From: Oscillospiraceae bacterium
GTDB taxonomy: Bacteria > Bacillota > Clostridia > Oscillospirales > Oscillospiraceae
Assembly (NCBI GenBank): GCA_017437095.1
Contig: JAFSBW010000073.1
Coordinates: 1 to 34,935, forward strand
Direction: 5' to 3'
DNA: 34,935 nt
Below, in pieces: positions 1 to 34,935 of this stretch. Made by a program: the position numbers and the translations under genes. Under the pieces are notes generated by a model. It saw only the letters and a list, made by a program, of their open reading frames with translations. It ran no database searches and was not told where the DNA came from. The number at the start of each line of letters is the position of its first letter. Position 1 is the stretch's first letter.

Positions 1-37
1 CTCTTTGTTTTTCCACAGTTCTACACTCCCACGGCAT
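1..37 (-). CDS. 5' end of a gene leaving the window (unknown product)
   Basis: An ATG at position 37 on the minus strand opens a frame of 12 full codons (MPWECRTVEKQR) with no stop before the window edge. A GGAGTG ribosome binding site lies 7 nt upstream (45-50), and a plausible promoter with operator-like repeats lies upstream at 75-139. These three signals together make a real gene start likely, but the product cannot be recognised from 12 residues. The promoter arrangement would suit a self-repressing transcriptional regulator; that is inference only. Confidence 0.4.
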   Translation of the reverse strand, partial: MPWECRTVEKQR

Positions 38-74
38 CTTACAGCACTCCTTTTGTCTGTTTTTTGATGCCTTT

Positions 75-104
75 ATTGTACCATAAAACTGTGTACCATG
101 TCTT
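75..104 (-). promoter_or_regulatory. Predicted sigma-A promoter of the left-edge gene
   Basis: Minus strand: -35 AAGACA (99-104), 18-bp spacer, -10 TACAAT (75-80), about 30 nt of leader before the ATG at 37. The -35 box and spacer coincide with the GTGTAC repeats at 91-139, a geometry expected for repression. Confidence 0.45.
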
Positions 105-139
105 TACACACCTGTGTACTATGTTACTACACTGTACAC
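90..139. promoter_or_regulatory. Operator-like GTGTAC repeats
   Basis: Two direct copies of GTGTACnATGT lie at 91-101 and 114-124, 23 bp apart. GTGTAC at 114-119 also faces GTACAC at 134-139 across 14 bp, and TGTGT at 90-94 faces ACACA at 106-110. They cover and lie just upstream of the predicted promoter of the left-edge gene. From memory, spaced GTGTA/TACAC inverted repeats are used by YtrA-type GntR repressors; the match to that class is a guess. Confidence 0.45.
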
Positions 140-238
140 ATCGGCCGTCCGTTGAAGGTGCGGTTATGGTCGGCAGCCATTCGGACGAGCAATTGAAAAG
201 CCCCTACCGCCTTTGATGGCTGATTTTCGCCGGCTGGC

Positions 239-260
239 GGACACCCCAGGAGGGGTGTCC
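239..260. repeat. Perfect hairpin inside an intergenic repeat
   Basis: GGACACCCC and GGGGTGTCC form a perfect 9-bp stem with an AGGA loop. It lies in a gene-free stretch (141-403) that also contains the AGCCATTCGG motif shared with two other intergenic repeats (see 9216 and 21651). There is no U-tract on either side, so it is a repeat module rather than a terminator. Confidence 0.55.
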
Positions 261-307
261 CTACGACCTTTGACGGCAGATATTCGGCGGTTATAGGGGC
301 GGATGTG

Positions 308-380
308 GAGAGTGGAAATTTGAGAGTGAAGATTGAAGATATCGATATCTCAACTTTTCAATCTTCAATCTCTAATCTTA
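308..380. repeat. GAAGATTGAAGAT palindromic repeat, copy 1
   Basis: GATTGAAGAT (331-340) pairs perfectly with ATCTTCAATC (361-370) around the centre GATATCGATATC. About 55 nt align closely with copy 3 at 30098-30180, and the family motif recurs in copy 2 near 23797. It sits just after the mal operon terminator as read on the minus strand. No coding frame of note is present. Confidence 0.7.
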
Positions 381-402
381 CCAAAACGCGGCTTCAATGA
401 CG

Positions 403-435
403 CAAAAAGCCACTCCGCAAAGCGGAGTGGCTTTT
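403..435 (-). terminator. Rho-independent terminator of the mal operon
   Basis: A perfect 14-bp stem (AAAAGCCACTCCGC with GCGGAGTGGCTTTT, 405-435) with a 3-nt loop lies 15 bp beyond the stop of the ABC ATPase gene. On the minus strand the stem is followed by a run of T (TTTTTG). This is the 3' end of the malE-malF-malG-ATPase transcript. Confidence 0.9.
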
Positions 436-450
436 GTATAGGTTTGGGGT

Positions 451-1575
451 TTATGCCAGCAGGTTTTTGCCGGACTCGGCATCGAAGAAGTGCATGACCT
501 TGCCGCCGAAGGTAATGCTCAGGGGGTTGCCGTAGGCCATGCTGTGGCGCTGCTCATCGTCCAGAGTAACGGTAGGCACTCTTACGATCAGGCGGTCGCC
601 GTTTTCCGTATGTACGTGCAGGTGCAGCTCGCTGCCCATCATTTCGTTGACCTCGATGGTGCAGTCGATGGCAGCGCTGTCGCCGGCGGAAGCCAGGGTA
701 ACATGCTCGGGGCGAACGCCCAAAACGATCTTGCAGCTTTCCACGCCACGCTCCTTCAGCATTTCAGCCTTCTTGCCGGTAACCTCGATCTTGGCGCCGT
801 AGGGGGTAACGAAGTAGCGGCCGTTCTCCTTCACCAGGTCGCAGGCGAAGGTATTCATCTTGGGCGCGCCGATGAACTCGGCTACGAACAGGTTTACGGG
901 CATATCGAACACTTCCGTAGGCGTGCCCACCTGCTGGATGAAGCCGTCCTTCATAATGACGATCCGGTCGCCCAGGGTCATAGCCTCGGTCTGGTCGTGG
1001 GTAACATAGATAAAGGTGGTATCGATCTTCTGGCGCAGCAGGATGATCTCAGCGCGCATCTGGTTTCTCAGCTTGGCGTCCAGGTTGGAAAGGGGCTCGT
1101 CCATCAAGAACACCTTGCTGTCGCGGACCATGGCGCGGCCGATGGCTACACGCTGGCGCTGGCCGCCGGACAGCGCCCGGGGCTTGCGGGTCAGGTACTC
1201 GGTAATGCCCAAAACCTTGGCAGCCTCGGTAACCTTTTCGTATACCACGCTCTGGGGAACCTTCTTCAGCCGCAGAGAGAAGGCCATGTTTTCAAACACC
1301 GTCAAATGGGGGTACAGAGCATAGTTCTGGAATACCATGGCGATGTCACGGTCACGGGGCTGCAGATCGTTAACGACCACGCCGTCGATCTCTACAGTAC
1401 CCTCGCTGATCTCTTCCAGGCCGGCGATCATACGCAGCGTGGTAGACTTGCCGCAGCCGGAGGGGCCAACGAATACGATAAATTCTTTATCCGCAATATC
1501 CAGGTTGAAATCCTGAACGGCTACGACATCCTTGCCGTAGATCTTCTTTACATTGGTTAATTTTACACTTGCCAT
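451..1575 (-). CDS. msmX: MsmX/UgpC-type sugar ABC transporter ATP-binding protein
   Basis: 374-residue ATPase that powers oligosaccharide import from the cytoplasmic face. Walker A GPSGCGKST is at 37-45, the ABC signature LSGGQRQR at 135-142, Walker B FLMDE at 156-160 and the H-loop YVTHDQ near 192; a C-terminal TOBE-type regulatory domain follows (about 240-374). This is the length and layout of MsmX/MalK/UgpC. It is the last gene of malE-malF-malG-msmX and starts 6 bp after the malG stop, with AAAGGA upstream. In Firmicutes such an ATPase often lies elsewhere and serves several importers; here it is in the operon, so it probably serves this importer first. The symbol follows the family; malK would be equally apt. 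Confidence 0.93.
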   Translation of the reverse strand: MASVKLTNVKKIYGKDVVAVQDFNLDIADKEFIVFVGPSGCGKSTTLRMIAGLEEISEGTVEIDGVVVNDLQPRDRDIAMVFQNYALYPHLTVFENMAFSLRLKKVPQSVVYEKVTEAAKVLGITEYLTRKPRALSGGQRQRVAIGRAMVRDSKVFLMDEPLSNLDAKLRNQMRAEIILLRQKIDTTFIYVTHDQTEAMTLGDRIVIMKDGFIQQVGTPTEVFDMPVNLFVAEFIGAPKMNTFACDLVKENGRYFVTPYGAKIEVTGKKAEMLKERGVESCKIVLGVRPEHVTLASAGDSAAIDCTIEVNEMMGSELHLHVHTENGDRLIVRVPTVTLDDEQRHSMAYGNPLSITFGGKVMHFFDAESGKNLLA

Positions 1576-1581
1576 AATCTC

Positions 1582-2454
1582 TTATCCTTTCACTGCGCCG
1601 CCGGTGACGCCCTCTACATAGTATTTCTGCAGCATCAGGAACACTGCCGTTACGGGAACGGCTACGATCACGCCTGCGGCGCAGAACATGGTATAGTGGG
1701 AGTTCACCATGGTCTTGGACAGCCATTCAAATGTACCTACAGCAACATTCATGCCCTGGCTATTCTCGTGGATCAGGTAGCTGGCGGTCATAAAATCGCC
1801 CCAGGGAGCCATGAAGCCCATCAAAACGGTATAAATAACGATAGGCTTGGAAAGGGGCATGATCACCTTGTAAAATACCTGCCAGCGGGTAGCGCCGTCC
1901 ACACGGGCGGCCTCGTCCAGGCTCTTGGGGATGGTATCGAAGAAGCCCTTGGAGATATAATAGCCCATACCGGAGCTGGCGCAGTATACGATGATCAGGC
2001 CGACGGGCGCCCGGTTCATGGTCAGGCCAAAGTCTACAAACACCTTATAGATCAGAAGCAGGGTCAAGAAGCCCGGGAACATACCCAGCACCAGCATCAC
2101 ATTCATCAGCAGCTTTCTTCCCTTAAAGCGCAGGCGGGAAAGCACATAGCTCATAGTAAGCACGAAGATGGTCTGCAGCACGGCGGTAGCCACGCCCATG
2201 AAGCCGGTATTGCCAAACCATTTGAGGAAATCCGTCTTGGTAAACAGGTACTTATAGTTGTCAAGGCCCAGCTTTTTCGGCCAGAGGTAGCTGACCTGCT
2301 GGGTAGTTTCTACCCGGAAGGATTCCAGGATCAGGCCGAACAGAGGGAACAGCCAGATCAGAGAAATAGCGATCAGAATAACATAGATAACGGTATTGCT
2401 GATACGGCTGCTGGCCTTGGCGCTGAGATGCTTTTTGTGTAAATTCTTGCTCAT
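1582..2454 (-). CDS. malG: Maltodextrin ABC transporter permease MalG
   Basis: 290-residue inner-membrane permease with six predicted membrane segments. The first follows a basic N-terminus (about residues 17-40). The cytoplasmic EAA loop that docks the ATPase is visible as EAARVDGATRWQVFYKVIMP. Length and order match MalG. Its start overlaps the malF stop by 4 bp (ATGA type), indicating translational coupling. It forms the channel with MalF, is fed by the MalE-like lipoprotein and driven by the MsmX-type ATPase. Substrate is inferred from the adjacent amylase, pullulanase and MalQ genes; galacto-oligosaccharides are also possible given the two galactanases. Confidence 0.92.
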   Translation of the reverse strand: MSKNLHKKHLSAKASSRISNTVIYVILIAISLIWLFPLFGLILESFRVETTQQVSYLWPKKLGLDNYKYLFTKTDFLKWFGNTGFMGVATAVLQTIFVLTMSYVLSRLRFKGRKLLMNVMLVLGMFPGFLTLLLIYKVFVDFGLTMNRAPVGLIIVYCASSGMGYYISKGFFDTIPKSLDEAARVDGATRWQVFYKVIMPLSKPIVIYTVLMGFMAPWGDFMTASYLIHENSQGMNVAVGTFEWLSKTMVNSHYTMFCAAGVIVAVPVTAVFLMLQKYYVEGVTGGAVKG

Positions 2455-4022
2455 CTGTAATCCTCCTCATTCCGAGTGGACGGCATTACATTGTAAACGA
2501 TCAGCGACAGGATAGCTACCACCAGGAATACCACAATGCCAACTACAGATGCCAGGTTGTACTTGGTCTCCGCGCTGTTGAGGGTCATCTTGTACAGCCA
2601 GGTGATCAGCAGGTCTGTTTCGCACACGGAAACACCGCCGGCCATGCCGATATCCAGGTTGAGCAGCTGGTTGTTCTGGGTCAGCAGGTAGATAACATTG
2701 AAGTTATTCAGGTTGTTTACAAAGCTGGTCAGCAGATACGGGCCCATGACGAACATCATGTAAGGCAGGGTGATCTTGGTATACTGCTGGAAGGTATTTG
2801 CGCCGTCAATGCGGGAAGATTCGTAAAGATCCTGGGGAATGTTCATCAGAATGCCCGTAGCCTGGAGCATAACATAGGGAATACCTACCCAGATATTGAT
2901 CACGATCAGCAATATCTTGGAGCTGGTGGGGTTTGCCCAGAGGGAGTACTGGTGGGCATCGAGCATGCTCTTGGGGATCAGATTCCATTCCAGAAGGAGC
3001 TTACCGATAATACCGGTAGAGTCGAAAAGCTTGGCTACATACAGCAGCGATACAAACTGGGGCACAGCAATGGTCATGACCAGGATGGTACGCCACAGCT
3101 TTTTAACGCGGATGCCCTTCTTGTTGATCATGATGGCCACAAACATGCCAAGGAAATAGTTGGTAAAGGTGGCGAAGAAGGCCCACATAAGCGTCCAGCT
3201 GAGGATCTCACCGAAGGCCAGGCCAAGGCCGCCCTTTTTGAAATTCAGCAGGGCGTTAAAATTGTCCAGGCCCACCCAGGTAAAGAGGTTAGAATAGCCA
3301 TCGTGGGCAGCATCGTAGCTGGTGAAGGCGATGAGGATCATAAAGATGATGGGCAGCACGGTAAAGAACATAATGCCCGCAACGGGAAGGGCCAGCAGGG
3401 TCTTGTGGAACTGGTCGTCCAGCAAAGAGCGCAAATCCTGCTTGCCGCTTTTTACCTTCTTGCCCTGGGCGGTAATGTTCATATTGATGCGGCACTGCTT
3501 GAGCTGGATGCGCCAGGTCACCACAAAGGCCACGATGAACAAAATGGTCAGCAGGGCGTAGAACAGCACCTTTACAGAGTCGTCACCGGGGGTCCAAACG
3601 TCTACATCGTAGATCTCGTTGTAGACCATTTCGCCCTGGATATCGCCGACAGTCTTGCCGGTCTGCAAAAGGTTGGCCTTGCCCAGCCAGTGCAGGCCGC
3701 CGGTAGGGGCTGCCATATAGTAGATAAATACGGCTTCAAACAGCAAAAACAGAATGCCGCGGGCAATCTGGCCGTAGAAAATATTGCCAAAGCCAAAAAT
3801 TAGGAAAGAGAGCTTTACAGCCCAGTTGCCCTTGGTAAAGGTAGTACCGATGTCCACCACCTCGTCTTTTACGCCGAGACCGATGGACTTAAAGAAGTTT
3901 ACGATCTTTTTGCCAAGACCCAGGAACCACTGGGGGATGGCGCAGATAAACAGCTGCAATTTGTACCAAAGGATCTGCAGCTTGTTTAATTTCAGATACT
4001 CTAAGTCGTTCAGCTTTTTCAT
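2451..4022 (-). CDS. malF: Maltodextrin ABC transporter permease MalF, with N-terminal extension
   Basis: 523-residue permease starting MKKLNDLEYLKLNK. The C-terminal half is a standard MalF core with the EAA loop ESSRIDGANTFQQYTKITLP. The N-terminal 230 or so residues add two or more hydrophobic segments (for example around GNIFYGQIARGILFLLFEAV) and a loop, making it longer than the roughly 300-residue Gram-positive MalF proteins. The frame stays open upstream to 4175, but that part reads through strong RNA hairpins, so I place the start at 4022. The one good AGGAGGA (4053-4059) is 30 nt upstream of this ATG, unusually far, and no start codon lies at normal spacing; the exact start is therefore uncertain. 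Confidence 0.88.
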   Translation of the reverse strand: MKKLNDLEYLKLNKLQILWYKLQLFICAIPQWFLGLGKKIVNFFKSIGLGVKDEVVDIGTTFTKGNWAVKLSFLIFGFGNIFYGQIARGILFLLFEAVFIYYMAAPTGGLHWLGKANLLQTGKTVGDIQGEMVYNEIYDVDVWTPGDDSVKVLFYALLTILFIVAFVVTWRIQLKQCRINMNITAQGKKVKSGKQDLRSLLDDQFHKTLLALPVAGIMFFTVLPIIFMILIAFTSYDAAHDGYSNLFTWVGLDNFNALLNFKKGGLGLAFGEILSWTLMWAFFATFTNYFLGMFVAIMINKKGIRVKKLWRTILVMTIAVPQFVSLLYVAKLFDSTGIIGKLLLEWNLIPKSMLDAHQYSLWANPTSSKILLIVINIWVGIPYVMLQATGILMNIPQDLYESSRIDGANTFQQYTKITLPYMMFVMGPYLLTSFVNNLNNFNVIYLLTQNNQLLNLDIGMAGGVSVCETDLLITWLYKMTLNSAETKYNLASVVGIVVFLVVAILSLIVYNVMPSTRNEEDYR

Positions 4023-4083
4023 AGAACCGAAATATAAACAGAGTTTATACTTTCCTCCTTTTTTCGGAATTGTACCGCTTAAG

Positions 4084-4138
4084 CCGGAAGCTGCGATGCC
4101 CTCCGGGAAAACCATGCCTTGTAAATGGGTTTCCCGGA
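4084..4138 (-). promoter_or_regulatory. Mutually exclusive hairpins in the malE-malF gap
   Basis: TCCGGGAAA (4102-4110) pairs with TTTCCCGGA (4130-4138), extended by CCAT/ATGG inside, to give a stem of about 13 bp. The same TCCGG (4102-4106) can instead pair with CCGGA at 4084-4088. The two folds compete, directly upstream of the malF ribosome binding site. This could be an mRNA processing barrier, an attenuator or a translation switch. Confidence 0.45.
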
Positions 4139-4244
4139 AGCCACCGCCTGGGGCTTTCGTGTACGAAAAAAGCACTGTTAGCCGGCCATGTCCGGAGCGC
4201 TTGCTCAGGGATGCCGGCGAACAATGCTCAGCGCTGGGGGCTAG

Positions 4245-4264
4245 GGGGAGCCTTGCGGCTCCCC
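4245..4264 (-). promoter_or_regulatory. Post-malE stem-loop with GNRA tetraloop
   Basis: GGGGAGCC and GGCTCCCC form a perfect 8-bp stem; on the minus-strand RNA the loop is GCAA, a GNRA tetraloop. It begins 22 bp after the malE stop and has no U-tract. Such structures between binding-protein and permease genes commonly protect the upstream message from 3' decay, giving more binding protein than permease. Role inferred. Confidence 0.6.
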
Positions 4265-4286
4265 TGCCCTCAGGATCATGTAAGAA

Positions 4287-5873
4287 TTATTCTGCGGGGA
4301 TCAGAGTAACGGTGCCGCCCTGTGCGCCGTCCCATACCAGCTGAACCTTGTACTTGCCGTCCTTTTCAACAACGATGTTAGCGCCGTTGAACTCAACGCC
4401 GAAGTTCACATCCCAGGAAGCACCCTGGCGAACCTTGAACTCGTTGCCGGCCTTCAGCTCCAGAACTTCGGAGGTGTAGGTGCCGTCGGGGCCTTCGGTC
4501 ATGGGGAAGTCGGTATCCCAGTTGGTGCCGCAGATGGCGCCGATAACGCCCCAAGCGTTCTTCTGCTCGTCGGACATCTGGAATACGGCGTTGATAGCGG
4601 TGGTGTAGTTGTCCAGAGCGGTCTGCAGGTCTGCATCGGAGGTAGCAGCCTTAGCTTCGGCGCCCAGAACCTTGGCGGTATCCCACCAAGAGCCGTGGAT
4701 CTGGCCCTGGGGAACAGCGTAGGCGTTCTGCTTGGCCAGAGCGGTCAGAGCAGCGTTGGCCTTAACGGCATCGTTGCCCTGTGCAGCTACGTTGGAGGGG
4801 CCCCACTCGAAGGAGTTGAAGCGCTGCAGCTGGCACTCTTCGCCGGTCAGGTACTGAGCCAGCTGGGACAGAACGGCGCCGCGCTTGGCATCGGTCTGGG
4901 GCTTAACGCCCATCAGCTTGTAGCCGGAGTAAGAGCCCAGGTGGTAGCTCTGGCCGTCAACGGTGAAGCTGGGCAGATCGGTAACGCCCAGGTTCTCGCC
5001 GAAGTGGTTGGCAGCATCGCCAGCAGCCCAGATACCGCTGATGACAACACCGGCATCGGTGAAGATGTCAGCATTGGATTCGTAGCAGGGGGACTTAGCC
5101 AGGATCTGCATACCCTTCATAGCGACCATACCCTTGGAGGAGTTGAAGTCGTCATCAATGGCGTTGAACTGGCCCTCGGCGTCCATGGTCCAGTTGGAGT
5201 GGCAGCCAGCGCCGAAGAAGAAGGAAGCGGTGTACCATGCGTTCTCCAGAGCGAAACGGAACTTAACATTGTTGGCTTCGCAAGCAGCAACGATGGCAGC
5301 CAGATCTTCAGCAGCCTCGTCGGAGATGATGGCCTTGTTGTAGTACATGTAGTAGCCGTTGTCAGAGGTCATGGGGTAGGCATACAGAGTGCCGGCGACG
5401 GAAGCAGCGGCAACAGAGCCGGCGTCGTTAGCGGCGATCAGGTTTTCAGTAGCCTTCTTGCCGGGAGCAGCCAGAGCGTCAGCCTGTACCAGGCGAGCCA
5501 GCTGGTCCTGAGCGAAGCAGAAAATGTCGGGAGCGGAAGCAACATCGGCTACAACCTTGGAGCCGGCATCAGCTTCGGTAACACCTTCGATCTGGGCGTT
5601 GATGATAACGCCGGGGTTAGCAGCTTCGAATGCGTCGATCTGAGCCTGGAACTGCTCAGCAACGCCTTCCTTTTCGGAAACCCACATAATAATGTCGTAG
5701 GTACCGGCCAGCTCGGACTGGGGCTTGCCCTCGTCGCCCTTGGTGGTGTCCTTGGGAACATCAGTACCGGGAGTGGTTTCGGCGGGCTTGTCAGTCTTAG
5801 CTTCTTCCTTAGCGCAGGCAGCCAGGCTGAGAACCATTACCAGAGCCAGAAGCAGAGCAATGATTTTCTTCAT
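4287..5873 (-). CDS. malE: Maltodextrin-binding lipoprotein (MalE-like) with extra C-terminal domain
   Basis: 528-residue extracellular solute-binding protein. A signal peptide with lipobox LAAC gives lipidation at Cys20, followed by a charged/Thr-rich linker (to about 48). Residues about 52-440 form the family 1 (MalE-type) binding fold. Unusually, an extra domain of about 85 residues follows (about 443-528), with alternating aromatic and glycine residues (GTNWDTDFPM, GASWDVNFGV, LVWDGAQGGTV) reminiscent of the SusE/SusF-like starch-binding beta-sandwich. An AGGAGG site lies 9 nt upstream of the ATG. It has its own promoter and is the first gene of the importer operon. It probably captures malto-oligosaccharides released by the surface pullulanase and amylase; the tail could tether the receptor to starch. 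Confidence 0.9.
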   Translation of the reverse strand: MKKIIALLLALVMVLSLAACAKEEAKTDKPAETTPGTDVPKDTTKGDEGKPQSELAGTYDIIMWVSEKEGVAEQFQAQIDAFEAANPGVIINAQIEGVTEADAGSKVVADVASAPDIFCFAQDQLARLVQADALAAPGKKATENLIAANDAGSVAAASVAGTLYAYPMTSDNGYYMYYNKAIISDEAAEDLAAIVAACEANNVKFRFALENAWYTASFFFGAGCHSNWTMDAEGQFNAIDDDFNSSKGMVAMKGMQILAKSPCYESNADIFTDAGVVISGIWAAGDAANHFGENLGVTDLPSFTVDGQSYHLGSYSGYKLMGVKPQTDAKRGAVLSQLAQYLTGEECQLQRFNSFEWGPSNVAAQGNDAVKANAALTALAKQNAYAVPQGQIHGSWWDTAKVLGAEAKAATSDADLQTALDNYTTAINAVFQMSDEQKNAWGVIGAICGTNWDTDFPMTEGPDGTYTSEVLELKAGNEFKVRQGASWDVNFGVEFNGANIVVEKDGKYKVQLVWDGAQGGTVTLIPAE

Positions 5874-5908
5874 ACTTGTTTTCCTCCTAAGAAATGTTGG
5901 AATATTTT

Positions 5909-5924
5909 GGGCGGTTTCCCGCCC
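5909..5924 (-). promoter_or_regulatory. malE 5' leader hairpin
   Basis: GGGCGG and CCGCCC form a 6-bp stem; on the minus-strand RNA the loop is GAAA, a stable GNRA tetraloop. It lies just after the predicted transcription start and upstream of the AGGAGG site. Probably a 5' mRNA stabiliser. Confidence 0.5.
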
Positions 5925-5932
5925 CGTAGGTT

Positions 5933-5961
5933 ATGATACCATTTTGTGTCCGTTAAGTCAA
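5933..5961 (-). promoter_or_regulatory. malE operon promoter
   Basis: Minus strand: -35 TTGACT (5956-5961), exactly 17 bp, -10 TATCAT (5933-5938), five of six matches in each box. An imperfect palindrome (CTGTTGACTTAACGG) covers the -35 and could be an operator, but no regulator gene is in the window. Confidence 0.8.
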
Positions 5962-6000
5962 CAGTTTTGGGGCAAAATTCGATTGTCTTTTTGTACAAAT

Positions 6001-7110
6001 TCACCAAGCAAAATTCTGGCAAAATTCCGAAAATCCGGGGAGCTTTTGTCCGTTATAGTCGAAAAGGCATTGGTTGGCCCACTCGTTGGGGTCGCTTTTT
6101 TCCTCTTGGATATAAGCCTGGCCCGCCTTGGATGCCCAGCAAAGCCCCTCCCCGGGAAGCCACAGCGGCTCCCAGTAGAATACGCCGGCAATGCCGTTTT
6201 CTCTGGCCAGCGCCAGGAAATCCCGGATAAACTCCGCCTGGCCCTGGGGGGTCATGGGGTAGCGGTCGGTGACCCCGGGGACGAAGGAATCTTCGCCCAT
6301 GATCACCAGCCGCTGGGGCTGGCCGTTCAGTTCATAAGGCTCAGCCGTAAAGCCGTAGGACAGCTCCATAATCATGATCTGCTTGCCGAAGCGCTTGCAG
6401 GCGTTCAGGTTTGCAAAAAGCCGGTCAAAGGTTCCGTGCCAGTAGGGGTAGTAGGAAGCGCCGATGATGTCATAGTCCACTTTGGCCGCTTCCATCTGGG
6501 TAAAGAACTCCCGGTACACTTCAGCATCGAAGCTGCGCTCCAAATGGAGAATGATCCCAGCCTTTGGGGCAACCTCCCGGCAGGCACGGATGCCGGCTTT
6601 GAGCAGGCGGATAAAGCTTTCGTAGCTGCCCCGGGTACCGTCCGGCTGCTGCAGAGCGCCTACGGGCCAGAGCATGCCGTTGGTGATCTCGTTGCCTACC
6701 TGCACCAGCTCCGGCAGCACACCGGCTTCTTTCGCCTTTTCCAGGCAATCTTTGGTAAAACGGTACACCGCCTGCTCCAGCGCTTCCAGGCTCAGCCCCT
6801 GCCAGGCCTTGGGGGGAAACTGCTTATTGGGGTCTGCCCAGAAATCGCTGTAGTGCAAATCCATGAGCAGCTTGTAGCCCCTTTCTTTGGCAAGGGCGCC
6901 CAGGCGCAGGTAGTGGTTTAGGTCGCAAGTGCCGGCAAGGTAGGCATCCCCCTGGGGGCTGCGGGGATCGTTCCAAAGGCGGATTCGCATATACTCCACC
7001 CCGTTTGCCCGGAAAGCATCCAGGGGGTCGATCTCAGAAGCGCCATCGTAGAACTTGACCCCCTGGGCCAGCACCTCCAGATAGCTCGATACATCCACGC
7101 CCAGGATCAT
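6001..7110 (-). CDS. Cytoplasmic GH53 endo-beta-1,4-galactanase
   Basis: 369-residue glycoside hydrolase family 53 enzyme, which cleaves beta-1,4-galactan (pectic arabinogalactan side chains). Family signatures: MRIRLWNDP (41-49), LHYSDFWADP (85-94), VGNEITNG with the acid/base Glu141, and IMIMELSYGF with the nucleophile Glu249. There is no signal peptide; the protein begins MILGVDVSSYLEV, directly at the first barrel strand, so it should act in the cytoplasm on imported galacto-oligosaccharides. Its start overlaps the upstream zinc-ribbon gene by 4 bp. It is a paralogue of the surface GH53 at 11075-13030, giving an outside/inside pair. Confidence 0.92.
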   Translation of the reverse strand: MILGVDVSSYLEVLAQGVKFYDGASEIDPLDAFRANGVEYMRIRLWNDPRSPQGDAYLAGTCDLNHYLRLGALAKERGYKLLMDLHYSDFWADPNKQFPPKAWQGLSLEALEQAVYRFTKDCLEKAKEAGVLPELVQVGNEITNGMLWPVGALQQPDGTRGSYESFIRLLKAGIRACREVAPKAGIILHLERSFDAEVYREFFTQMEAAKVDYDIIGASYYPYWHGTFDRLFANLNACKRFGKQIMIMELSYGFTAEPYELNGQPQRLVIMGEDSFVPGVTDRYPMTPQGQAEFIRDFLALARENGIAGVFYWEPLWLPGEGLCWASKAGQAYIQEEKSDPNEWANQCLFDYNGQKLPGFSEFCQNFAW

Positions 7111-7367
7111 AAGCTGCCTCCCCGGTGGGGCTCGAATTTCGGCGGCTGGTTATCCTCGCCAAAATCCACTACCCGCAAGCCCATAGCCCGGTAACGGAAG
7201 CGGGCCATTTCGTTCAGCCGCAGCACATCGGCCAAGCTACCCGTAAAGCTGCAGCGCAGGCAGTAGTACTCCTGCTTGGCTTCTTCGTAGAACATATCGA
7301 TGTCGATATCCCGCATAAAGCAGGAGGGGCAGCGGAAATTCAGTTTGCCTTTTCCAGACTGAGCCAT
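7107..7367 (-). CDS. Small zinc-ribbon protein
   Basis: 86-residue protein with two CxxC knuckles, Cys13/Cys16 (CPSC) and Cys36/Cys39 (CLRC), typical of a zinc ribbon. The C-terminal half is basic and then Pro/Gly-rich. It overlaps the end of the upstream DUF3863-like gene by 28 bp and its own stop overlaps the GH53 start by 4 bp, so all three are translationally coupled. A strong AAAGGAGG lies upstream. I do not recognise the family. It could be a nucleic-acid-binding regulator or an assembly factor; its conserved-looking placement inside a sugar operon is the only clue. Confidence 0.8.
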   Translation of the reverse strand: MAQSGKGKLNFRCPSCFMRDIDIDMFYEEAKQEYYCLRCSFTGSLADVLRLNEMARFRYRAMGLRVVDFGEDNQPPKFEPHRGGSL

Positions 7368-9139
7368 GTGCTTATGCCTCCTTTCGTAAGCGTCTTTTTC
7401 AGCGCCAGATGGTAAACGGGAGAGAAAGCGATGCCCTCTTCCACAGCGGCGGTGTCATGGTCGCCGCCCATGGTCACCCGGGTAGCAATGTCCGGGATGT
7501 TTGCCCAAGCTTCTGCCTTGCCCTCCAGGCGCTTGCCGTGGTAGGTATAGGCCATGGTTTCCTCGCCTACGCCCAGGGTAACACCGCTCAGATCTGCCTG
7601 GTACTCGGTAGTGCCGAAGCCGCCGGTAAAATACTCTTCCAGGGTGACCTCCTCGCCGCCCAGATCGCTGAGGATATTGCGCTGAGTTTCTACCCGGCCG
7701 GTAACCTCGTCGAAGATGAATACGGACTGGAGGGTAATATCCTTGCCCCCCAAGGTTACGGTTACCGGGTCGGCAGTGATCTTCACGCCGCAATCCAGCC
7801 TTTCGTAGCTGGCCATGGTGCGGCAAAGGCAAAGGTCGGTACTCTCCCCGCGGAAATGGACACGGCAGGATTTGATCGTGCCTGCGCCGGCATAGTGGGT
7901 AAAGTAGCCCGCCCGGTAGTTGATCTGGATCAGGTAGGGGTAGGAAGCATCGTAAACATTTTCCGTGCCGATGCCGGTATGCTGGGGGATGCGGGCGGCA
8001 TAGGGCCGCAGGTCGATCATAGCGCCGCCCTGGTTAAAGTCCAGGCAGGTGCGCAGGGCGGGGCTGGCGTACCAGAAATACTCCTTGCGGCTGCCGTAGA
8101 GGATATCCTTCCACAGAGCGCATTCGCCCCGGCGGTAGTCCGGGTGGGTGGAGCGATAATGGTCAGCATACTCCGCCATGGTAAGATCCAGCAGCTTACC
8201 CTCTTTTTTCAGCTTGCCGTAGTAGGCCATTCCGTCGCGGTAGGATTTTGCCAAAAGCTCATAGGGCGCTTCCCAGCGGCCCCGGCGGTTGAGCCAGCCC
8301 GGGCCTACAAACATCATATTGTAGCTTTGGCCGTTATTATACTTGCCAAGATGGCGATACTGGTCGATAAGGTTATACAGGTATGGGTACTCATACTCGC
8401 CGCTGTCTTGATAGTAGATCATGCCGCGCAGGACATTCTGGGGGTGGGTGCCGAAATTGGAGCCGTTGCCGTCAAAGCAGGCCATAAGATCCCGGGAAAG
8501 ATGGGGGATGGCTACGATGCCGCTGTCATCCTGGGCATCCTGGGCGGGGCAATGGGAATTGACCTTGGAGGGGATCCAGGGGTTCCAGGGGCCGCCGTCC
8601 ATATAGGTGTACCAGGAGTTGTTGCAGGTATGGAAAGCCTTGGGGCCTTCTTCCCAGCAGGTAGCCACGGCGCACTTCACGGATGGGTACTTTTCCTTAA
8701 TATAATTGATGGTATACGCATCCATAAAATAGCTGCCCGTAGACTGGGGGTAGAAGCCGAAGGCCTGGTAGAACTTGCCGAATACATCGTCCACGATCTG
8801 GCGCTTGGTTTCCTCGTCGAACATCCAGATGCAGAAATCCTCCGTCTTGTACTTGGCCTTGAATTCCGGGCAGGGCAAGCCCAGCAGAGAGAGGGCGATC
8901 TCGTCGCCGTAAAGGCGGTGATGCTCCTTGGCCAGGTCGATGACCTCCTGGGAGAAGAGGGATGCGTAGGTAATATGAATGGTAGTTTTCAGGCCGTTTT
9001 GGTGGGCGCAATCCTGCTGGAAGCGGAAAATATCCAGGGATTCATCCCGAACGCCGGAAAGCTTGCCCAAAGCCTTTTCCGCATACTCCGGGGAAAGCTC
9101 CGGCCGGTGGATAATGTTGACAACAAATTGATTGTCCAT
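7340..9139 (-). CDS. Large DUF3863-like putative carbohydrate-active enzyme
   Basis: 599-residue protein starting MDNQFVVNIIHRPELSPEY at 9139, with AAGGAAGA 6 nt upstream; the frame is open further upstream but that DNA is intergenic repeat. No signal peptide, so probably cytoplasmic. Residues about 1-330 look like a (beta/alpha) barrel of the polysaccharide-deacetylase/alpha-mannosidase type (TTIHITYASLFS, YPQSTGSYFMDAYTINYIKEK, many Trp/Tyr/Asp/His). The C-terminal part (about 430-599) looks beta-rich, as in accessory sandwich domains. From memory it resembles Pfam DUF3863/DUF3864 proteins, which lack a tested activity. Placement with galactanases suggests action on galactan- or pectin-derived sugars. 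Function unproven. Confidence 0.82.
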   Translation of the reverse strand: MDNQFVVNIIHRPELSPEYAEKALGKLSGVRDESLDIFRFQQDCAHQNGLKTTIHITYASLFSQEVIDLAKEHHRLYGDEIALSLLGLPCPEFKAKYKTEDFCIWMFDEETKRQIVDDVFGKFYQAFGFYPQSTGSYFMDAYTINYIKEKYPSVKCAVATCWEEGPKAFHTCNNSWYTYMDGGPWNPWIPSKVNSHCPAQDAQDDSGIVAIPHLSRDLMACFDGNGSNFGTHPQNVLRGMIYYQDSGEYEYPYLYNLIDQYRHLGKYNNGQSYNMMFVGPGWLNRRGRWEAPYELLAKSYRDGMAYYGKLKKEGKLLDLTMAEYADHYRSTHPDYRRGECALWKDILYGSRKEYFWYASPALRTCLDFNQGGAMIDLRPYAARIPQHTGIGTENVYDASYPYLIQINYRAGYFTHYAGAGTIKSCRVHFRGESTDLCLCRTMASYERLDCGVKITADPVTVTLGGKDITLQSVFIFDEVTGRVETQRNILSDLGGEEVTLEEYFTGGFGTTEYQADLSGVTLGVGEETMAYTYHGKRLEGKAEAWANIPDIATRVTMGGDHDTAAVEEGIAFSPVYHLALKKTLTKGGISTWLSLEKAN

Positions 9140-9180
9140 AAAAAATCTTCCTTGTTGTTGAATTTTGGAAACATGCCGAG

Positions 9181-9197
9181 GGACGGGAAGCCCGTCC
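9181..9197. repeat. Hairpin module next to AGCCATTCGG motif
   Basis: GGACGGG and CCCGTCC pair perfectly with an AAG loop. It is followed at 9216-9225 by AGCCATTCGG, the short motif also seen at 175-184 and 21651-21660. It lies in the leader of the DUF3863-like gene. Confidence 0.5.
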
Positions 9198-9240
9198 CCT
9201 GCGGTAATCGTTGGAAGCCATTCGGAGGCTGCGCATTTTG

Positions 9241-9462
9241 GCGATATGTCCGCTGACGCAGACGCGATATATTTGCCGAAGGGCAAATGCGATATATTTT
9301 TCCTTCCGAAAAATTCGATATGTCACCTGGCGGTGACGCAGGCGATACAAATCCCCTCTCGCCCCGCAGGGCATATCGCTCCCCAAGGGGGAATATCGCA
9401 GGCGAAGCCTATATCGCAAATCCCCCTGAGGGATTTATATCGCGGGGCAGCATAGCTGCCCC
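9241..9462. repeat. GCGATAT-tagged hairpin array
   Basis: A 222-bp gene-free stretch built from small inverted repeats separated by a 7-bp tag. Forward tags (GCGATAT or one mismatch) start at 9241, 9264, 9289, 9315 and 9342; reverse tags (ATATCGC) start at 9373, 9393, 9411 and 9437. Between them are hairpins such as ATTTGCC/GGCAAAT, ATTTTTC/GAAAAAT, GTCACC/GGTGAC, TCCCC/GGGGA, AGGC/GCCT and AAATCCC/GGGATTT. The last, GGGGCAGC/GCTGCCCC (9444-9462), touches the stop codon of the amylase gene. As five forward tags face four reverse ones, the array is also one large palindrome. Confidence 0.85.
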
Positions 9463-11063
9463 TATTCTACGATGGCGCTGGTTTGGGGGCCAAGGGTGAG
9501 GATGCCGTCTTCAAAACTGGCGCCGGATACGCCCACAAAATCAAGCAGCTGGGTAAAGCCGTAGCTGCCGATATTGTAGGAAACTTCCTCATTGCCGTTG
9601 TTGTGGAAGATGCCCAGGCTTCTCCCCTCATAGCTTACCCGGAAGCCGCCGAAGTTCTTTTGGCCGCAATCGATGGAGGTATAAACGCCTCTTGCGATGG
9701 CGGGGTACTTATGGCGCAGGGCAATAAGCTTCTGATAGTAGCGCAGCATGCTGTTTTCGTCGGCCAGCTGGTCGGCTACGGTGGTCTTTATCTGCTTGCT
9801 GTCGGGGTAGGTGGCGCCGGTAGGACTGTGGACCAGGTCATCATCGCCCCAGAGCATGGCCAGGCGGCGGTTGGCATCGGTATTCTCGCTGCCCCGGGAG
9901 CCACGGATGCCCAGCTCCTCGCCGTAGTAGATGGTAGGCGAGCCGGGCGCCAGCAAATACAGGTTTGCCGCCATGCGCATGCGGTTTTCCGTAGAGAAAG
10001 CGCCGGCGATGCGGTCCATATCGTGGTTGGAAAGGAAGCCCATGACCATGCCATTGGGATTTTGGGCCAAGATGTTCTTCTGCAGGTTTGCTACATAAGC
10101 CGTATACTTGCTGATGGATTGGCCTCTGGCGGCGGAAGCTACTGCGCCTTCGGCGGTGGCCATGGCGAAATTGAAGCAGTTCATAGCGGGGTAATACTCC
10201 AGTATCTCGCTGTCGCCGGACCAGCACTCGCCTACGCAGTAGATATCCGGCTTGATCTGCACCAGCTGGCTGATATACCAATTCCAGAAGGCTACGGAGC
10301 GGTTGGTATCGCCGTAGTGGATGTACTTCACCGCGTCAAAGCGGAAGCCGTCCACCCCCAGCTCCAGATAATACTGGGCCACATCCACAACCGCCTGCTT
10401 TACCGCGGGGTTGTTGAAATTCAGCTCCGGCATATCCCCGGAGAAATTGCACTCATACCAGCAGTCGATACCGGGGGCCAGCTTCTGGTAGCTGATGCCG
10501 CCCTTTTTCTGGGCTGTGGTCACGCAGGAATAGAAATTGTAGTAGGGGTCGGCGGTGTTGCCGTCGATGCGGGCCTGGCGGAAGGCCTGGAACCAGGGGT
10601 GCTGGCGGGAGGTATGGTTGATGGCCAGGTCCAGAATAACGATCATATTCCGCTCATGGCAAGCATCTACCAGCTCCTTCAGGTCCGCTTCCGCGCCGTA
10701 GCGCCAGTCGATGCCGTAATAGTCGGAAGCGTCGTACTTATGGTAGCTGGGAGACTTGAAAATGGGGGAAAGCCAGATGCCCTGCACCCCAAGGTCGCTG
10801 CCGGAATGGATATCGCCGTCGTTGAGGTAATCCAGCCGGTTGATCACGCCCCGCAGATCGCCCACGCCGTCCCGGTTGCTGTCAGAAAAGGAGCAGACGA
10901 AGATCTGGTACATGGTGCGGTAGTTATCGTCAACAGGATCGATCATAGGCTGGGCCGCCTGGGGCGGCGTAGTGTCCTCCGGCTCTTTGGCGGCAGGCTT
11001 GCCGCAGCCGGCGGCGCACAGCAGCACCGCCAGAGCCAGAGCAATGGAAAGTATTCTTTTCAT
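9462..11063 (-). CDS. Cell-surface GH13 alpha-amylase lipoprotein
   Basis: 533-residue secreted alpha-amylase-family enzyme. Signal peptide with lipobox AAGC (lipidated Cys20), a Pro-rich spacer, then the GH13 barrel from about 47. Conserved regions: DLAINH (145-150), GFRFDAVKY with nucleophile Asp243, CVGECW with acid/base Glu279, and FLSNHD with stabiliser Asp348. A short beta-rich C-terminal domain ends the protein. It hydrolyses alpha-1,4-glucan at the cell surface; oligo-1,6-glucosidase activity cannot be excluded. I chose the start at 11063 because GAGGA lies 6 nt upstream and the signal peptide begins there. It begins 12 bp after the upstream galactanase stop, so it is co-transcribed. 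Confidence 0.9.
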   Translation of the reverse strand: MKRILSIALALAVLLCAAGCGKPAAKEPEDTTPPQAAQPMIDPVDDNYRTMYQIFVCSFSDSNRDGVGDLRGVINRLDYLNDGDIHSGSDLGVQGIWLSPIFKSPSYHKYDASDYYGIDWRYGAEADLKELVDACHERNMIVILDLAINHTSRQHPWFQAFRQARIDGNTADPYYNFYSCVTTAQKKGGISYQKLAPGIDCWYECNFSGDMPELNFNNPAVKQAVVDVAQYYLELGVDGFRFDAVKYIHYGDTNRSVAFWNWYISQLVQIKPDIYCVGECWSGDSEILEYYPAMNCFNFAMATAEGAVASAARGQSISKYTAYVANLQKNILAQNPNGMVMGFLSNHDMDRIAGAFSTENRMRMAANLYLLAPGSPTIYYGEELGIRGSRGSENTDANRRLAMLWGDDDLVHSPTGATYPDSKQIKTTVADQLADENSMLRYYQKLIALRHKYPAIARGVYTSIDCGQKNFGGFRVSYEGRSLGIFHNNGNEEVSYNIGSYGFTQLLDFVGVSGASFEDGILTLGPQTSAIVE

Positions 11064-11074
11064 AGATGTCCTCA

Positions 11075-13030
11075 TTATTTCACAGAGTTGAGCATGGCAT
11101 CCTCGATCTTGCCCCAGGCGTTGGGGCCGGAGCATTTCACATAGATGCCCACTACCAGCTCGTCGGAGCCGTTATAGTCGATATTCTCGATGGCGGCGGT
11201 GTGCCAGGCGTTATACTCGGTGATGGTGGTATCCGCCTTGTCGACCGTCTCGCCGTTGCGCTTTACATAGGCGTAGATCTGGGTATTGCCGCCGTCGCCG
11301 CCCATAATGGAGATGGCGTAGCGGTACTTGCCCTGGGGGAGGTTTTCCACCTTTTGCTCCAGGGTAAACTCTACCACATCCGTGCCTGCGCCCCAGAAAT
11401 GGTAGTGCTTAGTGCCGGTAATGGAGTCGGTCACCTTGTCCTCCACATGCAGCTCGTCAAACTTTTTCAGCGCCGTGGCTGTCCAGCCGGTTTCACCCTC
11501 TTCAAAGCTCCAGTTTTGCAGGTAGTTATACTCCACCATGGAGATATAGCACATAGCCTTCATACCGCCGGCAGTACCTTCTACGGTATACTTGGCCGGG
11601 CCGCCGGATTTCATAGCGGCAATGTCCACATCTTCCCACTGAACGCTTAGCGCCTGGCGGGAATTGTCCGACATGATGGCGTTTACGGTTTCCGGCAGGA
11701 TCACATCGCCGTTTAGGTCGCAGATCATGTTGGTATCCTCAATGGCATCGGCCTGAACGGGGATCACATTGCCCTGGCGCAGCAGCTTGAATACCTTCAA
11801 AGCTTCCGTAGCATGGCCCTGGGCATCGAAGAAGGCCTGGTTGTCCACCGCGCAGCCGCCGGGCCATTTGCCGGCATCGTCGGGGTCATATTCCCCGGCA
11901 TAGGGAGTAGCCCAGCCGGAGCCGTGGGTATACCAAAGGGCCTGGTTTTCTTCGTAGCTTGCGCCGCCGGAGGAGATCCAGGTGCCCTCCCAGTAGAATA
12001 CGCCGATGCCGCCGGGGGTATGGGCCACGGTATCCACCACATTGCGCACCAGATTGGCCTGGCCCTGATAAGTAAAGGGATAGTCCTTGACGATGCCGCC
12101 GCCCTCGCCGATGGTATTGCCGTAGAAATCGGTATCCTCGGCAGTAAAGGCGTAGGAGGTTTCCGCCACCATGACCTGCTTGCCGTAGGTATCATGCACC
12201 TTGGTAAGCACCTGGGAGAGGTTTTCCAAGGTGCCGTGCCAGAAGGGGTAGTAGCTGGAAGCGAATACATCGTAATCTACCTGGTAATATTCCAGGTTTT
12301 TGGAGTAGCTTTCGTAGTTGGTCACCTTTTCGGGGTTGGCAAAATGGACAGCTACCAACGCCTCGGGGAAGACCTCCCGGGTAGCCCGGCTGCCGGCGCT
12401 GAAGAGCTGGCAGATGCGCTTCCAGCCGCCTACGGCGGAGCTGCTTTCGCCGCAGAAGCTGCCGTTGGTCTCGTTGCCGATCTGCACCATGCCCACATCT
12501 ACCCCGGCATCCTTCAGCTTCTGCAAAGAATCCTTGGTGTAGTTATACAGAGCCTCTGCCTTGGCATCGATCTTCATCCCCTTCCAGCTTTTGGGCACCA
12601 TCTGCTTGGCAGGGTCAGCCCAAAAATCGCTGTAGTGGAAGTTTACCAGCAGCTTCATGCCATACTGGGTGGCCCGCTTGCCGATGGCGATGGCGGTATC
12701 GATATCGCAGTTGCCGCCGCCGTAGCCGTTGCCATCTTTATCATAAGGATCGTTCCACACCCGCACACGGATGTAGTTGATGCCGTTTTCGGAAAGGATC
12801 TGGAAAACATCCTTTTCCTGACCGTCATGGTCGTAATACTTCACGCCGCCGGCCTCCAGGGCAGGGACGCAGGAAGCGTCCATGCCCAGGATAAAGTCTT
12901 CGGGAAGGTCTTCTACCTTTTGTACATAAAGGCTTTCGGAGCCGGGGGCGTTTTCTTGCCCCTTTTTATCAGCGCCGCAGCCGGTAAGCAGCAGAGCCAT
13001 AAGCAAAATAATGGCAATTCCCTTTTTCAT
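11075..13030 (-). CDS. Cell-surface GH53 galactanase with CBM61-like module
   Basis: 651-residue lipoprotein (lipobox LTGC, Cys18). Residues about 45-405 are a GH53 endo-beta-1,4-galactanase: IRVRVWNDP (87-95), FHYSDFWADP (131-140), IGNETNG with acid/base Glu187 and VAETSYAF with nucleophile Glu290. An Ig-like linker (about 415-500, including the VQWEDVD segment) follows, then a C-terminal beta-sandwich (about 505-651; LQNWSFEEGETGW, HFWG, GKIEDAML) resembling CBM61, a beta-1,4-galactan-binding family often attached to GH53. It cuts pectic galactan outside the cell. It sits between pullulanase and amylase in one operon, so starch and galactan are handled together. Confidence 0.92.
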   Translation of the reverse strand: MKKGIAIILLMALLLTGCGADKKGQENAPGSESLYVQKVEDLPEDFILGMDASCVPALEAGGVKYYDHDGQEKDVFQILSENGINYIRVRVWNDPYDKDGNGYGGGNCDIDTAIAIGKRATQYGMKLLVNFHYSDFWADPAKQMVPKSWKGMKIDAKAEALYNYTKDSLQKLKDAGVDVGMVQIGNETNGSFCGESSSAVGGWKRICQLFSAGSRATREVFPEALVAVHFANPEKVTNYESYSKNLEYYQVDYDVFASSYYPFWHGTLENLSQVLTKVHDTYGKQVMVAETSYAFTAEDTDFYGNTIGEGGGIVKDYPFTYQGQANLVRNVVDTVAHTPGGIGVFYWEGTWISSGGASYEENQALWYTHGSGWATPYAGEYDPDDAGKWPGGCAVDNQAFFDAQGHATEALKVFKLLRQGNVIPVQADAIEDTNMICDLNGDVILPETVNAIMSDNSRQALSVQWEDVDIAAMKSGGPAKYTVEGTAGGMKAMCYISMVEYNYLQNWSFEEGETGWTATALKKFDELHVEDKVTDSITGTKHYHFWGAGTDVVEFTLEQKVENLPQGKYRYAISIMGGDGGNTQIYAYVKRNGETVDKADTTITEYNAWHTAAIENIDYNGSDELVVGIYVKCSGPNAWGKIEDAMLNSVK

Positions 13031-13041
13031 AGGGTCACCTC

Positions 13042-15750
13042 TCAGCCTGCCAGGGCATCGTTAACATAGATACGCACGCCGATGCCGGCTACGTCTACCA
13101 TGCCGCTCTCCTTGCCCAGAACGGTGCCGGCCTGGCTTTCGTCAGCTACCAGGTTCCAGCTTTCTTCCAGAGTATAGGGCAGAGTGGTATTGTGGGGGTT
13201 GATCAGCACCAAAGCCTTGCCGCCCTTGCCATCGTCATACTCTACCACCAGGATGCCGCGGGGGATCTCCTCGGCCTTGACGGTAACGGTGCTGTCGGTA
13301 AAAATGCCGTAAGCCTTGCGCACAGCGATCAGGCCCTGGTAGTAGCGCATGGTATCGTAGGCCATGGTGCCTTCCTTCAGGGCCGCCCAGTCGATGTTGT
13401 TCACTTCGTCGCTGGATTTGTAGCTGTTCTCGTCGCCGCCCTTGGTGCGCAGCATTTCTTCGCCGGCCTGCCAGAAGGGAGTGCCCTTGGCGGTAAGCAG
13501 GATGGCAGCGCCCAGGCGGTTCATGCGGGCTCTCTGGTCGTCGGTGTTGGTGGGGTTGGACAGCAGCAGCTTATCCCAGAGGGTATTGTTATCGTGGGCA
13601 GACATATAGTTGATGACCATGCTGTCGGGCACACGCCAGCCTGCGCCGGGTACGCTGCCGCCCTGGATGCCGAAGATGACCTTGCTCAGGTTTGCCTTGG
13701 AAGCGCCGTTGATATAGCCCTTGGAGGCCTTGTCAAACACGCTGCCCTTCAGGCCGTCGCGCATAGCATCGTTGAACACCGCAATGCCGCCGATGGCATC
13801 GCCGGTGGGGACGATCTTCCCGATGTTGCCCTGGTTGGCCTGGGCGCTGCCGTCGATGGTGGCGCCCATGGTCCAGCCTTCGCCGTAGATCAGGGCGTTG
13901 GGGTTGACGGTATGCACGGCGCTCTCTACTTCCTGCATGGTCTGCAGATCGTGCAGGCCCATCAGGTCGAAACGCAGGCCGTCCAGCTTATATTCGCTTA
14001 CCCAGTAGGCGGTGGACTCTACCATGAACTTGCCGTACATATAGCGCTCGGAAGCGGTATCGTTGCCGCAGCCGCTGGCAGAGGAGTTGGCGCCGGTGGA
14101 GGTGTAGCGGTAGTAGTAATAAGGTACGATCTTGTTGAAGGAGGAGTTGGCATCATAGGTGTGGTTGTAAACGACATCCATAACTACGCCGATGCCGGCA
14201 TCATGGAGCGCCATGACCATCTGCTTATACTCCCGGATGCGCACCTCGCCGTTGTAAGGATCGGTAGAGTAGCTGCCTTCGGGCACATTGTAGTTCTTGG
14301 GATCGTAGCCCCAGTTGAACTCGCTGTCGGGATTGCTTTCGTCTACGGTAGCGTAGTCGTATACCGGCAGCAGGTGTACATGGGTGATGCCCAGCTGCTT
14401 CAGGTAGTCCACACCTACGCTCTGGCCGTGCTCGTTGACAAGGCCGGTTTCGGTAAAGGCCAGATACTTGCCCTTATACTGGGACGAGGCGATCTTGTTG
14501 GAGAAATCACGCACATGAACTTCCCAGATGATGGCATCGGAATAGCTGTCTACGGGGTTTTTCAGAGCGGCGGAATCCCAGCCCTCGGGATCGGTCTTGG
14601 AAAGATCCACTACCATGCCCCGGTCGCCATTGACACCGGCAGCCTTTGCGTAGGGGTCAACTGCTTCCTGGGTGCCGACGCTGGTGGTAACGGTGTAGGT
14701 ATAATAGGTGCCGTGGCCGCAGGCCTCGGTATGGGCCCAAACGCCCTTATCGAGGCGGACCATTTCTACGGTCTTGTAGGCTTCGCCGCCATTGCCTGCG
14801 GTAAAGAGATTGAGAACTACCTTGGAAGCGGTGGGCGCCCATACCTTAAAGGTGGTATTCTCGCCGGAGATCACAGCGCCCAGGTCGTTGCCGTCGTAGT
14901 GGTAATTCTTGGCAAAGTAATCGGTATCAAAAATATCGGTGGGTACAACCGGCTTTTCGCCGTAGCCTTCCAGCACGATGCGGTAATTCTTGGAAAGATC
15001 CAGCTCCTGGGAAACCTCGATATAGCCGGAGGTAGCTTCCTTATTCAGGGTGGACAGCTTGCTGATGGGAATTTCCTTGTCCCCCTCGTAGAGCTTGATC
15101 TGGGAAAGGCTGGTGATCTTGGCGGCGGGATTGATCTGGTACTCGATGCGCTTATTGGATACGATGCCCGCCAGGTTGAATTTCTTAGCCATAATAAGTG
15201 TCTTGCCTCCGTCATTGCTCATGTACTGGAACGCGTCACCGGGCTTCAGGTAGATCTCGGTGAGCTTGCCGTCTACTACGGCGAAACGGTCCTGATCGTA
15301 GTCCTTAGTGGCACTGCCCCAGGAGCTGCCGCCAGGCTCGGAGCAGTTTTTCCGCACGATAAAGCCAACCTCTTCAATGCCCTCCGGCACATCCACGGTG
15401 ACCTTGCCGCCGTACTCGCAGCTTTCAAACAGATAGCCCTTGCCCGCCGCGTCCGGGAACCAGATCCAAATGTCGCACTTGGAAAGGTCTTCCTTGCCGC
15501 TCCAGTAGAACACTACCCGGTTGCAGCCGTCAGGGATCGTGTCGCCGGAGGGCTGGGGAGTGGTTTCGGGAGCGGGGGTGGTAGTGGGCTCGGGGGTAGT
15601 GGTAGGCTCGGGGGTGGTGCAATCGTGATCCACGCCCGTGGTAGGCTCGGGGGTAGTGTCGGAAGGCTTTTGCTCTGCCTTACCGGCGCAGCCCGCAAAA
15701 AGGGTCAGCGCCATCGCCAGCAGTAATACCATAGATATCAGCTTTTTCAT
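13042..15750 (-). CDS. pulA: Cell-surface type I pullulanase lipoprotein
   Basis: 902-residue debranching enzyme. Lipobox FAGC (Cys21), then a Thr/Pro/Glu-rich spacer with repeated TPEPTT (about 28-70), a CBM41-like alpha-glucan-binding domain (about 75-175; VVFYWSG, DIWIWFPD), a pullulanase N2-type region, a CBM48-like domain (about 290-385) and the GH13_14 barrel. The signature YNHTY is present, with nucleophile Asp595 in GLRFDLMG, acid/base Glu624 in YGEGW and stabiliser Asp720 in SAHDNNTLWD. It cleaves alpha-1,6 branches of starch or pullulan at the surface, with the spacer bridging the wall. AAAGGAG lies 7 nt before the ATG; the gene begins 12 bp after the malQ stop. Confidence 0.95.
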   Translation of the reverse strand: MKKLISMVLLLAMALTLFAGCAGKAEQKPSDTTPEPTTGVDHDCTTPEPTTTPEPTTTPAPETTPQPSGDTIPDGCNRVVFYWSGKEDLSKCDIWIWFPDAAGKGYLFESCEYGGKVTVDVPEGIEEVGFIVRKNCSEPGGSSWGSATKDYDQDRFAVVDGKLTEIYLKPGDAFQYMSNDGGKTLIMAKKFNLAGIVSNKRIEYQINPAAKITSLSQIKLYEGDKEIPISKLSTLNKEATSGYIEVSQELDLSKNYRIVLEGYGEKPVVPTDIFDTDYFAKNYHYDGNDLGAVISGENTTFKVWAPTASKVVLNLFTAGNGGEAYKTVEMVRLDKGVWAHTEACGHGTYYTYTVTTSVGTQEAVDPYAKAAGVNGDRGMVVDLSKTDPEGWDSAALKNPVDSYSDAIIWEVHVRDFSNKIASSQYKGKYLAFTETGLVNEHGQSVGVDYLKQLGITHVHLLPVYDYATVDESNPDSEFNWGYDPKNYNVPEGSYSTDPYNGEVRIREYKQMVMALHDAGIGVVMDVVYNHTYDANSSFNKIVPYYYYRYTSTGANSSASGCGNDTASERYMYGKFMVESTAYWVSEYKLDGLRFDLMGLHDLQTMQEVESAVHTVNPNALIYGEGWTMGATIDGSAQANQGNIGKIVPTGDAIGGIAVFNDAMRDGLKGSVFDKASKGYINGASKANLSKVIFGIQGGSVPGAGWRVPDSMVINYMSAHDNNTLWDKLLLSNPTNTDDQRARMNRLGAAILLTAKGTPFWQAGEEMLRTKGGDENSYKSSDEVNNIDWAALKEGTMAYDTMRYYQGLIAVRKAYGIFTDSTVTVKAEEIPRGILVVEYDDGKGGKALVLINPHNTTLPYTLEESWNLVADESQAGTVLGKESGMVDVAGIGVRIYVNDALAG

Positions 15751-15762
15751 AACGGTTCTCCT

Positions 15763-17253
15763 TTATTTGTTTCGTTTGGTTCTTTTCAGCAAAGCCAGGA
15801 TCTCGGCTCTGCGTTTTTCCGTATTGTAGCGGCTGCTTACGCGCCAGGTCCAGTTGCCGGCAGCGGTGGCCGGCTCGTTTATGCGGCCCTGGGCATTGGT
15901 AAGCTGCAAATAATCCTGCATGGGTACCATAGCCAGGTTTGCCGGGCTTGCCATAGCAAACTCGATCACATCGTACACCCGGCTCTGCCCCGGCCGGTGG
16001 GGGCATTCCGCCCGGAAGCGCTCTGCGGCAAGGCCATTGAGGCCCTGAAGCCAGGTGCGGGTGCAGTCGGAATCGTGGGAAGCGGAATAGACCACGCAAT
16101 TGCTGTTTTTGAACATTCTGGGCAGGTTTTCGCTGTCTTCATCGTAGAAAGCGAAATGGAGCATCTTCATGCCGGGAAAGCCGGTGTCCTCCAGAAGCTC
16201 TATAACATCCTCCGTAATAAAGCCCAGATCCTCGGCGATGATCTTGGCCTTGGGGAAGGCGGCGTTCAGAGCGCGGAACAGCTGCAAGCCCGGAGCGCTG
16301 CGCCAAACGCCATTTCGGGCGGTGGCATCCCCAAAGGGGATGCTGTAGTAGCCGGCGAAGCCCCGGAAATGGTCGATGCGCAAAATATCGTACATCCCGA
16401 AGGCCTGCTTTACCCGCTTTTTCCACCAGGCAAAGCCCTGGCTTTCCATAAGCGGCCAGTTGTAGATGGGGTTGCCCCAAAGCTGACCGTCCGGCGAGAA
16501 GCCATCCGGCGGGCAGCCTGCCACAACGGTAGGCTCATAGTTTTCATCCAGCAAAAACTGCTCCGGGTCAGCCCATACATCCACGCTGTCGTGGGCTACA
16601 TAGATGGGCAGATCCCCGATGACGGAAATGCCCTTTTGGTGGGCATAGCGCCGCAGAGAATCCCACTGCTGGGCAAATTCATACTGGCACCAGCGCCAGA
16701 AGCCCAGCTCCGGCTCAAATGCCGCCTTTTGGCCCAGCGCCCGGGCGTAGCTGCGATGCTCCGCTCCCCAGGCTGTCCAGGGCCGGTAGCCGTAGCGCTC
16801 TTTCAGCGCCATAAACAGAGCATAGCTTTCGAGCCAATTTTCGTTCTTCTTTACAAAGGCCCGGTAGGCTTTGTCCGGGGTGAAGCGGCTGTAGGCCCGG
16901 CGCAAAAGGCGGCAGCGGTTTTCAAACAGCCAGCCGTAGTCTACCCGGGGGGCTTTGCGCTTATGCCCGGCAAGCTCCTTCTTAGTAAGCAGCCCCTGGG
17001 CTGCCAGCAGCTCCGGGTCGATAAAATAAGGGTTGCCCGCCAGGGCCGCCGGAGATTGATAGGGGCTGTCGCCATAGGCGGTAGGATTCAACGGCAGCAC
17101 CTGCCAGCATTTCTGGCCGGTGTCGCTGAGGAAATCCACAAAATCATAGGCTTCCGGGCCAAAAGTGCCGATGCCGTATTTTCCCGGTAAGCTGCTTACC
17201 GGCAAAATCACGCCAGCCTTATGGCGGAAGCCAAAATTCTTTCTGGGATCCAT
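15763..17253 (-). CDS. malQ: 4-alpha-glucanotransferase (amylomaltase)
   Basis: 496-residue GH77 enzyme that disproportionates maltodextrins in the cytoplasm, releasing glucose and longer glucans. Residues include LPLNPTAYGDSPYQSPAA near the N-terminus, nucleophile Asp294 in ILRIDHFRG, acid/base Glu341 in IIAEDLG and the third carboxylate in SASHDSD. The last motif is usually GTHDN, so Ser-Ala-Ser-His-Asp-Ser is a mild variation. I start at MDPRKN (17253), which has AAAGGA upstream and matches the usual length of about 500; the frame extends to 17538 but that DNA holds the promoter and the alr terminator. It is the first gene of the operon malQ-pulA-GH53-amylase. Confidence 0.95.
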   Translation of the reverse strand: MDPRKNFGFRHKAGVILPVSSLPGKYGIGTFGPEAYDFVDFLSDTGQKCWQVLPLNPTAYGDSPYQSPAALAGNPYFIDPELLAAQGLLTKKELAGHKRKAPRVDYGWLFENRCRLLRRAYSRFTPDKAYRAFVKKNENWLESYALFMALKERYGYRPWTAWGAEHRSYARALGQKAAFEPELGFWRWCQYEFAQQWDSLRRYAHQKGISVIGDLPIYVAHDSVDVWADPEQFLLDENYEPTVVAGCPPDGFSPDGQLWGNPIYNWPLMESQGFAWWKKRVKQAFGMYDILRIDHFRGFAGYYSIPFGDATARNGVWRSAPGLQLFRALNAAFPKAKIIAEDLGFITEDVIELLEDTGFPGMKMLHFAFYDEDSENLPRMFKNSNCVVYSASHDSDCTRTWLQGLNGLAAERFRAECPHRPGQSRVYDVIEFAMASPANLAMVPMQDYLQLTNAQGRINEPATAAGNWTWRVSSRYNTEKRRAEILALLKRTKRNK

Positions 17254-17296
17254 AAAATCATCCTTTCTTTCCAAACGAAGATTTATCCCACCACAT

Positions 17297-17325
17297 AATT
17301 TACCACAAGCTGCCAGCAATTTCAA
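17297..17325 (-). promoter_or_regulatory. malQ operon promoter
   Basis: Minus strand: -35 TTGAAA (17320-17325), 17-bp spacer, -10 TAAATT (17297-17302), about 40 nt before the malQ ATG. A GAAAATG/CATTTTC palindrome lies just upstream at 17350-17365 and might bind a regulator. Confidence 0.7.
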
Positions 17326-17410
17326 CAGAAAAAGCAGACATTTTGTTCTGAAAATGCACATTTTCGTCAGCGCCCCTTGGTTTCCTATGGGCAAAAGCCC
17401 CTTAGATAAA

Positions 17411-17440
17411 GAAAATCCCAGCCGCTTTACGCGGCTGGGA
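17411..17440 (-). terminator. Rho-independent terminator of alr
   Basis: TCCCAGCCGC and GCGGCTGGGA form a perfect 10-bp stem with a 5-nt loop, 16 bp after the alr stop. On the minus strand it is followed by TTTTC and further T-rich sequence. Confidence 0.85.
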
Positions 17441-17456
17441 CGGTTTATTTTGGGCG

Positions 17457-18611
17457 TTACTCCAGCAGATAATGCACACTGTGGGTAGTATGGCCGCCCC
17501 GGCGGTAGAGCCTGGGCACCCGGCGGCTGATGCCGCAAACAAATTCGTAATTAAAGCTGCCGGCAGCTTCGGCAATGGCTTCCATAGTAATGGTATGCTG
17601 GCCCTGGCTGCCAATAAGCACCACCTTGTCCCCCGGCGCTACCCCGGGAATGTCGGTAGCATCCACCATAAGCTGATCCATGCAAATACGGCCCAGAATG
17701 GGGGCTTTTTGCCCACGGATCAAAACATAAAACCGGCCGGATAGGCTTCTGCGGTAGCCGTCGGCATAGCCAACGGGGACCGTAGCTACCACGGTTTCCC
17801 GTTCGGTTACAAAAGTGCCGCCGTAGCTGATGGGGCTGCCTGCCGGCAGGGTCTTTACATGGGTGACCCGGCTATGCCAGTCCAGCGCGGGGGTCAGCTC
17901 CAGCAGAGCAGGGTCTACCTCTGCCGAAGGGTACAGGCCGTAGGTAACGATGCCGGAGCGCACCATATCGTAATGGTGGCCAAAATTCATAATGCCGGCG
18001 GAATTGTCCATATGCTTCAGCGGGATCTGCACCCCCAGCTCCTGCAGCCATTGGGCAAAGCGGTCAAACAGCGCAGCCTGGGCCTGGGCGGCGCGGAGGT
18101 CTTCGCAATCGGCGGTAGCAAAATGGCTGAAAAGGCCCTCCGCCTGCAAACCCGGCAGCCGGGCCAGCTTAGCCGCCAGCTGGGCGTTTTCATAGGTGGG
18201 CTGAAAGCCGATGCGGCCCATGCCCGTATCCACGGCAATGTGGAAAGGCGCCTGCATACCCAGCTGCTGGGCAGCCTGGCTCAAAAGCAGAGCATCCTCT
18301 TCCCGGAAGATGGCCGGGCGAATGCCCAGGGGGATGGCCTGGGAAAATGCCGACGGCGGTGTATGGCCCAGGATCAATATGGGGTTTTGGATATCATGCT
18401 GGCGCAGCTCCAAAGCCTCCAGCATGGAGCTTACCCCAAAAAAGGCGCACCGATCCTGCAAGGCTCTGGCTACCTCCACAGCGCCATGGCCGTAGGCATC
18501 CGCCTTTACGATGGCCATTACCGGCTTGCCCGCCTTGGCCGCCACCGCCTGAAAATTGGCCTCCACCGCGTCCAGGTCTATTTTTACATAGGTGTTGTCA
18601 AAATTGATCAT
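17457..18611 (-). CDS. alr: Alanine racemase
   Basis: 384-residue PLP enzyme that interconverts L- and D-alanine for peptidoglycan. The PLP lysine is Lys36 in AIVKADAYGHG, and the catalytic tyrosine is Tyr263 in SPISYGGTF; RICMDQLMVD is the conserved C-terminal motif. Length is normal. TAAGGA lies about 9 nt upstream. It is a single-gene unit with its own perfect promoter and terminator, functionally unrelated to the sugar genes around it. Confidence 0.97.
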   Translation of the reverse strand: MINFDNTYVKIDLDAVEANFQAVAAKAGKPVMAIVKADAYGHGAVEVARALQDRCAFFGVSSMLEALELRQHDIQNPILILGHTPPSAFSQAIPLGIRPAIFREEDALLLSQAAQQLGMQAPFHIAVDTGMGRIGFQPTYENAQLAAKLARLPGLQAEGLFSHFATADCEDLRAAQAQAALFDRFAQWLQELGVQIPLKHMDNSAGIMNFGHHYDMVRSGIVTYGLYPSAEVDPALLELTPALDWHSRVTHVKTLPAGSPISYGGTFVTERETVVATVPVGYADGYRRSLSGRFYVLIRGQKAPILGRICMDQLMVDATDIPGVAPGDKVVLIGSQGQHTITMEAIAEAAGSFNYEFVCGISRRVPRLYRRGGHTTHSVHYLLE

Positions 18612-18640
18612 TGTTACACATCCTTACGGATAATGCTATG

Positions 18641-18669
18641 ATTATACCATGCCTTGCGGCAAATGTCAA
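18641..18669 (-). promoter_or_regulatory. Perfect consensus promoter of alr
   Basis: Minus strand: TTGACA (18664-18669), 17 bp, TATAAT (18641-18646), with TGG before the -10. The -35 box begins inside the T-tract of the preceding terminator. Confidence 0.92.
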
Positions 18670-18698
18670 AAAACAAAAGGGGCGGCACAGGCCGCCCC
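18668..18698 (-). terminator. Rho-independent terminator of the transketolase genes
   Basis: GGGGCGGC and GCCGCCCC (79-86 and 91-98 of the 18600s) pair perfectly around a 4-nt loop; on the minus strand the tract TTTTGTTTTTTG follows directly. It lies 8 bp after the transketolase stop and runs into the alr -35 box. Confidence 0.9.
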
Positions 18699-18705
18699 AG
18701 CATAT

Positions 18706-19644
18706 TTACTTGCAGAAATCTACAGCCACTTCTACGATATGCTCCGCGCACAGGCCGAAGGCCTTCAGCACCTCGTAGGCAGGGCCGGAGAAGCCGAACT
18801 CGTCGTTCACGCCGATGCGGCGCACGGGGGTGGGGCAGTTTTCGCTCAGGTAGCTGCACACAGCCTCGCCCAGGCCGCCGATGACGGAATGCTCCTCGCA
18901 GGTAATGATCTTGCCGCACTCCTTGGCGGCAGCCAGCACCAGCTCTTCGTCGATGGGCTTTACGGTAGACATATTGATGATGCGGGCGTTGATGCCCAGC
19001 TCAGCCAGCTTTTCGCCGGCCTGCACGGCCTCGTAAACCATCAGGCCGTTGGCGATGATGGCCACATCGCTGCCCTGGCGCATAACCTCGCCCTTGCCGA
19101 TGGTAAAGGAGAAGCCTTCCTCATGGAATACCGGCACAGCCAGGCGGCCAAAGCGCAGGTAAACCGGGCCTTCGTATTCGTAAGCAGCCTTAACGGCGGC
19201 TTCTGCTTCTACGGCGTCCGCGGGGCAGATGATGGTCATGCCGGGGATGGAGCGCATCAGGGCAAAATCCTCGCAGCACTGGTGGCTGGCGCCGTCCTCA
19301 CCTACGGAAAGGCCGCCGTGGGTAGCGCCGATCTTTACATTCAGGTGGGGGTAGCCAATGGAGTTGCGGATCTGCTCGTAAGCCCGGCCGCTGGCAAACA
19401 TGGCGAAGCTGGAAGCAAAGGGCACAAAGCCGCAGGTAGAAAGGCCCGCTGCCATGCACATCATATCCGCTTCGGCGATGCCTGCGTTAAAATGGCGCTC
19501 AGGAAACTCCTTGCCGAACATGCCGGTCTTGGTAGAGCCGGCCAGGTCAGCATCCAGAACTACGATATTATCATGGGCCTTGCCCAGCTCGACCAGCGCT
19601 TTGCCGTAACCGTCCCGGGTAGCAAGCTTTTTTACTTCTGCCAT
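18706..19644 (-). CDS. Transketolase, C-terminal subunit
   Basis: 312-residue half of a split transketolase, holding the pyrimidine-binding and C-terminal domains. HFNAGIAEADMMCMAAGL carries the conserved catalytic glutamate (Glu58) that activates thiamine diphosphate; GEDGASHQ and PGMTIICPAD are further family motifs. It starts at MAEVKK (19644), one base beyond the stop of the N-terminal subunit gene, so the two halves are translationally coupled and should assemble as an alpha2beta2 enzyme. It moves two-carbon units in the non-oxidative pentose phosphate pathway, linking sugar intake to pentose and aromatic synthesis. Split transketolases are common in Clostridia. Confidence 0.95.
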   Translation of the reverse strand: MAEVKKLATRDGYGKALVELGKAHDNIVVLDADLAGSTKTGMFGKEFPERHFNAGIAEADMMCMAAGLSTCGFVPFASSFAMFASGRAYEQIRNSIGYPHLNVKIGATHGGLSVGEDGASHQCCEDFALMRSIPGMTIICPADAVEAEAAVKAAYEYEGPVYLRFGRLAVPVFHEEGFSFTIGKGEVMRQGSDVAIIANGLMVYEAVQAGEKLAELGINARIINMSTVKPIDEELVLAAAKECGKIITCEEHSVIGGLGEAVCSYLSENCPTPVRRIGVNDEFGFSGPAYEVLKAFGLCAEHIVEVAVDFCK

Positions 19645-19645
19645 A

Positions 19646-20491
19646 TTACTTGCCCTCCAGTTCCGTAAGGATCGCCTGCAGCTCTGCCATGGCGATCTCG
19701 TATTGCGCATCGTTGGTGGCCTTGCCGTGCCAGCCGGCGTTGTTTTCCATAAAGGAAACGTCCTTGCCCTTAACGGTCTTCATAACAATGGCGCTGGGCT
19801 TGCCCTTAACGGTCTTAGCATGGGCCAGGGCGGCTTCGATCTCGTTAAAATCGTTGCCGTTGATCACCTGCACATCAAAGCCGAAGGCTTCCAGCTTGCT
19901 GTCGATGGGGTAAGGGCTCATGACCTTGGCGATATCGCCGTCGATCTGCAGGCCGTTGTTGTCAACGATGACGCAGAGGTTATCCAAGCCATAGTGGGCT
20001 GCGGACATGCAGGCTTCCCATACCTGGCCTTCCTGGATCTCGCCGTCGCCCAAAAGGGTATATACCCGGTAGTCGGCCTTTTTGACCTTGCCGCCGATGG
20101 CCATGCCTACAGCCACGGAAATGCCCTGGCCCAGGCTGCCGGTGGACATATCTACGCCGGGAACGGTATGCATATTGGGGTGGCCCTGCAGGTAGCTGCC
20201 TACCTTACGCAGAGTGGTCAGATCCTCCCAGGGGAAGAAGCCCCGAAGCGCCAGAGCGCTGTACAGACCCGGGGCGGTATGGCCCTTGGAAAGCACGAAA
20301 CGGTCACGGCCTTCCCACTTGGGCTCTTCCGGCCGGACATTCAGCTCTTTAAAATAGAGATAGGTAAACAGCTCCGCAGCGGACATACTGCCGCCGGGGT
20401 GGCCGCATTTTGCGCTGTGGGTGCTGCTGATGATGCCCATACGCACCTTGCAGGCGAGGATCTTCAGTTCGTTGAGTTCTGCGGGGGTCAT
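19646..20491 (-). CDS. Transketolase, N-terminal subunit
   Basis: 281-residue thiamine-diphosphate-binding half of the split transketolase. KCGHPGGSMSAAE (29-40) contacts the cofactor, and the GDG...NN motif (LLGDGEIQEGQVWEA through VIVDNNG) binds diphosphate and magnesium. AAGGAGG lies 7 nt upstream of the ATG. It is the first gene of a two-gene operon with its own promoter and terminator. Confidence 0.96.
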   Translation of the reverse strand: MTPAELNELKILACKVRMGIISSTHSAKCGHPGGSMSAAELFTYLYFKELNVRPEEPKWEGRDRFVLSKGHTAPGLYSALALRGFFPWEDLTTLRKVGSYLQGHPNMHTVPGVDMSTGSLGQGISVAVGMAIGGKVKKADYRVYTLLGDGEIQEGQVWEACMSAAHYGLDNLCVIVDNNGLQIDGDIAKVMSPYPIDSKLEAFGFDVQVINGNDFNEIEAALAHAKTVKGKPSAIVMKTVKGKDVSFMENNAGWHGKATNDAQYEIAMAELQAILTELEGK

Positions 20492-20532
20492 AAACTTGCC
20501 TCCTTAGGCTTGCTTGTAAGCCATAATGTTCA

Positions 20533-20566
20533 AGTATATACTATCATCATTCGCAGCAAGTTTCAA
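20533..20566 (-). promoter_or_regulatory. Promoter of the transketolase operon
   Basis: Minus strand: -35 TTGAAA (20561-20566), 17 bp, -10 TAGTAT (20538-20543). An alternative -10, TATACT (20533-20538), lies 5 bp downstream with less ideal spacing. Confidence 0.65.
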
Positions 20567-20620
20567 CCCATTTTTCAGCCAAATTCAACAAGATATTTTG
20601 GCCTGCTTTGTGAGTTTTGC

Positions 20621-21571
20621 TTACTGCTCGCCGCAGCTATCCAGCACCAGCTTGAAAGCGCCGTAGCTTCCGGCATCGTTGCCCAGCTTGGCCAGGGCGA
20701 AGCGGGTGGCCTTGCAGGCGTGGAAAGCGTATTTTTGGAAGGCCTTGACCGCGCCCTCCAGCAGGGGCTGGCCAGCCTTGCTCACGCCGCCGCCCAGCAC
20801 GATGACCTCGGGGTCAGTGACGCAGCAAAGGGTAGCGAGGAAACGGCCCAGATAGTCAAAGTAAATATTCAGGGTATTGTTGGCGCCGGTATCGCCCTGG
20901 GCTGCCAGATCGAAAATGTCTTTGCTGGTAAAGTTGGGAATGTCGCGCAGGCGGCTGATATCCCGGGTGCGCATGAGCATGTTCTTGGCGATGTTGACTA
21001 CGCCGGTGGCGGAGCAGTACTGTTCCACGCAGCCGTGGTTTCCGCAGCCGCAGGCGGCGGTTTCCTCGGGGTTGACGCAGATGTGGCCGATCTCGCCGCC
21101 GGCGCCGTGGGTGCCGTGGATCAGCTTGCCGCCGACGATGATGCCGCCGCCCACGCCCGTACCCAGGGTGACCATGATCATATCCCGGCAGCCCTCGCCG
21201 CCGCCTTTCCAGCATTCGCCCAGGGCAGCCACATTGGCATCGTTGCCGGCCTTGACCTTCAGGCCCGTCAGCGCGCCCAGGGTGGCTTCCATGTCGGTAA
21301 CCCCCCAGCCCAGGTTTACGCAGCCGTTGACTACGCCCTTTTCGTCCACAGGGCCGGGTACGCCTACGCCAATGCCCAGGATCTCGCTGCGGGAAATGCC
21401 GTTTTGGGCCATATAGTCTTCAATAGAAGCGGCAATATCCGGCAGGATCGCCTGGCCGCCGTTTTGGGTGCGGGTAGGGATCTCCCAGGCCGCGATCTTA
21501 TCTCCGTAATGGCTGAAAAAAGCCAGCTTTACCGTAGTGCCGCCAATGTCGATGCCAAAACCGTATTTCAT
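20621..21571 (-). CDS. glk: ROK-family glucokinase
   Basis: 316-residue sugar kinase. The phosphate-binding motif GIDIGGTTVKLAFF is at the N-terminus, EIGHICVNPEE follows in the middle, and the ROK zinc motif CGCGNHGCVEQYC (HxCxxxGCxxxxC type) is intact. These features fit a ROK glucokinase, which phosphorylates cytoplasmic glucose made by MalQ. Start at MKYGFGIDIGG, with AGGAGGAC upstream; the frame continues upstream through a repeat element that is not coding. It is transcribed divergently from pgi, the next enzyme in the pathway. Specificity for glucose is inferred from context. Confidence 0.92.
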   Translation of the reverse strand: MKYGFGIDIGGTTVKLAFFSHYGDKIAAWEIPTRTQNGGQAILPDIAASIEDYMAQNGISRSEILGIGVGVPGPVDEKGVVNGCVNLGWGVTDMEATLGALTGLKVKAGNDANVAALGECWKGGGEGCRDMIMVTLGTGVGGGIIVGGKLIHGTHGAGGEIGHICVNPEETAACGCGNHGCVEQYCSATGVVNIAKNMLMRTRDISRLRDIPNFTSKDIFDLAAQGDTGANNTLNIYFDYLGRFLATLCCVTDPEVIVLGGGVSKAGQPLLEGAVKAFQKYAFHACKATRFALAKLGNDAGSYGAFKLVLDSCGEQ

Positions 21572-21604
21572 AGTATGTCCTCCTAGTTGTGGAATATATA
21601 AAAG

Positions 21605-21682
21605 GTAGGGCGGGGGCTTGCCCCCGCCGGGCAGGATGATAGCCATCGGTAGCCATTCGGCGGGAGCAAGCCCCCGCCCTAC
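21605..21682. repeat. 78-bp GC-rich inverted-repeat element
   Basis: Terminal arms GTAGGGCGGGGGCTTGC (21605-21621) and its exact reverse complement (21666-21682), 17 bp each. The left arm can also fold on itself (GGCGGGGGC/GCCCCCGCC, 21609-21628). The centre carries the AGCCATTCGG motif (21651-21660). It lies in the 5' leader of glk, starting where transcription is predicted to begin. No transposase; a MITE-like or REP-like element. Confidence 0.8.
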
Positions 21683-21689
21683 GGTTTCT

Positions 21690-21719
21690 ATTATACAGCC
21701 TGTACAAGAAAAATGCCAG
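21690..21719 (-). promoter_or_regulatory. glk promoter
   Basis: Minus strand: -10 TATAAT (21690-21695) with -35 CTGGCA (21714-21719) at 18 bp. Transcription should start near 21683, at the edge of the inverted-repeat element. Confidence 0.65.
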
Positions 21720-21723
21720 TACC

Positions 21724-21786
21724 TTAGGGAAAAAGTGTGAAACTTTTCCTAAAACACTTGCGTTTACGGCGAATTTGCGTTAACAT
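21724..21786 (+). promoter_or_regulatory. pgi promoter with upstream palindrome
   Basis: -35 TTGCGT (21758-21763), 17 bp, -10 TAACAT (21781-21786). Just upstream, 21724-21752 forms an imperfect palindrome (AGGGAAAAAGT facing AACTTTTCCT) that could be an operator between the divergent glk and pgi promoters. The -35 match is only moderate. Confidence 0.5.
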
Positions 21787-21828
21787 ATAGGTAGCGAAAT
21801 TATAAACCGCGAAAGGATGGAACTACCT

Positions 21829-23133
21829 ATGATCAAAGTAGACATTTCCAATGTATGGGGCGATATCTCCCTGCCCGACCTTCTGGCCGTGGAAAAGGAA
21901 GTTTTCGCCGCCCACCAGACCCTTACCGAGCGCACCGGCCCCGGCAACGATTTTCTGGGCTGGCTGGATCTGCCCGTTGAGGAGCCCACTGATGAGATCA
22001 TCCGCATCCGCGCCGCTGCTGAGCGCATTCGGGAAAGCTCCGATGTGTTCGTAGTTATCGGCATCGGCGGCAGCTACCTTGGCCCCCGGGCCGCCATTGA
22101 GCTGCTTCAGGGCTGCAACCACAATATTGGCAAGGGCAAGGGCAACCCCCAGATCTTCTTTGCCGGCAACGGCCTTTCTACCCGGGCCTGGAACGAGCTG
22201 GTACGGCTGCTGGAGGGCAAGGATTTCTCCATTGCCATCATCTCCAAATCCGGCACTACCACCGAGCCCGCCATTGCTACCCGGGCTCTGCGCTGGATGC
22301 TTGAGCGCAAATACGGCACCGACGGCGCCAGAAAGCGCACCTACGCCATTACTGACCCCTGCAAGGGCGCCCTTCGCCAGATGGCCGAGGAAGAGGGCTG
22401 GGAAACCTTCGTAATTCCTCCCGATGTTGGCGGCCGCTACAGTGTGCTTACCGCCGTTGGCCTTCTGCCCATGGCTGTAGCCGGTATCGATCCTATGGAT
22501 GTTATGGCCGGCGCTGTGGAAGCCAAGAAGGCTTACGACCTGCGCTCCTTTGAAAACCCCGTTTGGCTGTATGCCGGTATCCGGAACCTGCTGTACCGCA
22601 AGGGCAAGGCCATTGAGCTGTTTGAAAGCTTTGAGCCTGGCTTTAAGATGCTGGGCGGCTGGTGGCAGCAGCTCTTCGGCGAGAGCGAAGGCAAGGACGG
22701 CAAGGGCATCTTCCCCGTAACCGCTGAGTTTACCGCCGATCTGCACTCCCTGGGCCAGATGATCCAGCAGGGCGAGCGCAACATTTTCGAGACTATGGTG
22801 CGCTTCGATCCCCCCGAGAAGCAGTATGTAGTAGGCAGCGATGCCAAGAACCTGGACGGCCTGAACTACCTGGCGGGCAAGACCCTTGATTTTGTAGACG
22901 AAAAGGCCTATCTTGGCACTCTGGCCGCCCATGTGGACGGCGGCGTTCCCGTGATCACCATGGATGTGGGCGAGCTGAACGAGAAGAAGCTGGGCGAGCT
23001 GTTCTACTTCCTGGAGCTCAGCTGCGGCGTATCCGCATATATGCTGGGTGTTAACCCCTTCAACCAGCCCGGCGTAGAATTCTACAAGCGCAATATGTTC
23101 CAGCTTCTGGGCAAGCCCGGCTACGAAGCGTAA
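21829..23133 (+). CDS. pgi: Glucose-6-phosphate isomerase
   Basis: 434-residue glycolytic enzyme converting glucose-6-phosphate to fructose-6-phosphate. GIGGSYLGPRAA (78-89) and SKSGTTTEPAIA (139-150) form the sugar-phosphate site, and YSVLTAVGLLP is the PGI signature. Length fits the short Bacillus-type enzyme. I prefer the ATG at 21829 (MIKVDISN), because AAAGGA lies 11 nt upstream; the in-frame ATG at 21817 overlaps that site. Placed beside glk, it completes the route from imported maltodextrin to glycolysis. Confidence 0.96.
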   Translation: MIKVDISNVWGDISLPDLLAVEKEVFAAHQTLTERTGPGNDFLGWLDLPVEEPTDEIIRIRAAAERIRESSDVFVVIGIGGSYLGPRAAIELLQGCNHNIGKGKGNPQIFFAGNGLSTRAWNELVRLLEGKDFSIAIISKSGTTTEPAIATRALRWMLERKYGTDGARKRTYAITDPCKGALRQMAEEEGWETFVIPPDVGGRYSVLTAVGLLPMAVAGIDPMDVMAGAVEAKKAYDLRSFENPVWLYAGIRNLLYRKGKAIELFESFEPGFKMLGGWWQQLFGESEGKDGKGIFPVTAEFTADLHSLGQMIQQGERNIFETMVRFDPPEKQYVVGSDAKNLDGLNYLAGKTLDFVDEKAYLGTLAAHVDGGVPVITMDVGELNEKKLGELFYFLELSCGVSAYMLGVNPFNQPGVEFYKRNMFQLLGKPGYEA

Positions 23134-23177
23134 GCGGATATAACGGCAACAAATCTCTATTACCGGAAAAATAGTAG

Positions 23178-23206
23178 TTGCAAAATCCTGCGATAGCTGG
23201 TAAAAT
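23178..23206 (+). promoter_or_regulatory. Promoter of the small P-loop gene
   Basis: -35 TTGCAA (23178-23183), 17 bp, -10 TAAAAT (23201-23206); about 35 nt of leader with AAGGAGGA 7 nt before the ATG. The gene is thus an independent unit even though it follows pgi. Confidence 0.78.
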
Positions 23207-23247
23207 ACCCATAAGCCACATTTGGCAGAGCAAAGGAGGACATTCCG

Positions 23248-23655
23248 ATGATTCATTTGATTATGGGCCTGAAGGGCTCCGGCAAGACCAAGAAGCTGCT
23301 TGCCTCTATTTCCGACGCAGTTGCCACCTCCAAGGGCAGCGTTGTTTGCATCGAGTACGGTGCAGATCTTACTTACGGCCTGTCTCACAAGGTTCGCCTT
23401 GTCAACTCCAAGGAGTACGGCATTTCCAACGCCGATATGCTCAAGGGCTTTGTTAGCGGCCTGCACGCCGGTAACTATGACATTACCCATGTGTACGTAG
23501 ACAACCTGTACAAGACCATTGGCAACGACAAGGCCGCCGGTGAAGATTTCATTCTCTGGGCTGCTGATTTTGCCAAGGCCAACGATATGGAGATCACCAT
23601 TTCCGTATCTCAGGATCCCGCCGAAGTCAGCGACGCTGTTAAGGCTTTTCTGTAA
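23248..23655 (+). CDS. Small P-loop NTP-binding protein of unknown role
   Basis: 135-residue soluble protein beginning MIHLIMGLKGSGKTKKL. Walker A GLKGSGKT is at 7-14, and HVYVDN (81-86) looks like a Walker B strand ending in aspartate. The fold would be a minimal RecA/thymidine-kinase-like P-loop domain; there is no substrate-lid cysteine cluster as in thymidine kinase. It has a good promoter, a very strong ribosome binding site and its own terminator, suggesting high constitutive expression. I do not recognise a characterised family. Neighbours give no clue beyond lying next to pgi. Confidence 0.88.
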   Translation: MIHLIMGLKGSGKTKKLLASISDAVATSKGSVVCIEYGADLTYGLSHKVRLVNSKEYGISNADMLKGFVSGLHAGNYDITHVYVDNLYKTIGNDKAAGEDFILWAADFAKANDMEITISVSQDPAEVSDAVKAFL

Positions 23656-23666
23656 GGCATAATCGC

Positions 23667-23708
23667 AAGATCCCCTCCGGAAAACCCGGAGGGGATCTTT
23701 TATTTTAT
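23667..23708 (+). terminator. Rho-independent terminator of the P-loop gene
   Basis: AAGATCCCCTCCGG pairs with CCGGAGGGGATCTT (14 bp, loop AAAAC, 23667-23699), followed by the T-rich tract TTTTATTTTATTG. It begins 11 bp after the stop. Confidence 0.95.
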
Positions 23709-23796
23709 TGAAGCGTGAATAGTGAAGCGGACCGTAGGGCGGCCGCTTGCTGCCGCCGTTACCCCAGCTTTTGTGTTAGCGAGGAGTGAAAAGCGA

Positions 23797-23872
23797 AGAG
23801 TGAAGAGTTGAGAGTGGAGAGTGGAGATATTTGCTATCTCAACTCTTCAATCTCCAATCTTCAATCTTACAC
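23797..23872. repeat. GAAGATTGAAGAT palindromic repeat, copy 2
   Basis: TGAAGAGTTGAGA (23801-23813) pairs perfectly with TCTCAACTCTTCA (23837-23849), with an inner GAGATA/TATCTC hairpin (23824-23840). The 3' part (TCAATCTCCAATCTTCAATCTTA) matches copies 1 and 3. It lies in the convergent gap between the P-loop gene and the C39 peptidase gene. Confidence 0.65.
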
Positions 23873-23880
23873 CTTATATC

Positions 23881-23997
23881 CATCTCCCAAGGGGCGGTGA
23901 TTTTTGGAAAGCCCTCTCCGTCACCGCCTTTGACGGCGCCACCTCTCCCAAGGGGAGAGGCAAAGGGTGCGGGCAAAATTTGTAATTTTAAATTATT
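23881..23997. repeat. Composite hairpin repeat in the convergent gap
   Basis: GGCGGTGA (23893-23900) pairs with TCACCGCC (23921-23928), and CCTCTCCC (23942-23949) with GGGAGAGG (23953-23960). It ends in an AT-rich tail (TTTGTAATTTTAAATTA) like the ATTACAAA family at 27935 and 34905. It follows the C39 gene on the minus strand and may end its transcript, although a clean U-tract is missing. Confidence 0.55.
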
Positions 23998-24946
23998 GCT
24001 GCTGTTTGGGGGTAAAAACCCACATATTGCGGATGGCGTTTTCGATCTCGTCGTAGGTGCAGCCCTCGGCGCTCAGCGCCCGGGAGTTGGGGTCGTTTAC
24101 GGTAATGCGGCCGTTTTCGTAGCCGGTAAGCACGATATAGTGGCCGTTGTAGGTAAACTTACACTCCTTCAGGTGGACGATCACCGGGGTGCCCGCCTTT
24201 AGGTAGCGGGTAAGCACGCCCTCGTCCAGAGGCACACGCTTAACGGTAAAGCCCAGCTTTTCGCCGCCCTGGTCAAACAGGTACCATTCCGTGCCGCCGG
24301 TGCGCTTGCCGTTTTCGTCGATCTCATTGCCGATATAGTTGTTCTCCTCGGCAAATTTCATCATATAGTCCGGGGTGTAGGTGGGATCCTTGGTGTAGTA
24401 GTATACCACCATGGAAAGGCAAGTAGGGCCGCAGCCGGTAATGCCGCCCAGGCCGTAGGCATACTTGGTATAGCCCCAGCGGTCGTCCCACTGCATAAAC
24501 AGCGGCACACCCTCTACATTTTCAAACTCGGACATATCCTTTTCGTGGGTCTTGTTATACTCCAGAGGGGCTCTCAGGATAAAATCCCGGGCCTCGGGGC
24601 TTTTTTCGTAGGCATCGTAGAGCTTTTCGGGGTAGTAGTCAAAGCCCATCTGGTAGTCTTCCACCGTAAGGCCGTGGGCCGCGGCATAATCCGCAATGGC
24701 CTGCTCGCCCAGGGGCAGCGTAGGGCCGGGAGAGGTGGTATTCAGGGGATCAACGGTCTGACCCGGCAGGCCGGAGGGGGTAGTAATGGGGGGCGTAGTG
24801 CCGCCCAGGATGGGCTTGCCCGGCTTCTTGGCGGGCTTGAGCTGATTCCACAGCAGAGTAGAAAGCAGCACCACCAAGCCGATGATCACAGCCATTTCCA
24901 AAAACATTCCGGCCATGGAGACCGATTTTTTTCTTCTTTGTGCCAT
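23993..24946 (-). CDS. Membrane-anchored C39-like cysteine peptidase
   Basis: 317 residues. A basic N-terminus and one membrane segment (about 12-33) place the rest outside the cell; a Pro/Thr-rich stalk (about 38-80) follows. Residues about 143-317 form a peptidase C39-like (papain-fold) domain: Cys172 in GITGCGPTCLSM, His269 in YNGHYIVLTGY and Asn284/Asp285 in VNDPNSR match the Cys-His-Asp/Asn triad. Single-domain C39-like proteins are widespread in Clostridia and their substrates are mostly unknown. It has its own promoter inside the end of the upstream GTPase gene, so it may or may not belong functionally to the GTPase cluster. GGAG lies upstream of the ATG. Confidence 0.9.
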   Translation of the reverse strand: MAQRRKKSVSMAGMFLEMAVIIGLVVLLSTLLWNQLKPAKKPGKPILGGTTPPITTPSGLPGQTVDPLNTTSPGPTLPLGEQAIADYAAAHGLTVEDYQMGFDYYPEKLYDAYEKSPEARDFILRAPLEYNKTHEKDMSEFENVEGVPLFMQWDDRWGYTKYAYGLGGITGCGPTCLSMVVYYYTKDPTYTPDYMMKFAEENNYIGNEIDENGKRTGGTEWYLFDQGGEKLGFTVKRVPLDEGVLTRYLKAGTPVIVHLKECKFTYNGHYIVLTGYENGRITVNDPNSRALSAEGCTYDEIENAIRNMWVFTPKQQQ

Positions 24947-24984
24947 TGTTTGCTCCTTTGCGCCGTAAGCTTCAAATTTCGGCT

Positions 24985-25013
24985 ATTATACCACAGCCGC
25001 CGCTATGGGTCAA
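24985..25013 (-). promoter_or_regulatory. Promoter of the C39 peptidase gene
   Basis: Minus strand: TTGACC (25008-25013), 17 bp, TATAAT (24985-24990). The TGA stop codon of the upstream GTPase gene (25010-25012) lies inside the -35 box. Confidence 0.88.
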
Positions 25014-27874
25014 GTGCTGCGCAGGCTCTCGCGCACAGAGTCCAGCAGGAACTTGCGGTTGTTGATATCGTCCACATCCATTTGCAGGCGGCTGAGCTTT
25101 TCCTCGATCTCCCGCTTGCGCTCGTCCTCCCGGGCAATGCGCAGGGCTACCTGATCCCGGTAGGCGATGACATACTGCTCCAGGTTGCCCTTCAGGCCAA
25201 CGCGGGTCATATTGCTGTAGCGGGTAAATTCCTCCATGGTATCCCGGCGCACCCGGTTGAAGTAGTTGCGCAGCACCTCGCCCAGCCGGTCCAAAGTAAC
25301 TCTGGCTCTGGTTTTATCCACGCTGCCCCAAAGCTTGCTCTTGCCGTAGGTAAGCTCCTGGGTAAGGCTCTGCAGCCCATCCTCCAGCTCTGCCATAGAC
25401 ATCTGCTTGGGGGCCATAGAGGGCATTTCTACCTGGGACATATCGATGCTGAGGATGCGCAGGCTGTCATAAAGCCCGGCAAATTCCTTTTGGAACACTT
25501 CCAGTTCCTTGGTCATAGCGCTTTGCACCTGGGGGTCAAATTCCCCCACCAGGGCATGGATGCTCTGGGCCTGGGCAGTGCAGTCGGCGGCAAGGCCGGT
25601 GCGCAGATAGCCCTCCAGGGCGTTGGCGCTGTAGCTTCTTGCCTTCATAAGCACCGTGCCGATGGCTTGCTGCACCCGGAAATTCATAGCCGCCGCCAGC
25701 TGCTGGCCAATGTCGTTTGCGGTGGCGGTAAAGCTTTCCAGCCGCTGGGGGGTCTGCTCATCTACAAAGCTTTGCAGATCCACATGGCTGCTGCGCTCCA
25801 GCATTTGCAGCTCCTGCTCCCACTCCTGGGAGATGGCCTGGATCTGCCGCTGAACAGCCTCATACATGCCGTCGATCAGCTCCAGCATCTTGCCGGTTTG
25901 CACCAGGGAGCGCTGCCGGGCGGTATGCTGGCGGATGTACTGCTCGCTCTTTTGGGAGATCTGCAGGCTCTTGCGGTCGCCCTTGGCAAACTCGTTTTCG
26001 CTGAAGGTGCCTACCACCTCGGCGGAGAAATAGGGCAGCACCAGGGGTTTTTCTACCCCAAAGGCGGTAATGATCTTATTGCGGATATAGGTAAGCATCT
26101 TCGCCCGCTCCTGGGCGGGGATCAGATCCAGCTTGGTAACCACAAATACGCACTTATCCAGCACATTTTCCAGATTGTCCTGCACAAAGCGGCAGAAGCT
26201 GTCGGTCAAAGGCCGGGTGCCATTAACCAGCAGAATAGAAAGGTCGGAGAAATTGTGGATAGCCCGCTGGGTCACGGTTTCGTGCCATTCGGTGGTGGCG
26301 CTGGTACCGGGGGTATCGATAATGCGCAGGCCGCTGTCCATAAGATTTTTGGAGGGCAGAGTAACCCGCACGCAATCCAGATCCTGGGCCTCCCGGTTTT
26401 CCGTAACCATACGGTTCAGGCATTCCCGAAGCTGATGGAAGCTATCCAGCTTCACCAGGGTCTGGCTGCCGTCCCGGTTGCGGGTAGCTACTACGAAGCT
26501 CTTGCCGTACTCAATGATGGTAGAAGCTACTGTAGTGCCCTGAATAGAGCCGCAGTCCAGCAGGTCGCTGCGCAGCAATGCGTTGATAAAGGTAGATTTA
26601 CCCGCGCTAAATTCGCCCACTACGGACACATTCAGCTTTTTGTCCTTCTGCCGGGCAGTAATGGCGTCCAAGCGGCGGCTCAGGCCGTCGTAGACCTCCT
26701 GGGGCCACTGGTAGCGCTCCAGCAGCTCCCGGGCATACTGGGTATGCTCGCCGATGCCGGTAAGGTTATCCAGATTGGCGCTGGAGAAATATTTATCGTC
26801 GGAAAGCTGCGCCTGGGCTTCTTCCTCTTCTTCGATGCGGGGCAGGGTCAGGCCGCCCTCCAAAGTAAGGGCATCCGCCGCGGGAGGCTTCAGGGAAGAC
26901 TCCTGCTCCTTTAGGGCTTCTTCGGCATCGTCCTGGGCGGGAGGCTCCTGGGCAGAAGGCTCCTCTGCGGGGATTTCCCGGGCAAGGGCTTCTTGGGCAG
27001 GAATTTCCAGCGCGGGAGCTTCGGGAGCTTCTTCGGCGGGGATTTCCTCAGCAGGTGTTTCTTCGGCGGGGATCTCTTCCGCCGGCAGCTGCTCAGCCGC
27101 ATCCGCTTCCTCCGGCTGGCTTTGCCCCAGGGCATCGATGCGCTCTCTCAGCCGCTCCATATCCGCCTGGATGACCCCCTGCAGGCAGGAGCGGGCAGAG
27201 AGGAAAAACCGCTCCATGTGAAATTCCAGCCCCTGGGCAAGATTATGCACATAAACACGGCACTGGGTCTGCTGATTCAGCGGAAGCATATCCATGCCGT
27301 TTACGATCAGGGCAATGTCTTTTTTCCCCATAGGCAGCACCACCTGCCGCAGGAAATTCAGCTCCCGGGGATTCAGCGGGCTCATTACATGGGTAACAAA
27401 AAGGATCTTATCGGCCCATTCTATCGCCGCGCGCAGCTTCTTCATATCCATATTCTGGTACAAAAAGCCCTGCACATCCAAATATTCCACGCCGCCAAGG
27501 GCCTTGGCATCGGTGCGGATGCACAGCCGTTCTACCGGAGTTTGGCCCCACTGCACCCGTTTCTGGCCCCTGGGCAAAGCCATCATGCGGGGCAGCTGAT
27601 CCAGCGCCACCATCATAGGCACCGGGCCCTGGGTACGCAAATGCTCCAGCACATCCGCCCCAACGGGCAATGCGCCGGCGGGGGGCGTTTGGTCAAAGCG
27701 CAGGTGGGCAAAGGTGCCGACAGAGGGGCCTTGGGCAAGATGCACCTGCAGCCCCGGCACGCCGGGGCCTGGCAGCCGGGTAGGGATCACCTCAGCACCC
27801 GCCAGGGCGTTTACCAGGGTAGTTTTGCCGCTTCCCTGGGCGCCTATTACCAAAATATGGGCATTTTCTTTCAT
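25010..27874 (-). CDS. Tandem-G-domain dynamin-like GTPase (GTPase C)
   Basis: 954-residue protein with two GTPase domains. The first (about 1-245): G1 GAQGSGKTT (11-19), G3-like DVQG (133-136), G4-like NGMD (192-195). An acidic, Pro/Ala-rich linker of repeated PAEE[IT] motifs spans about 255-335. The second (about 395-640) is the dynamin-type domain: G1 GEFSAGKST (420-428), G3 DTPG (520-523), G4 TKLD (580-583). A helical, coiled-coil-rich stalk with many Gln/Leu heptads follows to the end, as in bacterial dynamin-like proteins; no clear membrane helix. I start at MKENAHILVIG with GAGG upstream; the frame opens earlier (27934). It is third of three consecutive GTPase genes. Likely membrane remodelling; function unproven. 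Confidence 0.9.
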   Translation of the reverse strand: MKENAHILVIGAQGSGKTTLVNALAGAEVIPTRLPGPGVPGLQVHLAQGPSVGTFAHLRFDQTPPAGALPVGADVLEHLRTQGPVPMMVALDQLPRMMALPRGQKRVQWGQTPVERLCIRTDAKALGGVEYLDVQGFLYQNMDMKKLRAAIEWADKILFVTHVMSPLNPRELNFLRQVVLPMGKKDIALIVNGMDMLPLNQQTQCRVYVHNLAQGLEFHMERFFLSARSCLQGVIQADMERLRERIDALGQSQPEEADAAEQLPAEEIPAEETPAEEIPAEEAPEAPALEIPAQEALAREIPAEEPSAQEPPAQDDAEEALKEQESSLKPPAADALTLEGGLTLPRIEEEEEAQAQLSDDKYFSSANLDNLTGIGEHTQYARELLERYQWPQEVYDGLSRRLDAITARQKDKKLNVSVVGEFSAGKSTFINALLRSDLLDCGSIQGTTVASTIIEYGKSFVVATRNRDGSQTLVKLDSFHQLRECLNRMVTENREAQDLDCVRVTLPSKNLMDSGLRIIDTPGTSATTEWHETVTQRAIHNFSDLSILLVNGTRPLTDSFCRFVQDNLENVLDKCVFVVTKLDLIPAQERAKMLTYIRNKIITAFGVEKPLVLPYFSAEVVGTFSENEFAKGDRKSLQISQKSEQYIRQHTARQRSLVQTGKMLELIDGMYEAVQRQIQAISQEWEQELQMLERSSHVDLQSFVDEQTPQRLESFTATANDIGQQLAAAMNFRVQQAIGTVLMKARSYSANALEGYLRTGLAADCTAQAQSIHALVGEFDPQVQSAMTKELEVFQKEFAGLYDSLRILSIDMSQVEMPSMAPKQMSMAELEDGLQSLTQELTYGKSKLWGSVDKTRARVTLDRLGEVLRNYFNRVRRDTMEEFTRYSNMTRVGLKGNLEQYVIAYRDQVALRIAREDERKREIEEKLSRLQMDVDDINNRKFLLDSVRESLRST

Positions 27875-27934
27875 AAAAGCCTCTTTCCGGGGCGCATTTG
27901 CCCCCAAGGGATGGGAAGGAAGGATCATTTGCAA

Positions 27935-28012
27935 ATTACAAATTATAAATTACAAATGATAAATTAGGGCGCGGTGGGATTTATATCCACGGGCGATCGC
28001 AGAGCGCCCTGG
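27935..28012. repeat. ATTACAAA-rich tail plus hairpin between GTPases B and C
   Basis: 27935-27966 is a run of imperfect ATTACAAA/ATTATAAA repeats. Next to it AGGGCGC (27966-27972) pairs with GCGCCCT (28004-28010), enclosing GTGG/CCAC and the palindrome GCGATCGC (27993-28000). On the minus strand the hairpin comes first and the T-rich tail second, so it could act as a partial terminator between the GTPase genes. Confidence 0.55.
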
Positions 28013-28013
28013 G

Positions 28014-30035
28014 TCAATCCACCAGCTGCATGATCAGCCCATCGAGCCGGCTGTTAAGCTTCAAAATATCGTTTTGGGTCTTTTGCAGGATCTCCCGGCT
28101 GGCCCGCAGGGCTTCCTGCCCCTGCTCCAGCTCTGCTACGATGGCAGCAAGCTGGGTATCGGTTTCCCGGATCTGCTGCTCCAGCTTGCCGGTAACGCTG
28201 TCGGCCAGCTCCTGCAGCCAAGCGCAGGCCCGGTTGGTCATGGCTTCCGTCAGCTTGGGGGACTGGAGCTGGATCTGCTCCAAAATCTGCTCCTGCATGG
28301 ATGCCTTCAGCTTCTTGGCCGAGCCCTGCTGTCCGGCTACCCAGCCAAACAGCACCGAGCCGATCACCGCCGCGGCCAGCGCCACGGGAGCAGCCAGGCT
28401 CAACGTGCCCAGCAGCACGCCGGCGCCCACATCCCGGCCGGATTTGCGGGACACCGCCACCGCCAGGGCCTGGGTATCCTCCAGCTGGGTAAGCTCTGTA
28501 GTAGAAGCAGTGGTCTCCCGCAGCAGGCGCTGCCAGCCGGATTCGCTGCCGCCGCGGCTCTGTGCGCCGGAAACATCCTCACGGATGGTCTGCATCTGGG
28601 CCAAAAGGGCATCCACATCCTCTTCTACCTGGGAGAATATCTCTTTTACCCGCCGCTCCATCTCCGGCACATACTTTTCGTTGCGCCAGGTAAGCTGGTA
28701 GCTTTCCATCTGGCGGGAAATATGGTCGGAAAGCTCGTTGATCAGCGATTGCACCCGCTGCTTATTGGGCACAAGGCCCAGCTTTCCGGTAAACTCATAC
28801 TGCTCGATCCAAACCGGCACCTGCTCGCTCAGGCGGCGCAGATAATCGCCGATGAGCCTGCGGATCTGGATGCGGCTGCTCTCGATGCCCACATTCAGGC
28901 GGCTTTTCAGCTGATCCTTCTGGCTGATCTGGGCGGCCAGCTTGGGCCGGGCCTGCTCATAGCGGGCCTTTACCTCTTCCAAAGAGGACGAGAGCATCTT
29001 TTTGCGCTCCGGCAGCACCTGCAGCAGCGCTTCCTCCGCCAGAATATGGCGCAGCTCCTTGGCGTTTTGGGCCAGCTTGGCCTTGCCCTTGTTGCCGGTA
29101 AGGTATTTGCTCAGGCGCATCTCAAAGGCGGGCACGCCGGAAGCTTTGAGCATGGCGGCGTTGCGCTGGCGCTTACCGTTCAGGGCCATAAGGCCGGATA
29201 TGTAATAGATGCCGCTTTCGCCAAAGGTGGTGCAGTTTGCCAGCTTCATGGTAGCATAGCGGCGGATCATGGGCTTTTCCCGCTCGGGGATGCAGTCAAA
29301 GCGGTTTACCACAAAGAAAGTATCCTCAAAGCCCTGGGGGATCATATTATTTTCAATAAAGCTCATTTCCTCCTGGGAGCAAAGAGCCTGGGCATTCATA
29401 ACAAACAGCACGGCATCGGCCTTGCTTAAATACTCGGTAGTAACCCGGGTACGGGTAGCATGCTCGTTCAGGCCGGGAGAATCGATGATCTCCACGCCCT
29501 GCTCCAGCAGCATCAGCGGCCAGAACAGCTCCACCTTCTCGTAGGGGCTTTCCAGCAGCATCTGCCGGGGGTCTTCGCCCATAGGGATCACCACATAGTC
29601 CTCGATCTGGCTGTAGGGGATCTCCATAGGGGGTACATTTTGCATATTATACTTTTTCATATGGGCCAAAGTGGCCTGGGGAATGGAGGTAGGCAGCGTT
29701 TCCGGCAGGGGGTTGCGGAAATGCAGCACCGCCCGCTTGGTTTTGCCGAACTTCACCTCGTTGATCACCGCGGTGCAGGGCAGGCTGTAGGCCGGAAGCA
29801 CATCTTCACCCAAAATGGAGTTGATAAAGGTAGACTTGCCGTTTTTGAAAGTGCCTACTACCTGGATCTTAAAAGTGTCGCTTTGCGCCTTCTGGGCCAT
29901 TCGTTTTAAATCGTCCCGGCGGCGCAGCATGCCCAGGTTTTCGATCACCTGGGCAGAAGCCGCCAGAAGCTTGGCAAACTCCTGCTGTTGCTGCTGGTGC
30001 AGCTTATAAGGATCGCAATAGCTCAACCCTGCCAT
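28014..30035 (-). CDS. Dynamin-like GTPase (GTPase B)
   Basis: 673 residues starting MAGLSYCDPY, with GGAAG upstream. A helical N-terminus (Gln-rich, 13-55) leads to the G domain: G1 GTFKNGKST (61-69), G3 DSPG (185-188), G4 NRFD (244-247). A long helical stalk follows. A hydrophobic stretch at about 550-580 (GAGVLLGTLSLAAPVALAAA and on) looks like a membrane-inserting hairpin or paddle. The last 80 residues are coiled coil, ending in SRLDGLIMQLVD. This is the layout of bacterial dynamin-like proteins, which bind and reshape or fuse membranes, often as hetero-oligomers of neighbouring gene products. Second of three GTPase genes in a row. Confidence 0.92.
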   Translation of the reverse strand: MAGLSYCDPYKLHQQQQQEFAKLLAASAQVIENLGMLRRRDDLKRMAQKAQSDTFKIQVVGTFKNGKSTFINSILGEDVLPAYSLPCTAVINEVKFGKTKRAVLHFRNPLPETLPTSIPQATLAHMKKYNMQNVPPMEIPYSQIEDYVVIPMGEDPRQMLLESPYEKVELFWPLMLLEQGVEIIDSPGLNEHATRTRVTTEYLSKADAVLFVMNAQALCSQEEMSFIENNMIPQGFEDTFFVVNRFDCIPEREKPMIRRYATMKLANCTTFGESGIYYISGLMALNGKRQRNAAMLKASGVPAFEMRLSKYLTGNKGKAKLAQNAKELRHILAEEALLQVLPERKKMLSSSLEEVKARYEQARPKLAAQISQKDQLKSRLNVGIESSRIQIRRLIGDYLRRLSEQVPVWIEQYEFTGKLGLVPNKQRVQSLINELSDHISRQMESYQLTWRNEKYVPEMERRVKEIFSQVEEDVDALLAQMQTIREDVSGAQSRGGSESGWQRLLRETTASTTELTQLEDTQALAVAVSRKSGRDVGAGVLLGTLSLAAPVALAAAVIGSVLFGWVAGQQGSAKKLKASMQEQILEQIQLQSPKLTEAMTNRACAWLQELADSVTGKLEQQIRETDTQLAAIVAELEQGQEALRASREILQKTQNDILKLNSRLDGLIMQLVD

Positions 30036-30058
30036 AAGGATCTTCCTTTCTTGGTAAC

Positions 30059-30079
30059 AGGGAGGCACACGGCCTCCCT
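30059..30079. repeat. Hairpin in the GTPase A-B gap
   Basis: AGGGAGGC and GCCTCCCT pair perfectly (8 bp) around ACACG. It lies in the leader between GTPases A and B, beside palindromic repeat copy 3. There is no U-tract. Confidence 0.5.
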
Positions 30080-30095
30080 AAAAGATGAGAATCGG

Positions 30096-30180
30096 AGTTT
30101 TAGAGTGAAGATTTAGGAGTGAAGATTGAAGATTTCGGCATCTCAACTGTTCAATCTTCACTCTAAAATCTCTAATTTGG
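30096..30180. repeat. GAAGATTGAAGAT palindromic repeat, copy 3
   Basis: TTTTAGAGTGAAGAT (30098-30112) pairs perfectly with ATCTTCACTCTAAAA (30154-30168); inside, GAAGATTGAA (30121-30130) pairs with TTCAATCTTC (30150-30159). The core is nearly identical to copy 1 (about 55 nt). It lies between two GTPase genes of one operon. Confidence 0.72.
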
Positions 30181-30187
30181 TAATTGC

Positions 30188-31972
30188 TTAAGCCATGGCT
30201 GTTTGGATGGCCTGGCGCAGGGCTTCCAGCCGCTGCACCGTATCTGCCGCGGCCAGCTGAGCCTGGGGCTGCTGATTCTGCCGCGCAGCTTCCAGCGCCT
30301 GATTCTGCTCCCGCAGCCAGGCATTCTGTCGCTCTTCCGATGCGCGCAGAATATCCGCATACACCGCCGCCAGGCGGGTGCGGGTCTTACCCATGGCCTC
30401 GCCCACCGTTCTGGGCACCTGCAGCTCGATGGCCTTGGCCACTACCTCCTGCTGCTTCTGCACCTGGGCCTTGAAGAATTTCTCCGTAAGCAGGGCAGAG
30501 CCGGTGCCTACACCGGAGGTACACAAAATATTGAACATGCCCAGGCCCATGGTGCTCAGGGTCAGGCTGCCGATGATGGTAAGGGCTGTGGTAGCAATGC
30601 GGGAAAGGTTGCGCTTGCTGTCCAGATCCTCCAGCTTCAGCTCGTCCTCCTCCACCTGGCCGAACATTTCCTTATCCGCCACCGGGCCACGGGCTACCGC
30701 GCCAATGCCGGTATGGAAGCTTTTATCCAGCTGGGCGTTGAGCCAGCGCAGGTCTTCATTGATCTGCTTGCCTGCCAGGGCATCCAGAGAAGCTGCCATG
30801 CCGGCCAGCTCCAGGCGCAGCCGGTAGCCAAACTCCTGCCGCCACCAAGTAGCCGGCTGGCTGTTTCGGCTGACCTCATGGCTAAGCCGCTGCACCGTAT
30901 TTTCTTTCATTTCTTCTGCTTTTTCCAGCACCGCGGCCACGCACTTATCCTGCCGCTCTTCCATCTGCCGGTGCAGCTCCTGCCAATGCTTTTCCAGCTT
31001 CTTCAGCTGCTCCCGCTTGGCATCCAGCGCCTGGGCGCGCTTGTCGGCATCCAGCTCCAGCAGCCGAAGCTGCTCACCCAGGCCCTGCTGGGCCGTAAGC
31101 AGCACATCGTCTACCTTGGCCAGCACCCAGCGTTCCGTCAGCGCCCGGCGCTTAGGGTCGGAAACCCAGGAAGCAATGTGGCTGCGCAGCTTGTCGATGC
31201 CTACAAAGGCCTGCAGCTCGCTGCTGCCCACATCCACATCCCCGGCGACGATCACCGGGATATCCATCTTCCAAAGGGCAAGCTTATTGCGGATAAATTG
31301 GATCATTGCCCCGCGCTGGTTGGCGGGCACTTCGTCCAGCTTGGTAACCGCCAGCACCATAAAGGGGGTCTTGCGGGTGATCAGCCGCTGCTGGATAAAC
31401 TGCTGCTCGCTCATGCTCATAGGGTTCAGAGCGCTGATGGCAATGATGGCGCCGTCAGCCTCCATAAGGGCATCGCTGATCTTCTGGGCCCGCTTTTCTT
31501 CCAGATCGCCTGCTCCGGGGGTATCCAAAAGCTCCATGCTCAGGCTTTCCAGCCAGGGGTTTTTGATGCTCATAAACACCGCGCCCTGGGGGTCCGGCCC
31601 GCCGAAGTTGTTGGCTACCAGCCCTTCCCAGCTCTCCGGCCTTATGGGCAGAGCCTGGCCCCGCCTGCCCTGGGCATCCACATATACCATGCCCTCCCGG
31701 GCGCCGGCGCGGATGCGGGTAAGCATAGCGGTAGTAGGCATATTGCCAACGGGCAGAACAGGCCGCTCCAGCAGGCGGTTGATCAGGGTAGACTTGCCCC
31801 GGCTGAACTCTCCCACCACGGCCACGGTAAAGCGGCTGCGGCCCAGCTCACGCTCCAAAAGATCCAGCTTTTGGGCCAGCTCCGGCTTGTTCATTTCCAG
31901 CAGCAGCCGCCGGGCAGCCCCAATGGCAGAGCTTGCCCGGGACTGGGTGCGATTACCTCTGCGTTGCTCCAT
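30188..31972 (-). CDS. Dynamin-like GTPase (GTPase A)
   Basis: 594 residues. A helical N-terminus leads to the G domain: G1 GEFSRGKST (54-62), PTTA in the switch I region (79-82), G3 DTPG (150-153), G4 TKLD (210-213). The stalk (about 275-450) is strongly helical. A hydrophobic pair of segments (about 457-495, including IATTALTIIGSLTLSTMGLG) probably inserts in the membrane. A C-terminal coiled coil follows (500-594). GAGGAG lies 7 nt before the ATG, overlapping the stop of the upstream gene, so it is translationally coupled to the 177-residue protein. First of three GTPases; lengths and membrane segments differ among them, as expected for a hetero-oligomer. Confidence 0.92.
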   Translation of the reverse strand: MEQRRGNRTQSRASSAIGAARRLLLEMNKPELAQKLDLLERELGRSRFTVAVVGEFSRGKSTLINRLLERPVLPVGNMPTTAMLTRIRAGAREGMVYVDAQGRRGQALPIRPESWEGLVANNFGGPDPQGAVFMSIKNPWLESLSMELLDTPGAGDLEEKRAQKISDALMEADGAIIAISALNPMSMSEQQFIQQRLITRKTPFMVLAVTKLDEVPANQRGAMIQFIRNKLALWKMDIPVIVAGDVDVGSSELQAFVGIDKLRSHIASWVSDPKRRALTERWVLAKVDDVLLTAQQGLGEQLRLLELDADKRAQALDAKREQLKKLEKHWQELHRQMEERQDKCVAAVLEKAEEMKENTVQRLSHEVSRNSQPATWWRQEFGYRLRLELAGMAASLDALAGKQINEDLRWLNAQLDKSFHTGIGAVARGPVADKEMFGQVEEDELKLEDLDSKRNLSRIATTALTIIGSLTLSTMGLGMFNILCTSGVGTGSALLTEKFFKAQVQKQQEVVAKAIELQVPRTVGEAMGKTRTRLAAVYADILRASEERQNAWLREQNQALEAARQNQQPQAQLAAADTVQRLEALRQAIQTAMA

Positions 31973-31982
31973 AGCTTACTCC

Positions 31983-32516
31983 TCAGCCCAGGAATTTATC
32001 GCAGAAATTGCTGTCAAGGGCCTGATAGATAGGCTTCTGGCAGGGCTCAGCCAGCCGGGAAAGAAGCTCAGCCATGGCCTTTACAGCATCCTCGGCAGGC
32101 TCTTGGCCCGCGATCAGGCTGGCCAGCACGGCATCGTAAGCGGCGTACAGCTCCTCCTTGGCGGCCTGATACTCCTGCTTGGAAAGCTCCTTAATGGCAT
32201 CGTGGCGGAAAAGGCCGATGGGCTTGTTAAAATCCACCTGGCGGAAGCGGCTGTCGGCAGCCAGATCCTGGAAAGAAACGATCCGGCCGGTAGGAAGCTC
32301 GGCGGTAACGGTATAGCGGATGGGGAAAACCAGGGTCTTATCCACCTCGCCGGTAACCTTGAAGCGCAGGAAGGGGATCACCAGATATACCTTGCCGTTT
32401 ACCCGGTGGAACATAGGATAGCCGTCGGTATAGCCCATAGGCATCTGGCAGGCGTTTACAAACTCGCTGCAGCGGATTTCCCGGAGCAGGTCTTTTACAG
32501 AAATGCTGTTATTCAT
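31983..32516 (-). CDS. 177-residue protein of unknown family in the GTPase operon
   Basis: The start MNNSISVKDLL (32516) is preferred because GGAGG ends 6 nt upstream; an ATG at 32520-32522 touches that site. Residues about 30-110 look beta-rich (GKVYLVIPFLRFKVTG, TLVFPIRYTVTAELPTGRIVSF) and the rest helical (SKQEYQAAKEELYAAYDAVLASLIA), with the short motif CQKPIYQAL near the end. No signal peptide or membrane segment. I recognise no family. It lies 12 bp after the calcium-repeat peptidase gene and directly before GTPase A, so it is part of the same transcript; an adaptor role is possible. Confidence 0.85.
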   Translation of the reverse strand: MNNSISVKDLLREIRCSEFVNACQMPMGYTDGYPMFHRVNGKVYLVIPFLRFKVTGEVDKTLVFPIRYTVTAELPTGRIVSFQDLAADSRFRQVDFNKPIGLFRHDAIKELSKQEYQAAKEELYAAYDAVLASLIAGQEPAEDAVKAMAELLSRLAEPCQKPIYQALDSNFCDKFLG

Positions 32517-32528
32517 ATCCATCCTCCA

Positions 32529-34760
32529 TTAGTTGGTGTCGTAGCACTCGATCATCATGTTGTTGCCGTCTTCCCAGGCATCCATAAAGACTTCCAGGGG
32601 GATCTCTACGCCCTGGCCGTTGGGAGTGCCGGAATCGTTGAGGATCACTACGGGATTGTCCGGGTCGCTCAGGTCAAGGCCAATGACCTCAACGGCGTGG
32701 TTGACGCTGTCACCGGGAACATAAATATCGTCATTTTCGGCATACCACATTTCATCGGCATCCAGCGCTACGATGATGCGGCCGCCCTGCTCCAGACATT
32801 GCTGGATATCTTCCATATCGTTGTTGTAGGAAAGCTCGTTTTCAATGCCGTAGTAGTCCAGCATCTTGTTCATGTGGCTCAGAGGTGTGCCGTTGCGCTC
32901 GCTGAACCATCCCTTGCTCTCGGCATAGTCGGCAAATTCCTCCATGTCGATCTCATGGTCGGTAAACTCTTCGATGACGAACATCTGGGAATACAGGGCG
33001 CAGCGCATGGTGTTGCCCTGATGCTCCCACTCCCGCATGGCATCGTCAGGATCGCCGATCACGCCCTCCTTGTCAGAATCCCGGGGGTCAAAGTTTTCCA
33101 GATTTTGGTAGTAAGTACCCTTGCTGTCGTTTTCCTCGTAATATTTTTCGTAGTCAAACTCCAGCTCTTCCAGCTCTACCTCGGGGGCTTGCTCCTGGAA
33201 GCTGGGCACCCAGGGATTCAGCCGGTCGGTAGAGCTGCGGTTCAGGTCGCCGTCGCCGTCGGTATCGATAGCGCTGTATTCAAAGCGGCCGTCGCCGTCA
33301 AAATCCCGGTGCATCACATCGATGTCGCCGTCGCCGTCCAGATCCCGCAGGGCGATCTCAGCCTTGCCGTCGCCGTTGGCGTCCACCATCAGGGTATCGT
33401 CCTTGCCGTCGCCGTCGGTATCTACGCCCCGGGTCTCAAAAATGCCGTCGCCGTCCTTGTCAGCCAGCATGGTATCGTACTTGCCGTCGCCGTCGGTATC
33501 CCGCAGGAGCACATCCTCCCTGCGGTCGTTGAAATAATGGATCTTCTGATCCTCCAGGCCTTCCTGGGCCTTGCTGCCATCGGTCAGCTCAAATTCGCCG
33601 TCGCCATCGGTGTCCATAGCGGTAATATCCGCTACGCCGTCGCCATCGGTATCGGCGGTCATCACCAGGCCCTCAGCGCCTTCATAAACGGTGGTTTCAA
33701 AGTAGCCGTCGCCGTCGGTATCCATAAATGCCCGGTCCGCCTCGCCGTCGCCGTCGGTATCCATAGCGATAGAATCTACCACGCCGTCGCCATCGGTATC
33801 CATATGGTATACATCAAAAATGCCGTCGCCGTCCAGATCCTGGGCTTCGGTATCCACAAAGCCGTCGCCGTTGCTGTCCAGCAGGTTTACATCGATGTAG
33901 CCGTCATCATCCTTGTCCAGGCCCAGGTCGCCGGAGCCGTCGTAGCGCAGCCAGGTATTGCGGTCGGTATAGCCGTCACCATCGGTATCTATAGAGGCGG
34001 TGTCAAAGCGGCCGTCGGCGTTGGTATCCTCGGTAACGGTGTCGAAGGCGCCGTCTTTGTCAGAGTCGGAGTAAATGGTATCCATACGGCCGTCGCCGTC
34101 GGTATCGGCGATGATGGATTCGTAGTAGTTATCGCCGTCGCTGTCCAGGAACATTTCGGCAAACACCTGGTCAGGCTCGGTCTGGCGGTAGGCCTCTTCC
34201 ATCTGGGCGTCGCCGTCAAAATTCAGCCAGGTGGTATCCAGCTTTCCGTCGCCGTCGGTGTCGGCGTGGATCAGCTCGTGGATGCCGTCGCCGTCGTTGT
34301 CCAGCTTCAGGGTATCATAAGCGCCGTCATAGTTGGTATCCTGGAGAACGCGGTCAAAGCCCATGGTATCATCCGTATCCTCCATGAGCATATCGTATAC
34401 GCCGTCCCGGTTGACATCGGCCTGGGCAACATCGTAAACATTGTCCCCATCGGAGTCCATCAAGAGCATGTCCACCATGCCATCGGCATCGGTATCTATC
34501 TCCTGATAGTCCCAGATGCCGTCGCCGTTCAGGTCTGCTACGATGGTTTCAAAATAATTGTCCCCATCGCTGTCCAGCAGAGTTTCCATCACGCCGTCGC
34601 CATTGGTGTCGGAGAGCAGATAATCCGCCACGCCGTCGTTGTTCTGGTCTACCAGGTAGCTGTCGGCAATGCCGTCGCCGTCGGTATCCGCCAGCTGGCC
34701 GTAGCTGTCCTTAACGCCGTCGCCGTCGGTATCCAGGTTGAATCGGTCAAACAAATCCAT
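32529..34760 (-). CDS. Calcium-binding-repeat protein with C-terminal C39-like peptidase domain
   Basis: 743 residues from MDLFDRFNLD (AAAAGGAG ends 9 nt upstream; an ATG two codons earlier is 3 nt from that site). Residues about 8-520 are about 35 units of a 13-residue repeat of the form DxDGDGxxDxxxx, the acidic loop seen in EF-hand, dockerin and thrombospondin type 3 calcium sites. Two or three breaks interrupt the periodicity. An acidic linker follows (about 530-580), then a papain/C39-like domain with Cys587 (NTMRCALYSQ), His688 (DSVNHAVEVIGLD) and Asn708/Asp709 (ILNDSGTPNG). There is no signal peptide or membrane segment, so by sequence the protein is cytoplasmic. It is the first gene of the dynamin-like operon, under a consensus promoter. 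Confidence 0.9.
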   Translation of the reverse strand: MDLFDRFNLDTDGDGVKDSYGQLADTDGDGIADSYLVDQNNDGVADYLLSDTNGDGVMETLLDSDGDNYFETIVADLNGDGIWDYQEIDTDADGMVDMLLMDSDGDNVYDVAQADVNRDGVYDMLMEDTDDTMGFDRVLQDTNYDGAYDTLKLDNDGDGIHELIHADTDGDGKLDTTWLNFDGDAQMEEAYRQTEPDQVFAEMFLDSDGDNYYESIIADTDGDGRMDTIYSDSDKDGAFDTVTEDTNADGRFDTASIDTDGDGYTDRNTWLRYDGSGDLGLDKDDDGYIDVNLLDSNGDGFVDTEAQDLDGDGIFDVYHMDTDGDGVVDSIAMDTDGDGEADRAFMDTDGDGYFETTVYEGAEGLVMTADTDGDGVADITAMDTDGDGEFELTDGSKAQEGLEDQKIHYFNDRREDVLLRDTDGDGKYDTMLADKDGDGIFETRGVDTDGDGKDDTLMVDANGDGKAEIALRDLDGDGDIDVMHRDFDGDGRFEYSAIDTDGDGDLNRSSTDRLNPWVPSFQEQAPEVELEELEFDYEKYYEENDSKGTYYQNLENFDPRDSDKEGVIGDPDDAMREWEHQGNTMRCALYSQMFVIEEFTDHEIDMEEFADYAESKGWFSERNGTPLSHMNKMLDYYGIENELSYNNDMEDIQQCLEQGGRIIVALDADEMWYAENDDIYVPGDSVNHAVEVIGLDLSDPDNPVVILNDSGTPNGQGVEIPLEVFMDAWEDGNNMMIECYDTN
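33225..34745. repeat. 39-bp coding tandem repeats
   Basis: The DNA encoding the DxDGDG units repeats with a 39-bp period; the core on the plus strand is close to GCCGTCGCCGTCGGTATC and recurs dozens of times. Copies have diverged between the cores, so this is an old but probably still slippage-prone repeat. Confidence 0.85.
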
Positions 34761-34816
34761 ATTCATACGCTCCTTTTCGGGGCAAAGCCCATTTATTTCA
34801 GGATATAACACATTAC

Positions 34817-34845
34817 ATTATAACTTTTTCGCCATTTATTGTCAA
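34817..34845 (-). promoter_or_regulatory. Perfect consensus promoter of the dynamin-like operon
   Basis: Minus strand: TTGACA (34840-34845), 17 bp, TATAAT (34817-34822). The leader is about 50 nt with a small GGGC/GCCC hairpin before the AAAAGGAG site. No operator-like repeat is evident, which suggests steady expression. Confidence 0.92.
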
Positions 34846-34899
34846 TCCTGGCCGGAAAATATCCCCTCTTTTTTAGGTTATTTGTGTAAAATCCCAGAG

Positions 34900-34935
34900 G
34901 GGTGCAATTACAAATTACAAAGTACAAATTACAAA
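34900..34935. repeat. ATTACAAA-rich repeat at the right edge
   Basis: Four imperfect, tandem copies of ATTACAAA/AGTACAAA run to the end of the window, like the tail at 27935-27966. Nothing else is visible between the operon promoter and the edge. Confidence 0.55.

Follow-up and report, generated by a model that had tools for sequence, protein, structure and literature searches.

A bacterial gene set of a C39-type peptidase, an orphan protein and dynamin-like proteins that recurs in distant lineages and possibly senses and seals membrane damage

Introduction

How bacteria sense and mend holes in their membranes is a largely open question; dynamin-like proteins (DLPs) are suspected of taking part, and the triggers are unknown. 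A stretch of 34,935 nucleotides from an Oscillospiraceae bacterium, here called the window, raises this question through a row of genes for a peptidase with calcium-loop-like repeats (C39rep), a small protein (P179) and three DLPs. Do these genes form a system, and could that system answer calcium entering through a damaged membrane? The set supplies a candidate switch, in the form of a protease with calcium loops and without an export signal, together with a candidate adaptor family without annotation (P179) and a defined DLP trio. Its recurrence in distantly related bacteria suggests a real system, which possibly senses and seals membrane damage; were calcium gating true, this would hint that calcium-gated proteolysis at wounds arose more than once.

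Results

Five genes under one promoter

The features of the locus, all on the minus strand, are as follows.

34817..34845, minus strand: sigma-70-type promoter of the five-gene operon, TTGACA-17-TATAAT, 12/12 consensus match
25010-34766, minus strand: five-gene operon (C39rep, P179, three DLPs)
32529..34766 (or 34760), minus strand: C39rep, 743-745 aa, with a repeat array and a C39-type peptidase domain
33219..34733, minus strand: 32 calcium-loop-like repeats (DxDGDGxxD) in an array, mostly with a 13-residue period
32529..33077, minus strand: C39-type (papain-like) peptidase domain, Gln-Cys-His-Asn/Asp set
31983..32522, minus strand: P179, 179 aa, orphan, directly 3' of C39rep
30188..31972, minus strand: DLP D1, 594 aa (PF00350 E 5e-20; clade D1 support 99/98)
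28014..30035, minus strand: DLP D2, 673 aa, or 684 from GTG at 30068 (PF00350 E 1.7e-29; clade D2 100/99)
25010..27874, minus strand: DLP D3, 954 aa, end 27874 or 27934 by start (PF00350 E 2.4e-31; clade D3 100/98)
24985..25013, minus strand: own promoter of the last C39 gene, 11/12 match, TG before the second hexamer
23993..24946, minus strand: membrane-anchored C39_2 peptidase, neighbour outside the conserved set (PF13529 E 9e-21; hydrophobic N-terminus)

Open reading frames and domain matches agree with the gene positions given by a first-pass annotation of the window, and its single consensus promoter for the five genes also stands; base composition predicts about 0.001 such sites with the 17-base spacer in the stretch. 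The small protein, read there as 177 residues, has 179. Within the operon, the first two gaps measure 6 and 10 bases; the next two vary with the start codon chosen, over 119-152 and 79-139 bases. AAGGAG precedes the two ATGs of C39rep at 34766 and 34760, and a GTG at 34811 lies about at the expected transcription start. The surface C39 peptidase that closes the row had been counted as part of the system and is excluded here, because it has its own promoter and was not seen after the DLPs in the two closest sets (genomes G675 and G935).

The set recurs in other genomes

Searches with the peptidase alone as query found 12 genomes, the window's included, with a C39 match at E < 1e-30; one contig stops at the gene, which leaves 11 to assess, and weaker matches (E 1e-10 to 1e-3) stay outside the counts. 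Two or three DLP genes adjoin C39 in 8 of these 11 readable loci, window included, which is the neighbourhood (a repeat/C39 protein with at least two dynamins) that had been named as one that would support a system. The order C39rep-P179-DLP-DLP-DLP is found again in G935 and G675, and G619, from another family, carries Hsp70-C39rep-P179-DLP-(235-aa protein)-DLP. The Anabaena plasmid pANA01 and Dolichospermum hold Hsp70, C39rep and P179 with two GTPases (one DO-GTPase over the cut-off, one below), and two paralogous unknown proteins lie between Hsp70 and C39rep. Three further cyanobacteria (G1081, G1125 and G1161) show DLP-C39-DLP-DLP, all nine DLPs passing PF00350, and in Rhodococcus a repeat gene, a C39 gene, two DLPs and Hsp70 lie within 12 kb on four of the five plasmids looked at. 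Hsp70 thus stands beside DLPs in G619, Anabaena and Rhodococcus; the 20 kb surrounding the locus of G675 contain none, and none is in view in the window, where the contig ends (34935) 90 bases upstream of the operon promoter.

The DLPs themselves are concentrated at these loci: all 13 that score above 50 bits in G000, G675, G935, G619 and G036 lie inside the locus. Those found by profile agree with PF00350 in the clostridial loci, in Anabaena, for the nine cyanobacterial DLPs and for one Rhodococcus GTPase. Looser versions also exist. In G036, a P179 relative and DLPs, along with a HerA-type ATPase, have a C39-like neighbour of weak kinship (12 bits) that lacks Cys and His, and G1336 and G702 have DLP sets in which the profiles found neither C39 nor P179. 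The fetched flanks of three of the 11 C39 loci (G975, G1183 and G1274) contain no DLP, so the core can do without DLPs. In G1274, the neighbours of C39 and of a weak relative of P179 are a 621-aa protein without Pfam match and a relative of the N-terminal part of a HerA-type ATPase; a supposed Hsp70/actin-like protein at this locus was dropped for want of profile support.

Could the genes of the window be unrelated and side by side by chance? The three loci without DLPs and the DLP sets without C39 would fit such a reading, but the association recurs in several settings. A DLP lies within 10 kb at no fewer than 7 of the 10 other loci, for which chance gives 7e-9 at the DLP density of the window's genome if loci are independent, which related ones are not. 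In a sample of 150 genomes of the family, C39 occurs in 3, DLPs in at least 4 (a lower bound, with 22 candidates per genome scored) and both in 2, with a chance of 0.0016, or 0.04 without the window's own genome. Given the same order and related sets in other genomes, chance adjacency is scarcely credible. The claim of a system is therefore upheld: homologues are not scattered, the repeat protein is not always at a separate locus, the order is kept in G935 and G675, and related sets occur in G619, cyanobacteria and Rhodococcus. We consider the C39rep-P179-DLP set almost certainly real.

A papain-type peptidase with a variable loop array

The C39-like character noted for the repeat protein is supported by a plausible papain-type active site. 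In an alignment of 17 C39 domains, Gln, Cys, His and Asp are conserved throughout, as is the Q-x5-C spacing; Asn is present in 13, with Ser in its place in four from Rhodococcus. The window C39rep has no match among Pfam peptidase models and passes the cut-off of no curated C39 model in Pfam or NCBIfam. Among seven relatives compared with PF13529 (cut-off 24 bits), the proteins of Anabaena (26.1) and G619 (30.8) pass; the other five (one each from G935 and G675, three from cyanobacterial trio loci) fall below, at 17.9-23.9 bits. Against the PDB, the family profile matches the C39-like 3erv (E 2e-4), ficin B (9e-4) and cathepsin S (0.016), and its Gln and Cys align with those of ficin. Up to E 1 the profile matched 35 PDB sequences, none of them a calpain, and matches to a designed TIM barrel were taken as chance.

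The calcium-repeat nature claimed for the first gene holds as far as loop geometry can be judged from the sequence pattern. The search fixed D1 and required D/N3 and D/N5, leaving G6 and D/E9 free; G6 is nonetheless present in 29 and D/E9 in 31 of the 32 window loops, in keeping with calcium-loop geometry. We take these DxDGDG repeats to resemble dockerin/TSP3-type loops. Neither a hydrophobic signal nor a transmembrane segment is present in the window C39rep, a hydrophobic N-terminus is absent in 11/11 loop or C39 proteins, and a hidden signal peptide was rejected since no segment exceeds 0.90 even in the longest reading, of 760 aa. Absence of an export signal is required of any sensor of entering calcium.

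Alternatively, the loops may be structural, binding calcium or another cation constitutively or serving as an acidic scaffold, with P179, Hsp70 or a LytTR regulator as the trigger. Loop number varies from 0 to 32 among relatives, and the three cyanobacterial loci have the peptidase and a full DLP trio but no loops, as such a role would allow. Against it, 81 of the 88 loops from eight arrays in three lineages carry an acidic residue at position 9, which the search left free, and the Rhodococcus array, a separate gene adjoining the C39 gene, fits a regulatory partner. We regard the structural reading as unlikely. The C39 proteins of G975, G1183 and G1274 show no loops either; together with the loop-less cyanobacterial trios, they mean that, as judged by loop content, calcium cannot be the trigger across the whole family.

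P179 and the question of defence

P179 lies directly 3' of a C39 or C39-like gene in all seven loci where it was found. Its family has nothing over the cut-off in Pfam and no matches in NCBIfam, PADLOC or PHROGs, and its best PDB match (E 0.013) is to unrelated proteins. A sub-threshold TipAS match of the window protein (E 0.0011, 19.9 vs 23.8 bits) was set aside, as none of the others among the 8 members scanned repeated it. The profile search of the Rhodococcus and cyanobacterial trio loci yielded no P179. Apart from the genome of the window itself, a P179 relative occurs in 1 of 79 relatives; 299 genomes of the phylum yielded only the window's own, and 384 of the order yielded that, G675 and one stop-broken match in G682. 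A contig pattern scan confirmed Dolichospermum only, a low count that says little because two rigid patterns were used.

This patchy spread, with C39 likewise in only 2 of 149 family genomes besides the window's own, would fit a defence against phages or plasmids. Here, the peptidase or P179 would sense a phage-made change, and the DLPs or protease-driven dormancy would block or delay lysis. The set is plasmid-borne in Anabaena and Rhodococcus, the G036 locus includes the HerA-type ATPase, and the Anabaena cluster combines Hsp70 and a DO-GTPase, a mix known from conflict systems according to passages of PMC7159879. In addition, DynA delays phage lysis, as described in PMC8844932, and the three window DLPs are matched by LeoA models from a defence library, for which DLP kinship alone might suffice. 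However, C39rep and P179, like the last C39 gene, match no model of that library (PADLOC 2.0.0), the base composition of the operon is inside the range of housekeeping genes, and reading of the one visible side of the operon recognised no defence gene. Furthermore, no phage record holds a relative of the C39rep peptidase and no P179 relative was confirmed in viral contigs by the pattern-limited scan, so that a phage origin is unsupported. A defence role seems to us rather unlikely.

Three DLPs that travel together

Of the four G domains first reported, three are confirmed: D1, D2 and D3 each carry Dynamin_N (PF00350) above the cut-off, and the P-loop, DTPG/DSPG and TKxD-type motifs are present in D1, in D2 (the last as NRFD) and in the main domain of D3. 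The fourth, an extra N-terminal domain of D3, has the P-loop but not DTPG/DSPG and scores 24.9 bits against a cut-off of 27. The highest 19-residue hydropathy means are 1.58 in D1, 2.28 in D2 and 1.05 in D3; D2 has a strongly hydrophobic segment near residue 540, and D3 lacks the one that its G935 counterpart carries. DO-GTPase2 scores far below its cut-off in D3 and is not listed for other window proteins.

In the DLP tree, which carries warnings of long branches and uneven composition, the D1, D2 and D3 clades each unite the window and G935 with the three cyanobacteria at the supports given above, and clade B unites G619, Anabaena and two Rhodococcus proteins (100/100). The window, a second family and cyanobacteria thus have one trio in common, and three lineages have one pair in common; D2 and D3 of G675 are placed in another DLP clade. 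The C39 tree shows no split by DLP type.

The PADLOC LeoA models, which have no given cut-off, match the three window DLPs at E 5e-12 to 5e-20 (44-70 bits), and the NCBIfam LeoA model gives 20.5-27.9 bits against a cut-off of 325. Passages of PMC6104087 link LeoA to vesicles, with LeoABC proposed to aid vesicle release; C39 domains elsewhere process double-glycine leaders, as described in part of PMC6363468, and so trim exported peptides. The set could similarly be a vesicle or export machine in which DLPs bud membrane and C39rep matures cargo. This is very unlikely: reading of the larger genes at the G619, G675 and G935 loci revealed no exporter or leader-peptide gene common to them, and the NCBIfam score is far too low.

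Discussion

A cytosolic-looking papain-type peptidase is genetically tied to P179 and to DLPs, two or three of them, which are inherited largely as sets. Through its DLPs, the C39rep set probably acts on membranes, and we lean slightly towards control of the DLPs by the peptidase, through cleavage or binding. A plausible reading of these sequences is membrane repair that senses calcium and is gated by the protease. The three DLPs may form one mixed assembly able to tether the cell membrane, draw it into tubules or fuse it, with C39rep as its switch. In loop-bearing versions such as that of the window, the loops would be empty in a healthy cytoplasm, where calcium is nanomolar; a pore or wound would admit outside calcium, the loops would fill and the array would fold. 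The folded array could then direct the peptidase to whatever it acts on, be it a DLP, P179 or a substrate bound by P179, and so start or end DLP assembly at the lesion, and Hsp70 in type II loci may load or recycle DLPs.

In its broad form, a peptidase-regulated DLP assembly protecting the membrane, this chain has nearly an even prospect of being right. That calcium influx triggers the loop-bearing versions is a more tentative proposal. The fullest version, possible though doubtful, would be a calpain-like bacterial wound response in which a cytosolic calcium-loop-gated papain-type protease, via an adaptor, triggers three-dynamin sealing on calcium influx, its core being modular (DLP trios, DLP pairs with Hsp70, perhaps HerA-type ATPases) and spread between phyla, partly on plasmids.

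Comparison with known systems

We know of no peptidase in LeoABC, which shares with the present set a DLP operon and the PADLOC LeoA match and differs by the NCBIfam score. C39 and papain-like peptidases (PF13529, PF03412; 3erv, ficin, cathepsin S) are familiar, whereas in part of the present family the domain is joined to calcium loops or lies next to them. In animals, calpain-based plasma-membrane repair uses a cysteine protease with a calcium-binding module that responds when calcium flows in at wounds (PMC9970828, in part). The likeness would be a functional analogy only; DxDGDG repeats stand here in place of penta-EF-hands and DLPs in place of dysferlin or annexins. The DO-GTPase/HSP70 conflict systems (eLife 2020) share the Hsp70 and DO-GTPase that adjoin the set in the Anabaena locus, and neither dynamin nor C39 appears in the main text of that paper.

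Close precedents are bacterial DLP pairs in operons (Nostoc BDLP1/2, Campylobacter Cj-DLP1/2, Streptomyces DynA/B and B. subtilis DynA), for which passages of PMC6104087 describe mixed assemblies as known or proposed. Several adjoining DLP genes are common to both, but the present set unites three distinct DLP clades with a peptidase and P179, and the main text of that source contains neither "peptidase" nor "calcium". Similarly, parts of PMC5827413 describe a cyanobacterial "chaperone group", with a DnaK gene beside DLP genes, and tandem DLPs (Tandem A/B); to these the type II loci add C39rep, and P179 in two of three lineages, and "peptidase" is absent from its main text. The papers found describe DLP pairs and DnaK-linked DLPs, not the C39rep-P179-DLP set, and the conserved set looks undescribed. 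The part families are already known; the novelty lies in their conserved combination and in its protease-adaptor core, whose function we infer.

Architecture of the operon

A single promoter is followed by five genes on the minus strand (25010-34766), which encode a protein with calcium-loop repeats and a C39-type peptidase domain (C39rep), a 179-aa protein (P179), and three dynamin-like proteins (DLPs; D1, D2, and D3). A sixth gene lies beyond them and has its own promoter.

34845-34817, minus strand: sigma-70-type promoter of the operon, consensus match 12/12
25013-24985: separate promoter of the membrane-anchored C39_2 gene, match 11/12
23993-24946: membrane-anchored C39_2 peptidase, sixth gene, after the five-gene operon

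The contig stops at the window's end, 90 bases upstream of the operon promoter, and the view of upstream partners ends there; a locus arranged like that of G619 would have Hsp70 or LytTR in this position. The remaining window holds mainly sugar metabolism genes, as named from reading their translations. Base composition of the operon falls inside the range of the adjoining genes; thus, if the operon moved in, it did not do so recently or its source genome was similar.

Several other features were seen in this region. The third DLP carries an additional N-terminal P-loop domain and a long Glu/Ala/Pro-rich linker (26700-27874), which are not seen in the counterpart from genome G935. Opposite the repeat gene, the plus strand has an open frame of 1263 aa (31017-34808), which we attribute to the DxDGDG repeats and do not count as a gene. 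Convergent to the operon, after a phosphoglucose isomerase-like gene, the plus strand also encodes a P-loop-like protein of 135 aa (23248-23655) whose family is unknown.

Recurrence of the peptidase with dynamin-like proteins

Conservation was searched with the peptidase alone as query in overlapping genome samples (291 from the class, 295 from the order, 70 from the family of G619, 244 cyanobacterial, and 150 from the window's own family). Matches with E <1e-30 were found in 12 distinct genomes, the window's included, and G592, whose contig ends right after the C39 gene, was left out of the flank count. The first-pass annotation had proposed that conserved co-occurrence of the repeat/C39 protein with at least two dynamins would support a system. 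Two or three DLPs adjoin the C39 gene in eight of the 11 genomes with readable flanks (the window's own G000, G675, G935, G619, the Dolichospermum genome G970, and the cyanobacterial G1081, G1125, and G1161). No DLP was found in the fetched flanks of the C39 gene in the other three (G975, G1183, and G1274). At the DLP density of the window's genome, the probability that 7 or more of the 10 other loci have a DLP within 10 kb by chance is 7e-9, a figure that treats related loci as independent. Furthermore, all 13 DLPs scoring >50 bits in G000, G675, G935, G619, and G036 lie inside the locus, and DLPs at E up to 1e-9 occur in at least 4 of the 150 family genomes, the window's included.

Relatives of the peptidase are also present in 28 plasmid records (15 Rhodococcus, 12 Prescottella, and 1 Anabaena). 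Five Rhodococcus records were inspected for gene context, and four of them hold a repeat gene, a C39 gene, two DLPs, and Hsp70 inside 12 kb; the set is absent from RHA1 pRHL3, the weakest match. One of the two Rhodococcus DLPs is annotated as a GTPase and exceeds the PF00350 cut-off in R. qingshengii.

Locus types and an apparently separable core

A DLP tree of 34 rows, for which the program warned of long branches and uneven composition, groups each DLP of the window with counterparts from G935 and three cyanobacteria, joined by G675 in clade D1 (support 99/98) and by G036 in clades D2 (100/99) and D3 (100/98). We read D1-D3 as a trio that stays together. In loci of a second type, which also contain Hsp70, the DLPs of G619 and Anabaena fall with those of Rhodococcus in clades A and B (99/97 and 100/100). 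G675 is mosaic: its D1 belongs to the trio clade, and its D2 and D3 are sisters of two G1336 DLPs, so this family has a further DLP set. The G1336 locus (L093 6768-14170) encodes three DLPs, with no C39 or P179 found by profile. The C39 tree, whose resolution is poor, is not split by DLP type, and parts of the set thus seem to have been exchanged.

The G1274 locus encodes a LytTR regulator, C39, a P179 relative, a 621-aa protein, and a relative of the HerA N-terminal part. Since C39 and the P179 relative occur here with no DLP in the fetched flanks, the C39-P179 core seems separable from the DLPs. The HerA-type ATPases of G036 (L012 11272-14502) and G702 (L094 3629-7066) are related to each other (E 1e-188) and lie near DLPs. 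In G1274, the relative of their N-terminal part (L103 1-1449, cut by the contig end; E 2e-7) is encoded near C39 and the P179 relative, so a sister system that uses HerA as its effector may exist. In G619, G592, and G036, too, LytTR genes are found upstream of C39 or its C39-like equivalent.

The gene for the 621-aa protein (L103 1477-3342) comes after the P179 relative; its product had no match in a Pfam scan or a PF00012 search, and its N-terminus resembles an actin/Hsp70-type nucleotide-binding start. Elsewhere, on the Anabaena sp. 90 plasmid pANA01 (L011 2894-8978) and at L014 1237-7333, the C-terminal residues (D/N/E)WF are shared by four cluster proteins, namely Hsp70, a DO-GTPase, and a pair of unknown proteins that are paralogues. 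Four such ends would arise by chance at about 1e-11 if the proteins were unrelated, a condition that the paralogous pair does not satisfy; the motif may be a common C-terminal docking or cleavage tag.

P179 had no Pfam match over cut-off, no match in NCBIfam, PADLOC, or PHROGs, and nothing meaningful in the PDB; a sub-threshold TipAS match was given by the window protein alone among the members scanned. Members occur in seven loci (window, G935, G675, G619, Anabaena/Dolichospermum, and, more weakly, G036 at E 9e-7 and G1274 at E 6e-5), directly after the C39 or C39-like gene in 7/7.

The peptidase domain and calcium loops

The final 182 residues of C39rep share 43% identity with the domain of Anabaena WP_015081674, annotated as a C39 family peptidase. 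No peptidase model matched the window protein itself; PF13529 (cut-off 24 bits) was exceeded by the Anabaena and G619 proteins and approached at 17.9-23.9 bits by those of G935, G675, and the three cyanobacterial trio loci. When ten relatives were combined into a profile, its PDB matches included peptidases of papain fold, with E from 2e-4 to about 0.03 (C39-like 3erv, ficin, Alr0975, and cathepsin S). Gln, Cys, His, and Asp are conserved in 17/17 relatives, as is the spacing Q-x5-C. The G675 domain (L067 10212-10769) scores 18 bits against the papain-like family PF12385 (cut-off 19), a near-match that supports the papain fold.

C39rep of the window contains 32 non-overlapping loops of the pattern D-x-[DN]-x-[DN]-[GANHYE], which fixes D1 and admits D/N alone at positions 3 and 5. 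Beyond these fixed positions, G6 is found in 29/32 loops and D/E at position 9 in 31/32, with a spacing of 13 residues for most; the ligands follow the pattern of dockerin or TSP3-type calcium loops. Relatives have fewer loops (G935, 14; G619, 10; G675, 9; G592, 5; Anabaena, 2; two Rhodococcus repeat proteins, 9 and 7), and position 9 is acidic in 81/88 when all eight arrays are pooled. Loop array and C39 domain occupy two adjoining genes in Rhodococcus (seen at L027 8964-10618 and again at L069 10949-12606), a split form of the fused protein.

A simple hydropathy test, as opposed to a signal-peptide predictor, showed no hydrophobic N-terminus and no membrane segment in any of 11 loop or C39 proteins; the highest mean over 19 residues was 0.95. 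DxDGDG-type repeats are usual on secreted proteins, and an array in the cytosol is therefore odd. Such an array would suit a protein that senses calcium influx, because intracellular calcium is held at nanomolar levels in bacteria (excerpt of PMC5615198).

Proposed mechanism and comparison with known systems

The genes are linked, the DLP sets remain together, the catalytic residues and loops are conserved, and a hydrophobic export signal is absent. Most likely, the DLPs act jointly on the membrane in the manner of DLP pairs, which act together (excerpt of PMC6104087), and C39rep is most likely their regulator. Calcium influx would be the natural trigger for versions with loops; calcium binding, activation, a substrate, and membrane repair are what we infer for the system. 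The strongest counter-evidence to the calcium-trigger model comes from the three trio loci of cyanobacteria, where the peptidase is retained and the loops are missing.

In open-licence PMC full texts, which leave most subscription papers and preprints outside, the set was undescribed among the matches listed. 'Dynamin family protein' and 'C39 family peptidase' occurred together in no open-licence PMC paper, and the word dynamin was absent among the matches listed for a further full-text search of the same collection for the set. Within this literature, the set is categorically new by content. On a stricter view it could be called a new form of DLP operon. The nearest prior descriptions are DnaK-linked and tandem cyanobacterial DLPs (excerpt of PMC5827413) and operon-borne DLP pairs (excerpt of PMC6104087). 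Animal calpains likewise combine cysteine proteases with calcium modules, require wound-level calcium, and promote resealing; the parallel with C39rep is one of function only (excerpt of PMC9970828).
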